Below the pieces are notes generated by a model. The model made no database searches. It worked only from the letters and a program-made list of their open reading frames with translations, and was not told where the DNA came from. Of a stretch of DNA of 64,000 nucleotides, positions 1 to 64,000 are shown in pieces. Within the stretch, counting starts at the first letter, position 1. Each line of letters opens with the position of its first letter. The stretch covers positions 1-64,000 of the forward strand of contig VEQK01000004.1 of NCBI GenBank assembly GCA_018883265.1. The letters run 5' to 3'. This DNA is from Rhodocyclaceae bacterium. GTDB taxonomy: Bacteria; Pseudomonadota; Gammaproteobacteria; Burkholderiales; Rhodocyclaceae. The translations under genes were made by a program, and so were the position numbers.

Positions 1-239
1 ACTGCACGCAGGCTGGGTGGCTGATAGATGCGGGATTACTGGAACTTTTAGCCGCCGCGCAACCCGCCGACCCTACCCAGGCTGATGGCCAGTGGGTGCG
101 CACCCAACACGCGGTGCAAACCCTGCTCTCACCGGCGGAGATGGGTGAGTTCTTCAAAGTGATCCTACTGACCAAGGGATTGCCGGCTGATCTTCGTATT
201 CCGGGCTTCTTGCGTAGCGACCGGTCGCATACGCTTTAG
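1..239 (+). CDS. MidA-family SAM-dependent methyltransferase, C-terminal fragment
   Basis: The window opens inside a plus-strand reading frame (codons in phase with base 3) that stops with TAG at 237-239; it is too short for the ORF track. The translated tail contains TLLSPAEMGEFFKVILLTKG and ends RSDRSHTL. This matches the C-terminal signature I know from the MidA/NDUFAF7 family (COG1565), class I methyltransferases whose mitochondrial members methylate an arginine of a complex I subunit. The catalytic Rossmann part lies outside the window, so activity cannot be judged. The gene converges with the neighbouring hydrolase, only 5 bases away. Family assignment rests on this tail alone. Confidence 0.75.
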   Translation, partial: CTQAGWLIDAGLLELLAAAQPADPTQADGQWVRTQHAVQTLLSPAEMGEFFKVILLTKGLPADLRIPGFLRSDRSHTL

Positions 240-244
240 CGCGC

Positions 245-1081
245 TTATTGTTTGTTTCGGCTAGCGCCCACGCTATTCGGCGCATCTTTTACCACCGCCT
301 TCAACCAATCATTGATCACGCCCGCTACGTGTTCCCAATCGCGCTCCAGCATCATGCCGTGGCCCATGCCCGGGAAAATCACGGGTTCGACACCGTAGAC
401 CTCGGCCGTGTCGCACACCTGGTTGGCCGGGATGATGTGATCCAGTTCGGCACCGATGATCAACTTGGGCACCGGCTTGAGCCGTTCCGGTTTGATCAGG
501 TTGAACATGGTCATATCCCAGATGGCGCGTTGCGATTCCATCTGTGAGAGCAGCAGGTAACGCTGCAGATCAGTCAGCGAGGCCGGCTGCGCAAAGAGCG
601 CGTCTTTCAATGCATCGATATCGATAGGGCCACCCGTCATCAGCTGGGAGAGATTGCCCAGCATATCGGGGCGTGACCAGAGCAGCGACATCGAACTGGC
701 AATGAGCCCACGCGGTGGCACCGAGCACATCAGCACCGCCGCAGGGAATTCTTGTCGCTCCAGACATTTCTGCACGACAAAGCCACCCATCGAGTGACCA
801 ATGAGCGCGGGGGATTGCCCCAGTTCTTCGATCACCTGCATGACATCGTCGACGTAGTGGTCGACACCCCAGTTGCCGAGCTGGTCATGGCCTTCGCTGC
901 CGCCGTGTCCGCGTACGGAAACCGCATGCGCCGGCCACCCCCGTTCGGCAAACCATTCGAGAAAATGTTCGGACCAGACCCAGGCGGCGGTAAATGCACC
1001 GTGCACAAAAAGCAGGGGGGTCCGTTTTTTGCCTTTGCTGGGATAACGGCTGATGACTTCGAGTGAGAGGGCGTCGGACAA
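245..1081 (-). CDS. alpha/beta-fold hydrolase
   Basis: A 278-residue cytoplasmic alpha/beta hydrolase with no signal peptide. The oxyanion-region HGAF lies near residue 27 and the nucleophile elbow GHSMGG puts the catalytic serine at 97. Asp214 (in GAELDH) and His241 (in GMGHGMM) complete a canonical triad. The fold resembles lysophospholipase/esterase-type enzymes, but the substrate cannot be read from the sequence. It is the last gene of a minus-strand run (slt, epimerase, cca, hydrolase), starting 9 bases after the cca stop, so co-transcription is likely. Confidence 0.88.
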   Translation of the reverse strand: MSDALSLEVISRYPSKGKKRTPLLFVHGAFTAAWVWSEHFLEWFAERGWPAHAVSVRGHGGSEGHDQLGNWGVDHYVDDVMQVIEELGQSPALIGHSMGGFVVQKCLERQEFPAAVLMCSVPPRGLIASSMSLLWSRPDMLGNLSQLMTGGPIDIDALKDALFAQPASLTDLQRYLLLSQMESQRAIWDMTMFNLIKPERLKPVPKLIIGAELDHIIPANQVCDTAEVYGVEPVIFPGMGHGMMLERDWEHVAGVINDWLKAVVKDAPNSVGASRNKQ

Positions 1082-1090
1082 AATGATTCC

Positions 1091-2161
1091 TTAGCTAAGG
1101 TTCCGGATGGCTTCAATGCGCGCATCACGAATGCGCGTGGCGATGTGTTCTTGTGTACGTACTGCCAGCGCGATGGCACCAGCATCTACGTCTGCCGCAG
1201 CGGCCTGTATTTTGGCCCACTGCGTGACGATGTCGGGTGCTGCACCTAGAATGGGCAGCGTGGAAAGCAGCAGTTTGAATCGATCGGCGCGCCGCAGACC
1301 ATCGCAACGTTCCAGCGTGTCGAGCTGGTTTTCCGCGCTGAGTGCGTCCGGTTGTAATAGCGCAATTTTATGCCGCACGAGGAGCAGCGCCAGATCCCGG
1401 CAATCCGTTGGCAAGCGCAGATGGCTAGCAACCTCGCTGACCTGCTCCGGGCTGCAATCGGCCAACCAGATGGCGACCCGCGCCGCAAGGGGCAATCCAG
1501 CGTCTGCTGTGGCATTGAGCCGACCGGCGACCACCGGAATGGGCGGATAGAGATCTGTACTGGCAGCGCTGGCATCAAGTTCAGCAAACATACGTTCCGG
1601 TTGTTCCGCCATCAACCCGCGCGACAGTTCCTGCCACACACGTTCGGCAACCAGATGTCTGACTTCGCCCGCTCGCACCATCTGCTGCATGAGCGCCTGC
1701 GTTTCGGGTGCCACACTAAATTGCGGGAAGCGCGCCGCAAATCGCGCCAGGCGGAGGATGCGTACGGGGTCTTCGGCAAAAGCCGGGCTCACATGGCGCA
1801 GCACTTTCGCTTGCAGATCCTGCTGCCCACCATAGGGGTCGATCACGCGTCCTTCGGCGTCTTCAGCCATGGCATTGATCGTAAGATCACGACGCGCCAG
1901 GTCTTCTTTCAGGGTGACTTCGGGGGCTGCATGAAAACTGAAGCCGTGATACCCATGACCCGTTTTGCGTTCGGTGCGGGCGAGCGCATATTCTTCGTGA
2001 GTTTTTGGATGTAGGAAGACCGGGAAGTCTTTACCGACCGGGGTATAACCGGCAGCAAGCATCTCGTCAGGAGAACTACCAACAACAACGTAATCCCGAT
2101 CACCCGGCGGCAAGCCAAGCAGACGGTCGCGTACGGCACCGCCTACCATATAGATCTTCAT
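1091..2161 (-). CDS. cca: CCA tRNA nucleotidyltransferase, short form without HD domain
   Basis: Adds or repairs the 3'-terminal CCA of tRNAs. The class II nucleotidyltransferase head is intact: GGAVRD near residue 7 and the metal-binding pair Asp21/Asp23 in GDRDYVVVG, followed by [10 protein letters not shown] and the neck-helix region. At 356 residues it is shorter than the roughly 410-residue E. coli multifunctional enzyme. The stretch after about residue 200 passes directly from [12 protein letters not shown] to a helical segment without the His-Asp motif of the phosphohydrolase domain. It should therefore keep CCA-adding activity but lack the 2',3'-cyclic phosphodiesterase activity. It sits between the epimerase and the hydrolase on the same strand. 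Confidence 0.95.
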
Positions 2162-2199
2162 AACCGGCGCTTGACTATCTGAAGCGCGGCGCCGAAAAA

Positions 2200-3159
2200 T
2201 CAGCGGCCGGCGCGGCTACGGTAATCGTCGAACTGAACGGTATCACCGCTACCCAACAGGTACAGCGGCGCAACGGCTTCGAGCGGCACCGGGTTCCAGT
2301 TCGGCGGCGTTTTGCAGCCACCGCTGCAAACGCTATCGACTTCCATTGAGCGGATATTGTCGGCCGACATCATTTTGTTCGGCAGCAGCGACAGCAGCGC
2401 CGCCTGGAAGTACGCCAGATTCTCCGACAGCGGAATGATGCGACGCTTCACATCAAGCACCTCGGCGGTGTACTCGACCAGTTCTTTCAGGCTATAAACG
2501 TTCGGGCCACACAGGTCATAGGCCTGACCTTCCATGGCCGGGGTATCGAGCGCCTGAGCAAAGGCCTTGGCGACATCATCCACCGACACCGGCTGGAAAC
2601 GGGCGTCGGCGCAGCCTAACGGCAGGAACGGCAATTTGCGCAACAGGCTGGCAAAGGTATTGATAAAGGAATCGCGGGCACCAAAGATCACCGACGGGCG
2701 GAAGATGGTGGTGAGCAGACCGGATTGAGCAACGGCCTCTTCACCAGCGGCCTTGGAGCGCAGGTATTCGGAGGGCGCATTCCTGTTGGCGTTCAATGCG
2801 CTCATGTGCAACAGACGATTCACACCAGCAGATTTACAGGCGGCGACAATTCTCTTGGGCAATTCAACGTGCGCGGCAGCAAATTCCTTGCCGTAGGGAA
2901 TGGCCGGCGTATCACCATGCAGAATGCCGACCAGATTGACGACGGCATCCTGACCACTGGCCAGGCGCTCAATCACACCTTTTTCATGGATGTCAGCCTC
3001 GACGAGCGAAACACTCGGTAGCATCGTGATGTCACGATTCTTTTCGTAGCGGCGCGTCGGGATCGTGACCTGAACGCCGGCATCGACCAGCACGCGTGCC
3101 AGATGACGCCCAACAAAACCGGTGCCACCAATGAGGAGAATTTTCTTATTCGTCAGCAT
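2200..3159 (-). CDS. NAD(P)-binding epimerase, complex I NDUFA9-like
   Basis: A 319-residue atypical short-chain dehydrogenase. The N-terminal dinucleotide-binding motif is [10 protein letters not shown] at about residues 11-20, and a Tyr-x-x-x-Lys pair is visible in [10 protein letters not shown]. The family (NDUFA9-like epimerases) includes an accessory subunit of mitochondrial complex I and bacterial homologues of unclear substrate. The C-terminal third, including [11 protein letters not shown], varies in the family. It follows slt by 73 bases and precedes cca by 38 bases, an order I recall from other betaproteobacteria. Catalytic role is not inferable. Confidence 0.88.
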
Positions 3160-3232
3160 GAGTCTTCCTTGGTCGATCGTCTAATTGGGTCGATTCGTCG
3201 ATGGGTCATCCAAGCGGCTATTTTATGCCATT

Positions 3233-5185
3233 TCAGGGCAATTCCGGCATCCCGTCAGATTGACCCGACTTGGGAGCGATCGTGCCGAGCATGATCTTGA
3301 GCGATGGCGTGTTGCCCGTCATCACCGTCTGATAGAAAACGGCGTTGCTCATGACCTTTTTGACGTAATCCCGGGTTTCCGAGAACGGGATGGTTTCGGC
3401 GTAGATCGCGCCTTCCAGCGGTTTCACGTCACGCCATTTGCGGGCACGGCCGGGGCCGGCGTTGTAGGCCGCCGAGGCCAGCACGGGGTGGTTATCCAGA
3501 CTTTCCAGGACTAACCGCATGTAGGTCGTGCCCAGCATGACGTTGGTGTCCGGGTTGTGCAGATCGCCCGGCCCCAGTTTGACGCCGATCTTGTTAGCCA
3601 CCCATTTGCCGGTGGCCGGCATCACCTGCATCAGGCCGGCCGCCCCCACATTGGATTTGGCATTAGTCACAAAGCGGCTTTCCTGGCGCATCAACCCATA
3701 GACCCAGGCTTTATCCAGATTCTGCCGGTCGGAGTGCGGCATGATCTTGTCGGCATAAGGCGTAGGAAAACGCAGCTTGTAGTTGTGTTCCTCTTTGGTG
3801 CGATCAGCCGCGCTGATCGAGCGGTCGATAATCTGGTTGCGCTGGGCAATCTCGGCGGCGGCCAGCAGTTGCCGGTCGTTCATGCCGCGCAACGCCCAGC
3901 TCCATTCCTTGACGCCTTCGGGCCGTAGATCCAGCCGGTACATGGCAAGCGCCCGGCGGATCCCGGGTTGTTTTTCAACGGCGCGAATTTCATCCGGTGT
4001 TGCCGGTTTGGCCTGGGCCGGAACTTTGGCTCGACCGCCCAGCTCTTCAGCCGCCAGCACTCCATAGAAGTTGGATTGCCCGGCAATCTTCTGGAACTGC
4101 TCTTCGGCAGCACTGTCTCGCCCCTGTGCCTTGTAGGCACGACCCAGCCAGTACACCCACTCCGGTGAACTGAGCATGGGTTCAGGCATGGCTTCGATAT
4201 CCTTGCGCACCAGACTCCAATCCTGCGCACGCAGGGCGACACGAATGCGCCAGGCCATCGCATCGTCTGGCAGCAGGGCCGTGCCGCTCATCTTCACGGC
4301 ATTCAGCGCGTCTGGGCTTTGCTGGATTCCCAGCTGCCAACCTATGATGCCCCAGACGTATTCCTGTTGCGTTTTGTCCAGGTGGCCGCCATAGCGCTTC
4401 AAGGCAGATACGGCGGTTGTCGGCTCGTTGCGCGCCATGCGCACCAGCGCCAGGGTGACAAGCTCTTTCTGCGTGTCGTCGTTCGGCGTACCGACCCGTT
4501 CCAGGAAAATAACCGGGCGACCCAGCACGGCATCCAGACCGCCCGCAGCGTCATTAGCGTTCACCCGCATGACCGACAGGGTCAGACGCGCCTGGGCGGG
4601 TTTGTTCATGGCCACCTGACGGCGCGCCCGCAACCAGCCATCACTGGCCTTGAGTTCGCCATTGGCCCACATCGCATCAAAAAGCATCTGGCAGGCTTCG
4701 GGCGTATCGACACTGGTGGCCCATATGGCACGAGCCTGATCTTTAGCCGCGCTATCGCCATTGTTCACCCGTGGCAACAGGCTGTAGCACTGGACATCAG
4801 GCTCCGGTTGCAGCATCTGCGGCCCCTGCTGGGCAACCAGCACCCAGTTGCCCTGCTTGGCCTGAGCGCGAATCCAGTCTGCCCGCAAAATTTCGGCAGG
4901 ACGCTCCCCTTCGTATTTTTTGAGGAATGCGCGAATGTCCGGGCTATCGGTGCTGAGCTGCGGCTTAAGCATCCAGGATTCGACGTAGGGCGCCAGCTCA
5001 TGCTGTTTTAGTTGCGGGTAGAGCTGCTCCACTTTGTTGAGCTGGCCCTTTTGCACCGCTTCGCGAGCGCTCAGGTAGGCTGCGTCCTGGGCGATGGCAA
5101 TCTCGGTAAGGCCTGGGAACAAAACCAGGGCCGTAACCATGAGGCATACCCGTAAGGGTTTCGCTGAAAGAGGGCGCATCGACAT
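3233..5185 (-). CDS. slt: soluble lytic murein transglycosylase
   Basis: Periplasmic enzyme that cleaves peptidoglycan glycan strands to 1,6-anhydro-muropeptides. The ORF-track start (5197) is a TTG; I prefer the in-frame ATG at 5185 (MSMRPLSAKPL), with ATG 5179 an alternative. A signal peptide follows, ending near AIAQD. A long alpha-helical superhelix typical of Slt70 occupies the first ~470 residues. The C-terminal lysozyme-like domain has the catalytic Glu at about residue 502 in MRQESRF, then GAAGLMQVMPATG and AYNAGPGRARKW. Total length of about 650 residues suits Slt70. It is transcribed divergently from the cyclo-ligase gene. Confidence 0.96.
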   Translation of the reverse strand: MSMRPLSAKPLRVCLMVTALVLFPGLTEIAIAQDAAYLSAREAVQKGQLNKVEQLYPQLKQHELAPYVESWMLKPQLSTDSPDIRAFLKKYEGERPAEILRADWIRAQAKQGNWVLVAQQGPQMLQPEPDVQCYSLLPRVNNGDSAAKDQARAIWATSVDTPEACQMLFDAMWANGELKASDGWLRARRQVAMNKPAQARLTLSVMRVNANDAAGGLDAVLGRPVIFLERVGTPNDDTQKELVTLALVRMARNEPTTAVSALKRYGGHLDKTQQEYVWGIIGWQLGIQQSPDALNAVKMSGTALLPDDAMAWRIRVALRAQDWSLVRKDIEAMPEPMLSSPEWVYWLGRAYKAQGRDSAAEEQFQKIAGQSNFYGVLAAEELGGRAKVPAQAKPATPDEIRAVEKQPGIRRALAMYRLDLRPEGVKEWSWALRGMNDRQLLAAAEIAQRNQIIDRSISAADRTKEEHNYKLRFPTPYADKIMPHSDRQNLDKAWVYGLMRQESRFVTNAKSNVGAAGLMQVMPATGKWVANKIGVKLGPGDLHNPDTNVMLGTTYMRLVLESLDNHPVLASAAYNAGPGRARKWRDVKPLEGAIYAETIPFSETRDYVKKVMSNAVFYQTVMTGNTPSLKIMLGTIAPKSGQSDGMPELP

Positions 5186-5237
5186 AAGCTGAGACAAGAG
5201 GGCAATGGTGAATCTGGGGTGTGTTACTGTCCGGACT

Positions 5238-5810
5238 ATGCCGAACCCGACGGATGAAAAATTCTATCGCAGTACGCTGCGCACCCGCATGAAATCTTGG
5301 CGACGAACCTTGTCGGCTGTAGACCATGCCGCATTTAGCCGGCGTATCTGCGACATTCTGGAAGCCCATTTTCATCCACCGCCTTCGCCCTTTGCGTTCT
5401 ATCAGCCGATTACCAAAGAACCAGACATCGCGCCGCTCATGCACGAATGGTATGCCGCGGGGGTCGGTGTCTGTCTGCCTCGCGTCACCGAAGCGTACTC
5501 ACCGCTGACATTCTATTTATGGGATCCATACATCCGGCCAACGCTGGATGAGGCCGGCATCGCCGCACCGCCCGTCAACCCGGACAAGCTGGTGGTACCC
5601 AGAATGCTGTTCATTCCCTGCCTGGGGCTGGACAAAAACGGTTACCGGTTAGGCTATGGCGGCGGTTACTATGACCGAACGCTGCCGCTGCTACCGGGCG
5701 TTAAAACCATCGGGGTGCTTTTTTCAGGCCAACTGCTGGATGACATCCGGCCCCAGGCGCACGATGTACCGCTCGACGGTTGGATTACCGAAAAGGGCCT
5801 GGTGCTCTAG
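5238..5810 (+). CDS. 5-formyltetrahydrofolate cyclo-ligase
   Basis: Converts 5-formyl-THF to 5,10-methenyl-THF with ATP, returning a storage folate to the one-carbon pool. The family C-terminal motif RLGYGGGYYDRTL is present, and the N-terminus has the basic RSTLRTRMKSWRR helix. I place the start at ATG 5238 (MPNPTDEKFYRS), which gives 190 residues, the family's usual size; the track start at 5205 adds 11 non-conserved residues close to the divergent slt start. Its last bases overlap the convergent small membrane-protein gene by 4 bases. Confidence 0.93.
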   Translation: MPNPTDEKFYRSTLRTRMKSWRRTLSAVDHAAFSRRICDILEAHFHPPPSPFAFYQPITKEPDIAPLMHEWYAAGVGVCLPRVTEAYSPLTFYLWDPYIRPTLDEAGIAAPPVNPDKLVVPRMLFIPCLGLDKNGYRLGYGGGYYDRTLPLLPGVKTIGVLFSGQLLDDIRPQAHDVPLDGWITEKGLVL

Positions 5811-6097
5811 ACACCTTCCGCAGATACCGGCTGACGAATCGCAATGCCGGTCAATACGAAGAGCAGCGCGGCCTCAATGAATGCCAGCACCGCGTCGGCC
5901 TGATCGTACAGGGCTGTTTCGACGGTAAAGAAGGCCGTATTCAGAACCCGGTCGAAGACCACCACGAGCAACAAGGCCAACCAGAAACGCAGGCCTCTGA
6001 AGCCACCGGAATCGGGCAGCCGTGGCAGCAAACGGCAACACGACCAACCCACTAGGACCAGTGCGCCCGCCAGCAGATAAACGGTGGTTTCGTACAC
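5807..6097 (-). CDS. small membrane protein of unknown function
   Basis: I do not recognise this 96-residue protein. Three hydrophobic segments are visible: about residues 6-18, 37-51 (FWLALLLVVVFDRVL) and 69-88 (AVLAFIEAALLFVLTGIAI), so it is probably an inner-membrane protein. The start lies 17 bases downstream of the ilvA stop on the same strand, which suggests a shared transcript. Its composition is coherent for a membrane protein, unlike the overlapping frame at 5874-6122, which reads as a shadow. Function cannot be inferred from sequence or position. Confidence 0.7.
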   Translation of the reverse strand: MYETTVYLLAGALVLVGWSCCRLLPRLPDSGGFRGLRFWLALLLVVVFDRVLNTAFFTVETALYDQADAVLAFIEAALLFVLTGIAIRQPVSAEGV

Positions 6098-6114
6098 GGT
6101 GGCCGCTCCCGGCG

Positions 6115-7665
6115 TCAGGCAAGGAACAGACGATACGCCGGATTATCCGATTCGTTGCGATATGGATAACCCAACCCCGCTAGGAAGGCTTCAAAGGCTT
6201 TCATATCGCCCGCCGGCACCTGAAAACCGACCAGCACACGGCCAAAGTCGGCACCATGATTGCGGTAATGGAATAGGCTGATGTTCCAGCCCGCACTCAT
6301 GTTTTCCAGAAAGCGCATCAGGGCGCCCGGGCGCTCCGGAAACTCGAAGCGATAGATCAGTTCGTTGGTTGTCGCACCGCCCTCGCGCGGCGTGTGGCCA
6401 CCCACCATGTAACGCACATGCAGCTTGGCCATTTCGTCGTCGGTCAGATCCAGTGCCGGGTAGCCTTCGGCCATCAGCATATCGACCAGCGCCGTCACTT
6501 CGCCGCGCTTGGCCGTCTGGATGCCAACGAACACATGCGCGGCCCCCGGATCGTTATAGCGGTAGTTGAATTCGGTGATGCTGCGGCTACCGAGCAGTGA
6601 CAGAAACTTGCGGTAAGCGCCCGGCTTTTCCGGCAGGGTGACTGCGAGAATGGCTTCGCGCTGCTCGCCCAGCTCGGCCCGCTCTGCCACAAAACGCAGC
6701 CGATCAAAGTTCATGTTAGCGCCCGAGGCCACGGCCACCAGCGTTTTGCCCCGGGCGCCTGTTTTCTCTGCCCAGGCCTTCATGCCGGCCACCGCCAATG
6801 CGCCCGCCGGCTCCAGCACAGAGCGCGTATCTTCAAAAACATCCTTGATGGCGGCGCAGATAGCGTCGTTATCGACGAGGATCATCTCGTCAACATATTG
6901 CTCAGCGATGCGGAAACATTCACCGCCGACCTCCTTGACGGCGGCACCATCAGCAAACAGGCCGACCTGTTCCAGACGAACCCGCTCATGCGTAGCGAGC
7001 GAGCGTGTCATGGCATCCGCATCGACGGCCTCGACTCCGATGACTTTAATGTCGGGGCGCACCTGCTTGACGGCGGCAGCCACGCCGGCGATGAGACCAC
7101 CACCCCCCACACAGCAGAAAATAGCCTCAATCGGTTTCGGGTGCTGACGAAGGATCTCCAGGCCGACCGTGCCCTGACCCGCAATGACGTCCGGGTCGTC
7201 AAAGGGGTGAACAAACGTCAGACCCTCCTCGCGCTCCAGGCGACGGGCCTCGTTGTAGGCATCATCAAAAGAGTCACCGAATAACACCACTTCGCCACCA
7301 CGCGAGCGGACTGCGTTGACCTTGATGCCCGGGGTGGTGGTCGGCATAACGATCACCGCCCGACAACCCAGTTTCTGCGCCGAGAGCGCCACGCCCTGGG
7401 CATGGTTGCCGGCCGAGGCTGCAACGACGCCACGGTTAAGTGCTTCGCTCGGCAACTTGGCCATCTTGTTATACGCGCCGCGGAGCTTGAACGAAAAAAC
7501 CGGCTGCTGGTCTTCGCGTTTGAAAAACACCTGGTTACCGATGCGGGCCGACAGGTTTGGCGCAAAGTCCAGCGGCGATTCGATGGCCACGTCATAAACC
7601 TCCGCTGCCTCGATACGGCGTAGATAGTCGGTTAGCGGAAAGGGCGCATCGATTTTGGCGGTCAT
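6115..7665 (-). CDS. ilvA: threonine ammonia-lyase, biosynthetic
   Basis: PLP enzyme that deaminates threonine to 2-oxobutanoate, the committed step of isoleucine synthesis. The track ORF starts at 7923, but homology begins at ATG 7665 (MTAKIDAPFPLTDYL), giving 516 residues, near the E. coli length of 514. The PLP lysine is Lys60 in FSFKLRGAYN, and the glycine-rich phosphate-binding loop is in CVGGGGLIAGVA. Two ACT-like regulatory segments follow from about residue 325 (VTLPEKPGAYRKF and FEFPERPGALMRF), the arrangement of isoleucine-inhibited biosynthetic enzymes. The 248-base spacer to the divergent oxidoreductase gene must hold its promoter; I see no leader-peptide attenuator there. Confidence 0.97.
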   Translation of the reverse strand: MTAKIDAPFPLTDYLRRIEAAEVYDVAIESPLDFAPNLSARIGNQVFFKREDQQPVFSFKLRGAYNKMAKLPSEALNRGVVAASAGNHAQGVALSAQKLGCRAVIVMPTTTPGIKVNAVRSRGGEVVLFGDSFDDAYNEARRLEREEGLTFVHPFDDPDVIAGQGTVGLEILRQHPKPIEAIFCCVGGGGLIAGVAAAVKQVRPDIKVIGVEAVDADAMTRSLATHERVRLEQVGLFADGAAVKEVGGECFRIAEQYVDEMILVDNDAICAAIKDVFEDTRSVLEPAGALAVAGMKAWAEKTGARGKTLVAVASGANMNFDRLRFVAERAELGEQREAILAVTLPEKPGAYRKFLSLLGSRSITEFNYRYNDPGAAHVFVGIQTAKRGEVTALVDMLMAEGYPALDLTDDEMAKLHVRYMVGGHTPREGGATTNELIYRFEFPERPGALMRFLENMSAGWNISLFHYRNHGADFGRVLVGFQVPAGDMKAFEAFLAGLGYPYRNESDNPAYRLFLA

Positions 7666-7913
7666 GGCAACTTCGGAAATCAGAGGAAAAAGTTGCGCGG
7701 AGCATCGCTGAAAATCCATGCCGGCGCATGATTGCATTATACCGGTGGCCGCCCAAGCACGCAGGAAGCAGTTTTCGGTACTAATCCCCACGCAAAGCAC
7801 GGTTTTATCAGGCATTTCTGGCTCAATGGATTCTCGGCGGCCACCTTCTGTTGCGTTACAATACAAGGTCCGAAAATGGCCATACTGGCCGCCATCGATC
7901 TGAACAAAGAACC

Positions 7914-10900
7914 ATGAACGCACGCCTCCGCGAGATCCCTTACAACTACACCTCCTACTCCGACCGCGAAGTCGTTATTCGCCTACTCGGCCAGGAGAAC
8001 TGGGCGATTCTCGATGCGCTACGTAGCGAACGCGTGACCGGCCGTTCGGCCCGAATGCTGTATGAAGTACTCGGCGACATCTGGGTGGTACAGCGCAACC
8101 CTTACCTGGAAGACGATCTGCTGCAGAATCCGCAGCGCCAGGCGGCGCTGATCTCGGCGCTGCGTCATCGCGTGGCCGAAATCGAGAAGCGTCGTGATGG
8201 CAACGAGAAAGTGGCGCAATTGCTCAAGGCGACGGGGGAAGCGATTGACCGTTTTGCCGCACACCTCAATTCCGCCGCCGCACGCCGCCGTAAAGTGATG
8301 CGCGCACTTTCGAAGCACACGCGCAAAGACAATATCGCCTTTGATGGCTTGGCCCGCGTATCGCATGTCACCGATGCCACCGACTGGCGTGTCGAATACC
8401 CGTTTGTCGTTCTGTATCCGGATACAGAAGACGAAATTGGCCCACTGGTGCGCGACTGCATCAAGCTGGGGCTGACGATCATTCCGCGTGGCGGCGGCAC
8501 TGGCTACACCGGTGGCGCCGTGCCGCTGACCGCCGACTCGGTCGTTATCAACACCGAAAAGCTGATCGACATCTCCCCGGTAGAATTTGTGAATCTACCG
8601 GGTGTCGACCATGCGGTCGGTACCGTGCGTACCGGTGCCGGTGTAGTCACCAAGCGCGTATCAGAAGCAGCTGAACGAGCCGGCCTGGTCTTTGCGGTGG
8701 ACCCGACCTCAGCCGAGGCCTCGTGCATCGGTGGCAACATCGCTATGAACGCCGGTGGCAAGAAAGCTGTGTTGTGGGGCACCGCGCTCGATAATCTGGC
8801 CTGGTGGCGGATGGTTACGCCGGACGGCAACTGGCTGGAAGTGGAACGCCTCGACCACAACCTGGGCAAGATCCACGAACAGGAAACCGTGCGCTTTCGC
8901 CTCAAGCGTTTTGACGCGCACAACAAGAAGCTACTGAGCGAGGAAATCCTCAGCATCGCCGGCGCCGCCTGCCGCAAGATCGGCCTGGGCAAAGATGTGA
9001 CCGACAAATTTCTGGGCGGTGTGCCGGGTGTGCAGAAGGAAGGCACGGATGGCATCATCGTTGCCGCCCGCTGGGTACTGCACAAGATGCCAGCGCACAC
9101 ACGCACCGTGTGCCTGGAGTTCTTCGGCCAGGTGCGCGAAGCCGTACCGGCCATCGTGGAAATTACCGATTACTTCAAGCCGAATGGCGGTGGCCGTAAT
9201 CTGGGCGTGCTGCTGGCCGGCCTGGAACACCTGGACGAGCGCTACCTGAAGGCTGTGGGTTATGCGACCAAGGCCAAGCGCCACGGCCGCCCGAAGATGG
9301 TCTTGATCGGCGACCTGGTCGGCGATGATGAAAACGCCGTCATGCAGGCCGCCTCCGAAGTTGTGCGCATGTGTAATCTGCGTTCGGCCGAAGGCTTTAT
9401 TGCCGTGAGCCCCGAGCAGCGCAAGAACTTCTGGCTCGACCGCTCGCGCACCGCTGCGATTTCGAAACACACCAACGCCTTCAAGCTCAACGAAGACGTG
9501 GTGATTCCGCTACCGCGCATGGGGGACTACTGCGACGGTATCGAGCGCATCAACATCGAACTCTCCATCGCCAACAAGCTGGCACTGTGCGATGCGCTTA
9601 GCAGTTACCTGGGAGGCAACCTCACGCTGGACGCAGGTGACGCCAATGTCGGCAAAGACGTACTCATCGGCGACCGTGCACAACAGGCGCTGGAGACCGT
9701 TGCCCAGGTCCGCACACGCTGGCAGTGGCTGCTCGATCATCTGGATACGCCGCTCGGCGAGGCCGAAGCCTCGTTCGCCTCCCTGGGCATTGTGGCTGGC
9801 CCGCTGGAAAACAAGGCCGCGAATTCGGTGCTGTTCCACCGCCTGCAGGACTACAGTGTCCGCGTGTCGTGGAAGCAGGAGCTGAAACCTGCGCTCGAAA
9901 ACATTTTTGATGGCAACGTCTATCGCCCGATTCTTGATCGCATCAACGCGATCCACAAGGACGTACTGCGCGGCCGAGTCTTTGTCGCCCTGCACATGCA
10001 CGCAGGGGACGGTAACGTACACACCAACCTGCCAGTGAACTCCGACAACTACCAGATGCTGCAGACTGCGAACAAGGCGGTGGATCGCATCATGCTGTTG
10101 GCGCGTTCGCTGGACGGCGTGATCTCGGGCGAGCATGGCATCGGCATCACCAAGATCGATTACCTGGAAGACAAGGAAATGGCCGCGTTCTGGGCCTACA
10201 AGGAAAAGGTCGATCCCGAAGGCCATTTCAACCGCGGCAAACTCATGCGCGGCGGCAACCTCGACATGGCATACACACCGAGCTACAACCTGATCGGTAG
10301 CGAGTCGATAGTGATGGAGCAATCGGGGATTGGCGAAATTTCGGAGATGGTCAAAGACTGTCTTCGCTGCGGCAAGTGCAAACCTGTCTGTTCGACCCAC
10401 GTGCCGCGTGCCAATCTGCTGTATTCGCCACGCAATAAGATTCTGGGCACCTCGTTGCTCATCGAGGCCTTCCTGTATGAAGAGCAGACCCGCCGTGGCG
10501 TGTCGCTGGCGCATTGGGCCGAGTTCGACGACGTAGCGGCACATTGCACGGTATGCCACCGCTGCGAAAAGCCATGTCCGGTTGACATCGATTTCGGCGA
10601 TGTCACGATCGCCATGCGCAATCTGCTTCGCAAGCAGGGCAAACAGCAGTTCAATCCGGGTACGGCGGCAGCGATGGCCTTCCTGACCATCAAGGATCCG
10701 ACCTTCATCAAGGGTATCCGCGAAGCCATGATCCGCTTCGGCTACGCCGCCCAGAACAAGCTGTACAGGCTCGGCAAGTCGTTACACCTGATCCAGAATC
10801 AGACCGCCCACCCGCCGGCCACCGTGCACAAACCACCGGTGCGGACGCAGATTATCAACTTCATCAATAAGCCGATGCCGGGCAATCTGCCAAAGCGCAC

Positions 10901-11765
10901 CGCGCGCGCGTTGCTGGACATCGAAGACGACAAGGTGATCCCGGTCATCCGGAACCCGAAGCTGAGCGCCGAGGAATCGGAAGCCGTGTTCTACTTCCCG
11001 GGATGCGGCTCGGAACGTCTGTTCTCGCAAGTCGGTCTGGCGACACAGGCGATGCTGTACGAAGTGGGGGCAACCACGGTGTTGCCGCCGGGCTATCTGT
11101 GCTGTGGTTATCCGCAAACATCGGCCGGCCAGGAAGACAAAGGCCAGCGCATCACCACGGATAACCGCGTGCTGTTCCACCGCGTCGCCAACACGCTGAA
11201 CTATCTGGATATCAAGACGGTCATCGTCTCCTGCGGTACCTGTATGGATCAGCTGCAGAAGTACGAATTCGAGCGTATTTTTCCGGGCTGCCGCCTGCTC
11301 GACATCCACGAATACCTTATGGAGAAGGGCGTCAAACTCGACGGTGTTGAAGGGACGCGCTACATGTACCATGACCCGTGTCATAGTCCGATGAAGACCT
11401 ACGCGCCTCTCAAGGTGACCAGCGAGCTGATGGGCACCAGCGTCCCGTTGAATGACCGCTGCTGCGGCGAATCAGGCACGCTGGCCGTAACCCGTCCGGA
11501 CATCTCAACGCAGGTGCGCTTCCGCAAACAGGAAGAACTGGTTCAGGGTACCGCGGCGATTCGTGCTGATGGTTTCAACGGCAACATCAAGGTGCTGACC
11601 TCTTGCCCATCGTGCCTGCAGGGCTTGTCCCGTTTCCGTGACGACACGGGAGAAGAGGCCGACTACATTGTCGTGGAACTGGCAAAGCATCTCCTGGGCG
11701 ATAATTGGATGGCCGACTACGTCAGCCGCGCCAATACCGGCAGTATCGAGCGCGTGTTGCTGTAA
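7914..11765 (+). CDS. DUF3683-type FAD-linked oxidase fused to Fe-S/CCG module
   Basis: A 1283-residue multi-domain oxidoreductase. I start it at ATG 7914 ([12 protein letters not shown]); the 21 residues before that in the track ORF read as non-coding. Domains in order: an N-terminal DUF3683-like region (about 1-150); an FAD-binding PCMH domain (about 160-390, with [16 protein letters not shown]); an FAD-oxidase C-terminal domain ending with [13 protein letters not shown] near 740; two 4Fe-4S motifs near 816 ([12 protein letters not shown]) and 878 ([12 protein letters not shown]); and two cysteine-rich CCG domains near 1026 ([10 protein letters not shown]) and 1155-1185 (DPCHSPM, CCGESG). 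It combines in one chain what GlcD and GlcF do separately, so a 2-hydroxyacid dehydrogenase feeding the quinone pool is likely. Substrate unknown. Confidence 0.93.
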
Positions 11766-11788
11766 ATAGACTTCCCATATCCTTATCC

Positions 11789-11816
11789 AAGGGGCAGCAT
11801 CGCTGTCCCTTTTTTA
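11789..11816 (+). terminator. intrinsic terminator of the FAD/Fe-S oxidoreductase gene
   Basis: Arms AAGGGGCAGC and GCTGTCCCTT form a 10-bp stem with one G-U pair, a very short loop and a run of T residues directly after it. It begins 23 bases after the stop codon, the standard position for a Rho-independent terminator. Confidence 0.85.
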
Positions 11817-11868
11817 TTTCCAAAAATGGGTATAGATTTGGAGCAGTTGGTGCTGTGAGAGGATGGCC

Positions 11869-13539
11869 ATGAAATCCCATAACCTGACACTTCAAGAGGC
11901 CGCTTTGCGGATGCCCGGGCATCAGGATAAAACGCACGAGGCCGAGACTCTTCTCGCCGAAGCTATTGAGCACGGCAATCTACCCGCCAGCATCCAGCGC
12001 TGGGCAACGGAGCAGTGGCAGGGCGGGCGTTTGCCGGGGAATCTGAACCCCCTAACGACAACTATTCGTGAAGCGGATCTGAATGCGTGGCTTGAAAAGC
12101 AGTTCGCTACGGGGTCTCAAGCCAAGGTTCCCATTGGTCTGCATGTTGAGGGCTACCGACTAGAACACGACAGCATGGGGTTCGTTGAGGTACCTGCCAA
12201 TCATTATTGGGGATCACAAACGCAAAGGAGCTTGCATCACTTTAGTATTGGCAAAGAGCTCATGCCGCTAGAAGTCTATCGCGCCTATGGTTATGTTAAA
12301 AAAGCGGCAGCGAGTGTAAACGCCAAGGCTGCACTTTTGCCGAGGTGGAAGGCCGACACTATTATGGATGTGTGCGATGAAATCATCCGTGGGGAACTGG
12401 ATGCCGAGTTTCCGTTATACGTCTGGCAAACCGGGTCAGGCACTCATTCCAACATGAACGTCAATGAGGTCATTGCTAACCGCTGTATTCAGCTAGTAGG
12501 CGGCACTCTGGGTTCACAAACGCCGTTTCATCCAAACGATGATGTGAACATGAATCAGTCGAGCAACGATACCTTTCCGACCGCGATGCACCTTGCTTCA
12601 TATCATATGGTGCACACACAAACCATCCCGGAACTGGTTGCGCTGCACGCCATCATTGCCAACAAATCTGCCCAGTGGCGGGATGTGGTCAAGATCGGTC
12701 GAACGCATTTACAGGATGCCACACCCATAACGGTAGGCCAGGAGTGGTCTGGTTACGCTTCGGCACTGGGCGATGCGACTGAAGCGCTTCGCCAGGCAAA
12801 CGAGCAACTATTGCAACTGGCTATTGGCGGCACAGCTGTAGGTACGGGGATTAACGCGCCGCCCAATTTTGGGCGCGATGTTTGTCGCGAGTTGGCGAGC
12901 CTAACCGGATACCCCTACGAGGAGGCAGATAATCACTTTGCCGCCCAAGCAACGCAAGACCGGATGGCGCGCGCACATAGCGCCCTCAAGTCGGTCGCCG
13001 TAACGCTGTATAAAATCGCCAACGACTTCCGCTGGTTAGGGTCCGGCCCACGATGCGGTCTGATGGAATTAAAGCTACCCGACAACGAACCCGGTTCGTC
13101 CATCATGCCGGGGAAAGTAAATCCGACGCAGGCCGAAGCCTTGCTTATGGTCTGCATGCAAGTGATGGGCAATGATGTCGCCGTGCAGATGGCTGCTGCC
13201 GAAGGCAACTTTGAACTCAATGCATTTCGCCCGGTTGTCATTAGTAATTTTCTTGGTTCCGCCCGAATCTTGGCAGATGCTTGCTTGAGCTTTAGAAAGC
13301 ATCTGGTAACCGACACGCAGATCAACGCCGATACGCTTCGCCGTAATGTGGCCGATGCAGTCATGCTGGTGACCGCGCTGGTACCGCATATTGGATATGA
13401 TCTATGCGCCCGCATTGCCCACGAGGCCATTACACAAGAACGGTCGTTAAGGGACGTTGCTCTAGAAATGGGTGTCGAGGCAGATTTGTTCGAACAGGTC
13501 GTCAACCCGCTAAAACTCGCTCGTCCGGGTGATTTATAG
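11869..13539 (+). CDS. fumC: class II fumarate hydratase with extra N-terminal domain
   Basis: Interconverts fumarate and malate in the TCA cycle as an iron-independent homotetramer. The FumC core runs from DSMGFVEVPANHYWGSQTQR (about residue 101) to the end and contains HPNDDVNMNQSSNDTFPTAM, KIGRTHLQDATP and the signature GSSIMPGKVNPTQ with the catalytic-loop serine. The frame continues about 95 residues upstream of the core into a segment not found in ordinary FumC (LTLQEAALRM...TIREADLNAWLEKQ), which looks like a small excisionase/HTH-type module. The start is ATG 11869 because GAGAGG stands about 6 bases before it; ATG 11863 lies directly on that motif. No ATG suits a normal-length fumarase, so the extension seems real. 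The gene end overlaps the convergent H-NS-like gene by 6 bases. Confidence 0.93.
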   Translation: MKSHNLTLQEAALRMPGHQDKTHEAETLLAEAIEHGNLPASIQRWATEQWQGGRLPGNLNPLTTTIREADLNAWLEKQFATGSQAKVPIGLHVEGYRLEHDSMGFVEVPANHYWGSQTQRSLHHFSIGKELMPLEVYRAYGYVKKAAASVNAKAALLPRWKADTIMDVCDEIIRGELDAEFPLYVWQTGSGTHSNMNVNEVIANRCIQLVGGTLGSQTPFHPNDDVNMNQSSNDTFPTAMHLASYHMVHTQTIPELVALHAIIANKSAQWRDVVKIGRTHLQDATPITVGQEWSGYASALGDATEALRQANEQLLQLAIGGTAVGTGINAPPNFGRDVCRELASLTGYPYEEADNHFAAQATQDRMARAHSALKSVAVTLYKIANDFRWLGSGPRCGLMELKLPDNEPGSSIMPGKVNPTQAEALLMVCMQVMGNDVAVQMAAAEGNFELNAFRPVVISNFLGSARILADACLSFRKHLVTDTQINADTLRRNVADAVMLVTALVPHIGYDLCARIAHEAITQERSLRDVALEMGVEADLFEQVVNPLKLARPGDL

Positions 13540-13716
13540 ATCGCTCAGGCTGACGCCCTGTTTTTTGGCAAGTTCCTGAAAACTGGCAAACACACTGCGC
13601 TTTCGCCGCTCGGCCTCTTCGGCGTCATTGTCCTGCGCTTCACGACGACGAATTTCTTCCGGCAGAATTTCGAGCAAATGTTCGAGTTCTGCGGTTGTAA
13701 AAACTTGTAGATCCAT
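13534..13716 (-). CDS. truncated H-NS-family protein (N-terminal domain only)
   Basis: With the ATG at 13716 this is 60 residues: MDLQVFTTAELEHLLEILPE, a charged coiled-coil segment (IRRREAQDNDAEEAERRKRS) and AKKQGVSLSDL. This matches the N-terminal oligomerisation part of betaproteobacterial H-NS/Bv3F-type proteins. The chain stops where the linker and the DNA-binding loop would begin; no YRNP or GRGRxP-type motif follows. Known short H-NS relatives act by mixing with full-length H-NS, so a modulator role is possible but inferred. It could also be a decayed gene. The track start at 13782 adds 22 residues without family resemblance. The stop overlaps the fumC end. Confidence 0.68.
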   Translation of the reverse strand: MDLQVFTTAELEHLLEILPEEIRRREAQDNDAEEAERRKRSVFASFQELAKKQGVSLSDL

Positions 13717-13746
13717 AACACCGTTCTGGCAACATTCGTGGAGTGA

Positions 13747-13776
13747 AGTATAAAGAGAAGTGCAGAATTTCGCGAA
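13747..13776 (-). promoter_or_regulatory. candidate promoter of the truncated H-NS-like gene
   Basis: Read on the minus strand, TATACT (13747-13752) is a good -10 box. An 18-base spacer separates it from TTCGCG (13771-13776), a weak -35. That -35 lies within the first of two identical palindromes, a position where a bound repressor would block transcription. The call is inference; no start site is known. Confidence 0.4.
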
Positions 13777-13798
13777 TAGCAAAGCGGGTTTCGCGAAT
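13768..13798. repeat. pair of identical TTTCGCGAAT palindromes
   Basis: TTTCGCGAAT occurs at 13768-13777 and again at 13789-13798, each with the perfect 8-bp palindrome TTCGCGAA. The centres are 21 bp apart, two helical turns, so two protein dimers could bind the same DNA face. They sit between the divergent H-NS-like and HIT genes. No regulator is identifiable from the motif. Confidence 0.6.
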
Positions 13799-13906
13799 TG
13801 GCCGAGACGGATCCATCACCACCTCGGAAACCCAGGCCTGGCGCGGCATCTGCCCGGCGGCGTTATACTGAGCCCTCCAGCGCGTTTAAAGCTCACCGGG
13901 AATACC

Positions 13907-14317
13907 ATGACCTCACCTTGCCCACTTTGCACGCCCACAGGCGAAGAAGTTCTCTATCTATCTGATTTATATAGAGTAATAGCTGTTAACGACCCGGCCT
14001 GGCCGGGCTTTTGCCGGGTTATCCTCAATTCGCACGCCGCAGAGATGACCGACCTTCCGGTTGAGGATCGTTCATCGCTCATGAAGGCCGTTTGCGTCAC
14101 GGAATCAGTTTTGCGCGATCTCATGAACCCGGACAAAATCAATCTGGCAAGTTTGGGCAATGTTGTACCGCATGTGCACTGGCATGTGATTCCCCGTTGG
14201 CAAAGCGACTCGCACTTTCCTGATCCGATCTGGGCAAACGCTAAACGCGAATGGGCAAACAAGCCCAGGGTTGATCATCAAAAAATCACCGCACGGCTCA
14301 AGGCCTGCCTCGGTTAG
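13907..14317 (+). CDS. HIT-family protein (histidine triad)
   Basis: A 136-residue HIT-fold nucleotide hydrolase or transferase. The active-site histidine triad is HVHWHVIPRW near residue 89. An N-terminal CPLC motif is typical of bacterial HIT proteins of the diadenosine-polyphosphate hydrolase type. The start is ATG 13907 (MTSPCPLC); the 49 residues upstream in the track ORF are not conserved in character. A TATACT at 13864-13869 is a possible -10 box, with no clear -35. The gene stands alone on the plus strand, followed by a parS-like site. Substrate unknown. Confidence 0.9.
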   Translation: MTSPCPLCTPTGEEVLYLSDLYRVIAVNDPAWPGFCRVILNSHAAEMTDLPVEDRSSLMKAVCVTESVLRDLMNPDKINLASLGNVVPHVHWHVIPRWQSDSHFPDPIWANAKREWANKPRVDHQKITARLKACLG

Positions 14318-14346
14318 TTTTGTGCAGCAGCCCTTAAAGTAACCTG

Positions 14347-14362
14347 TGTTTCACGTGGAACA
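14347..14362. other. parS: parS-like site 1
   Basis: TGTTTCACGTGGAACA differs at one position from the universal chromosomal parS TGTTTCACGTGAAACA; that substitution occurs in known bacterial parS sites. It lies in the spacer between the convergent HIT and oxyR genes, about 7 kb from oriC. ParB is encoded at 34083-34997. Confidence 0.88.
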
Positions 14363-14398
14363 TCGGGCGCTGTCTCGTGCGACTTGTGGCTGCATAAC

Positions 14399-15358
14399 CT
14401 ACTTGCTGGTCGCAACACCCGGTAGCTGACACGACAAGATCGCCTGACGAACCGCGTCGATGGCTTTTGGTCGTGGAAAGGTCGTCCGCCAAGCCAGACC
14501 AACGGTTCTACCGATCTCATCCGGCCCCCTGGATTTGCCAGTTTTAGCAGCCGGTTTGGTATCAAACGGCAACACCTTGACCATGGGTTCCCGCCCCACG
14601 AGGGGATCCGCTGCCGAGCTGGGCATCACGGCAATACCGGCGCCGCTCGCTACCATGTGGCGGATAGTCTCTAACGAGCTGCCCTCCAGCGAACCGGAAA
14701 GACCCTCCGCCCGCTGAAGACGGGGGCAAGCTTCCAGAACCTGATCCCGGAAACAATTGCCACTGCCGAGCAGGAGGAGGTTCTCGCCTTCTAGCTCATC
14801 ATTTCTGACGGCACTGCGTGACGCCCAGGGATGCAGGGCCGGAACCACAACCCGAAAGGGTTCTTCGTAGACTTTTTGAGTTACTACTCCGGGCAGATCA
14901 ATCGGCAGCGCCAGCACCAAGACATCCAAATCACCGTCCTTAAGAGCGGGCAATAGATTGTGCGTAAAGTCTTCACGCAAAAAAAGTGGCATCTCTGGCG
15001 CCAGATTATGTAGCAGAGGGATCAGCGCAGGCAGTAAATAAGGCGCAATGGTATAAATCACCCCGACGCGGAGCGGACCTTTCAGCGGATCGCGGTTCTG
15101 GGTGGCGATTTCCTCCAGGCGCAACGTTTCATCCAGAACCCGTTTAATCTGGGCAACGATCTGTTCGCCGAGCGGGGTGGTGCGGATCTCGGTAGCACCG
15201 CGCTCGAAAAGTGGCGCACCGATCTGCTGCTCGACTTTTTTGATGGCCACGGAAAGGGTGGGCTGACTCACGTGACACAGGTCAGCAGCTTTTCCGAAAT
15301 GCCTCGTTTTATCCAGCGCTCCAATGTAGCGCATCTCCGTTAATGTCATTGTGGCCAT
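14399..15358 (-). CDS. oxyR: hydrogen peroxide-sensing LysR-type regulator OxyR
   Basis: A 319-residue LysR-family regulator. The N-terminal winged helix-turn-helix covers about residues 5-60 (GKAADLCHVSQPTLSVAIKK). The effector domain carries the OxyR-specific redox pair Cys202 and Cys211 in GNCFRDQVLEACP, nine residues apart as in E. coli Cys199/Cys208. The following SLETIRHMVASGAGIAVMP matches OxyR as well. On oxidation the disulfide should activate peroxide-defence genes. The likely target ahpC, with an OxyR-type site, is 15 kb to the right. Two parS sites lie within 110 bases upstream of the start codon. Confidence 0.94.
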   Translation of the reverse strand: MATMTLTEMRYIGALDKTRHFGKAADLCHVSQPTLSVAIKKVEQQIGAPLFERGATEIRTTPLGEQIVAQIKRVLDETLRLEEIATQNRDPLKGPLRVGVIYTIAPYLLPALIPLLHNLAPEMPLFLREDFTHNLLPALKDGDLDVLVLALPIDLPGVVTQKVYEEPFRVVVPALHPWASRSAVRNDELEGENLLLLGSGNCFRDQVLEACPRLQRAEGLSGSLEGSSLETIRHMVASGAGIAVMPSSAADPLVGREPMVKVLPFDTKPAAKTGKSRGPDEIGRTVGLAWRTTFPRPKAIDAVRQAILSCQLPGVATSK

Positions 15359-15397
15359 GCGTATGTTCGCTTGTGTAATTTAGTCATTATCTCCGAA

Positions 15398-15413
15398 GGT
15401 TTCACGTGGAACA
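15398..15413. other. parS: parS-like site 2
   Basis: GGTTTCACGTGGAACA has two mismatches from TGTTTCACGTGAAACA but keeps the central TTTCACGTG core. It is 37 bases from the perfect site 3 and 39 bases upstream of the oxyR start. Confidence 0.7.
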
Positions 15414-15450
15414 TTTCGCTGGGGCGAGGCCTTGACCAAAATTCGGAGGA

Positions 15451-15466
15451 TGTTTCACGTGAAACA
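15451..15466. other. parS: parS site 3, perfect consensus
   Basis: TGTTTCACGTGAAACA is an exact copy of the universal 16-bp palindromic parS. It sits between rsuA (stop at 15482) and oxyR. As the best site of the cluster it is probably the main ParB loading point. Confidence 0.96.
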
Positions 15467-15481
15467 AATCTTGACTGCCTA

Positions 15482-16216
15482 TCAGGGTGACCATCCAGCA
15501 AGTAGCATACTCCGGGCATCCAACCATTGCCAATCCCCGGGCGCAAGATCTTCCGGCAACAGCAGGTCACCGATGGCGATCCGGGACAGCGCCGACACAT
15601 GATTACCCGCCGCCGCAATCATCCGCCGCACCTGATGGTATTTGCCCTGAGTGATGGTCATCTCGAGTAGGGCCGGGTTGATCAACCGGCAAGCCTCTGC
15701 AGCAAGAGTTTCTTCTTCATCCTTGAGCAGCACGCCGGCCAGAAGTTGGTCACATAAATCTTGGCCTGCGGCCTCGGCCAGAACGGCACGGTAAACCTTG
15801 GGCACGGCATGCCTGGGCGAGGTCAGCACGTGAATGCACGGTCCGTCATCCGTCAGCAGCAAAAGACCGGTGGTATCGACATCCAGGCGGCCCACCGGCT
15901 GCACATCGCGTTCGCGCAACGGATCCGGCAAGAGCGACAGAATGCTGGGGTGATGTTTGGGCGCCCTTGAGCATTCGTAGCCGACAGGCTTGTTGAGCAA
16001 AATATAGGCATGCTGGCAATACGGCCAGACACCATCAAAACCCTCGACCTCAAAACGAAGTTCCTCCGTTTCAAACACCTCGTCGTGGTCCTCACAAAGA
16101 TTCCCATTGACCAGAACCCCACCTGATCGAATCAGGCTACGGCAAAACTTGCGGGCGCCAAAGCCCTGGCTCTGCAGGAGCCGCTCGAGGGTGCTGCGAC
16201 GATTGGATTTGTTCAT
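15482..16216 (-). CDS. rsuA: 16S rRNA pseudouridine(516) synthase-type enzyme
   Basis: A 244-residue RsuA-family pseudouridine synthase. An S4 RNA-binding domain covers about residues 9-60 (LERLLQSQGFGARKFCRS), followed by the catalytic domain with the active-site aspartate in VGRLDVDTTGLLLLTDDG and the family motif GKYHQVRRMIAAAGNHV. RsuA modifies U516 of 16S rRNA; RluE/RluB-like targets cannot be excluded from sequence alone, but size and motifs fit RsuA best. The 146-base spacer upstream separates it from gyrB and contains the gyrB terminator. Confidence 0.9.
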   Translation of the reverse strand: MNKSNRRSTLERLLQSQGFGARKFCRSLIRSGGVLVNGNLCEDHDEVFETEELRFEVEGFDGVWPYCQHAYILLNKPVGYECSRAPKHHPSILSLLPDPLRERDVQPVGRLDVDTTGLLLLTDDGPCIHVLTSPRHAVPKVYRAVLAEAAGQDLCDQLLAGVLLKDEEETLAAEACRLINPALLEMTITQGKYHQVRRMIAAAGNHVSALSRIAIGDLLLPEDLAPGDWQWLDARSMLLAGWSP

Positions 16217-16318
16217 AAATTCGGTTATATTTCAGTAAAATCGTCTAATGTGGTGCTTAAATGCAATAAAATCCCTGGTGCACGCCGTGCGCCGCCAGGC
16301 AGCTCGGCTCGACAAACG

Positions 16319-16348
16319 AAAACGGCCCGCCGTAGCGAGCCGTTTTTT
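16319..16348 (-). terminator. intrinsic terminator downstream of gyrB
   Basis: Arms AAAACGGC and GCCGTTTT flank an inner CGC/GCG pairing. Read on the minus strand the stem is followed by TTTTCGTTT, about 15 bases after the gyrB stop. On the plus strand it is followed by six T residues, so it may work in both directions. Confidence 0.82.
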
Positions 16349-16362
16349 GCCACCCTTAACGG

Positions 16363-18897
<2,535 letters not shown>

Positions 18898-18923
18898 TTA
18901 TGCTGCTCAGGAATATGTCTGAC

Positions 18924-20027
18924 TTAAATACGCATTGGCATAACGACATATTTGAAATTAGGGCTATCGGCCGGACCAAACAAAGCACTGGAATTCGAGT
19001 CATTAAAGCGCCAGACCACGGTTTCATCGGTGACATGGCTCAGGACATCAAGCAGGTAATTGACATTAAAGCCGATATCCAGACGATCCCCACTGTAATT
19101 AGCTTCAAGTTCTTCCTGCGCTTCCTCCTGTTCGGCATTCGCGGCACTAATGCGCAACGCGCCGTTTTCCAGAATCAGACGTACGCCTGAGAACTTTTCA
19201 TTCGACAGAATACGGGCACGCTGCAAGGCCTGACTGAAAGCGATACGGTTCAACACCAGTTCCTGGGAGAAGCTTGGCGGAATCACTCGCGTGTAATCGG
19301 GGAACTTGCCATCAATCAGTTTGGTGACAAACACGACATCGCCAAAAGAAAAGCGCGCCTGATTATTAGCCAGCGTAATGTTGAGCGGATCTTCGGAATC
19401 GGCCAGCAGACGGGCAAGTTCAAGAACTGACTTGCGCGGCAGAATGACTTCCTGTCGTTCCAGGCTTTCGCCAATCTCCATCTGGGCAAAGGCCAACCGA
19501 TGCCCATCCGTCGCCACTGAGCGCAGCGCCGTTCCCTCTACCTGCAACAACATGCCGTTCAGGTAATAACGGACATCCTGAGCAGCCATGGCATATTGAG
19601 TTTGTCCCAGAAGTTGCTTGAACGACTTCTGGGTCACTGAAAACGATATCTGATTAGCCGCATTGAGATTCATTTGCGGAAAATCTTCGGCTGGTAACGT
19701 CTGTAACGAGAAACGGCTCTTGCCTGCCTTGATCACCAGGCGCTTCTCGTCCAGATCCAGACTGACAGTCGACTCTTCCGGGAGTGAACGCAGAATATCC
19801 TGCAACTTGCGGGCGCCTACCGTTACTGCACCTTCGGCGCCTCCTTCCAGCTGGGTGCCGGTGGTGATCTGAATTTCGATATCCGTAGCAACCAATGTCA
19901 GCATCGCCCCTTTTTTCTCGATCAACACATTAGACAGGATCGGTAGTGTATGACGCTTCTCGACAATGCCTACAACGGTCTGAAGGGGTGCCAGGAGCGT
20001 TTCTCTAGAGGTCTTTAATAACAACAT
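18924..20027 (-). CDS. dnaN: DNA polymerase III beta sliding clamp
   Basis: The 367-residue beta clamp, a homodimeric ring that tethers the replicative polymerase. The N-terminus MLLLKTSRETLLAPLQTVVG, the middle LPRKSVLELARLLADSED and the C-terminal FKYVVMPMRI are family hallmarks, and the length matches E. coli (366). It is second in the dnaA-dnaN-gyrB series, separated from dnaA by a 203-base spacer that carries DnaA boxes and probably its own promoter. Confidence 0.98.
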   Translation of the reverse strand: MLLLKTSRETLLAPLQTVVGIVEKRHTLPILSNVLIEKKGAMLTLVATDIEIQITTGTQLEGGAEGAVTVGARKLQDILRSLPEESTVSLDLDEKRLVIKAGKSRFSLQTLPAEDFPQMNLNAANQISFSVTQKSFKQLLGQTQYAMAAQDVRYYLNGMLLQVEGTALRSVATDGHRLAFAQMEIGESLERQEVILPRKSVLELARLLADSEDPLNITLANNQARFSFGDVVFVTKLIDGKFPDYTRVIPPSFSQELVLNRIAFSQALQRARILSNEKFSGVRLILENGALRISAANAEQEEAQEELEANYSGDRLDIGFNVNYLLDVLSHVTDETVVWRFNDSNSSALFGPADSPNFKYVVMPMRI

Positions 20028-20230
20028 ATATAAGGTTCCTAATACGAATAAGCTCAGGTCACTTTGGTGGATAACGCAATTTTCTCACGAAAATTCATAC
20101 TATTGCTGACTGTACAACCCTAAGGAAAACCCTGGGGATTGCGTGTGGTCGAAAAGGGGATGGAATTTCATCTTTCCATGAAACGTCAGGTTATGCACAA
20201 AACGTCCACGCACTCTACAGGAGTTGTTCG
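20028..20230. promoter_or_regulatory. dnaA-dnaN spacer with DnaA boxes
   Basis: This 203-base spacer holds TTATGCACA (20191-20199), which fits the consensus TTWTNCACA, and a minus-strand TTATCCACC (20066-20074) with one mismatch. It probably contains the dnaN promoter. Boxes here and on the other side of dnaA suggest a two-part origin or DnaA control of dnaN; both are inference. Confidence 0.6.
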
Positions 20231-21655
20231 TCATCCTTTCAAGACCTGCAGAAGAACGTGAATGTCATGATTGATCTGTTGATCCTTACCGCGTAGGTCT
20301 TCCACTGTGCGGACCGCATGCAGAACGGTTGTGTGATCACGGCCGCCGAAGGATTCGCCGATCATCTGGTAGCTGTGAGGCGTCACCTCCTTGCAGAGCC
20401 ACATGGCGATTTGCCGTGGGCGGGCAATTGCCCGACTACGCTTCTTGGAATAAAGGTCCGCAACCTTCAATTTATAGTAGTCGGCAACCATTTTCTGGAT
20501 GTTTTCGACTGTAATCTGCCGGTTGTAGGCGCCAACGATGTCTTTTAGGGCTTCTTTTGCGGTTTCCAGGGTGATTTCACGCCCATGGAACTGCGCAAAT
20601 GCTAAAACCCGGGTCAAAGCACCCTCTAATTCGCGAACATTGGACCGTAAATGCTTGGCAATGAAGAATGCAACCTCATCCGAGATCGGTTTACCCTCGG
20701 ATTCCGCCTTCTTTTTAAGGATGGCGACCCGCATTTCCGTTTCCGGCGGTTCGATCTGGACCGTCAGACCCCAGTCGAGGCGGGTAATCAGACGATCCTC
20801 AAGACCTTCAATTGCCTTTGGGTAGGTGTCGCAGGTAATCACTATCTGCTTGCGCGCTTCGACAAGGGCATTAAAGAGGTAGAAGAACTCTTCCTGAGAG
20901 CGATCTTTGCCCTTGAGGAACTGGACATCATCCAGTAAGAGCAGATCCAGCGACCGGTAATTGCGTTTGAAACTATCAAAAGCCTTCTGTTGATAGGCGC
21001 GAACCACATCCGAGTAATAGTCTTCGGCGTGCACGTAACGGATGACCTTGGTCGGGTCGGCCGTTAGTACGGCATTGCCGATGGCATGGATCAGGTGCGT
21101 CTTACCCAGACCTGCACCACCATAGATAAATAGTGGGTTGTAAGCCCCCCCGGGTGACTGCGATACATTCAGGCACGCGGCGCGGGCGAGCTCGTTGGCT
21201 TTACCAACAACCAGAGAATCAAAGGTGAAATGCGGCATCAAGCGGGTGCCCTGGCCATTGAGCGTGGTGCCGCTTTTACGGCTGCCACTGGCATGGGCGG
21301 CAGATTGACGAATATCTTCTGTGTTTGGGGCGGTATTAATCGGTTTCGGCGCGGAAGTTGGTACGGTCGTCACCCCTGCAGCACGGGTTGGTAAACCGGC
21401 TACGGCTTGTGTCGTACCGATCGAGAGCACAATGGTCACAGGTTCGTTATAGAACGCTTCGGCCAGGCGCTGAAAAGCGGCCAGATAATTGTCACGGACC
21501 CACTTAAGAATGAAGCGATTCGGGGCGTAAATGGTGACTTCGCTGTTCGCATTTTTATCCCCGTCGGACTGTAACGGGCGAATCCAGGTGCTGAACTGTT
21601 GGGCAGGTAAATCAGCCGCCAACTGGTCAAGACAAAAATTCCAGAATGGATTCAT
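20231..21655 (-). CDS. dnaA: chromosomal replication initiator DnaA
   Basis: A 474-residue AAA+ initiator that binds DnaA boxes and melts the origin. Domain I is at the N-terminus (WNFCLDQLAADLPAQQFSTW), followed by a variable linker to about residue 140. The AAA+ domain has Walker A GGAGLGKTHLIHAIG and Walker B LLLLDDVQFLKGKD. The C-terminal domain IV carries the DnaA signature GGRDHTTVLHAVRTVEDL that reads the boxes. It is divergent from rpmH across oriC. Confidence 0.98.
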   Translation of the reverse strand: MNPFWNFCLDQLAADLPAQQFSTWIRPLQSDGDKNANSEVTIYAPNRFILKWVRDNYLAAFQRLAEAFYNEPVTIVLSIGTTQAVAGLPTRAAGVTTVPTSAPKPINTAPNTEDIRQSAAHASGSRKSGTTLNGQGTRLMPHFTFDSLVVGKANELARAACLNVSQSPGGAYNPLFIYGGAGLGKTHLIHAIGNAVLTADPTKVIRYVHAEDYYSDVVRAYQQKAFDSFKRNYRSLDLLLLDDVQFLKGKDRSQEEFFYLFNALVEARKQIVITCDTYPKAIEGLEDRLITRLDWGLTVQIEPPETEMRVAILKKKAESEGKPISDEVAFFIAKHLRSNVRELEGALTRVLAFAQFHGREITLETAKEALKDIVGAYNRQITVENIQKMVADYYKLKVADLYSKKRSRAIARPRQIAMWLCKEVTPHSYQMIGESFGGRDHTTVLHAVRTVEDLRGKDQQINHDIHVLLQVLKG

Positions 21656-21950
21656 GATGTTATACGATTATTAGGCAAATAAAAGCAATGATAAAAATGG
21701 AAAAATTGTGAATAACCTGTGGATAACATGAATGGCAAAAAACACGAAGGGGCCTCAAAGAGACCCCAATAAGGATGCAGGATACCTCAATACTGGCCTT
21801 TTGTACCATCAATTATCCTTGACGAGGAAACTTTTCCACAGAAACGGTGGATAAGTAAAATCATGTTGAAAATCCACCCCCGATCTGGGCAGCCTGTGGC
21901 TGCCGAACAAATTCTAACTTGACAGTCGGTGGGAACTTGCTGTTTAATCA
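21656..21950. other. oriC: chromosomal replication origin oriC
   Basis: The dnaA-rpmH spacer (346 bases to the rpmH start) is the only long gene-free stretch in the window. DnaA boxes: minus-strand TTATTCACA (21707-21715), minus-strand TTATCCACA (21718-21726, perfect), plus-strand TTTTCCACA (21832-21840) and minus-strand TTATCCACC (21846-21854, one mismatch); the last two face each other. The AT-rich stretch 21660-21712, next to dnaA, is the likely unwinding element. An imperfect inverted repeat (21749-21767) lies in the middle. The end at 21950 is arbitrary. Confidence 0.9.
21919..21948 (+). promoter_or_regulatory. rpmH promoter
   Basis: TTGACA (21919-21924) is a perfect -35, followed by an 18-base spacer and TTTAAT (21943-21948) as a -10. 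It lies about 54 bases upstream of the rpmH start, as expected for the strong promoter of this ribosomal-protein operon beside oriC. Confidence 0.75.
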
Positions 21951-22001
21951 CGGGTTTTCCGCGGCTTTTGTCGCTCTTTTGAATTCCGGGGAGTCCCCAA
22001 C

Positions 22002-22136
22002 ATGAAACGTACCTATCAACCTTCCGTCATCCGTCGTAAGCGCACCCACGGTTTCCTCGTCCGCTCGCGCACCCGCGGTGGCCGCGCCGTTCTGGCTGCT
22101 CGTCGCGCCAAGGGCCGCCACCGCCTGGCAGTCTAA
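22002..22136 (+). CDS. rpmH: 50S ribosomal protein L34
   Basis: A 44-residue highly basic ribosomal protein, too short for the ORF track. It starts [18 protein letters not shown], contains [20 protein letters not shown] and ends RHRLAV, a classic L34. The GGGGAG just upstream serves as ribosome-binding site and is part of the palindrome GGGGAGTCCCC. It begins the rpmH-rnpA-yidD-yidC-mnmE series. Confidence 0.98.
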
Positions 22137-22141
22137 GTTAA

Positions 22142-22172
22142 GTTTGAGTGTCCGCAGGCCGGACACTCAAAC
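22142..22172 (+). other. strong hairpin between rpmH and rnpA
   Basis: GTTTGAGTGTCCG and CGGACACTCAAAC form a perfect 13-bp stem with a 5-base loop, starting 6 bases after the rpmH stop. No T-run follows, so it is not a standard terminator. It may stabilise the rpmH transcript end, serve as an RNase III site, or lower rnpA expression relative to rpmH. Confidence 0.75.
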
Positions 22173-22214
22173 CTATCTGCCGGATAAATTTTCTCTAATC
22201 CGGTTGGGACAACG

Positions 22215-22715
22215 GTGATTCAATCCCGTTATCGCTTTAGCAGGGCATCAAGACTACTTAAACCGTCCGAGTTCCAGACGGTCTTTGATGCACGCAAAGC
22301 ATGCAGAGGACAATGGTTAACGGTTCATCGCGCGCTGGTTTCCGAGGCGCGTGATGCTCCAGCCCAGTCTTCAGGAATTCCCGAACCTATCGAACCCGTA
22401 AATCCGATGAGCCGTCTAGGCCTCATCGTCGCCAAACGGCTGGTGCCAGCGGCTGCTCGCCGCAATCTAATCCGCCGGATTTTGCGTGAATACTTTCGCA
22501 CCACGCGCGATGCGTTTCCGGCCGGGGACTGGATCATCCGGCTGCACGAATCACCATTTCCCTCAAGGGCACGTATTCGCAAAGGCGCACTGGTACCGAC
22601 GCGGCTGCAAGTTGTCAGCGGGCTGCGTACAGACCTGGCGCAGATTCTGAAGCGTGTCGCGATTCAGGCGCAACCTCAGATCCGCAAAGATACAGACAAG
22701 AGTCCGGGTGCCTGA
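22215..22715 (+). CDS. rnpA: ribonuclease P protein component
   Basis: Protein subunit of RNase P, which with the RNA subunit removes tRNA 5' leaders. It begins with [22 protein letters not shown] and the basic family motif [16 protein letters not shown] are diagnostic. At 166 residues it is longer than E. coli RnpA (119), owing to an insertion of about 20 residues near residue 50 and a charged C-terminal tail. It lies between rpmH and yidD, as in most bacteria. Confidence 0.95.
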
Positions 22716-22716
22716 G

Positions 22717-22992
22717 ATGGTGGAAAGAAACATCGCGAAAAAAAATTTCGGAACGCGCCTCTCGGCGCTACCCGGCTGGCTAATCCAACGGGCCTTGCTT
22801 GCGTTGATTACCGTGTATCGCTATGCGGTGAGCCCCTTTTTAGGCCAGCGTTGCCGCTTTCATCCCAGCTGCTCGGCCTACGCGGCCGAGGCTTTAACCC
22901 GCTACGGGGCTTGGCGCGGTTGCTGGCTAGCGGCAAAACGCGTTTGTCGATGTCACCCTTTTCATCCCGGAGGGCACGATCCCGTGCCCTGA
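22717..22992 (+). CDS. yidD: membrane protein insertion efficiency factor YidD
   Basis: A 91-residue protein starting at ATG 22717, one base after the rnpA stop; the track start lies within rnpA. The motif [16 protein letters not shown] and the following [15 protein letters not shown] are unmistakable YidD. It is thought to be a peripheral inner-membrane protein helping YidC-dependent insertion. An amphipathic segment [19 protein letters not shown] precedes the cysteine motif. The adjacent yidC gene supports the role. Confidence 0.95.
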
Positions 22993-23079
22993 ATCTGGTA
23001 CCCTTGCATGCTTTATGCCGTTGCCAGGCCGCTTGGCTGACGTAACGCCCGATCTCAGTTTTCTTTTGCTGGTTGAACC

Positions 23080-24702
23080 ATGGATTACCGCCGTTTATTT
23101 CTGACCCTGATTTTCACCATTTCTGCGTTCCTGTTGTGGGATGGCTGGAGCCAGCAGAAGGCTGCACAGAAAGCGGCGACGATTCAGGCCGCCGCCCAGA
23201 CTGCGCCGACCGCTTCGGTGGATTTGCGCAAGGATAGCAACGGTGTTCCAGCACGAGGCGCCAATGCACCAGCCGCTGAAGTTGCAGTGGCCAATGCGCC
23301 TACAGTGACCATCAAGACGGACGAGTATGTGGCGAACATCAGCCTTGCGGGCGCCACAATCAGCAACCTGGAGCTCGTCAAACATAAGGGCTGGGATCAG
23401 TCGGGTGACGTCGAGCTGTTTGGCAAGACCCACAAGTATGTCGCGCAGTCGGGCCTGATCGGCGACGACCTGCCGAACCACAAGACGCTGTGGCGTCAGG
23501 TCTCGTCAGCCACCGAAATGAAAGCGGGGCAGAACACGCTGGATGTGGTGTTCGAGGCCGACGGCGGCAAGGTGACCAAGACCCTGACTTTCAAGCGCGG
23601 CGAGTACGGCATTGATGTTACCTACCAGCTAAAGGGCGCCGCTGACAAAGCCGATGCCTACTTCCAGCTAGTGCGCGACGACAAGGCGCCGGCCGGTGAC
23701 CCGAATATGGTCAGCGTCTTTACCGGCCCAGCCTTCTATACCGATGCCCAGAAGTTCAACAAGATCAAGTTTGCCGATATCGCCGATGGCAGCGTCAAAT
23801 TCGACAAGACCGCCGACAACGGTTGGGTCGCCATGATCCAGCACTATTTCGTCACAGCGTTCCTGCCTGCGGCCGGAACGCCGCGCGAGTTTTACGCGCG
23901 CCAGGTGGAGCCCGGAGTGTTTGCCGCAGGGGTCATCGTGCCAATGCCTGCGGCGGTGAATGGCGTGAGCACGCTCACTGTTCCGCTGTACGCAGGTCCG
24001 CAGGAACACAGCACTCTGGAAAAGGTCGCCCCGGGCTTTGATCTGGTCGTGGATTACGGCTGGCTCACCGTGCTGGCCGCCCCGATCTTCTGGGTACTGG
24101 AGTGGCTGGAGCGTCTGACCGGAAACTGGGGTTGGGCGATTGTTGTGCTGACCATTCTGCTCAAGCTGATTTTCTTTCCGTTGTCGGCCGCCAGCTACAA
24201 ATCGATGGCGCGTATGCGGACCGTGACGCCACGCCTCATGGCGCTGAAAGAGCGCTACGGTAACGACAAGCAGAAACTGAATCAGGAGATGATGGATCTC
24301 TACCGCAAGGAAAAGATCAATCCGCTCGGTGGCTGCCTGCCGATTCTCGTGCAGATTCCGGTGTTCATTGCCCTGTACTGGGTGCTGCTCGGCGCCGTGG
24401 AAATGCGTAATGCGCCCTGGGTCGGCTGGATCCATGACCTCACCCAACCGGATCCGTTCTATATCCTGCCAGCGATCATGATGGCCACCATGCTGTTCCA
24501 GGTGAAGCTCAACCCGACGCCGCCCGATCCGATCCAGGCAAAAATCATGTGGATTATGCCCCTGGGCTTCGGCATCATGTTCTTCTTCTTCCCGGCGGGG
24601 CTGGTGCTGTACTGGACAGTCAACAACGTGTTATCGATCGCGCAGCAGTGGGCCATTAACCGCAAGATCGAAGCCGACACCACGCATCGCGGCCATCGCT
24701 AA
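23080..24702 (+). CDS. yidC: membrane protein insertase YidC
   Basis: A 540-residue insertase for inner-membrane proteins, working alone or with SecYEG; Fo subunits a and c, encoded downstream at 35-37 kb, are known YidC clients. An N-terminal TM ([18 protein letters not shown]) is followed by a large periplasmic domain (about 50-330). The conserved C-terminal five-helix core begins near [20 protein letters not shown] and includes [21 protein letters not shown] and [19 protein letters not shown]. Length matches E. coli YidC (548). mnmE starts one base after its stop. Confidence 0.97.
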
Positions 24703-24703
24703 G

Positions 24704-26035
24704 ATGTTGAATCCTCCCATCGCGGCCATCGCCACGGCGCCGGGTCGCGGTGGGGTGGGTATTGTCCGGCTTTCGGGGGCCGGACTCAAAAACTGGATCG
24801 AACCGCTGACGGGTAAAGCACCGTCGGCGCATTTTGCGGTACCGCGTACCGCCACCCTCACCCCATTTATCGATACTGCGGGTCAGGCCATTGATGAAGG
24901 TCTGCTGATCTATTTTGCCGGCCCGAATTCGTTCACTGGTGAAGACGTTATCGAACTACACGGTCATGGCGGCCCGGTTGTCATGCAACTTTTATTGGCA
25001 CGCTGTCTGGATCTGGGCGCACGACTGGCTGAGCCCGGTGAATTCACACGTCGCGCCTTCATCAACGGAAAACTCGACTTGGCGCAGGCTGAGGCCGTTG
25101 CCGACCTCATCAATGCCTCAACGGCCACCGCCGCCCGCTCTGCGGTCCGTTCGTTGCAAGGTGACTTCTCGCGCGCCATCGATGCGCTGATGGGTCCGCT
25201 CGTTGAGTTGCGAGCGCTGACTGAAGCGACGCTGGATTTCCCCGAAGAAGAAGTCGACTTCCTCAAAAGTATTCAGGCCGAAGCGCGATTGCAGGGCATT
25301 CGTGAAGCGTTGACCAAAGTACAAGCTAGCGCCCGGCAGGGCAAATTACTGCAAGACGGCCTCACCGTCGTACTCATTGGTCAGCCCAACGTGGGTAAGT
25401 CATCGTTGCTCAACGCACTGGCGGGCGAGGACCTCGCCATCGTCACTCCGGTCGCGGGCACCACACGCGACGTGGTGCGGGCGCACCTGCAGCTCGAAGG
25501 CGTGCCGCTGCATGTGATCGATACGGCAGGACTGCACGAAACGACCGATGAAGTCGAGCGCCTCGGTATCGAACGTACCTGGAAAGAAATCGCCAATGCC
25601 GATGTGGCTGTGCTGCTGACCGATGCACAACACGGGCTAACGGCGGCAGAAGAGCGCATCATTGCACGCTTGCCGGAAGGCACAACGCGCATGATGGTTC
25701 AGAACAAAATTGACCTCGGCGCTGCAGCATCCACAGCAGAGACAGTACAGATCTCGGCTAAGACGGGCTTCGGTATTGACGCCCTACGCGCGAAACTACT
25801 GGAAATCGCTGGCTGGCAGCCGGGCGAAAGCCTTTTCATCGCCCGCGAGCGACACCTTCGTGCCTTGAGCGATGCAGCCGACCATCTGGAAACCGCAGCG
25901 GCCGCATTGCCGGCGTTAGAAATCTTCGCCGAAGAACTTCGCCTTGCGCACAGAGCACTACAGAGCATCACCGGCGAATACACGCCGGACGATTTGCTCG
26001 GCGCCATTTTTTCCAAATTTTGTATCGGGAAATAA
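24704..26035 (+). CDS. mnmE: tRNA modification GTPase MnmE
   Basis: With MnmG it installs the 5-carboxymethylaminomethyl group on wobble uridines. The N-terminal folate-binding domain starts [20 protein letters not shown]. The central G domain (about residues 220-370) carries [12 protein letters not shown], the G2/G3 region TTRDVV and DTAGLHET, and NKID. The C-terminal CIGK gives the conserved cysteine. The 443-residue length is usual. Its partner mnmG is 4.7 kb downstream on the same strand. Confidence 0.97.
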
Positions 26036-26037
26036 CC

Positions 26038-26388
26038 ATGGCCTGGATCATTACAAAATATCTCATTACGGCAGCCGTCGTCGTTCTGATTTCTGAAGTC
26101 GCCAAGCGTAGCGATAAACTCGGCGGCTTGATCGCAGCCTTACCAATGGTGACCTTTCTGGCGCTCATCTGGCTCTATGTTGAAAAGCAGCCGGTAGAGA
26201 AGATCTCCAACCATGCCTGGTATACCTTCTGGTACGTGGTTCCCACATTGCCGATGTTCTTGGCGTTTCCGTTTCTACACGAACGGATTGGTTTCTGGCC
26301 GACCTTGGGCGCCAGCGCGTTGATTACGATCGTTTGCTTCGTTGTCTTCGCTTACGTGATGAAGCATTTCGGCATCGAGCTTTTGTAA
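26038..26388 (+). CDS. DUF3147-family membrane protein
   Basis: A 116-residue integral membrane protein starting at ATG 26038, two bases after the mnmE stop. Four hydrophobic segments are visible, starting with YLITAAVVVLISEVA and ending with ASALITIVCFVVFAYVM. Overall pattern and length fit the DUF3147 family, which has no established function. It is followed 8 bases later by a lipoprotein gene, so the two are probably co-transcribed with mnmE. Confidence 0.78.
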   Translation: MAWIITKYLITAAVVVLISEVAKRSDKLGGLIAALPMVTFLALIWLYVEKQPVEKISNHAWYTFWYVVPTLPMFLAFPFLHERIGFWPTLGASALITIVCFVVFAYVMKHFGIELL

Positions 26389-26396
26389 GGATGGCT

Positions 26397-26804
26397 ATGA
26401 AACGTTGGTTCGTGGTTTTAGGTCTGGCGTCGCTGCTGAATGGGTGTGCGCCTTCGCTCTTCCCAGTCGAAATGCCGGTGACCGCATCGTTGTCGGACTC
26501 GGGCGGTACGGCATCGTTGATCCCGTATCAACCGCTGGTGGTGCGCTTGCCGACGAATCCGAGCACGGGTTACGTTTGGTCGTATACGGTGACGGGTGAT
26601 GATGTGCTCCGTCTGGATACGGTAACGGGTGAGGCACCTGCACCGGATGGCATGGTGGGCGTGCCGGGTCTGGAAGTGTGGTCGTTTCGTGCCCAGGGCA
26701 CAGGACGCGCCGTGCTGACTTACATTTACGCGCGACCGTGGGAAAAGAATACCCTGCCCGCCAAAATCTTTACATTGACAGTCGTGGTGAGCCCGGCGCG
26801 GTAA
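26397..26804 (+). CDS. chagasin-type (I42) protease inhibitor lipoprotein
   Basis: A 135-residue secreted lipoprotein. Start ATG 26397 is preceded at suitable distance by AAGG; ATG 26391 is an alternative. The signal peptide MKRWFVVLGLASLLNGC ends in a lipobox (LLNGC), so it should be anchored by a lipid. The mature part has the chagasin/I42 motifs: PTNPSTGYVWSY (the NPTTGY loop), VWSFRAQGTGRAVLTY and YARPWEK. This family blocks papain-like cysteine peptidases. The 3' end overlaps the convergent flavoprotein gene by 35 bases. Inhibitory activity is inferred. Confidence 0.82.
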   Translation: MKRWFVVLGLASLLNGCAPSLFPVEMPVTASLSDSGGTASLIPYQPLVVRLPTNPSTGYVWSYTVTGDDVLRLDTVTGEAPAPDGMVGVPGLEVWSFRAQGTGRAVLTYIYARPWEKNTLPAKIFTLTVVVSPAR

Positions 26805-28050
26805 GCCAGGCAATTGCGCCCCGAGCGGCCTGGCGGCCAGTGGCCATACAGGCGGTGAGCAGATAACCGCCGGTTGGTGCTTCCCAATCCAGCATCTCAC
26901 CTGCGACAAAGGTACCGGGGCGAGCCGTCAGCATCAGGTGAGCGTCCAGGTTGTTAAAACAGACACCGCCCGCGGTGCTAATGGCTTCATCAATGGGGCG
27001 GGTAGCTCGAAGGGTGATGGGCAAAGCTTTGATGGTGGTGGCCAGGGTTTTGAGATCGTTGATCCGTTCTTTGCTTAGTGCTTCGTAAATCAGCGCCGTT
27101 TTAACGCTGCTGAAACCGAGTGCGGATTTGAGATAACTGGAGAGCGATTTGCTGCCGCGGCGGCAGAGGGTGTCCAGAATCTTTTCCATCGCTCGGTCCG
27201 GCGCAAGGTCGATCGTCAACATTGCGGCACCAGTGGCATTGATGGTATCGCGCAGCGGGCGCGAAAGGGCATAGATCAAGCCGCCCTCAATGCCATCTTG
27301 GCTGATGATGCATTCACCCTGTCGCTGATGCGTCTGACCCGTGTGATCGGTAAAACGGATCGTAATCGCCTTGAGGGGTTCACCCGAAAATCGCTGTTTC
27401 AGGTACTCAGACCAAGTAACCTCAAAACCGCAGTTGGCGCTTTGCAGCGGCGCAATTTCGACGCCAAGTTTTTCGAGTGCTGTTACCCAGGCGCCATCGC
27501 TACCCAGCTTAGGCCAGCTCGCGCCACCCAGAGCGAAAATGCTGGCGTCGGGTTTTATGACTATTGTGCCGCTGGGCCCGGCAAACGCTAGCGCATCCTC
27601 ATTAGTCCAACCGAGCCAACGATGTCGTACATGAAAGCGCACACCATTCTGGCGTAGGCGGTGTAACCAGGCGCGCAACAGCGGCGCGGCTTTCATTTCT
27701 TTAGGAAAGACCCGGCCGGAGGTGCCGACAAAGGTTTCGATGCCAAGATCGTGCACCCAGCGACGCAGATCACTGGGCGTAAATTGATCCAGACTGGCTT
27801 GTAGTGCATCACGCTCAGGGCCATAACGGCCGCAGAAAGTGTCGAAGTCTTCGCAATGGGTGATGTTGAGGCCGCCAATGCCTGCTAGCAGAAACTTTCG
27901 ACCGACAGACGGCATCGCATCGTATACATCAACAGCAACGCCACCTTGGCTGAGTGTTTCCGCCGCCATGAGTCCGGCCGGACCGCCACCGATGATGGCA
28001 ACATTCTGGCCGGTTTTACATGCGGCAGATTTGGCAGCAATTTCAAACAT
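26770..28050 (-). CDS. NAD(P)/FAD-dependent oxidoreductase, YhiN/HI0933-like
   Basis: A 426-residue flavoprotein. The FAD-binding motif IIGGGPAGLMAAETLSQGG is at about residues 19-37, followed by GRKFLLAGIGGLNITHCE, a hallmark of the HI0933/YhiN group, and a C-terminal TAGGVCFNNLDAHLML and GEMLDWEAPTGGYLLTACMATG. It appears to belong to the PP_4765-like subfamily. Reaction and substrate are unknown. It sits 26 bases downstream of ahpF on the same strand, so it may share that transcript. Confidence 0.88.
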   Translation of the reverse strand: MFEIAAKSAACKTGQNVAIIGGGPAGLMAAETLSQGGVAVDVYDAMPSVGRKFLLAGIGGLNITHCEDFDTFCGRYGPERDALQASLDQFTPSDLRRWVHDLGIETFVGTSGRVFPKEMKAAPLLRAWLHRLRQNGVRFHVRHRWLGWTNEDALAFAGPSGTIVIKPDASIFALGGASWPKLGSDGAWVTALEKLGVEIAPLQSANCGFEVTWSEYLKQRFSGEPLKAITIRFTDHTGQTHQRQGECIISQDGIEGGLIYALSRPLRDTINATGAAMLTIDLAPDRAMEKILDTLCRRGSKSLSSYLKSALGFSSVKTALIYEALSKERINDLKTLATTIKALPITLRATRPIDEAISTAGGVCFNNLDAHLMLTARPGTFVAGEMLDWEAPTGGYLLTACMATGRQAARGAIAWLTAPGSPRLSM

Positions 28051-28076
28051 GCCGCCATTTTACGTGGCGCCGGTTT

Positions 28077-29651
28077 TTAAGCCGGTGCCGAACTCCGGAT
28101 CAGGTAGTCAAATGCACCGAGTGAGGCTTTGGCGCCCTCGCCCATGGCGATGATGATCTGTTTGTAGGGCACGGTGGTGCAATCGCCTGCAGCAAAAATA
28201 CCGGGGGCTGAGGTCTGGCCCCGGTTGTCAACTTCGATCTCGCCCATTTTAGAAAGGTCGAGCGTGCCCTTGAGCCAGTCCGTATTGGGGAGCAGGCCGA
28301 TCTGCACGAAAATGCCCTCAAGTTCGACTTTGATGTCTTCGCCGTTGTCCCGGTTTTTGTAGACGAGGCCGTTGACCTTGCTGCCATCGCCGAGTACTTC
28401 CATTGTTTGGGCATTTTTGAGAATGACCATATTGGGCAGGCTGGCTAGTTTGCGTTGAAGTACCGCGTCGGCACGCAATTCGGGGCCGAATTCGATCAGC
28501 GTGACATGGCCAACGATGCCGGCCAGATCAATCGCAGCCTCAACGCCCGAGTTGCCGCCACCGATGACCGCAACGCGCTTACCTTTGAACAACGGGCCAT
28601 CGCAGTGCGGGCAATAAGCGACCCCTTTTCCGCGATATTCCTGCTCACCCGGTACGTTGAGTTCGCGCCAGCGGGCGCCGGTCGAAAGAATGACGCTCTT
28701 GGCTCTTAATACAGCACCACTGGCGGTCCGCACCTCTGCATAGCCGCCGGGCGTTGCGGCTGGCGTGAGCGACTCGGCGCGTTGCAGATTCATGATGTCC
28801 ACTTCGTAGGATTTAACGTGCTGTTCCAGCTGGGCAACCAGTTTGGGCCCCTCGGTTTCCTGGACCGAGATGAAGTTTTCGATACCCAAGGTGTCCATGA
28901 CCTGGCCGCCAAAGCGTTCGGCCAGAATCCCGGTGCGAATACCTTTGCGGGCAGCATAGACGGCGGCCGCCGAACCGGCCGGCCCGCCGCCGACGATGAG
29001 CACGTCGTAGGGCGCCTGGGCACTGATCTTTTCGGCTTCGCGGGCCGCGGCGCCGGTATCCAGTTTGGCCAGAATCTCTTCAATGGTCATCCGACCGGCG
29101 CCGAATTCTTCGCCGTTGAGGTACACAGTTGGCACCGCCATGATCTGGCGTGATTCGACGACCTCCTGGAACATGCCGCCATCGATCATGGTGTGCTGGA
29201 CACGCGGGTTGATGGCCGCCATCAGGTTAAGCGCCTGCACGACGTCCGGGCAATTGTGGCAGCTCAACGAGATGAAGGTTTCGAACTGATAATCGCCGGG
29301 CAGGTTGCGAACTTGTTCGATCACACTGGCATCCACCTTCGGGGGGTAACCGCCCATCTGCAACAGTGCCAAAACGAGCGAGGTGAACTCGTGCCCCATG
29401 GGCAGGCCGGCAAAGCGGGCGATGCCGCGCTCACCGGCGTGATTAAGCGGCGCTACCCGAAAAGAAGGCTTCAGATCGGCATCATTCGTTTCAACCACAT
29501 TCACCTTATCGGAAAGCGCGGCGATCTCGTTCACCAGCTCGCGCATCTGTGCAGACGAGTCGCTGGAGTCGAGGGTGGTCATCAGCTGGATCGGCTGCTC
29601 CAGGCGTTCGAGGTAGCCTTTGAGCTGCTGCTGAATGTTTACGTCAAGCAT
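28077..29651 (-). CDS. ahpF: alkyl hydroperoxide reductase subunit F
   Basis: A 524-residue flavoprotein disulfide reductase that passes electrons from NADH to AhpC. The N-terminal tandem thioredoxin-fold domain carries the redox pair in LSCHNCPD. The thioredoxin-reductase-like part has FAD motif [17 protein letters not shown], the second active CxxC in YCPHCDG, and NAD-binding [15 protein letters not shown]. Length is near E. coli AhpF (521). It lies 188 bases downstream of ahpC on the same strand; a hairpin (29773-29794) between them may set their ratio. Confidence 0.97.
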
Positions 29652-29772
29652 GGTGAACTCCCGAATAATTGTTGGTTGCAGTCATCGCATAGCCAAAAAG
29701 CGAACGCGGGCCGGATTTTGGCCAAAGTGCGCCCAATTCGCCGCTTGGCGATGCAATTACGAAGTTGGGGTT

Positions 29773-29794
29773 GTCCGGGACCGTAGCCCCGGAC
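29773..29794 (-). other. hairpin in the ahpC-ahpF spacer
   Basis: GTCCGGG and CCCGGAC form a 7-bp GC-rich stem with an 8-base loop. No T-run follows in either direction. It may protect the ahpC message end or reduce read-through into ahpF. Confidence 0.45.
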
Positions 29795-29839
29795 GTTCTC
29801 TGTTGCGGCTTTTTGAGTCCGCGGTGCGAACGGTCTGAT

Positions 29840-30415
29840 TTAGATCTTGCCAACCAGATCCAGCGACGGTGCCAGCGTCTTTTCACCTTCTTTCCACTTG
29901 GCCGGGCAGACTTCACCCGGGTGAGAGGCGGTGTACTGGGCAGCCTTCAGCTTGCGCAGCGTCTCACCCACATCGCGGGCGATTTCGTTCGAATGAATTT
30001 CAGCCGTTTTGATCATGCCGTCCGGGTTGATGATGAAGGTGCCGCGCAGAGCCAGGCCTTCTTCCGGAATGTGCACGCCGAAGGCATTGGTCAGTTGATG
30101 TGTCGGGTCACCGATCAGTGGAAATTTTGCTTTGCCAACAGCCGGCGAAGTTTCGTGCCACACCTTGTGCGAGAAATGAGTATCGGTGGTGACGATGTAG
30201 ACCTCGGCGCCTGCCTTCTGGAACTCGGCGTAGTGGTCAGCGGCATCTTCGATTTCGGTCGGACAGTTGAAGGTGAAGGCGGCCGGCATAAAAATCAGCA
30301 CGGACCATTTGCCCTTGAGGCTGGCATCCGATACTTCAATGAATTCACCCTTACCGCTGCGGTTGACAAAGGCTTGAGTTTTGAATGGCTGAACGTGCGT
30401 GTTGATCAACGACAT
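29840..30415 (-). CDS. ahpC: alkyl hydroperoxide reductase subunit C (peroxiredoxin)
   Basis: A typical 2-Cys peroxiredoxin that reduces hydrogen peroxide and organic hydroperoxides. The peroxidatic Cys51 lies in PAAFTFNCPTE, with the conserved Pro and Thr of the active site (PxxxTxxC); the usual PADFTFVCP reads PAAFTFNCP here. The resolving Cys171 is in GEVCPAKW. At 191 residues it is close to E. coli AhpC (187). The OxyR-type site 30509-30545 lies about 94 bases upstream of the start, and oxyR is encoded in this window. Confidence 0.97.
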   Translation of the reverse strand: MSLINTHVQPFKTQAFVNRSGKGEFIEVSDASLKGKWSVLIFMPAAFTFNCPTEIEDAADHYAEFQKAGAEVYIVTTDTHFSHKVWHETSPAVGKAKFPLIGDPTHQLTNAFGVHIPEEGLALRGTFIINPDGMIKTAEIHSNEIARDVGETLRKLKAAQYTASHPGEVCPAKWKEGEKTLAPSLDLVGKI

Positions 30416-30508
30416 GGTGTTACTCCTGTTTTGTGGTTGAAGCTGTATGACAGAGGGAAATGTCTTTTCGACCCTTCGCAGTCTACGGGCGCAAGACTGA
30501 TAAAGCCA

Positions 30509-30545
30509 ATTGATTGTTACTAAGCTTCCATTAGTTAAAAACTAT
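30509..30545 (-). promoter_or_regulatory. OxyR-type binding site upstream of ahpC
   Basis: Two 15-base half-elements, ATTGATTGTTACTAA (30509-30523) and TTAGTTAAAAACTAT (30531-30545), are separated by exactly 7 bases, the layout of the OxyR consensus ATAGntnnnanCTAT repeated with 7-base spacing. The second element has a single mismatch, the first three. Position fits activation of ahpC. Confidence 0.65.
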
Positions 30546-30691
30546 CAACGACCTTGCGGATCGAAGTGGAATTAACAGAAATTTCCCTGCGAAATCAAAT
30601 GAAAAGCTACAGAAAGCATCACCAAACCCGCAGTCTTTCGCTAAAATTAGCCCCCTTTTGTGACGTGCAGTTAATTTGCTGAAGGCAGTCG

Positions 30692-32596
30692 ATGGAATTC
30701 CCGGATCGTTTCGATGTCATTGTGGTGGGTGGTGGCCATGCCGGCACCGAGGCCGCGCTTGCTTCGGCGCGCACGGGTGCCCGCACGCTGCTGCTAACGC
30801 ACAGTATGGAAACGCTGGGCGTGATGAGCTGCAACCCGTCGATTGGCGGTATCGGCAAGGGCCATCTGGTCAAAGAGGTGGATGCGCTGGGCGGTGCTAT
30901 GGCCGCAGCCACTGATGAAGCCGGGATCCAGTTCCGTATTTTGAATGCCTCCAAAGGGCCCGCTGTGCGCGCCACCCGTGCCCAGGCTGACCGTGTTTTG
31001 TACAAACAGGCGATTCGACGCCGCCTCGAGAATCAGCCGAATCTGACGATTTTTGCCCAGGCCTGTGACGACCTGATCATCGATGGCGACCGCGTGGTTG
31101 GCGCGGTAACGCAGTTGGGTGTGCGCTTCCGGGCAGATGCCGTGGTGCTGACGGCCGGGACATTTTTGAACGGCCTGATTCACGTGGGACTGGATAACTA
31201 TTCCGGTGGACGCATGGGCGACCCGCCTTCCGTCTCGCTGGCCGCACGGTTACGTGAACTGCAGCTGCCGCAAGGCCGCTTGAAGACCGGCACGCCCCCC
31301 CGCCTGGATGGCAAGAGCATCGACTTTTCAGTGATGCAGCCCCAGCATTCTGACGACCCGATGCCAGTCTTTTCTTTCTTGGGCAACGCCGCACAGCACC
31401 CGCAGCAATTGCCGTGCTGGGTGACGGACACCAACGAGCGCACGCACGAAATTATTCGCAATAACCTCGACCGCTCGCCGATGTATACGGGCGTGATTGA
31501 GGGCGTCGGCCCGCGTTACTGTCCGTCGATTGAGGACAAGATTCACCGTTTTGCCGACAAAGCCAGCCACCATGTGTTTCTGGAGCCGGAAGGTCTGGAT
31601 ACGCACGAGATCTACCCGAATGGGATCTCGACTTCGCTGCCCTTCGATGTGCAGCTGCAGATCGTGCGTTCGATCCGCGGCATGGAGCATTGTCATATCC
31701 TGCGCCCGGGTTATGCCATCGAATACGATTACTTCGATCCGCGCGGCCTGAAGGCGTCGCTGGAAACGAAGGCGATCAACGGCCTGTTTTTTGCCGGTCA
31801 GATTAACGGTACGACAGGTTATGAGGAAGCGGCGGCTCAGGGTCTGCTGGCTGGCCTGAATGCGGCGCGCCTGTCGCGCGGAGAAGCGGCCTGGTGCCCG
31901 CGCCGGGACGAATCCTACCTGGGCGTGCTGGTGGATGACCTGATCACGCGTGGCGTGAGCGAACCGTACCGTATGTTTACGAGCCGCGCCGAATACCGTT
32001 TGAGCCTGCGTGAAGACAACGCGGATCTGCGCCTGACCGCAATCGGTCGCGAGATGGGGTTGGTCGACGATGTGCGATGGTCGGCTTTCTGTGCCAAACG
32101 TGATTCGATTGAGCAAGAACTTCAGCGATTGCGCAGCCTACGTGTCAATCCGGTCAAGATCGCCAATGAGCTGATCGAGCCGGTGCTCGGCAAGCCACTG
32201 GAACGTGAGAGTACGGTCTTTGAGCTGCTGCGTCGCCCGGATACAACCCACGCCGGCTTGCAGCAATTGGCAGAAAGCGCCGGGCTGAGCGACGCCGTTG
32301 CGCTGGCGCCGGAGGTGGTCGAACAGGTCGAGATTCAGGCCAAATACCAGGGTTATATCGATCGCCAGCGCGACGAAGTGGCGCGCCAGGCGGCCTATGA
32401 AACGCTCACCCTGCCGGACAATCTGGACTACGCCGAGGTCATTGGCCTGTCGCGCGAGGTCTGCCAGAAGCTACAGGCACATCGGCCGCAGACGCTGGGC
32501 CAGGCGGCGCGTATCCAGGGCGTCACGCCTGCGGCGATTGGTTTGCTGCTGGTCCACCTGAAGCGCCTGGGCGTGGCCTTGGGCACGGCGTTGTGA
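30692..32596 (+). CDS. mnmG: tRNA uridine 5-carboxymethylaminomethyl modification enzyme MnmG
   Basis: FAD-dependent partner of MnmE in wobble-uridine modification. The FAD motif [18 protein letters not shown] is at the N-terminus, followed by the family hallmark [40 protein letters not shown] and the helical C-terminal tRNA-binding domain ([15 protein letters not shown] onward) are also conserved. The 634-residue length is normal. It overlaps rsmG by 4 bases and opens the mnmG-rsmG-parA-parB series; its promoter lies in the 276-base spacer shared with ahpC. Confidence 0.97.
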
Positions 32597-33276
32597 GCGA
32601 CGTAGCGACAGCGCGTTCGGCAGAGGCCGCGCAGTTAATGGCCGGCGCTAGCGGAATGGGGGTGGCATTGACCGAAGGGCAAGCCGCCAAGTTGCTCGAT
32701 TACCTCGATCTGTTGCAGAAGTGGAACAAGGCTTATAACCTGACGGCGGTTCGGGATCGGTCGGCGATGCTGACCCAGCACCTGCTTGATTCGCTCGCCA
32801 TCGTGCCGCATCTGCCGTCGGGCGATTTGCTCGATGTGGGTAGTGGTGGTGGTTTGCCGGGGATTCCGCTAGCGATTCTTCAGCCGGAGCGCTCAATTAC
32901 GCTGGTTGATACCGTCGGCAAAAAAGTCGCGTTTCTGAAGCAGGCGGCGATCACGCTCGGCTTGAAGAATCTGAATGCAGTGTCTGACCGGATCGAAAGT
33001 TGGGCGCTACCGGCAAACCATGCCGCCGGTTTTGCGCTCATTACTGCCCGCGCTTACGCCACGTTGGCCACCCTGGTGGGGCAAACCCGGCATCTTCTGG
33101 CAGAAAATGGGGGCTGGTACGCCATGAAAGGTGTCTTTCCGGACGCCGAACTGGCAGAATTACCCTCTGATGTCGCGGTCAAAGCGGTTTTTCCGCTGCA
33201 AGTGCCCGATCTGGGTGCGGAACGGCATCTGGTGGTCCTGGCGCCGACTGTGCCAAATCACGAACACATTAAATAG
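32593..33276 (+). CDS. rsmG: 16S rRNA (guanine527-N7)-methyltransferase
   Basis: Methylates N7 of G527 in 16S rRNA; loss confers low-level streptomycin resistance in other bacteria. It starts with GTG within the mnmG stop (GTGA overlap), indicating translational coupling. The SAM-binding motif [15 protein letters not shown] is near residue 77, and [19 protein letters not shown] is the typical N-terminal motif. The 227-residue length is slightly above E. coli (207) because of a longer N-terminus. Confidence 0.96.
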
Positions 33277-33294
33277 CTTCAACAAAGGCGCGGC

Positions 33295-34062
33295 ATGCGT
33301 ATTCTGGCGATTACCAATCAAAAAGGCGGCGTGGGCAAAACCACATCAGCCGTTAACCTGAGTGCGGCCCTGGCCAAGCTGGGTAAGCGTGTGCTGATCA
33401 TCGATCTCGACCCACAAGGTAATGCAACGACCGGCTGCGGTATTGTAAAAACGGATGCGCTGCCAACGGTGTATCAACTATTGCTGGGCGACACCTCGCT
33501 GGCCAGTGCCGTTGTTAAAACCGAATACGGTTTTGATATTCTGCCGGCTAACCGTGAACTGGCAGGCGCCGAGATCGAATTGATCGAGCTCGATGGTCGC
33601 GAACAGCGGCTCAAGGATGCGCTGGCAACCGTGGCGGACCAGTATGATTACGTACTGATCGATTGCCCGCCGGCTCTGAATATGCTGACCGTGAATGCGC
33701 TGGTGGCTGCGCAGTCCGTGCTGATTCCGATGCAGTGCGAGTACTACGCGCTGGAAGGTTTATCGGATCTGGTCGAAACGCTGCGTAAGGTGCGCGCTAA
33801 CCTGAATCCGGATCTGGAAATCGAAGGTTTGCTGCGCACGATGTACAACGCGCAGAACACCCTGACCCAGCAGGTGTCGGACGAATTGATGAACCACTTT
33901 GGCGATAAGGTGTACGAAACCATTATTCCGCGCAACGTGCGCCTGGCCGAAGCGCCGTCACACGGCAAGCCGGCCACCGCCTACGATGCGTCGTCCAAAG
34001 GTGCTCAGGCCTATGTGGCGCTGGCCGAAGAAATGCTTGGCCGCCACAAGGCCGCTCAATAA
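33295..34062 (+). CDS. parA: chromosome partitioning ATPase ParA
   Basis: A 255-residue ParA/Soj Walker ATPase. The deviant Walker A is NQKGGVGKTTSAVNLSAALA at residues 8-27, followed by DLDPQGNATTGCG and DCPPALNMLTVNAL. It starts directly with the ATPase domain, as chromosomal ParA proteins do. With ParB, encoded 20 bases downstream, it segregates the origin region through the parS sites at 14.3-15.5 kb. Confidence 0.97.
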   Translation: MRILAITNQKGGVGKTTSAVNLSAALAKLGKRVLIIDLDPQGNATTGCGIVKTDALPTVYQLLLGDTSLASAVVKTEYGFDILPANRELAGAEIELIELDGREQRLKDALATVADQYDYVLIDCPPALNMLTVNALVAAQSVLIPMQCEYYALEGLSDLVETLRKVRANLNPDLEIEGLLRTMYNAQNTLTQQVSDELMNHFGDKVYETIIPRNVRLAEAPSHGKPATAYDASSKGAQAYVALAEEMLGRHKAAQ

Positions 34063-34082
34063 GAGAAACGACGAGGACAGCA

Positions 34083-34997
34083 ATGAACGCGAAGAAACAA
34101 ACCCGTGGACTGGGGCGCGGTCTGGATGCCCTCCTCGGCGGTTCTAAACCGGCCGTCGCCGACAAAACGACCCCGGAAAAAACCGCTCATTCGTTGCCGG
34201 AGGTGCCGCGCACGCTGCCGGTGAGCGATCTGCAACCGGGCAAGTATCAGCCGCGCACCCGCATGGACGAAGCCAGCCTGAACGAGCTGGCCTCCTCCAT
34301 TGCCGCACAGGGTTTGGTGCAGCCGATTATCGTGCGCCCGCTGGGCGCCGGTGCATCAACACCGTACGAAATCATTGCAGGCGAACGCCGCTGGCGCGCA
34401 TCGCAAATCGCCGGCCTCAAAGAGGTGCCGGTGCATGTGCACCACATCCCCGATGAAGCGGCGTTGGCGATGGCGCTGATCGAGAACATCCAGCGCGAAG
34501 ATCTGAACCCGCTGGAAGAGGCGCAGGGCCTGCGTCGTTTGATCGACGAGTTTGAATTGACGCACCAGGAGGCGGCGGAGGCCGTGGGCCGTTCGCGATC
34601 GGCGGCGACTAACCTGTTACGTTTACTGGAGTTGGCGCTGCCGGTGCAAAACCTGCTGATGCAGAGCCGCCTCGATATGGGACATGCGCGAGCCTTGTTG
34701 GCGCTGACCGGAAGCGACCAGATTGCTGTGGCGCAGCAGGTGGTTTTGAAGGGCCTATCCGTGCGCGAAACCGAGGAGCTGGTGCGTCGGCACCTGAGCG
34801 GCAAAGCGCCGCCCAAGACGGGCGGCGCTGCGGCGAAGGCCGAAAGCGGCGACGTAGCGCGACTGTCGGAAAGGCTGGCAGATGCACTCGGCGCCGAGGT
34901 CAGGATTGCGGCGAACAAACGTGGCGCCGGCAAGATCACGATCAGCTTTCACAGCCTTGATCAGCTCGATGGGCTCATTGAGCGTTTTTCTGATTGA
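34083..34997 (+). CDS. parB: chromosome partitioning protein ParB
   Basis: A 304-residue CTP-dependent DNA clamp that loads at parS. A short basic N-terminus (RGLGRGLDALLGG) has the residues that stimulate ParA. The ParB/Srx domain follows with GKYQPRTRMDE, the CTP-binding AGERRWRASQIAGL and ENIQREDLNPLEEAQG. A helix-turn-helix (THQEAAEAVGRSRSAATNLL) binds parS, and a C-terminal dimerisation domain closes the protein. Three candidate sites lie in the window. Confidence 0.97.
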   Translation: MNAKKQTRGLGRGLDALLGGSKPAVADKTTPEKTAHSLPEVPRTLPVSDLQPGKYQPRTRMDEASLNELASSIAAQGLVQPIIVRPLGAGASTPYEIIAGERRWRASQIAGLKEVPVHVHHIPDEAALAMALIENIQREDLNPLEEAQGLRRLIDEFELTHQEAAEAVGRSRSAATNLLRLLELALPVQNLLMQSRLDMGHARALLALTGSDQIAVAQQVVLKGLSVRETEELVRRHLSGKAPPKTGGAAAKAESGDVARLSERLADALGAEVRIAANKRGAGKITISFHSLDQLDGLIERFSD

Positions 34998-35076
34998 CGG
35001 CCGCGAAAGCTGGTCGTATAGTTACGGCGTTTGAAGGCGCCTTGTTAGGCACAGCACACAAAGCGATGAGGTCACG

Positions 35077-35421
35077 GTGTTTAGAGTCATACGCCTGCAA
35101 CTGATCGCAACAACGATAGCTGTGGTTCTGGCCGGGTTGCTTGCAGGGGGACGTGGCAGCATTTCTGCCGCGATCGGAGGAGGGGCAGTTCTACTACCCA
35201 ATTTTCTGTTCGCGCTGAGATTGATGGCAGCGTCGGCCAATCGCGCAAGTGTGGCGACGGCCGGTCTGTTCATCGTCTACGAATTCCTCAAGCTGGCTTT
35301 CACACTGGTTTTGTTGGCGATCGCCATCGCGCTGTATGCGGACCTAAACTGGCCCAGCATGCTGCTCAGTATGGCGATTACCTTGCAGGTCAATTTTTTA
35401 GCATTGGCGAAAAGAACCTGA
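35077..35421 (+). CDS. atpI: ATP synthase subunit I
   Basis: A 114-residue membrane protein with four hydrophobic segments (for example [17 protein letters not shown] and [15 protein letters not shown]), starting with GTG. It matches AtpI, which helps assemble the c-ring or supplies Mg ions but is dispensable for ATP synthesis. It is the first gene of the atp operon and ends one base before atpB. Confidence 0.88.
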
Positions 35422-35422
35422 G

Positions 35423-36316
35423 ATGGCGACTGAAAACGTAGCGAACGCAGCGGCCCACAGCGGTCCGACCCAGGGTGAATACATTGTTCACCACCTGACG
35501 CACCTGAATACGACAGGTGAAGCGCAGAAATCGATCGTCGACTGGTCGGTGATCAACCTTGATTCCTTTATTTTTTCGACCGCGCTTGGCGTGATCGCCG
35601 TACTGCTGCTGTGGCTGGTCGCCAGCCGCGCCACCGCCGGCGTGCCGGGTCGCCTGCAGGCGGCCATCGAAGTGCTGGTCGAAATGGTGGCCGACCAGGC
35701 CAAGGGCATTATCCACGACGCCAAGTCGCGCCTTTTTGTTGCACCGCTGGCGCTGACTGTCTTCGTGTGGATCTTCTTCATGAACGCCATGGATCTGCTG
35801 CCGCTCGACGTGCTGCCGACCCTGTGGTCGCAATACTACGCAGCAACGGGCCATGACCCGCACCACGCTTACCTGCGTATCGTGCCGTCGGCCGACCTCA
35901 ACATCACGCTGGCCATGGCGCTGGGCGTACTGAGCGTCTGTCTGTACTACAACATCAAGATCAAGGGCATCGGCGGTTGGGTGCATGAATTGTTTGCCGC
36001 CCCGTTCGGTTCGCATCCGGTGCTGGCACCAATCAACTTTCTGATGCAGATGATTGAGTTCGCTGCAAAAACTATTTCGCACGGCATGCGGTTGTTCGGC
36101 AACATGTATGCTGGTGAGCTCGTGTTCATGCTGATCGCCCTGATGGGCGCGGCCTGGGCCGGAACGCATTCGCTGTCGGGTGGTCTGCTGTTCGCAGGAC
36201 ACGTGATTGCGGGTTCGATCTGGGCGATCTTCCACATCCTGATCATTACCCTGCAGGCATTCATTTTCATGATGCTGACGCTGGTGTATGTCGGCCAGGC
36301 TCACGAGTCGCACTAA
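35423..36316 (+). CDS. atpB: ATP synthase Fo subunit a
   Basis: A 297-residue polytopic subunit that forms the proton half-channels against the c-ring. The essential arginine sits in [14 protein letters not shown], corresponding to E. coli Arg210, and the final helices ([20 protein letters not shown]) fit. The N-terminal part ([13 protein letters not shown]) is typical of betaproteobacterial AtpB. atpE follows after 71 bases. Confidence 0.97.
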
Positions 36317-36354
36317 TCCTTTCTGTAGTACCTTTTACTTTCGTAGTTTTTTAA

Positions 36355-36636
<282 letters not shown>

Positions 36637-36669
36637 TCCTGAACAACCTTTTTCAGGAGGGCTCGTAGC

Positions 36670-37140
36670 GTGAATCTAAACGCAACATTATTCGCCCAGC
36701 TCATCGTTTTCTTCATACTTGTATGGTTCTCGATGAAGTTCGTCTGGCCGCCGATCACGAAGGCGCTGGATGACCGTGCGAAAAAAATCGCTGACGGCCT
36801 GGCCGCGGCAGAACGTGGCAAGCATGAACTTGAGCTTGCCAGCAAGCGTTCCGCCGAGGTTGTTCGTGAAGGCAAAGAAAAATCGGCTGACGTCCTGGCT
36901 GCCGCTGAAAAGCGTGCTGTCCAGATCATTGAAGATGCCAAGGCCCAGGCCAAGGTTGAAGCTGACCGTATCGTGACTGCTGCACGTGCCGACGTCGAAC
37001 AGGAAGTCGTTCGCGCCCGCGAACAGCTTCGTGATCAAGTCGCTGCGCTGGCTGTCGCAGGTGCTGAAAAGATTCTCCGTAAGGAAATCAATGCAGGCGC
37101 CCACGCAGATATCCTGGTTGCCATCAAGCAAGGTCTGTAA
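36670..37140 (+). CDS. atpF: ATP synthase Fo subunit b
   Basis: A 156-residue peripheral stalk protein starting with GTG behind AGGAGG. A single N-terminal TM ([20 protein letters not shown]) is followed by a long charged helix rich in Ala, Glu, Lys and Arg. It links subunit a to the F1 delta subunit. Only one b gene is present, so the stalk should be a homodimer. Confidence 0.97.
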
Positions 37141-37143
37141 CAA

Positions 37144-37680
37144 ATGGCTGAATCCCTCACTGTAGCCCGTCCTTACGCCGAAGCGGTTTTCCGCCTCGGC
37201 CGTGAGTCAAGCAAGCTGGCCGACTGGAGTGGTTGGCTGGGTCGCCTGTCGCTGATTGCCAATGAATCGGCAATGCAGGACTGCTTCGGCAACCCGAAGC
37301 TGAGCTCCCGCCAAGTCACCGATCTGGTGGTGGGCGTGCTGGGGGTGGAAGCCCCGCAGGCGCTGTCGCGTTTCATCGAGGTGCTTGCCGAAAACGGGCG
37401 CCTGACGCTCCTCCCCGAAATTCAGTCGCTTTTCGAAGAACTGAAGTCGGATGAAGAGGGTGTCAAAGAAGCACATATCGTGAGTGCCTTCCCGATGGAC
37501 GATGCCCAGGTCAAACAGGTCCTGCCTGTATTGGAACAGCATTTCTCTTCAAAGCTCAAGCCGCGCGTTACCGTGGATCCGTCGCTGATTGGCGGTGTCA
37601 AGGTTGAAGTCGGTGACGAGGTGTTTGACGCCTCAGTGCGTGGCCAGCTCGACGCAATGGCTGTCGCGTTAAAGAACTAG
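37144..37680 (+). CDS. atpH: ATP synthase F1 subunit delta
   Basis: A 178-residue soluble subunit joining the b stalk to the top of the alpha/beta hexamer. The N-terminus ARPYAEAVFRLG and the C-terminal KPRVTVDPSLIGGVKVEVGDEV are family hallmarks. It starts 3 bases after the atpF stop. Confidence 0.97.
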   Translation: MAESLTVARPYAEAVFRLGRESSKLADWSGWLGRLSLIANESAMQDCFGNPKLSSRQVTDLVVGVLGVEAPQALSRFIEVLAENGRLTLLPEIQSLFEELKSDEEGVKEAHIVSAFPMDDAQVKQVLPVLEQHFSSKLKPRVTVDPSLIGGVKVEVGDEVFDASVRGQLDAMAVALKN

Positions 37681-37691
37681 GAGTTTTCTAA

Positions 37692-39230
37692 ATGCAACTG
37701 AATCCTTCCGAGATCAGCGAGCTGATCAAGAGCAAGATCGAGAACCTGAACCTGGGTGCTGAAACCCGGACGCAGGGTACGGTCGTATCGGTTACCGACG
37801 GCATTTGCCGCGTCCACGGTCTGGAAGACGTGATGCAGGGCGAAATGCTCGAGTTCCCGGGCGGCATCATGGGTATGGCCCTGAACCTGGAGCGCGACTC
37901 TGTCGGTGCGGTGGTTCTGGGTGAATATGAAAACATTTCGGAAGGCGACACCGTCAAGTGTACAGGCCGCATTCTGGAAGTGCCGGTGGGTCCGGAGCTG
38001 AAGGGTCGTGTCGTTAACGCCCTGGGTCAGCCGATCGACGGCAAAGGTCCGCTGGGTAACAAGCTGACCGACAAGATTGAAAAAGTTGCACCGGGCGTGA
38101 TTTGGCGTAAGTCGGTGTCGCAACCGCTGCAAACCGGTGTCAAGGCGATTGACGCCATGGTGCCGATCGGTCGTGGTCAGCGTGAACTGATCATTGGTGA
38201 CCGTCAGACCGGTAAGACCGCCGTCGCGGTTGACACCATCCTGAACCAGAAGGGTCAGGGCGTCACCTGTATCTACGTGGCTGTCGGCCAGAAGGCTTCG
38301 ACGATCGCCAACGTGGTGCGCACGCTGGAAGAGCACGGCGCGCTGGAGTACACCATCGTTGTCGCCGCGACCGCTTCGGATCCGGCGGCTATGCAGTTCA
38401 TCGCACCGTACGCCGGTTGCACGATGGGCGAATACTTCCGCGATATCGGTGAAGACGCGCTGATCATTTATGACGATCTGACCAAGCAAGCTTGGGCCTA
38501 TCGCCAAATTTCGCTGCTGCTGCGTCGTCCGCCGGGCCGCGAAGCCTACCCGGGTGATGTGTTCTATCTGCACTCGCGTCTGCTCGAGCGTGCTGCCCGC
38601 GTGAGCGAAGAGTACGTCGAGAAGCTGACCAATGGCGCCGTCAAGGGCAAGACCGGTTCGCTGACCGCGCTACCGGTGATTGAAACCCAGGCGGGTGACG
38701 TTTCGGCCTTCGTTCCGACCAACGTCATTTCGATTACCGATGGCCAGATCTTCCTGGAAACCGACCTCTTCAACGCAGGTATCCGTCCGGCCATTAACGC
38801 CGGTATCTCGGTGTCGCGCGTAGGTGGTGCTGCCCAGACCAAGATCATCAAGAAGCTGTCGGGCGGTATCCGTACTGACCTCGCCCAGTATCGTGAACTG
38901 GCTGCCTTCGCGCAGTTCGCTTCGGACCTGGACGATGCAACACGCAACCAGCTTGAGCGTGGTCGCCGCGTTGTGGAAGTGCTGAAGCAGCCGCAGTACG
39001 AGCCGCTAAGTATCTCGAAGCAAGCCGTGGTGCTCTACACGATCACCCGTGGCTATGCCGATGATGTGGAAGTGCCGCGTGTACTGGAGTTCACACGTAG
39101 CCTGATCAGCGACATCGAACACAAGAACGTCGCACTGCTCGACAAGATGGAGCAGACCAAGGATCTGGACGCTGATTCGGAGAAAGCACTCGTTGCTGCC
39201 ATCGAAGCATTCAAGTCTGCTTGGGTTTGA
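37692..39230 (+). CDS. atpA: ATP synthase F1 subunit alpha
   Basis: A 512-residue non-catalytic nucleotide-binding subunit. The P-loop is [35 protein letters not shown] and [17 protein letters not shown] are conserved. AGGAG precedes the ATG at good distance. It is the fifth subunit gene of the operon after atpI. Confidence 0.98.
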
Positions 39231-39244
39231 TCTAGGAGAGCGCC

Positions 39245-40108
39245 ATGCCAAGCGGCAAGGAAATCCGTACTAAGATCAAAAGCGTAGAAAACACGCGGAA
39301 GATCACCAAAGCCATGGAGATGGTGGCGGCATCCAAAATGCGTAAAGCGCAGGATCGGATGCTCAAAGCCCGTCCCTATGGCGAAAAGATCCGCCGCGTC
39401 GCCGCGCACCTTTCGCACGCACTGTCGGAGTACCGTCATCCGTTCCTCGAGAAGCGCGACCAGATCAAAAAGGTCGGCATCATTCTCGTGACATCGGACA
39501 AGGGGCTCTGCGGCGGCTTGAACACCAACGTTCTACGTCAGCTCGTGAACAAAATGCGCGAGCTTGAGGGCAGGAACGTGAAGGTTCAGCTGACCGCGAT
39601 TGGTAGCAAGGGTCTCGCATTCCTCCAGCGTAACGGCGCTGACCTCGTGTCTGAAGTGACCGGTCTGGGTGACAATCCGCACATCGATAGCCTGATCGGG
39701 CCGATCAAGGTGCAGATTGACGCCTTTAACGCCGGTGAGATCGACGAGCTACATGTTGCCTACACCCGCTTCGTGAACACGATGCGTCAGGAGCCTGTCG
39801 TTGAGCAGTTGCTGCCGCTGTCAGGTGACGCGGTTGGGTCTGCCAAAACGAGCTGGGACTACGTCTACGAGCCGGATGCCAAGTCCGTGATCGATGATCT
39901 GCTGGTGCGTTATCTCGAGGCGCTGGTTTACCAGTCCGTCGCCGAGAACATCGCATCGGAACAAAGTGCCCGGATGGTGGCCATGAAGGCTGCTTCCGAT
40001 AATGCTAAAAACGTAATTGAAGAGCTGAAACTGGTCTATAACAAGACCCGTCAGGCAGCGATTACGAAAGAGCTGTCCGAGATCGTCAGCGGCGCAGCAG
40101 CGGTTTGA
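39245..40108 (+). CDS. atpG: ATP synthase F1 subunit gamma
   Basis: A 287-residue rotor shaft that turns within the alpha/beta hexamer. The N-terminal [20 protein letters not shown] and C-terminal [18 protein letters not shown] form the coiled coil; [11 protein letters not shown] is the conserved middle motif. The ribosome-binding site TAGGAGAG precedes the ATG. Confidence 0.98.
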
Positions 40109-40117
40109 TTTTTTTAG

Positions 40118-41536
<1,419 letters not shown>

Positions 41537-41553
41537 TCCACAGTTCCATTCCC

Positions 41554-41577
41554 CCGCCGCGTTTCAAGACGCGGCGG
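41554..41577 (+). other. hairpin in the atpD-atpC spacer
   Basis: CCGCCGCGT and ACGCGGCGG form a 9-bp GC-rich stem with a 6-base loop, without a T-run. It starts 17 bases after the atpD stop and ends 13 bases before the atpC start. It may stabilise upstream mRNA and lower epsilon synthesis relative to beta. Confidence 0.65.
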
Positions 41578-41590
41578 ATCAGGAGCAAAT

Positions 41591-42010
41591 ATGGCATTAA
41601 GAATTCATGTAGACGTCGTCAGTGCCGAAGAGAAAATTTTCTCGGGCGAAGCTGATCACGTGGTGCTGCCGGGTGAGTCTGGCGAGCTGGGTATCTGGCC
41701 ACGCCACACCCCGCTGCTGACGCGCATCCGTCCGGGCGCCGTACGCATCAAACTGCCGGAAGGTGGCGAAGAATTCGTCTACGTTTCCGGTGGCATGCTG
41801 GAAGTGCAACCGACCATGGTCACCGTGCTGGCAGATACCGCCATCCGCGCCCATGATCTGGACGAAGCACGCGCCGTGCAAGCCAAGAAGGCGGCCGAAG
41901 AAACCCTGCAAAATCGTAGTGCCGACATGGACTACGCCAAGGCCGAGGCCGAATTGGCCGACGCTGTTGGGCAGCTGGCCGCCATCAAGAAGCTGCGCAT
42001 CCGTCAGTAA
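41591..42010 (+). CDS. atpC: ATP synthase F1 subunit epsilon
   Basis: A 139-residue subunit that inhibits ATP hydrolysis and couples the rotor. The beta-sandwich domain begins [20 protein letters not shown] and the helical hairpin is at the C-terminus ([14 protein letters not shown]). Last gene of the operon, followed by a strong terminator. Confidence 0.97.
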
Positions 42011-42032
42011 GCGCTACAAGCAACATCAAAAG

Positions 42033-42066
42033 AACAAGGCCACCTTCGGGTGGCCTTGTTTTTTAT
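42033..42066 (+). terminator. intrinsic terminator of the atp operon
   Basis: AACAAGGCCACC and GGTGGCCTTGTT make a perfect 12-bp stem closed by a stable TTCG tetraloop, followed by a T-run. It begins 22 bases after the atpC stop and lies just before the convergent ubiJ gene. Confidence 0.95.
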
Positions 42067-42078
42067 GCTCGTCAAAAC

Positions 42079-42660
42079 TCAACGGCCGAGGCGTTCTACG
42101 CGTTGCTGAAGTCTGGCCACATCGTTACGCAGTGTATCTACCTCAGACATAAACCCCGCAACCTCTTCGTTGGGGACAATAACGGAATGGCCTTCAGCCA
42201 CATGCTCCGAAAATTGATCCTTCAAACGTGCCGTTAGCTGTTCTGCACCTTGTTTGAGGCTATAGAAAATGCCCATGGCGCGATGCGCAGCGATGTCACC
42301 GATTTTGCTGGCCAGAAAGGCTTCGGGGTCGGGCCGGATGTTATCCAGCACATCGTTGACTGCATTGGCGAGATCAATATTGCCGCGAATCTTGGCCGCT
42401 TTCAGAATGCCGTGTCGCCCATGGCTGATGAATCGGGATGCCGCATCCGATGGGAGATCAATAGAGAGGCTGGGTTCGTCCTCACCAAAGGCTTCGTGCG
42501 CAGCCAGCAAGCCATTCGGTTCGATGGTGTAGCGTAGGAGGGGTTTGTCGGCTAGGGCGATACGCACCGTGGAGCCGGCAAAGGTAGCGAGCCGGCTCAT
42601 GGCCCAGGGGTCATCGCTGAGAGCCCGGTTTATGACGGGAAGCGACAGGCTATTCAGCAT
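42079..42660 (-). CDS. ubiJ: ubiquinone biosynthesis accessory factor UbiJ
   Basis: A 193-residue protein with an SCP2 sterol-carrier-like domain in the N-terminal two thirds and a C-terminal predicted coiled coil (SEVDTLRNDVARLQQRVERL). UbiJ supports the soluble Ubi complex by binding ubiquinone intermediates. It lies 11 bases downstream of ubiE on the same strand, matching the common ubiE-ubiJ-ubiB order, except that no ubiB follows; the atp terminator comes next. Confidence 0.87.
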   Translation of the reverse strand: MLNSLSLPVINRALSDDPWAMSRLATFAGSTVRIALADKPLLRYTIEPNGLLAAHEAFGEDEPSLSIDLPSDAASRFISHGRHGILKAAKIRGNIDLANAVNDVLDNIRPDPEAFLASKIGDIAAHRAMGIFYSLKQGAEQLTARLKDQFSEHVAEGHSVIVPNEEVAGFMSEVDTLRNDVARLQQRVERLGR

Positions 42661-42671
42661 CTGCGGTGCCG

Positions 42672-43427
42672 TCAGAACTTATCACCAATATGGAGCGCAA
42701 CCACGCCCCCGGTGAGGTTGTGGTAATGCACACGATCAAAACCCACGCCTTCCATCATCTGCTTCAGCGTTTCCTGATCCGGGTGCATGCGGATCGATTC
42801 AGCCAGGTAGCGGTAACTGTCGGAGTCATTAGCGACCACCTTGCCCACACGGGGAATGACCTGGAAAGAATAGAAATCGTAAATCGGTGCCAGCAGCGGC
42901 GTGACTTTGGAAAACTCCAGAACCATCAGTTTGCCGCCGGGCTTGAGGACGCGGCGCATCTCGGCCAGCGCACCATCTTTATGCGTCATATTGCGCAGAC
43001 CAAAAGCCACCGTCACGATATCGAAGTAGCCATCCGGAAACGGCAGTTTCTCGGCGTCGCATTGGGCGGTTTTAACCACGGTGCCATCGTTCAGCAAGCG
43101 ATCACGACCACAAGTCAGCATGGCGTTGTTGATGTCGGTCAGCCAGACTTCGCCGCTCGGTCCCACCTTCTTGCTAAAGGCCTTGGCCAGGTCGCCGGTA
43201 CCGCCTGCGATATCCAGAACCTTCATGCCGGGCTTCGCACCGCTGCGAGAGATGGTGATGATCTTCCACAGACGATGCAGCCCACCTGACATCAGATCGT
43301 TCATGACATCGTATTTGGTGGCGACCGAATCAAAGACCTGGCGCACACGACCCGCCTTTTCGCGCTCATCAACTGTTTCGTAACCGAAATGCGTGGTCTG
43401 GGATGAATGCTTATCTTGTTGAGTCAC
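42672..43427 (-). CDS. ubiE: ubiquinone/menaquinone biosynthesis C-methyltransferase UbiE
   Basis: SAM-dependent C-methyltransferase of ubiquinone synthesis. The track ORF begins at 43550 within the DUF971 gene; I choose GTG 43427 ([20 protein letters not shown]), one base after the DUF971 stop, giving 251 residues, the same as E. coli UbiE. SAM motif [16 protein letters not shown], then [20 protein letters not shown] and GGVVALHIG at the end, are typical. Confidence 0.95.
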
Positions 43428-43428
43428 G

Positions 43429-43803
43429 TTATGCCTTGCGCGTATGACCGGCCGCTTGAAGCCGTTGTAAATAAGTTTGCCAGAGTGCCTGATGCTGGGT
43501 GGCGAATTCGTGGAGGATGTCCCAAGAGTATAGACCGCTGTCGTGCCCATCGGAAAAGATGAGCTTCACGGCGTAATTTCCCACCGGCTCAATCCCGGTG
43601 ATGGAGACATCTTCCTTACCGACTTGAAGGACTTCGTTGCCCTGTCCGTGGCCGCGAACCTCGGCTGACGGCGAGTAAACCCTGAGGAATTCGGCGCTCA
43701 GAGTGACTTCGCCGAGATCTGCGTAGTTCAGAACCAGAGTTTGACCACCAGAACGTAGTCGCAGTTCTTCTGGGACTGGAGTGTTGTTCTGTAGACCAGC
43801 CAT
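43429..43803 (-). CDS. DUF971 (gamma-butyrobetaine hydroxylase-like N-terminal) protein
   Basis: A 124-residue single-domain protein. [20 protein letters not shown] and [23 protein letters not shown] match DUF971, a small fold also found at the N-terminus of gamma-butyrobetaine hydroxylases and implicated in iron-sulfur-related functions. Its start overlaps the topB stop by one base (TAATG) and its stop is one base before ubiE, so the genes are tightly coupled. Confidence 0.88.
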
Positions 43804-46409
43804 TATTCTTTTGCGCTGGCTGCTTTCTTAGCGGCCGGTTTTTTTGCCGCAGCTTTTTTAGCAGGCGCCTTCGTCGCTTTCTTGGCTGCCGGTTTTTTCA
43901 CGGCTGTCTTTTTCACTGGTTCAGCAGCATCACCCGTGGCCTTGGCTTTGGCGGGCGCTTTCGTTGCTGCCTTCTTCTCAGGCCGCGGTTCAAACTCGAA
44001 GCCAACTTTGCCGTCGTTGCCGAGGGCCAGGAACGCCGAGAATTTGCGGCGGGTCCGTGCCGAGACAAACTCTTTGAGCAGATCGGTCTTGCCGCTGGTG
44101 AGTAGTTTCGACATTTGTTCGGCGTCGATGGGCTGCTGCAGAATGATCTGGCCAGAGCGGAAGGTACAGCTCTTTTCCGGGCCGACCGACTTTTCGCAGA
44201 CGTAGGACGTGACGTACGGATAAATGTTGGCCGCACATTTGGGGCATTTGCCGACGCTGGCGACGCCCGAGAAATCCACGGGTTCGGTGGATGCATCATC
44301 GGATTGGCCAAAGTCGAACGCCGGTTGGTGCTCGTCATTGAGTTTGATCAGGGCGGCGAATGGGCGCCCCATCTTATTGCGGAAGCCATTGAGCGGGCCA
44401 ACCTGGCGCTCTTTGATGAGCGTTTCGATTTCGGCGGGCTCGAACTGGCGACCAGCGACGGTTTTCCACAAACCGTAATCGCAGCTGCCGCACTGGAACT
44501 TTTTGTAGGTTTCTTTGATGACACCGCCGCACTTGGGGCACGGTGTGGTCAAAGTGCCGAAGTCACCGGGGATGGTGTCGTGTTCGTAGTTCTTGGCCTT
44601 GGCGACCATGTCTTCGGTCATCTGGGCGATTTCGGCCATGAACTGTTTGCGTGAGAGTTCGCCGCGCTCCATGCTGCCCAGTTTGGATTCCCATTCGCCA
44701 GTGAGTTCTGGCGAAGTGAGTGCCGTGACGCCCAGGCCGTTGAGCAGGGTCATCAGGTTGAAGGCTTTCGCCATCGGGATCAGTTCTCGGCCTTCGCGTA
44801 GCAGATACTGCTCGGTGAGCAGCCCTTCGATGATCTGGGCGCGGGTGGCCGGCGTTCCTAGCCCACGACCCGCCATCGCGGCGCGAAGTTCGTCATCATC
44901 GATGCGTTTACCGGCGCTCTCCATGGCGGAGAGCAGCGTGGCTTCGGAATAGCGTGCAGGCGGGCGGGTAGCCGAGGCTTTAAGGCGCACGTCTTCGGTT
45001 TTGACTGTTTCGCCGTCGGTCACAGCCGGCAGGTTGGTTTCTTCATCGCTCTCTTCTTTGCCGTAGATGGTGAGCCAGCCCTTTTTGACCAGGACCTTAC
45101 CCTCGGTCTTGAAGGGGTGCTTGCCGACACGGGTGATGCGGGTGGTGACCAGGTATTCGGCGGCCGGGTAGAAGACCGAGAGGAAACGACGCACCACGAA
45201 ATCGTAGAGCTTGGCTTCGACGTCCGACAGGCTCTTGGGTACGGTGCCGGTCGGGATGATGGCGAAGTGATCCGAGATCTTGGTGTTGTTGAAAATACGC
45301 TTGTTTGGTTTGACCCAGCCCTCTTTGACGATTTCGTTGGCGAAGGGGGCGTATAGATCCGGTAGGCCGGCCAATACATTGTGTACGGTCGGCAAATAAT
45401 CTTCTGGCAGGGCGCGCGAATCGGTCCGTGGGTAGGTCAGAACCTTGTGCTTTTCATAGAGCGCCTGGGCGATTGACAGCGTGGTTTTGGCGGAGAAGCC
45501 AAAGCGCGTGTTCGCCTCACGTTGCAAGCTTGTTAGATCAAATAGCAGGGGAGATAGCCGATTTTCCGGTTTGGCGGTGTCAGTCACGACTCCCGGCTTG
45601 CCGAGGCACTCTCCGCGGATCGATTCGGCTTCCTGTTCCTGCCACAGACGCTCGGCGCGGGCGTGTTCATCCTCGCCCTTTTTGAAACTTTCATCGAACC
45701 AGCGGCCGGTGTAAGACCCACCCGCCGCCTCGAATTCGCCCTCGACTTCCCAGTAGTTACGGGGCACAAAGGCGCGGATTTCTTTTTCACGTTCCACCAC
45801 TAGCGACAGGGTCGGGGTCTGCACACGGCCGACGGTGGTGAGGTGAAAACCGCCCGTCTTCGAGTTGAACGCGGTCATGGCACGGGTGCCATTGATACCC
45901 ACCAGCCAGTCGGATTCCGAACGGCAAACGGCGGCATCGCCCAGGCCCTGCATCTCGGCGCCATCGCGCAGATGCTTGAAGCCGTCCTGGATGGCTTCCT
46001 TGGTCATCGATTGCAGCCACAGGCGCTGGATGGGCACTTTGGCCTTGGCGTACTGGGCAATGTAATTAAAGATGAGCTCGCCCTCGCGTCCCGCGTCACA
46101 CGCGTTGATCAGGCCGTCGATATCCTTGCGGCGGAGCAGCTTCTGCAGCACTTTCAGGCGGGGGGCCGATTTTTCGATAGGCTGCAGATCAAAATGGGGT
46201 GGGATCACGGGCAGGTGGGCAAACGTCCATTTACCACGTTTGACTTCGAACTCTTCCGGGCAGATCAGCGCCAGCAGGTGACCCACGGCCGACGATAGAA
46301 CGTAGTCGTCGCTTTCATAATAGTCATCATGCTTGGTAAAGCCGCCGAGCGCTTTAGAAATGTCCAGAGCGACAGAAGGTTTCTCGGCGATGATCAGCTT
46401 TTTGCCCAT
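43803..46409 (-). CDS. topB: DNA topoisomerase III with Lys/Ala-rich tail
   Basis: An 868-residue type IA topoisomerase, from ATG 46409 (MGKKLIIAEKPSVALDISKA); the upstream part of the track ORF reads as non-coding. TOPRIM motifs are EKPSVA and DAGREGE, and the active-site tyrosine is in LTYPRTDSRALPEDYL. Two cysteine clusters near the C-terminus (CPKCGGVIKETYKKFQCGSC and CPKCAAN) look like zinc ribbons. A final ~60-residue tail of KKPAAKKA-type repeats is histone H1-like and should bind DNA non-specifically. It relaxes negative supercoils and decatenates. Confidence 0.94.
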   Translation of the reverse strand: MGKKLIIAEKPSVALDISKALGGFTKHDDYYESDDYVLSSAVGHLLALICPEEFEVKRGKWTFAHLPVIPPHFDLQPIEKSAPRLKVLQKLLRRKDIDGLINACDAGREGELIFNYIAQYAKAKVPIQRLWLQSMTKEAIQDGFKHLRDGAEMQGLGDAAVCRSESDWLVGINGTRAMTAFNSKTGGFHLTTVGRVQTPTLSLVVEREKEIRAFVPRNYWEVEGEFEAAGGSYTGRWFDESFKKGEDEHARAERLWQEQEAESIRGECLGKPGVVTDTAKPENRLSPLLFDLTSLQREANTRFGFSAKTTLSIAQALYEKHKVLTYPRTDSRALPEDYLPTVHNVLAGLPDLYAPFANEIVKEGWVKPNKRIFNNTKISDHFAIIPTGTVPKSLSDVEAKLYDFVVRRFLSVFYPAAEYLVTTRITRVGKHPFKTEGKVLVKKGWLTIYGKEESDEETNLPAVTDGETVKTEDVRLKASATRPPARYSEATLLSAMESAGKRIDDDELRAAMAGRGLGTPATRAQIIEGLLTEQYLLREGRELIPMAKAFNLMTLLNGLGVTALTSPELTGEWESKLGSMERGELSRKQFMAEIAQMTEDMVAKAKNYEHDTIPGDFGTLTTPCPKCGGVIKETYKKFQCGSCDYGLWKTVAGRQFEPAEIETLIKERQVGPLNGFRNKMGRPFAALIKLNDEHQPAFDFGQSDDASTEPVDFSGVASVGKCPKCAANIYPYVTSYVCEKSVGPEKSCTFRSGQIILQQPIDAEQMSKLLTSGKTDLLKEFVSARTRRKFSAFLALGNDGKVGFEFEPRPEKKAATKAPAKAKATGDAAEPVKKTAVKKPAAKKATKAPAKKAAAKKPAAKKAASAKE

Positions 46410-46564
46410 GGGGTGACGTCTCGTCTCGACAGCTGATGGGGCGGCCTCACAGCCGGTTCCGCTATCCGGTAATTGGTGGGTGGCGGACGTCCGGAGATGC
46501 CGCCTAACCGCCGCATCATAGGAGGGCTTGCCGGGATTGGCAAGCCGATCGGCCCCAGAGGGGG

Positions 46565-47026
46565 TTAGTTGTATACGGGGTTGGCTTCGTCGAGCAGGGT
46601 TTCGACCAGCAGACAATCGACCGCCTGATTGCGGCTCCAGAGCACCATCAGCACGATGATCTTGAAGTGTTCTAGCGTCAGATCGTCCATAGCCATGGCG
46701 CGGTCGATGATGAGTTCACGCAGGTCGGCCGGTACCGCGTTCTGCTGTTCCAGCGCCCACAGGTAGTTCAGGCAGTCGGCACCCAGGTGCTCATATTCCC
46801 GATCGGTGTAGATGCGAATTGCCTCAACAGAGGGTAAGGCCACTGCCCGGTGGCGCTCACCGGCAAGACCGGCCAGCCAGCCGAAGGCTTCGTCAATTTC
46901 CTCTCGTTCGAAACCTGCTTCGATCAGGCTTTCAGAGAGGGGTTCCGCATCCAGCTGGATGGTCTGCTGTTCGCTATTGCCAAGTTCTTCAAAGTGTTCG
47001 AATAGATAAACCAGAATATCGAGCAT
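46565..47026 (-). CDS. smg: Smg family protein (DUF494)
   Basis: A 153-residue acidic soluble protein starting MLDILVYLFEHFEELGN, with RIYTDREYEHLGADCLNYLW in the middle, matching the Smg/DUF494 family found near dprA and def in proteobacteria. Molecular function is not established. It lies 44 bases downstream of dprA on the same strand and 155 bases upstream of topB. Confidence 0.93.
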   Translation of the reverse strand: MLDILVYLFEHFEELGNSEQQTIQLDAEPLSESLIEAGFEREEIDEAFGWLAGLAGERHRAVALPSVEAIRIYTDREYEHLGADCLNYLWALEQQNAVPADLRELIIDRAMAMDDLTLEHFKIIVLMVLWSRNQAVDCLLVETLLDEANPVYN

Positions 47027-47070
47027 GGTGGCAACCTAAGCGTGGGTGAATCAATGAGCTGCTGTAGTCA

Positions 47071-48210
47071 TTATGCACGAATTAACCGTTGATAACGTCC
47101 GCCGGGCAAATTTGTTACCACGCCGTCCAGCGTGAGTTCGGTCAGCATCGCAAGCACCACGTCGGCCGTCAGCGTGCTGCGGGCGATGAGTTGGTCCAGG
47201 GTCGCCGGTTCGTGCCCCAGCGCCCTGAGTAAGGCGGCGTGTTCAGGGCGCGTTTCGGCGGTGCCTGTCTCGTCGTTGGTTGTGGCTGATGTCGCAGCCA
47301 CCACTTGTGGGCCCAGTTCTTCAAGAATATCCTGAGCGCATTCCACCAGTTTGGCGCCCTGCTTGATGAGCGCATGACAGCCTTTGTATTGAGGCGCGTG
47401 GATTGAGCCGGGAATCGCAAAAATGTCGCGACCCAGTTCGCCGGCCAGGCGGGCGGTGATGAGTGAGCCGGAAGCCGGTGCTGCTTCGACCACCAGACAG
47501 GCCTGACCAAGGCCCGCGATCAGCCGGTTACGCCGTGGGAAGTTGCTGGCTGTGGCGGCGGTACCCAGTGGAAACTCTGAAATAATGCAGCCATTACCCG
47601 TGATCAGATGCGCTAGTTTTTTGTTGCTGGCCGGGTAGACTCGGTCAATGCCTGTGCCGATGACGGCGATTGTGCCGCTGCGTGTATCCGAGCGCAGTGC
47701 GCCTTCGTGGGCGGCCGCATCAATCCCTAAAGCAAGGCCGCTGACGATACTAAAACCGGCGTCGGCCAGTACCTTCGAAAAAGCGCGGGCATTCTCAAGG
47801 CCCTGGGGCGTGGCATTGCGGCTGCCGACGATGCCGATCGCGGGATGGTTGAGATAGGCCGGGTCACCGTTTACGTACAACAGGCTGGGTGGATCGGCCG
47901 ATTCCAACAGGCGTTGCGGGTACTCCTTGTCGGCCAGTGTGATGATGCGATGATCGGGCGCTTCCAGCCAGGTTAGGGTCTGCTCGAGCACAGATTGCTG
48001 GGCTTCCAGTGTCAAACCGTCGAACAGGGATTGCGCCAGTTTGATGCCGATCACACCGGCGATGGCACTGAGACCGGCATCCATTACGGCGGCCGGGTGG
48101 CCAAACGCCGAGAGCAGTTGTTGCTGGGTGCGCGGGCCGATGCCGGCGGGCAGTGTCAGGTTAAGCCAGGCGCGTAAATCGTCGGTGGCACTGTTTGCTG
48201 AGGGACTCAT
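47071..48210 (-). CDS. dprA: DNA-processing protein DprA
   Basis: A 379-residue loader of RecA on incoming single-stranded DNA during natural transformation. The Rossmann-like core has GIVGSRNATPQGLENARAFS, GLALGIDAAAHEGAL and FPRRNRLIAGLGQACLVVEA. A C-terminal winged-helix-like domain (about 305-379) is present. It overlaps the upstream secreted-protein gene by 4 bases. Competence cannot be concluded from this gene alone, as many non-competent bacteria keep it. Confidence 0.96.
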   Translation of the reverse strand: MSPSANSATDDLRAWLNLTLPAGIGPRTQQQLLSAFGHPAAVMDAGLSAIAGVIGIKLAQSLFDGLTLEAQQSVLEQTLTWLEAPDHRIITLADKEYPQRLLESADPPSLLYVNGDPAYLNHPAIGIVGSRNATPQGLENARAFSKVLADAGFSIVSGLALGIDAAAHEGALRSDTRSGTIAVIGTGIDRVYPASNKKLAHLITGNGCIISEFPLGTAATASNFPRRNRLIAGLGQACLVVEAAPASGSLITARLAGELGRDIFAIPGSIHAPQYKGCHALIKQGAKLVECAQDILEELGPQVVAATSATTNDETGTAETRPEHAALLRALGHEPATLDQLIARSTLTADVVLAMLTELTLDGVVTNLPGGRYQRLIRA

Positions 48211-49118
48211 GGTTGATTCCTGAGGAGCATGGAGCGCGCCTGATCATTGATCTGCACCGGTTGCGTGGCGACACGAATACGGACTAGTGCGACGTTAGGG
48301 TACGCGGCGACGACAAGACCGCTCCCGATGCGGTGACCGGGGACCTGGGTTTGGGTAATGCCGGGATTGTCGTCGAGAACGCTGCTGCTGTTGTTGTCGC
48401 GGGCTTCGACGGGTTGATCCAGCTTGCGGCCATGCGTGGTCACCGGCGGACGCCACAGGGAAACGGCCTGCCCGGTTCTCAGGCCAGTCAGGCAGCCACC
48501 GGAAATCACGACCAGATCCAGCGAGGTCGAAAGGGGATCTGCCAGCACATCGCTGGAGACCAGGCCGATGACCCGTGCATCACCGGGTGAGGCGGCAGGC
48601 GTCGGGGCTGCATTATTACCAACGGGCGCATCGCATTCTTTGGGCTCCCAGCGCTGTGCCTCGCTGACAGTCATCAGGCTGTCACCGCGGGAGACTTCCT
48701 GGCGCACGGATTGGATCCGTACCCAGGCGACTCCGGGTTCATTCGGGTCGGCAATTTCCTGGTTTTCGGTCAGGCGCTGCAGGGTACGCCCGCGTCCGAC
48801 CGGCACGGCCAGCACACCGAGCGTGCGATCACCGCCGGGTAATTGCAGGCGAAGTCCTTGCCGGAACAATACAACCTCGGTATCTGCAGGAAGCCGATCC
48901 TGATCGTCGCCCAGTTTGATCCTGATAATGCTGCCCCGATCCATGATGCGTTGTTGCGTTGTGGCGCCAGTGACGCGACCAAGGCTGCTGAAGACCGCTT
49001 CAGGGATGATGATTGGCAGGCCGGGTGCCTGGGCCAGGACGTCTAACGGCACCGTCAGCAGCAAAAAACCTAACGCGCTGACTTGGCGGAAGATGGAACA
49101 GTTGAATCGGAGACGCAT
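48207..49118 (-). CDS. secreted protein in the LysM-protein position upstream of dprA
   Basis: With ATG 49118 ([18 protein letters not shown]) this is a 303-residue exported protein with a signal peptide ending near VLAQA. In related bacteria a LysM peptidoglycan-binding protein occupies this place between dprA and def. The C-terminal two thirds here ([20 protein letters not shown] and [20 protein letters not shown]) resemble its post-LysM domain, but I see no LysM motif in the N-terminal part. The upstream part of the track ORF overlaps def and is a shadow. Function unknown, probably envelope-related. Confidence 0.72.
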
Positions 49119-49223
49119 CGCTATAATAGGGGTGATAAGGCGCCGGGCATCGGTCGCCGGACAAGCATAAATCATTTTATACAACCTGCAGCAACCCCCT
49201 GCTTCAGATTTTCCCAGAGAACC

Positions 49224-49727
49224 ATGGCCCTGCTCCCGATTCTGCGATTTCCCGATGAACGTCTGCGCACTGTCGCCGAGCCGGTGACGGTGTTTGATGC
49301 CGCGCTCCGCCAGCTGACGCAGGATATGGCTGAAACCATGTATGAGGCGCCCGGTATCGGCCTGGCCGCCACGCAGGTCAACGTTCACCAGCGCGTGGTG
49401 GTGATTGACGTGTCGGAAGAGCAGAATGCGCTGCAGGTCTTCATCAATCCGGTTATCGAAAAGGTCAGCGGTATGCAGACCTATGAAGAAGGATGTTTGT
49501 CAGTTCCCGGCATCTATGACAAGGTTGATCGCCCGTCGGATGTGCGCGTGCGTTACCAGGATCTCGATGGCAAGGAGCATGTGCTGGAGACGGGGGATCT
49601 GCTGGCGATTTGTATTCAACACGAAATCGACCACCTGAACGGCAAGGTGTTTGTCGATCATTTGTCGCAGCTGAAGCAGACGCGCATTCGCACGAAACTG
49701 GCCAAGCAAGCCCGGCATACCGCCTGA
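49224..49727 (+). CDS. def: peptide deformylase
   Basis: A 167-residue Fe/Zn enzyme removing the formyl group from nascent proteins. All three motifs are present: [15 protein letters not shown] and QHEIDHLNG (two histidines and Cys as metal ligands). The start is ATG 49224 ([14 protein letters not shown]); the upstream part of the track ORF is not conserved. It overlaps fmt by one base (TGATG). Confidence 0.97.
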
Positions 49728-50671
49728 TGATGCCGGCTACAGGGTTGCGTATCGGTTTTGCCGGAACACCGACGTTTGCAGAACAGGCGTTACAAGCTAT
49801 TCTGAATGCTGGCTTTGGGGTCGCCGTCGTGCTGACGCAGCCTGATCGACCTTCGGGTCGCGGTATGCAGCTCACCCCATCGCCGGTGAAGCAGCTCGCC
49901 GTGCAAGCGCACATACCGGTTGAACAACCGGTGTCACTGCGTAATGCGGAGGCGCAGGCGATGCTACGCGCCTATGATCTGGATGTGCTGGTGGTTGTGG
50001 CGTATGGGTTGATTCTGCCGCAGGCAGTCCTTGATCTGCCGCGTTATGGCTGTCTTAATATTCATGGGTCATTGCTGCCCCGCTGGCGTGGTGCAGCGCC
50101 GATTCACCGGGCCATCGAAGCCGGTGATACGGAGACCGGTGTCTGCATCATGCAGATGGATGCCGGTCTGGATACGGGGCCGGTGGTCGATGCGGCGCGC
50201 TTGTTCATCCTCCCGGCAGAAACGACGGCTCATTTGCATGATCGCTTAGCCGCGCTTGGCGCCGAACGCATCGTGGCGGTTTTACAAAAACTGGCTGAGG
50301 GCGAGACATTGACTATGCAAGCCCAGCCCGAAGCGGGTGTGACCTATGCGCACAAGTTAGAGAAGGCGGAGTCATTACTCGATCTGAAATCGGCAGCAAC
50401 TCAGCTGGATCGAAAGATTCGTGCCTATAACCCCTTCCCTGGCGCCGTACTGCAGTCGGCGGGCAAGCCGATCAAGATCTGGCGGGCCAGTATGGCCGAT
50501 GGCAACGGTCTGCCGGGTACGGTACTGGCGGTTGATGAGGCCGGGGTAATCGTGGCCTGTGGTGAAGGCGCGTTACGCCTGGAGGTGCTGCAGGCACCCG
50601 GCGGCAAACGGTTGCCTGCGGCGGAGTTTCTGCGCGGTCATCCACTGCCGGTAGGGACCCTCCTGGCTTGA
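49727..50671 (+). CDS. fmt: methionyl-tRNA formyltransferase
   Basis: Formylates initiator Met-tRNA using 10-formyl-THF. The start is ATG 49727 in the def stop, or ATG 49730. LRIGFAGTPTFAEQAL and the formyl-binding motif NIHGSLLPRWRGAAPIHRAI are diagnostic, and a C-terminal OB-like domain follows. The 314-residue length matches E. coli (315). Coupling to def gives the usual formylation/deformylation pair. Confidence 0.97.
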   Translation: MMPATGLRIGFAGTPTFAEQALQAILNAGFGVAVVLTQPDRPSGRGMQLTPSPVKQLAVQAHIPVEQPVSLRNAEAQAMLRAYDLDVLVVVAYGLILPQAVLDLPRYGCLNIHGSLLPRWRGAAPIHRAIEAGDTETGVCIMQMDAGLDTGPVVDAARLFILPAETTAHLHDRLAALGAERIVAVLQKLAEGETLTMQAQPEAGVTYAHKLEKAESLLDLKSAATQLDRKIRAYNPFPGAVLQSAGKPIKIWRASMADGNGLPGTVLAVDEAGVIVACGEGALRLEVLQAPGGKRLPAAEFLRGHPLPVGTLLA

Positions 50672-50776
50672 AATCTTTCTTGCCGGTGTTATATCTGCCA
50701 GAAGAGCGCTAAGACATTCTTAAGCCCGATTGGCTTTAATACACCCTGGAATTTTGAATTGTCCGAAGGAGTGGCC

Positions 50777-51622
50777 ATGAGTAACTGGTTTAAAACAACA
50801 ATCCTGTTTGCCGCCATTACGGCGTTGTTCATGATGATCGGCGCACTGATCGGTGGCCGCGAGGGCATGATGATGGCGCTGCTCATCGGCGGTGGCATGA
50901 ACTTCTTCGCCTACTGGTTCTCGGACAAAATGGTGCTGCGAATGTATAACGCGCAGCCCGTTGATGAGACCTCGTCGCCGTACCTCTACAACATGGTGCG
51001 CGATCTCGCGTCACGCGCAGAGTTGCCCATGCCCCGCGTCTATCTGATTGATGAAGCCCAACCGAATGCATTTGCCACAGGTCGTAACCCCGACAATGCG
51101 GCTGTCGCTGCGACGACTGGCATCGTCAGTTTGCTGAGCGAACGCGAGTTGCGTGGCGTCATGGCGCACGAGCTAGCGCATGTAAAGCATCGTGACATCT
51201 TGACGTCGACAATCGCCGCAACGCTGGCCGGTGCGATCTCAGCGCTGGCCAACTTTGCCATGTTCTTTGGCGGCCGCGATGAAGACGGCCGTCCGGCCAA
51301 TGCCATCGTTGGCATCATTGTGGCGATCATTGCGCCGCTGGCTGCCGCACTTATCCAGATGGCGATTTCGCGGGCGCGTGAATTCGAAGCCGATCGTGGC
51401 GGCGCCGAGATTAGCGGCGATCCGCTGGCGCTGGCCAGTGCGCTGGGCAAGATCGATGCCTACGCACGCGGCATCCCGTTCCCGACGGCTGAGGCGCATC
51501 CGGCAACCGCCCAGATGATGATCATGAATCCGCTGGCAGGTGGCGCCATCGACAGCCTCTTCTCGACCCACCCGAAAACCGCAGAACGCATTGCGCGTCT
51601 GGAGGCGATGGCCGGCAGATAA
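50777..51622 (+). CDS. htpX: membrane metalloprotease HtpX
   Basis: A 281-residue inner-membrane zinc protease for misfolded membrane proteins. The start is ATG 50777 with GAAGGAG upstream; the track start (TTG 50759) is less likely. Two N-terminal TMs (about 6-50), the zinc motif [14 protein letters not shown], two further TMs (about 150-200) and the third-ligand region [13 protein letters not shown] are present. The [17 protein letters not shown]-type end is conserved. Confidence 0.96.
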
Positions 51623-51633
51623 AGTGGCCGACC

Positions 51634-51686
51634 GGCGGGCCCGGTCCTCATCGACAAAAAGCGTCGTAAACCGGACCAAACCCGCC
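51634..51686. other. nested hairpin between convergent htpX and nuclease genes
   Basis: Three nested pairings are visible: GGCGGG with CCCGCC, GGTCC with GGACC, and CGAC with GTCG. There is no T-run, so it is not a clear intrinsic terminator, but its place between two convergent genes suggests 3'-end protection or termination in both directions. Confidence 0.45.
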
Positions 51687-51715
51687 AGTCATCTACTTGG
51701 TGACAATTTGTGGAT

Positions 51716-52663
51716 TTAGGGCAGATCTTTTAGAGCCTGTGTGACGATATAGGCCAGCCGCCGCCCGGCCAGTGCCAGGCGCATGTGGCTGGTGTCGCGT
51801 CCCTCGAGCCAGTAGTCCTGACGAATGACGAAGCTGCCCGGCAGATTGGGGTCGGGTAGCAGCCCAGGATAGACCTGATCCCGCGCGATGCTGAAAGATT
51901 CCTCGATCCAGGCGCGGGGCGGTTTGATGAGTTCGCTCTCGGTCACCTGCAACGATTGGCTCAGGAGACGGACGAGTTCTTGATTGAAGCGGTTGGAGCC
52001 CGGTCGGGCCTGTCCGGGGAGTTCGTCCCACCAGCGATGTAGGCTGAGGGGTTCCGGCGGTTTTCTGCCAGCATCCAAGACAGTCACCAGGTTGCCGCCT
52101 GCGTCGAGTTCACCAGGGTGACCGGGCACTTGCCGACTGGCGCAGTGCAGGGGTTGATGCGCATCGGCTACGAGGTGGCTGACCCAGGCGAGTGCGACGG
52201 CCCGATCATGTCGGGACAGTGACGCATCGCCAAGCAGCCGGATCTGCGTACTCAACGCCTGCTCCAGAAGCCCATGGGGAGTCTGGCGCTCGAAGGGCCT
52301 GGCGATGTCGCGGTCGGCAAAGTGCCAGCGTCGCGTTGATTCACCGCTGCTGGCCCGGCTTAGCCATTGTCGGTTGGTGGTCGGTGGGGTGTCCGATGTT
52401 GAGGTGTTATCGGCTTTATCTCTCAGACTATCTGGCCAGAGCGCGGCGGCCATCCAGTTGGCTTCAGTGGATTGGCCCTGCGTGTCCGGAATCAGTCGCT
52501 GGCTTAGTAGCAACCGTTGAACGCGATCACGTGACGTCACGTCCAGTGCCGACCAGGCAACGGCCACGACCTCCCGGTGGCCTGCGGCATTCCAGGCGTG
52601 CGCGGTCCCTGATGCCAGTAGGAGCAGGTAGAGTAGCGGGCGTAAGAGAGGACGAAAAAGCAT
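51716..52663 (-). CDS. secreted S1/P1-type nuclease
   Basis: A 315-residue exported zinc nuclease. The start is ATG 52663 (MLFRPLLRPLLYLLLLASG); the track ORF extends into rsmB. Signal peptidase cleavage after AHA would leave Trp as the first mature residue, required in S1/P1 enzymes because its amino group binds zinc. Further zinc motifs are NAAGHREV and VSHLVADAHQPLHCAS. It should degrade single-stranded DNA/RNA or 3'-nucleotides in the periplasm or outside. Transcribed divergently from rsmB. Confidence 0.9.
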   Translation of the reverse strand: MLFRPLLRPLLYLLLLASGTAHAWNAAGHREVVAVAWSALDVTSRDRVQRLLLSQRLIPDTQGQSTEANWMAAALWPDSLRDKADNTSTSDTPPTTNRQWLSRASSGESTRRWHFADRDIARPFERQTPHGLLEQALSTQIRLLGDASLSRHDRAVALAWVSHLVADAHQPLHCASRQVPGHPGELDAGGNLVTVLDAGRKPPEPLSLHRWWDELPGQARPGSNRFNQELVRLLSQSLQVTESELIKPPRAWIEESFSIARDQVYPGLLPDPNLPGSFVIRQDYWLEGRDTSHMRLALAGRRLAYIVTQALKDLP

Positions 52664-52712
52664 GCAGTGCGAAGCGCTTTGATGGTGTTGTAAACATGCT
52701 ACACTCAAACCG

Positions 52713-54149
52713 ATGATAAGGCGTTCACAAGCTCGACCAACTGCTCCGGTCGCATCCCCTCGTGGGGGCGTCCAGAAAGCCTCGCGCCCAAGCGGCATGC
52801 AAGGTCGGGAGCAGTCCGGAGCGCCGCAGCGTCCACGCCCAGGTGTTACGGGATTACAACCGGATTCGTTGGCCTGGGCGATTAAAACCGCAGCAGGTTG
52901 TGTGACTGATGTCGTGGCCTTTGGCCGGAGCCTGACGGCAGTGCTGGTCGATTTGCGTCGGCAGGAGTTACCGCCTTATGCGGTTCGGGCGCAGGCAATA
53001 GACCTGATTTATGCAACGCTGCGCCGATTTGGCCGTGGCGATGTTGAGTTGTCCCAACTGCTGGACCGCCCAACTGCCGAAGATGAATTACGCAACCTGT
53101 TGCGGGTCTCGCTTTGCTGGTTGGAGATGCACCCGGAAAAAGCGCACGTCGGTGTTGATCAGGCCGTCGAAGCGGCAGCCACACTCTCGGGTGGGCGTTA
53201 TCGCGGCTTTGTGAATGCCATTTTGCGGCGCGCGCTGCGCGAACGCATACAACTTGACGCAGCCATTGCTGCGAACGATGAGGCGCACTATCAACATCCA
53301 GCCTGGTGGTTGCGTCGACTCAAAGCCGATTGGCCGGACGACTGGCCAGCGATTGCGGCGGGCGGTAATCGCAAACCCCCCATGGGCCTACGTGTTAACC
53401 GCTTGCGCTCGGATGTCCGCATCTATGCTCAGAAGCTGGCTGATGCCGGCATGGCGGTTGCGCCAGTGATGCCGGATGCCGGACCGGATGCCCTTTTATT
53501 GTCGCAACCGCAGCCCGCCGATTCGCTGCCCGGATTGGCCGAGGGGGATGTCGCGGTACAGGATCTGGGTGCACAGCAGGCCGCGTTGTTGCTCGATGTG
53601 CAACCCGGCATGCGGGTTCTGGATGCCTGCGCGGCGCCGGGTGGCAAAGCCTCACACCTGCTCGAGTGCGCGCCCATTGAACTGACTGCGGTCGAAGTGG
53701 ATCCGGAACGCTGTGCCGCGCTCAGGAGGGCGCTGGATCCAGCACGTTTCCCGGCCGACCGCAGTATCAACGTGATCTGTGCGGATGCCGGACGACCCGG
53801 GGCCACCTGGGCCAAACGGCCATTCGATACGATTCTGCTAGATGCCCCCTGCTCGGGCTCCGGCGTGGCAGGCCGTCATCCGGACGCCAAGTGGCTGCGT
53901 CGTGACGAAGATATTCCCACGCTGGCACGGACGCAACGTTACTTGTTGAAGGCATTGTGGCCGTTGCTTAAACCCGGTGGCCGTCTGCTGTATGGCACCT
54001 GCTCGTTGTTTGCGCAGGAAAACGGTTGGCAGATCGAGGCATTTCTGCGGGCCGTGCCCGATGCCCGCCTCGTCACCGAACGCCGGTTGTTGCCGGATAA
54101 CTGTCATGACGGCTTTTATTACGCGCTACTGGAAAAGCGTCCGGTATGA
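52713..54149 (+). CDS. rsmB: 16S rRNA (cytosine967-C5)-methyltransferase
   Basis: A 478-residue m5C methyltransferase. An N-terminal NusB-like RNA-binding domain (about 55-190) precedes the catalytic domain with SAM motif VLDACAAPGGKASHLLE and the two catalytic cysteines in LDAPCSGSG and YGTCSLFAQE. The first ~50 residues are an Arg/Pro/Gly-rich extension not usual in the family; start M29 would remove half of it. It overlaps DUF4390 by 4 bases and opens the rsmB-DUF4390-ntrY-ntrX operon. Confidence 0.95.
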   Translation: MIRRSQARPTAPVASPRGGVQKASRPSGMQGREQSGAPQRPRPGVTGLQPDSLAWAIKTAAGCVTDVVAFGRSLTAVLVDLRRQELPPYAVRAQAIDLIYATLRRFGRGDVELSQLLDRPTAEDELRNLLRVSLCWLEMHPEKAHVGVDQAVEAAATLSGGRYRGFVNAILRRALRERIQLDAAIAANDEAHYQHPAWWLRRLKADWPDDWPAIAAGGNRKPPMGLRVNRLRSDVRIYAQKLADAGMAVAPVMPDAGPDALLLSQPQPADSLPGLAEGDVAVQDLGAQQAALLLDVQPGMRVLDACAAPGGKASHLLECAPIELTAVEVDPERCAALRRALDPARFPADRSINVICADAGRPGATWAKRPFDTILLDAPCSGSGVAGRHPDAKWLRRDEDIPTLARTQRYLLKALWPLLKPGGRLLYGTCSLFAQENGWQIEAFLRAVPDARLVTERRLLPDNCHDGFYYALLEKRPV

Positions 54150-54730
54150 GGATGGGCCCTGTTCTGCGCATGATCGGTCACCTGCTCGTGGCCGTGAGCC
54201 TGGGATCGCAGACCCTGCCGGCGATGGCTGCAGGCGCCGAGGTTCGTGCGCCGGCCATCGTGCAAACGGACGAAGCGGTGTTGCTGACAGGTCATTTCGC
54301 ATTGGCACTCTCTCCTGCACTGACCGATGCAGTGAATCATGGCATTCCGCTGGTTTTCCAGATGGAAGCGGAACTGAAACGGTCGCGTTGGTATTGGACG
54401 GATGAAACGCTTTACCGCGCGCGCGTCGACCGGCGGTTGACCTATAACGCGCTGGTCAGAAATTACCGTGTGAGCGAGGGTGCGAACGGCCGGAATTTCC
54501 TGAATATGGAAGATGCCGTCGCGTACATCGCCCGTCCGGCGGAATGGCGGTTGCCCACGGGGCAAGCCAGAACCGGCGAGATGATTGACGTCGCGATTCG
54601 CTTTCGTCTGGACCCTGCATTCCTGCCGAAGCCATTTCAGGTGGTCTCTTTTGGCGACCATGACTGGCGGGTTGATAGTGATTGGCGCATGTTCCGCCTG
54701 ACGGTGCCGCCAACCATGGGAGCGAAGTGA
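54146..54730 (+). CDS. DUF4390 domain protein (exported)
   Basis: A 194-residue protein with a signal peptide (MIGHLLVAVSLGSQTLPAMA) and a mature part matching DUF4390: LLTGHFALALSPALTDAVNH, GIPLVFQMEAELKRSRWYW and RRLTYNALVRNYRV. It is regularly located between rsmB and ntrY in betaproteobacteria and may act as a periplasmic partner of the kinase, but this is inference. Overlaps on both sides (ATGA with rsmB, TGATG with ntrY) show tight coupling. Confidence 0.87.
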   Translation: MRMGPVLRMIGHLLVAVSLGSQTLPAMAAGAEVRAPAIVQTDEAVLLTGHFALALSPALTDAVNHGIPLVFQMEAELKRSRWYWTDETLYRARVDRRLTYNALVRNYRVSEGANGRNFLNMEDAVAYIARPAEWRLPTGQARTGEMIDVAIRFRLDPAFLPKPFQVVSFGDHDWRVDSDWRMFRLTVPPTMGAK

Positions 54731-56889
54731 TGCGTCTGGCGATGCTGATCATGACGCTCGTCTCGGTGGCGCTGCTTTTTCTGCTGACGCAGGCTTCGGC
54801 AAACACCGATTTCTTCGCCCGCCACTATGTCTGGCTCGTCGGTTTGAATGTGGGTCTTGGCCTGGCGATGACGGCTGTGATTGGCGTGCAGCTCTATCGG
54901 CTCTGGCGTGATCATCGCGAGCAGATTTTCGGTGCGCGCCTGAAGTTCCGGTTGATGCTGATGCTGGCCATCATGGCGCTGGTGCCGGGTGCAATCATTT
55001 ATGCCGTGTCCGTACAGTTCGTGACGCGTAGCATCGAAAGCTGGTTTGATGTTCGGGTTGAGCAGGCTCTGGAAGCGGGCCTCAATCTTGGCCGCGATGC
55101 GCTGGAAGGTCTTACTGTCGGGTTGGTCGCTACAACCCGTGATGCGGCGACGGCAATTGCCCAGCGGGGAAATACCGCTGCGCCGGCGGTACTCGTGAAA
55201 CTGAAGGAGGTCACGAACGCGCAGTCAGCGATGGTGCTGCAGGTTGCGGGTAACCGCATCCACGTATTGGCTTCATCGGAGGCGCGTGCTGAACAGTGGG
55301 TGTTGCCGTTGCCCACGCAGATATCGGCGGCTCGCAAGGACGGTGCATTCTCCGCGATTGAAGCCGACAGCACTGGGCAACCCGTGCTGCGCGCCATGGT
55401 GCAGCTACCCGGGGACGAATCCCAGAGTCAGCCGCGCCTGCTTGAAGTCGTGGTGCCGGTACCCGAGAAGCTTGCAGCAGATTCCGAGGCGGTGCAGACG
55501 GTTTACCGGGAATATCGCGAGCTGGAGTTGGCGCGTGCCGGCCTGACCCGATTGTATGCAATCACGCTGACCCTGACCTTGTTGCTGGCCCTCGCGGCAG
55601 CATTTGCCGCAGCCTTCATCCTAGCCCGCCGTTTCACGGCGCCCCTGACGATTCTGGCCGAGGGAACGCAGGCCGTTGCGGCGGGCGATTTGTCGCCGAA
55701 ACAGATTGTCGTGAGCAATGACGAGTTAGGGATCCTGACGCAGTCATTTAATCGCATGACCTATCAGTTGCGCGAGGCGCATACCGAAACAGAACGGCAT
55801 CGGGGCGATCTTGAGCGGGCACGGGCCTATCTCCAGGAGGTGCTCGACAACCTGTCGGCCGGTGTGTTGGCGTTTGACCGGCGATTTGTGCTGAAAGCCG
55901 TGAATGGTGCTGCAAAGAAGCTACTGGCCGAGGAGTGGGTGGGGCTTTTATTTGAGCCGTTGGAAGCATGGCCGCGTCAGGAACAATTGGCGCGCACGAT
56001 ACGCGACGGTTTTGCCCGGCATGGCGATGCCGCCTGGCAGATCGAGGTGGAGCGCGTACAGCCCGATGGCCGTAAGCAGCAACTGATGGTGCACGGGTCC
56101 GAGTTACCAGAATCCTCGGGCGGCGGTTACGTGGTGGTGTTTGATGATATTACCGAACTGATTCTGGCGCAGCGTGCGACGGCCTGGGGAGAAGTGGCGC
56201 GTCGCCTGGCCCATGAAATCAAGAATCCGTTGACGCCGATTCAATTGGCGGCAGAACGACTGGAACACAAGTTGACCGCTCACCTGAACGAACCGGATGC
56301 CGAGATCCTGCAACGCTCGACCCGGACGATCGTCAATCAGGTTCAGGCCATGAAGCGGATGGTGGATAGCTTCCGCGATTATGCGCGTTTGCCACCGGCC
56401 AATCTGGTGACGCTGGACCTGAACGAACTGCTGGGCGACATGCTGGTGCTGTATGAATCCTCACCGACCCCGATTCACACGGCGCTGGCAGCGGATTTGC
56501 CGCGCATCAAAGCCGACCCTAACCAGTTACGCCAGATCATTCACAATCTGATCCGCAATGCCCAGGATGCAACCGAAGGGCGTGGCAATCGGCAGATTGA
56601 TGTGAGTACGCGTCATGTGAATCGGCACGTCGAATTGATTATTGCCGATACCGGACCAGGATTTCCTCCGGAGATCATGGCGAACGCATTTGAACCCTAT
56701 GTCACCACCAAGCCCAAGGGAACCGGTCTGGGCCTGCCGATCGTCAAGAAGATTATTGAGGATCATGGCGGCAGGATCGCTCTGGGTAATCGAACCACCG
56801 GCGGTGCCGAGGTCTGTATTTTCTTACAGACTGCTGAAGCTGCTGAGGGTGTCCATCAACGAGATAATGAAAAGTCGGTAGGAGCCTGA
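54730..56889 (+). CDS. ntrY: NtrY-type sensor histidine kinase
   Basis: A 719-residue membrane kinase from ATG 54730 in the DUF4390 stop. Three N-terminal TMs (about 1-110) are followed by a periplasmic or PAS-like region, another TM near 280-300 (LTLLLALAAAFAAAFILA), HAMP, a PAS domain (LDNLSAGVLAFDRRF) and the kinase core with phospho-His in ARRLAHEIKNPLTPIQLAAE, N box NLIRNAQDA and G boxes DTGPGFPPE and GTGLGLPIVKKI. It pairs with NtrX one base downstream. Inferred signal: respiratory or nitrogen state. Confidence 0.95.
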   Translation: MRLAMLIMTLVSVALLFLLTQASANTDFFARHYVWLVGLNVGLGLAMTAVIGVQLYRLWRDHREQIFGARLKFRLMLMLAIMALVPGAIIYAVSVQFVTRSIESWFDVRVEQALEAGLNLGRDALEGLTVGLVATTRDAATAIAQRGNTAAPAVLVKLKEVTNAQSAMVLQVAGNRIHVLASSEARAEQWVLPLPTQISAARKDGAFSAIEADSTGQPVLRAMVQLPGDESQSQPRLLEVVVPVPEKLAADSEAVQTVYREYRELELARAGLTRLYAITLTLTLLLALAAAFAAAFILARRFTAPLTILAEGTQAVAAGDLSPKQIVVSNDELGILTQSFNRMTYQLREAHTETERHRGDLERARAYLQEVLDNLSAGVLAFDRRFVLKAVNGAAKKLLAEEWVGLLFEPLEAWPRQEQLARTIRDGFARHGDAAWQIEVERVQPDGRKQQLMVHGSELPESSGGGYVVVFDDITELILAQRATAWGEVARRLAHEIKNPLTPIQLAAERLEHKLTAHLNEPDAEILQRSTRTIVNQVQAMKRMVDSFRDYARLPPANLVTLDLNELLGDMLVLYESSPTPIHTALAADLPRIKADPNQLRQIIHNLIRNAQDATEGRGNRQIDVSTRHVNRHVELIIADTGPGFPPEIMANAFEPYVTTKPKGTGLGLPIVKKIIEDHGGRIALGNRTTGGAEVCIFLQTAEAAEGVHQRDNEKSVGA

Positions 56890-56890
56890 T

Positions 56891-58183
56891 ATGGCGGAAA
56901 TACTGGTAGTCGATGATGAAGTCGGGATTCGCGAGCTGCTTTCCGAGATCCTTGCAGATGAAGGTCACAGCGTTTCGCTTGCCGAGAATGCGACCAAGGC
57001 GCGGGAATTGCGCGGTAGCCGACGCCCGGATCTGGTCTTGCTGGATATCTGGATGCCGGACGCCGATGGTATTTCGCTGCTCAAGGAATGGTCGGCTAAC
57101 GGTCTGCTGACAATGCCGGTGGTCATGATGTCCGGGCACGGCACGATTGATACCGCCGTTGAAGCAACGCGGATTGGCGCCGTCGATTTTCTGGAGAAGC
57201 CGATCGCGTTGCAGAAGCTTTTGGCCACCGTCAAGAAATGTCTGAAACCCGATGCGTCGGCGACGCGCCAACACTATGCGGTGGATTCCCTGCTGCAGAT
57301 TGGGTTACTCAAGAAGTTCGCGCAGCGCATTGCGCAGTCTGCCAAGCATTCGCCGGTTCTTTTCCTACGTGGCGCCCAGGGCCTGGTGGCTGAAGTCGGC
57401 GCTCGCAGCCTGCTGGCGCCGCATGCGCCCTGGCTCAATCTGTCGCAGGAAAGCCGGGCGATTACCCAGGAGATGCTTGAGCAGCATGCGGGCGGTGTTC
57501 TGTTCTTGCCGGAGCTTTATGGCGCCGGTCGGATGACACAGATGAATCTGGCCTTTGTGCTGGAGCGTCTGGTCAAGTACCGGCTGACACTGGTGGTAGC
57601 CAGCGCGCATGCCGTTGAGGCAATTATCGAAAGCGGTGTTGATCCTGCGCTGGTATCCCGTTTAAGCGATGTTTGGGTGGGTCTGCCATCGTTGTCGGAA
57701 TCGGCGAATGACCTGCCGGAACTTCTGCCGGCATTACTGACCCTACTCTGTGAGCAAGGCAACATTCCGCACCGCTACATGGCACCGGATGCGCTCAACG
57801 TCTTGCGCCAGAAGTCTTGGTCGGGTGCCGATGGTGGCTGGAGTTCGCTGTTGGGTACACTGAAGAACCTGGCGCTCAACGCACTGGATGAAACCATTAG
57901 CCGCCAGGATGTGGATGGTCTTTTGCAGACCGCCGAAACGCTGGCCGAAGAATCGCCCGCAGAAGAGGTGGCGGGGTCTTTGGGCGCTTTTTATGAGATG
58001 ACGCTCAAGGAGGCGCGCGACGCTTTTGAACGCCTGTACCTGATGCACCATATTGCACGCAGTAACGGCAACATGACCCGGGTTGCCGAACAGAGCGGCC
58101 TAGAACGGACGCATCTCTACCGTAAATTCAAACAGCTGGGCATTACGCTGGATCGGCGCGATGCCGGCAGTAATGCTGCCTGA
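56891..58183 (+). CDS. ntrX: NtrX-type response regulator with degenerate AAA+ domain
   Basis: A 430-residue regulator. The receiver domain (1-120) has the acidic pocket VVDDE, phospho-acceptor Asp52 in LLDIWMPDADG, and the conserved lysine in EKP. The central region aligns in position with the sigma-54 AAA+ domain but has lost Walker A (GAQGLVAEVGAR where GESGTGKE is expected) and GAFTGA. A C-terminal Fis-type helix-turn-helix remains (NMTRVAEQSGLERTHLYRKF). It should bind DNA but not remodel sigma-54 holoenzyme, so it probably regulates sigma-70 promoters. Confidence 0.93.
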   Translation: MAEILVVDDEVGIRELLSEILADEGHSVSLAENATKARELRGSRRPDLVLLDIWMPDADGISLLKEWSANGLLTMPVVMMSGHGTIDTAVEATRIGAVDFLEKPIALQKLLATVKKCLKPDASATRQHYAVDSLLQIGLLKKFAQRIAQSAKHSPVLFLRGAQGLVAEVGARSLLAPHAPWLNLSQESRAITQEMLEQHAGGVLFLPELYGAGRMTQMNLAFVLERLVKYRLTLVVASAHAVEAIIESGVDPALVSRLSDVWVGLPSLSESANDLPELLPALLTLLCEQGNIPHRYMAPDALNVLRQKSWSGADGGWSSLLGTLKNLALNALDETISRQDVDGLLQTAETLAEESPAEEVAGSLGAFYEMTLKEARDAFERLYLMHHIARSNGNMTRVAEQSGLERTHLYRKFKQLGITLDRRDAGSNAA

Positions 58184-58206
58184 TATCGCTGACTGCTTAA
58201 TCGACT

Positions 58207-59298
58207 ATGAACTCTGGAGTTGCTGTGAATCGTCCCCGTAATGATCTTTTTTTGCGAGCCTTGCTCAAAGAGCCTACCGAAACGACGCCTGTCTGGCTGA
58301 TGCGCCAGGCCGGGCGATATCTGCCGGAGTATCGCGAAACGCGCAAGCGTGCCGGGAGTTTCCTGGGGCTTTGCAAGAATCCGGCTTATGCCTGCGAGGT
58401 GACGCTGCAGCCGCTGGCGCGTTATGACCTTGATGCAGCCATTCTTTTTTCGGATATTCTCACTGTCCCGGACGCCATGGGCCTGGGTCTGTACTTTTCC
58501 GAAGGCGAAGGTCCGAAGTTCGAGCGTCCGCTGCGGGACGAATGGGAGATCCGTAACCTCTGTGTGCCCGATCCCCATGACCAGCTACGCTATGTCATTG
58601 ATGCCGTCGCCGAAATTCGTCGGGCGCTGGATAACAGCGTACCGCTCATTGGTTTTTCGGGCAGCCCGTGGACACTGGCTTGCTACATGGTAGAGGGTGG
58701 CGCCTCCGATGACTACGCACGCATCAAGACGATGTTGTACGATCGACCGGATCTGATGCACAAGATCCTGGAGGTCACGGCCGAGTCGGTCATTCAGTAT
58801 CTGAATGCCCAAATCGAGGCCGGCGCGCAGGCCGTGATGGTTTTCGATTCCTGGGGCGGTACCCTGGCCGAGGCAGCGTTCCACGAATTTTCGCTCAATT
58901 ACATGAAACGGATCATTGCGGGTCTGCACAAGACTTGGGACGGTGCGCGCATTCCCTCTATCGTCTTTACCAAGGGCGGCGGGCTCTGGCTTGAGGCATT
59001 GGCGGACACGGGCGCCAATGGGCTGGGATTGGACTGGACCATTGATATCGGCAAGGCGCGTGTCCGCGTCGGTGACCGGGTGGCGCTGCAGGGTAATCTG
59101 GATCCGACGATTCTTCGTGCCGGCCCGGAAGCCGTAGCGCGCGAAGCGGAAAAAGTGCTGCGTAGCTTTGGTGCTGCCGATACCGGTCACGTTTTTAATC
59201 TCGGGCATGGTATTTCACAATTCACCCCGCCGGAGAACGTTGCAGTGCTCGTCGACACCGTGCATTCGGTCAGTCGCGCCATACGGGCGGGCCGCTGA
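58207..59298 (+). CDS. hemE: uroporphyrinogen decarboxylase
   Basis: Converts uroporphyrinogen III to coproporphyrinogen III in heme synthesis. [19 protein letters not shown] holds the substrate-binding arginines and [12 protein letters not shown] the catalytic aspartate; [17 protein letters not shown] and FNLGHGI are further hallmarks. 363 residues; GTG 58225 is an alternative start. It follows ntrX by 23 bases and may be read from the same transcript. Confidence 0.97.
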
Positions 59299-59398
59299 GG
59301 CGGCTCTTGGGAGCCCGTCCGCATGGTAACGGCATAATCTGAGTGCAAGGTAGTCCCGTGGCCGGTTTCACCCTGTCAAGAGGCCCGATCCGAGCTTC

Positions 59399-59419
59399 TT
59401 ACCCACAAAGTTATCCACA
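59399..59419 (+). promoter_or_regulatory. tandem DnaA boxes upstream of priA
   Basis: A perfect TTATCCACA (59411-59419) is preceded 12 bases earlier by TTACCCACA (59399-59407), one mismatch from consensus, same orientation. They lie about 82 bases before the priA start, in a 202-base spacer otherwise without evident features. A role in DnaA control of priA is inference. Confidence 0.65.
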
Positions 59420-59500
59420 ATGGGGATTTGTCGGTTTTCATCGACTAAACAATGGGTTGCGGGTTTGTGCAGAGAAGCCCGTTAACAAATATCCTCTAAC

Positions 59501-61579
59501 ATGGTGCTTTCGATGAGCGGACAAAACCTCCTGGAAAATCCGGAGGTTGCATGGCGTTTACGCGTCGCGATTGATGCCCCGTTGGCGTCCTGCTTCGATT
59601 ACCTGGGGCCGTTGGACGTGACGCCGGCAGACGTGGGTTACCGGGTCGTTGTACCCTTCGGATCCGGTCGGCGGGTGGGGCTAATTCTGGAGGTGCTGCC
59701 CCTGCAGGATGCGAGCGACCCCTTGGCCCCCGGTTCAGCCAGCCTCAAGTTGGCCGAGGTTGTCTTACGTGACCTGCCGCCACTACCAACGGACTGGATG
59801 GATTTGTGTTTGTTTGCGGCCAGCTACTACCAGGCGGCTCCGGGTGAGGCCCTGTTACAGGCAATACCGACGGGGTTGCGTAAACCTGATCCGACCAAGC
59901 GACGCTCGATCAAGCGGGTTGAACCTGCACACATCGCTGCGACGTCGCTGCCTGAATTGACGGCGTGTCAGAGCGCGGTGCTCACCGAACTGTTGCCTCG
60001 ACTTCAGGGATATTCGGCAAATCTGCTCTTTGGTGTGACGGGCTCGGGTAAAACCGAGGTCTATCTGCGCTTAATCGACGATGTACTCGCAGCAGGCAAG
60101 CAGGTATTGGTACTGGTACCCGAAATCAATCTAACGCCGTTGTTGGAAGCGCGTGTTGCCGCGCGCTTTCCGGCAGTGACGGTGGTTAGCCTGCATAGCG
60201 AAGTCACTGAAGCCGCTCGTGCCCGATATTTTTCTGCGGCGCTTGGTGGTGAGGCGCGCATTGTTATTGGGACCCGGCTTGCTGTGTTTACGCCGATGCC
60301 GGATCTGGGGCTGATCATTGTGGACGAGGAACATGACCCGGCCTACAAGCAACTCGAAGGCATGCGATATCACGCGCGTGATCTGGCCGTCTGGCGCGCC
60401 CGTCAGCTGACTGTGCCAATTGTGCTCGGTTCGGCGACGCCTTCGCCCGAGAGCTGGTCCAACGTACAGAGTGGACGCTACAAACGTCTCGATCTACCCG
60501 AGCGTGCGCACGCCGAAGCCGTGTTGCCGACAGTGAGCTTGCTCGATACGCGACGGCTAACACTCGACGAAGGATTGTCTCAGTCGCTGCTTGAGGCGCT
60601 GGCTCAGGGCTTGACCGCCGGCGAGCAAAGCCTGCTGTTTATTAATCGGCGTGGCTATGCACCGGTGCTCACCTGCACTGCCTGTGGCTGGGTATCGAAC
60701 TGCCGACGCTGTGCGGCGCATCGGGTCGTACACCGAATGGATCGCACGCTGCGCTGCCACCATTGTGGTGACACCTCGCCGATTCCACGTCAGTGCCCTG
60801 ATTGCGGCAACGCCGATTTGCGGCCGCTGGGCCGTGGAACGCAGCGCATCGAGGAAGCCTTGCAAAAACATTTCCCTCAGGCACGGATACTGCGCGTCGA
60901 TCGCGATGTAGCAACCACACGCAAACAGTGGGAAGCGCTTGAGGAACAAATCCGGTCTTGTGAGGTCGATATTCTGGTCGGCACACAGATGCTGGCGAAG
61001 GGTCACGACTTTCCGGCATTGACGCGGGTTGGCGTGGTCGGGGCCGATTCAGGGTTGTTTGCGGCCGATTGGCGTGCACCGGAGCGGCTGTTTGCCCAGC
61101 TCATGCAGGTGGCCGGTCGCGCGGGCCGCGCAGCACAACCGGGGCGGGTGATTGTTCAGACTGAACATCCCGAGCATCCGCTCTATCAGTGCCTGCTTCG
61201 TCACGATGTGCCGGGCTTTCTGGAAATGGAATTAAAAGAGCGGCAACGCGCCGGATTTCCACCTTACGCCTCGCAAGCGATCGTGCGTGCCGAGGCAAAG
61301 CAGCTGCAGACCGTGCTGGAATTTCTCGGACGAATTCGAACGCTGGTTTCAGCCGAGTCCCATCCGGACGTATTTATGTATGACCCGGTGCCCATGCGCA
61401 TGGTCAAGCTGGCAGGTCGTGAGCGGGCCCAACTGTTGATCGAGTCGCCCAGCCGCATCGCGCTACAGAATTTTCTGAATGACTGGTTGCCAAAAATCAG
61501 CGCCGGGCGTGGTATGACGCGGGGTCATGCACCGGGGGGCGTAAGGTGGGGCGTCGAGGTCGATCCGCTGGAATGCTAG
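59501..61579 (+). CDS. priA: primosomal protein N', replication restart helicase PriA
   Basis: A 692-residue DEXH helicase that reloads the replisome at stalled forks. The N-terminal DNA-binding domain is followed by Walker A GVTGSGKTEVYLRL, helicase motif DEEHDPAYKQLEGMRYHARD, and the paired zinc-binding cysteines CTACGWVSNCRRC and CHHCGDTSPIPRQCPDCGN inserted in the second helicase lobe. VAGRAGRAAQPG is motif VI. ATG 59513 is an alternative start. Confidence 0.97.
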   Translation: MVLSMSGQNLLENPEVAWRLRVAIDAPLASCFDYLGPLDVTPADVGYRVVVPFGSGRRVGLILEVLPLQDASDPLAPGSASLKLAEVVLRDLPPLPTDWMDLCLFAASYYQAAPGEALLQAIPTGLRKPDPTKRRSIKRVEPAHIAATSLPELTACQSAVLTELLPRLQGYSANLLFGVTGSGKTEVYLRLIDDVLAAGKQVLVLVPEINLTPLLEARVAARFPAVTVVSLHSEVTEAARARYFSAALGGEARIVIGTRLAVFTPMPDLGLIIVDEEHDPAYKQLEGMRYHARDLAVWRARQLTVPIVLGSATPSPESWSNVQSGRYKRLDLPERAHAEAVLPTVSLLDTRRLTLDEGLSQSLLEALAQGLTAGEQSLLFINRRGYAPVLTCTACGWVSNCRRCAAHRVVHRMDRTLRCHHCGDTSPIPRQCPDCGNADLRPLGRGTQRIEEALQKHFPQARILRVDRDVATTRKQWEALEEQIRSCEVDILVGTQMLAKGHDFPALTRVGVVGADSGLFAADWRAPERLFAQLMQVAGRAGRAAQPGRVIVQTEHPEHPLYQCLLRHDVPGFLEMELKERQRAGFPPYASQAIVRAEAKQLQTVLEFLGRIRTLVSAESHPDVFMYDPVPMRMVKLAGRERAQLLIESPSRIALQNFLNDWLPKISAGRGMTRGHAPGGVRWGVEVDPLEC

Positions 61580-61613
61580 GGATACCTTGACCTGAGCACC
61601 CGCGTTGTTGCGT

Positions 61614-62519
61614 TTATAGTCGCGCGGCGCCGCGCACGCCAGAGCTATCGCCAAACTTGGGCAGCAGCAATTTCGTGCGCAGCGGTGTACCCGCCGGAAG
61701 AAAGACATGCACCGGTAGTGCGACATGGAGGTCGGCGACGAGATTCGGACGCTGCGCCACCCCACCGCCAAGGACGATCGCATCCGGATCACAGACGTTG
61801 ATAACGCAGGCCAGCGATCGGGCCAGGCGCTCCGTATGCCGGTTAAGCGCTTCGCTTGCGTCTTGATCGCCTGCCCGGGCAGCGGCAATCAGCGTGGGTA
61901 CATCATGCACATCTGTTTGCCCGTGCTGCCGATGATAATCGGCAACCAGTGCCGGGCCGGATAGCCACGCCTCAATACAGCCCTGCTTACCGCAGTAACA
62001 GCGCGGGCCGGGCAACTCATCCAGCGACGCGATCGGTAACGGGTTGTGGCCCCATTCACCGGTCAAACCATTGGGGCCCTCTAGTAGACGTCCGTGGATG
62101 AACCAGCCACCCCCCACTCCGGTGCCGAGAATAACGGCAAAGACAGATGCGGACTCTTGAGCGATGCCATCCGTCGCTTCAGATAAGGCAAGGCAGTCCG
62201 CATCGTTGGCCAGCCTTACCGCGCGCTGCAGCTGTGCTTGCAAATCGCTCTGGAGTCGCTGACCGTTCAGACAGGTGGAGTTGGCATTACGAATTTTGCC
62301 ATCGATCGGATTCATGGAGCCCGGGTGTCCAACGCCAAGGTGCTCACAGGATTCGTTGAGTGCAGATTCGGCGCGTTGAACCAGATGCCTTATGGCGTTC
62401 AGAGTTGCCGGGTAATCCCCCAGTGGCGTTGCGACACGTTCCCGAAAGCGGAAGTTTCCAGCTTGATCTAGCACAGCGGCTTCAATCTTGGTGCCGCCCA
62501 GGTCGATACCGATACGCAT
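61614..62519 (-). CDS. mak: ROK-family fructokinase
   Basis: A 301-residue sugar kinase starting at ATG 62519 (MRIGIDLGGTKIEAAVL). The phosphate loop DLGGTK, NANSTCLNGQ, RLANDADCLALSEATDG and the zinc-binding CYCGKQGCIEAW follow closely the pattern of E. coli Mak (manno(fructo)kinase), and SGVRGAA near the end fits. The likely reaction is fructose to fructose-6-phosphate, though other hexoses are possible. It lies 4 bases after the MFS gene on the same strand. Confidence 0.88.
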   Translation of the reverse strand: MRIGIDLGGTKIEAAVLDQAGNFRFRERVATPLGDYPATLNAIRHLVQRAESALNESCEHLGVGHPGSMNPIDGKIRNANSTCLNGQRLQSDLQAQLQRAVRLANDADCLALSEATDGIAQESASVFAVILGTGVGGGWFIHGRLLEGPNGLTGEWGHNPLPIASLDELPGPRCYCGKQGCIEAWLSGPALVADYHRQHGQTDVHDVPTLIAAARAGDQDASEALNRHTERLARSLACVINVCDPDAIVLGGGVAQRPNLVADLHVALPVHVFLPAGTPLRTKLLLPKFGDSSGVRGAARL

Positions 62520-62523
62520 GGCC

Positions 62524-63822
62524 TTAATAGTTGGTCGCTGTAATCGGATGGTCTTCCGGCAATTGGCCGATGTTATGCCGCCAGAGCGGGTGCAGACAGA
62601 GGGTGAGCAGCGACACGAATGCACCGAGCATGATGACAATGGCTGGCGCCATCGTGAGTTGAAAGCGCGCAATCAGGAACTCGGTCAACATCGGCGCCAG
62701 TCCGCCGAACAGACCAACGGCGAGACTGTAACCAAAGGACAGTCCGGTGACTCGCACCTTGTGCGGCAGTAGTGTCGCCATGCTGGCCGAGAGCGGCCCG
62801 AGATAGAAGCCCTGGCCAATCGCCAACAACAGACCACCCAGAATCATCAGCGGTATGTTGCCGCTTGCAAACAGAACGAAGGCTGGCCAGGCGCCCGCGA
62901 ATAGAATCAATACGCCAAGCCGGGTAATGTTCAGCTTGCCAAAACGGTCGCCGAGCCAGCCACCACAAACGGAGAGCAGGCTGACCAGCAACAGGCTCAG
63001 CAGGTTGATGGCCAGAGCGGTGGTGGTGCTGATCCCCGTCAGTTTGGTCATCCAGGGAACGGCATACATGAACCCAACAAAGGACACGATGCCGGTAGCC
63101 GTATTGGCCAGAGCGATGGCGAGCATCGGTCGCCAGTAATGGCGGAACGCCGTGCGCACAGGAGATTGCAGCATGTCCTTGCGTTGCATGATCTCGCGCC
63201 CTAGAGATTTGCGGGCCCAGATACCAATGCCGGTCAGCAGGATGCTGGATAGAAAGGGAATCCGCCACCCCCATTCGGCCATGACGGTCTTGCCCAGCAC
63301 GGTGGTACACAGAAAGCTGGCAGCCGTGCCGAGCAGGAGTCCACCAAAAGCGCCCATGGGGCTGAAGCCGCCGATGAAGCCGCGCCGATTGGGCGGGGCG
63401 TGTTCGATCAGAAACACGATCGACGATGAATATTCACCACCGATGGAAAGTCCCTGCAACATCCGGAGCAGGATCAACAATGCCGGTGCCCACAGCCCTA
63501 TCGTGGCATAGGTGGGTAAAAGACCGATCAGTAGCGTCGGGATCGCAATCAGCAGGACGGAAAGTTGTAGTGCGGCCTTGCGTCCGATGCGGTCGCCAAT
63601 GTTGCCAAACAGCACCCCGCCTATCGGCCGCATGACCATACCGGTGGCGAAGGCGCCATAGCTGGCCAGTAAGGCCGCCACCGGATCATCCGTGGGAAAG
63701 AAATGTGCCGCGAAGTAGCCTGCCAGGTAGGCATAGACAATGAAGTCGTAAAATTCGATGGCGTTGCCGATAGCCCCTGCCAGCACTGTTTTGCGCAGGC
63801 TGGTCAAAGGCGTCGGTGTCAT
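62524..63822 (-). CDS. MFS transporter, metabolite:H+ symporter type
   Basis: A 432-residue 12-TM major facilitator. GNAIEFYDFIVYAYLAGYFA in TM1 and RPIGGVLFGNIGDRIGRKAAL are characteristic of the MHS subgroup (ProP, KgtP, ShiA), and LQGLSIGGEYSSSIVFLIEHAP strengthens this. Typical substrates are organic acids or betaines; the substrate here is not evident. Placement between can and mak (4-base gaps on both sides) suggests one operon. Confidence 0.92.
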   Translation of the reverse strand: MTPTPLTSLRKTVLAGAIGNAIEFYDFIVYAYLAGYFAAHFFPTDDPVAALLASYGAFATGMVMRPIGGVLFGNIGDRIGRKAALQLSVLLIAIPTLLIGLLPTYATIGLWAPALLILLRMLQGLSIGGEYSSSIVFLIEHAPPNRRGFIGGFSPMGAFGGLLLGTAASFLCTTVLGKTVMAEWGWRIPFLSSILLTGIGIWARKSLGREIMQRKDMLQSPVRTAFRHYWRPMLAIALANTATGIVSFVGFMYAVPWMTKLTGISTTTALAINLLSLLLVSLLSVCGGWLGDRFGKLNITRLGVLILFAGAWPAFVLFASGNIPLMILGGLLLAIGQGFYLGPLSASMATLLPHKVRVTGLSFGYSLAVGLFGGLAPMLTEFLIARFQLTMAPAIVIMLGAFVSLLTLCLHPLWRHNIGQLPEDHPITATNY

Positions 63823-63826
63823 GGCG

Positions 63827-64000
63827 TTAGGCCTGTGTGCTGTAGCTGCTCAGCGCTTGATTGTACGCAGGACAGATGGCGTTGAGGCTATGTATCGAGA
63901 TGTTCAGGTTGCGCACGATGCCGTCCTGCAGGCCATAGATGAGGCCGTGCACGGAAACTTCCTGACCACGAGCCCAGGCATCGTAAATCACGGTAGATTG
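63827..64000 (-). CDS. can: beta-class carbonic anhydrase, C-terminal fragment
   Basis: The last 57 residues of a minus-strand gene whose start is beyond the window. QSTVIYDAWARGQEVSVHGL and IYGLQDGIVRNLNISI match the C-terminal motif of bacterial beta carbonic anhydrases, which hydrate CO2 with a zinc ion. The zinc ligands are upstream and not visible. It precedes the MFS gene by 4 bases. Not in the ORF track because of truncation. Confidence 0.88.
   Translation of the reverse strand, partial: QSTVIYDAWARGQEVSVHGLIYGLQDGIVRNLNISIHSLNAICPAYNQALSSYSTQA

Follow-up and report, generated by a model that had tools for sequence, protein, structure and literature searches.

What do two tandem DnaA boxes do between hemE and priA in the window (the whole stretch of 64,000 nucleotides analysed here)? 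The initial annotation had described a perfect and a near-perfect box in direct repeat, 12 bases apart, upstream of priA and 38 kb from the origin, and had proposed that DnaA either regulates priA from this site or is titrated by it. Our reading of the sequence agreed with this description. Both boxes lie on the same strand as a direct pair, with a start-to-start distance of 12 bp and the gap aag, and the first of them differs from the consensus TTATNCACA at one position. The pair was placed in the hemE-priA gap, and the product of priA passed the family models TIGR00595 (564.6 bits, cut-off 230.35) and NF004067 (888.1, cut-off 763). The distance of about 38 kb to the origin was also correct, because dnaA and a cluster of boxes were found at about 20.2-21.9 kb in the window.

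The box pair and its setting in the hemE-priA gap

The features of the region are collected in Table 1.

Table 1. Features of the hemE-priA region (positions in the window)
Feature	Position	Strand	Sequence	Remark
hemE, upstream neighbour	58207-59298	+		ORF; name by inspection only
DnaA box, DARS-type core position III / datA-type box 3	59399-59407	+	TTACCCACA	read directly
Spacer	59408-59410	+	AAG	3 bp, between boxes III and II
DnaA box, position II	59411-59419	+	TTATCCACA	perfect; read directly
Place of the inverted third box, I	59425-59433	-	GATTTGTCG	TGTGGATAA on the + strand in relatives; box lost here
IHF-like site	59447-59459	+	AAACAATGGGTTG	8/9 consensus positions
Genus-conserved block	59482-59501	+	GTTAASAAATATCCKCTAAC	adjoins the priA start; no known motif
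priA, replication restart helicase	59501-61579	+		692 aa; alternative ATG at 59513

Single boxes with up to one mismatch were not enriched in the window (32 against 27 expected), and the whole genome contains 26 perfect copies of TTATNCACA and eight copies of TTATCCACA, box II among them. When the spaced pair was searched for as TTANCCACA-N3-TTATCCACA with up to two mismatches, it occurred at only two places in the whole 1.86-Mb genome, the priA pair and one other, and the reversed control pattern was found at none. A pair of such spacing and quality did not appear in any of 2440 Markov-simulated upstream regions.

The pair was identical in all five genomes of the genus (the window's included; loci L003-L007 and L035, of which L006 and L035 are probably the same contig); the PriA proteins of the other four genomes were 82-87% identical to that of the window. 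In the alignment of the gap from the five species, the longest invariant run had 22 columns and corresponded to the pair plus one base, and 28% of the columns outside this run were invariant. A crude estimate of the probability that such a run arises by chance gave 2e-10, which is strong evidence, within a set of related sequences, that the pair is under constraint in the genus.

Two further features lie between the pair and priA. The IHF-like site, at +36 from box II, matched at least eight of the nine consensus positions in 5/5 congeners and all nine in L005 and L007, and we infer that it serves as a working site. Within the block that adjoins the priA start there are two stretches of 8 and 5 invariant columns, among the longest found outside the boxes, and the block is perhaps a promoter or leader; a scan of positions 59100-59700 gave no consensus sigma-70 promoter or terminator. 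A hammerhead-like Rfam match on the other strand (59268-59337) was below threshold, with an E value of 0.86, and was taken as chance.

The element upstream of priA in other Betaproteobacteria

We scanned 135 priA upstream regions, with minus-strand matches re-oriented beforehand. They were taken from the closest loci, from other families of the order and from named genomes (Dechloromonas, Azonexus, Azoarcus, Collimonas, Duganella, Ralstonia, Caballeronia, Achromobacter, Thiobacillus and others). These sets are related and partly overlapping, so that counts of loci are not counts of independent trials. Of the closest priA loci, 30 had sequence, and every one of these carried DnaA boxes upstream of priA; the pair was detected in 80 of the 135 regions, 74 of them outside the genus and nearly all of these betaproteobacterial. 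Whether the boxes recur upstream of orthologous priA genes, a check on which the initial annotation had made its proposal depend, was thus answered in the affirmative, the pair being kept in 5/5 congeners and in 74 other loci. Among 31 additional regions from other families of the order, a recognisable element was missing in about ten.

Outside the genus the pair was part of a longer arrangement, which in its full order consists of a far DnaA box, an IHF site, the 3-bp-spaced pair and often an inverted third box. A match to the IHF consensus (at least 8/9) was located at -107 to -112 from box II in one fixed orientation in 68 of the 74 non-genus loci, and the far box TTATGCACA (up to one mismatch) was located at -172 to -191, about -176, in 62. 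Box I, the third and inverted box, which follows box II at a distance of 5 bp (up to two mismatches), was recognised in 44 loci and missing in 30. The spacer was AAG in 46 of the 74 elements, and the position of box III was mostly occupied by a TTNYYCACA-like sequence. The core of L029, for example, reads TTACTCACA-aag-TTATCCACA-gaatt-TGTGGGTAA. The gap that houses the element measures about 400 bp in relatives and about 200 bp in the window, and HemE tblastn matches flanked the element in the relatives tested (L122, L124-L126, L133, L137, L138 and L142).

In the genus of the window most of this arrangement is absent. The place of box I differs from TGTGGATAA at seven of nine positions in the window and at seven or eight in all five congeners. 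None of the five congeners has the far box, the IHF site at -109 or box I, and the best match to the IHF consensus at about -106 to -113 in the genus reached only three or four of nine positions. What is left is the pair, the IHF-like site at +36 and the conserved block at the priA start.

Two groups of loci deserve separate mention. In Oxalobacteraceae and in genome G043 (L031, L043, L045, L049, L052, L055 and L098), two copies of the core were found upstream of priA, at about -550 and -110, and in L031 and L045 the far box TTATGCACA was repeated as well, a pattern that resembles duplication of the element in tandem. Upstream of priA in the uncultured gammaproteobacterial contig AH-324-A07 (L101), the sequence TTATCCACA-att-TTTTCCACA-aaaac-TGTGGATAA was found at -99 relative to the priA match and is accompanied by an IHF match at -109, which suggests that the element may be older than the Betaproteobacteria.

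Likeness to datA and DARS and a second site between xseA and exbB

In E. coli, datA switches DnaA off by IHF-dependent hydrolysis of the bound ATP, and the DnaA-reactivating sequences DARS1 and DARS2 switch it on again by releasing ADP, which stimulates initiation. The three sites were extracted and scanned in the same manner as the priA loci. The DARS core and the orientations and intervals of datA were considered as published requirements (PMC5742627); DARS2 also requires IHF and Fis (PMC4245941), its Fis-binding sites lying between the IHF site and the distal DnaA box. The core of DARS1 was TAATACACA-tgg-TTATCCACA-ggaat-AGTGGATAA and that of DARS2 TTCTTCACA-act-CTATCCACA-gaaaa-GGTGAATAA, both with box III (+), 3 bp, box II (+), 5 bp and box I (-). 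Spacing and orientation were identical in many of the relatives. In our scan the IHF site of DARS2 was at -99, on the side of box III and in the same orientation as in the relatives, whose site at -109 is one helical turn (about 10 bp) farther out. Unlike the DARS loci, which in E. coli are found at bioD-uvrB or rppH-mutH, the element of the relatives is at hemE-priA and has a directly oriented far box at about -176.

This far box is a point of likeness to datA. The intervals box 2-IHF-box 3 of datA are 65 and 97 bp, and the relatives show the same orientations, with intervals of about 67 bp (far box to IHF site) and about 97 bp (IHF site to box III); closeness to the origin is a further likeness. 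In contrast to datA, the relatives have a close direct box pair after the IHF site and often the inverted third box of the DARS type. The essential low-affinity box 7 of datA adjoins box 2, and inspection by eye of two relatives gave no clear box upstream of the far box. Features of both systems therefore fit the element of the hemE-priA gap. In the window, by comparison, boxes III and II of the DARS core are present and box I is lost, and the IHF site of DARS2, found in 68 of the 74 relatives and in L002, is absent, as are the far box and the IHF site of the datA arrangement. Neither datA nor DARS is thus complete in the window.

Apart from the pair at priA, the genome has a single near-copy, L002 (G000:C7:22015-22049; L002:1501-1535). 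Its core, CTATCCACA-aag-TTATCCACG-atttt-TGTGGATAA, has the complete III-3-II-5-I arrangement of DARS1 and DARS2; it is located between xseA and the exbB-exbD-lpxK cluster and has its IHF match at -111. A DARS-like core was present at the xseA-exbB locus in many genomes of the family, usually without the far box. When head-to-head boxes with any gap of 0-25 bp were collected from 101 family genomes, the gap was exactly 5 bp in about 94 of 99 places (hand count). Distances from dnaA were worked out by hand for those family genomes that have large contigs, some genome lengths being rounded, and came to about 17-270 kb for the priA site and mostly about 0.3-1.9 Mb for xseA. This parallels the placement in E. 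coli, where datA is nearer to oriC and the DARS loci are mid-replichore. A search of the window's own genome for an element with datA geometry (box-IHF-box), made with exact patterns, which are insensitive, found none.

Other DARS-like sites were observed in the course of the scan. In L120, L121, L123 and L179 the core TTATCGAGA-gag-TTATCCACA-gtttc-TGTGGAGAA and its variants had no IHF match and adjoined genes that by inspection resemble an integrative element. In L115, L116 and L182 the far box stood at about -189, and a plus-oriented IHF match was seen at -98; by inspection, there is an Hsp70-like gene near L115 and a metG-like gene near L182. An identical 23-bp site, TTATCCACAGGAAATGTGGATAA, was found three times in genome G007 (C5:29095, C12:36045 and C30:18467).

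A reading of the hemE-priA element as oriC was rejected, given the separate dnaA-linked box cluster at about 21.7-21.9 kb in the window and the distance of 1.1 Mb between element and dnaA in genome G040.

Possible roles of the pair

Taken from the sequence comparisons, our preferred reading is that the tandem boxes are probably the pair retained from an ancient betaproteobacterial element of the datA/DARS class, of which the genus has a reduced version that would still serve as a docking site for DnaA. Binding of DnaA to the pair is very likely, because the boxes are conserved across orthologous priA upstream regions. Since the element includes an IHF site, a far box and the geometry of datA and DARS, an origin as a DnaA nucleotide switch appears at least as likely as one as a transcription factor site specific for priA.

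That DnaA acts instead as a transcription factor for priA is nevertheless quite possible. The pair, together with the IHF-like site, would then tie restart capacity to the initiation cycle, and the likeness to datA and DARS would be secondary. DnaA-regulated promoters include those of uvrB, which adjoins DARS1, and of dnaA itself, and the boxes at priA are likewise close upstream of a gene of DNA metabolism. Between the end of the pair and the priA ATG there are 81 bp, which include the IHF-like site; the pair has been kept in the genus despite the loss of the distal parts, and the element accompanies priA in different families, even in G040, where priA is 1.1 Mb from dnaA. However, our scan located no promoter, priA of E. 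coli has no box (up to one mismatch) within 400 bp upstream, and one of the two copies in Oxalobacteraceae is about 550 bp upstream of priA. Moreover, a similar core with an IHF site at xseA-exbB is found without priA, so the build is not specific to this gene. The regulatory idea of the initial annotation is consequently favoured by the conservation of the boxes at priA and weakened by the finding that the ancestral element is more than a box pair. Control of priA by DnaA remains plausible, above all in the genus that keeps only the pair nearest to priA.

A division of labour between the two loci can be proposed tentatively: the hemE-priA site would be the equivalent of datA, promoting hydrolysis of DnaA-bound ATP, the xseA-exbB site would be the equivalent of DARS, and the genus would have lost the datA function. 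The far box, the IHF site and box III, all oriented as in datA and with intervals that deviate from those of datA by no more than about 2 bp, suit the first assignment, as does the nearness of the hemE-priA site to dnaA in the family genomes; the strong I-II-III core, the IHF site at about -110, the usual lack of a far box and the mostly mid-replichore position of the xseA-exbB site suit the second. This proposal has to contend with the presence of the DARS-core box I in 44 of the 74 hemE-priA elements and with the lack of a clear datA box 7 in the two relatives inspected; gene-order reasons of its own may also account for the position of priA near the origin in many genomes.

Passive titration of DnaA by the pair, the other suggestion of the initial annotation, is improbable. 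A pair of consensus-grade boxes, located close to the origin and replicated early in the cycle, would be suited to it, but titration needs neither a fixed spacing and orientation nor an IHF site or a constant neighbour, it accounts poorly for the strictly conserved spacing and the invariant 22-bp block, and two boxes are a small sink in a genome with the number of perfect consensus boxes given above. Chance intergenic 9-mers without function, for which the chance-level frequency of single boxes in the window could be cited, are hardly credible, being contradicted by the conservation and position of the pair and by its absence from the simulated regions.

For the preferred reading of a retained and reduced element, the following mechanism can be envisaged. 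The pair most likely would bind DnaA cooperatively. In the full element, a bend introduced by IHF would bring DnaA bound at the far box into contact with DnaA at the pair, and the oligomer formed in this way would alter the nucleotide state of DnaA, by hydrolysis as at datA or, alternatively, where the third box is present, by release of ADP as at DARS. The genus, which has neither the far box nor that IHF site nor the third box, would have lost the reach of the far box, and its pair would act locally, either by influencing transcription of priA or by docking DnaA in conjunction with the IHF-like site at +36; the complete DARS-like core is kept at xseA-exbB in the window's genome. The sites, their conservation, their geometry and their loss are read from the sequences, from which we infer the binding of DnaA and IHF, any nucleotide switching and any effect on priA. 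Genes for IHF alpha and IHF beta, which score over their cut-offs, were found in the genome, as was one for an Hda-like protein that falls short of its curated cut-off; this makes an IHF- and RIDA-based DnaA cycle plausible in this organism. A more specific version, in which a composite hemE-priA element (datA-type box-IHF-box plus DARS-type core) and the xseA-exbB site couple the DnaA nucleotide cycle to PriA expression, and the pair of the genus acts on priA only, seems to us rather doubtful.

The systems datA and DARS have been described in E. coli and close relatives. In a literature search that covered mostly papers available without subscription, we found no link of DARS or datA to priA or to hemE-priA, no DARS locus named in Betaproteobacteria and no effect of DnaA on priA; one review mentions beta- or gamma-proteobacteria generally, without naming a locus (PMC5742627). 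The hemE-priA element, clear in the sequence, is thus undescribed in the papers covered. With two fixed predicted loci in Betaproteobacteria, the generality of DnaA inactivation and reactivation by non-coding DNA would become directly testable, and the reduced form of the genus offers a natural experiment on which parts of the element matter. If the reading is true, the control of initiation would be tied to the restart gene priA.
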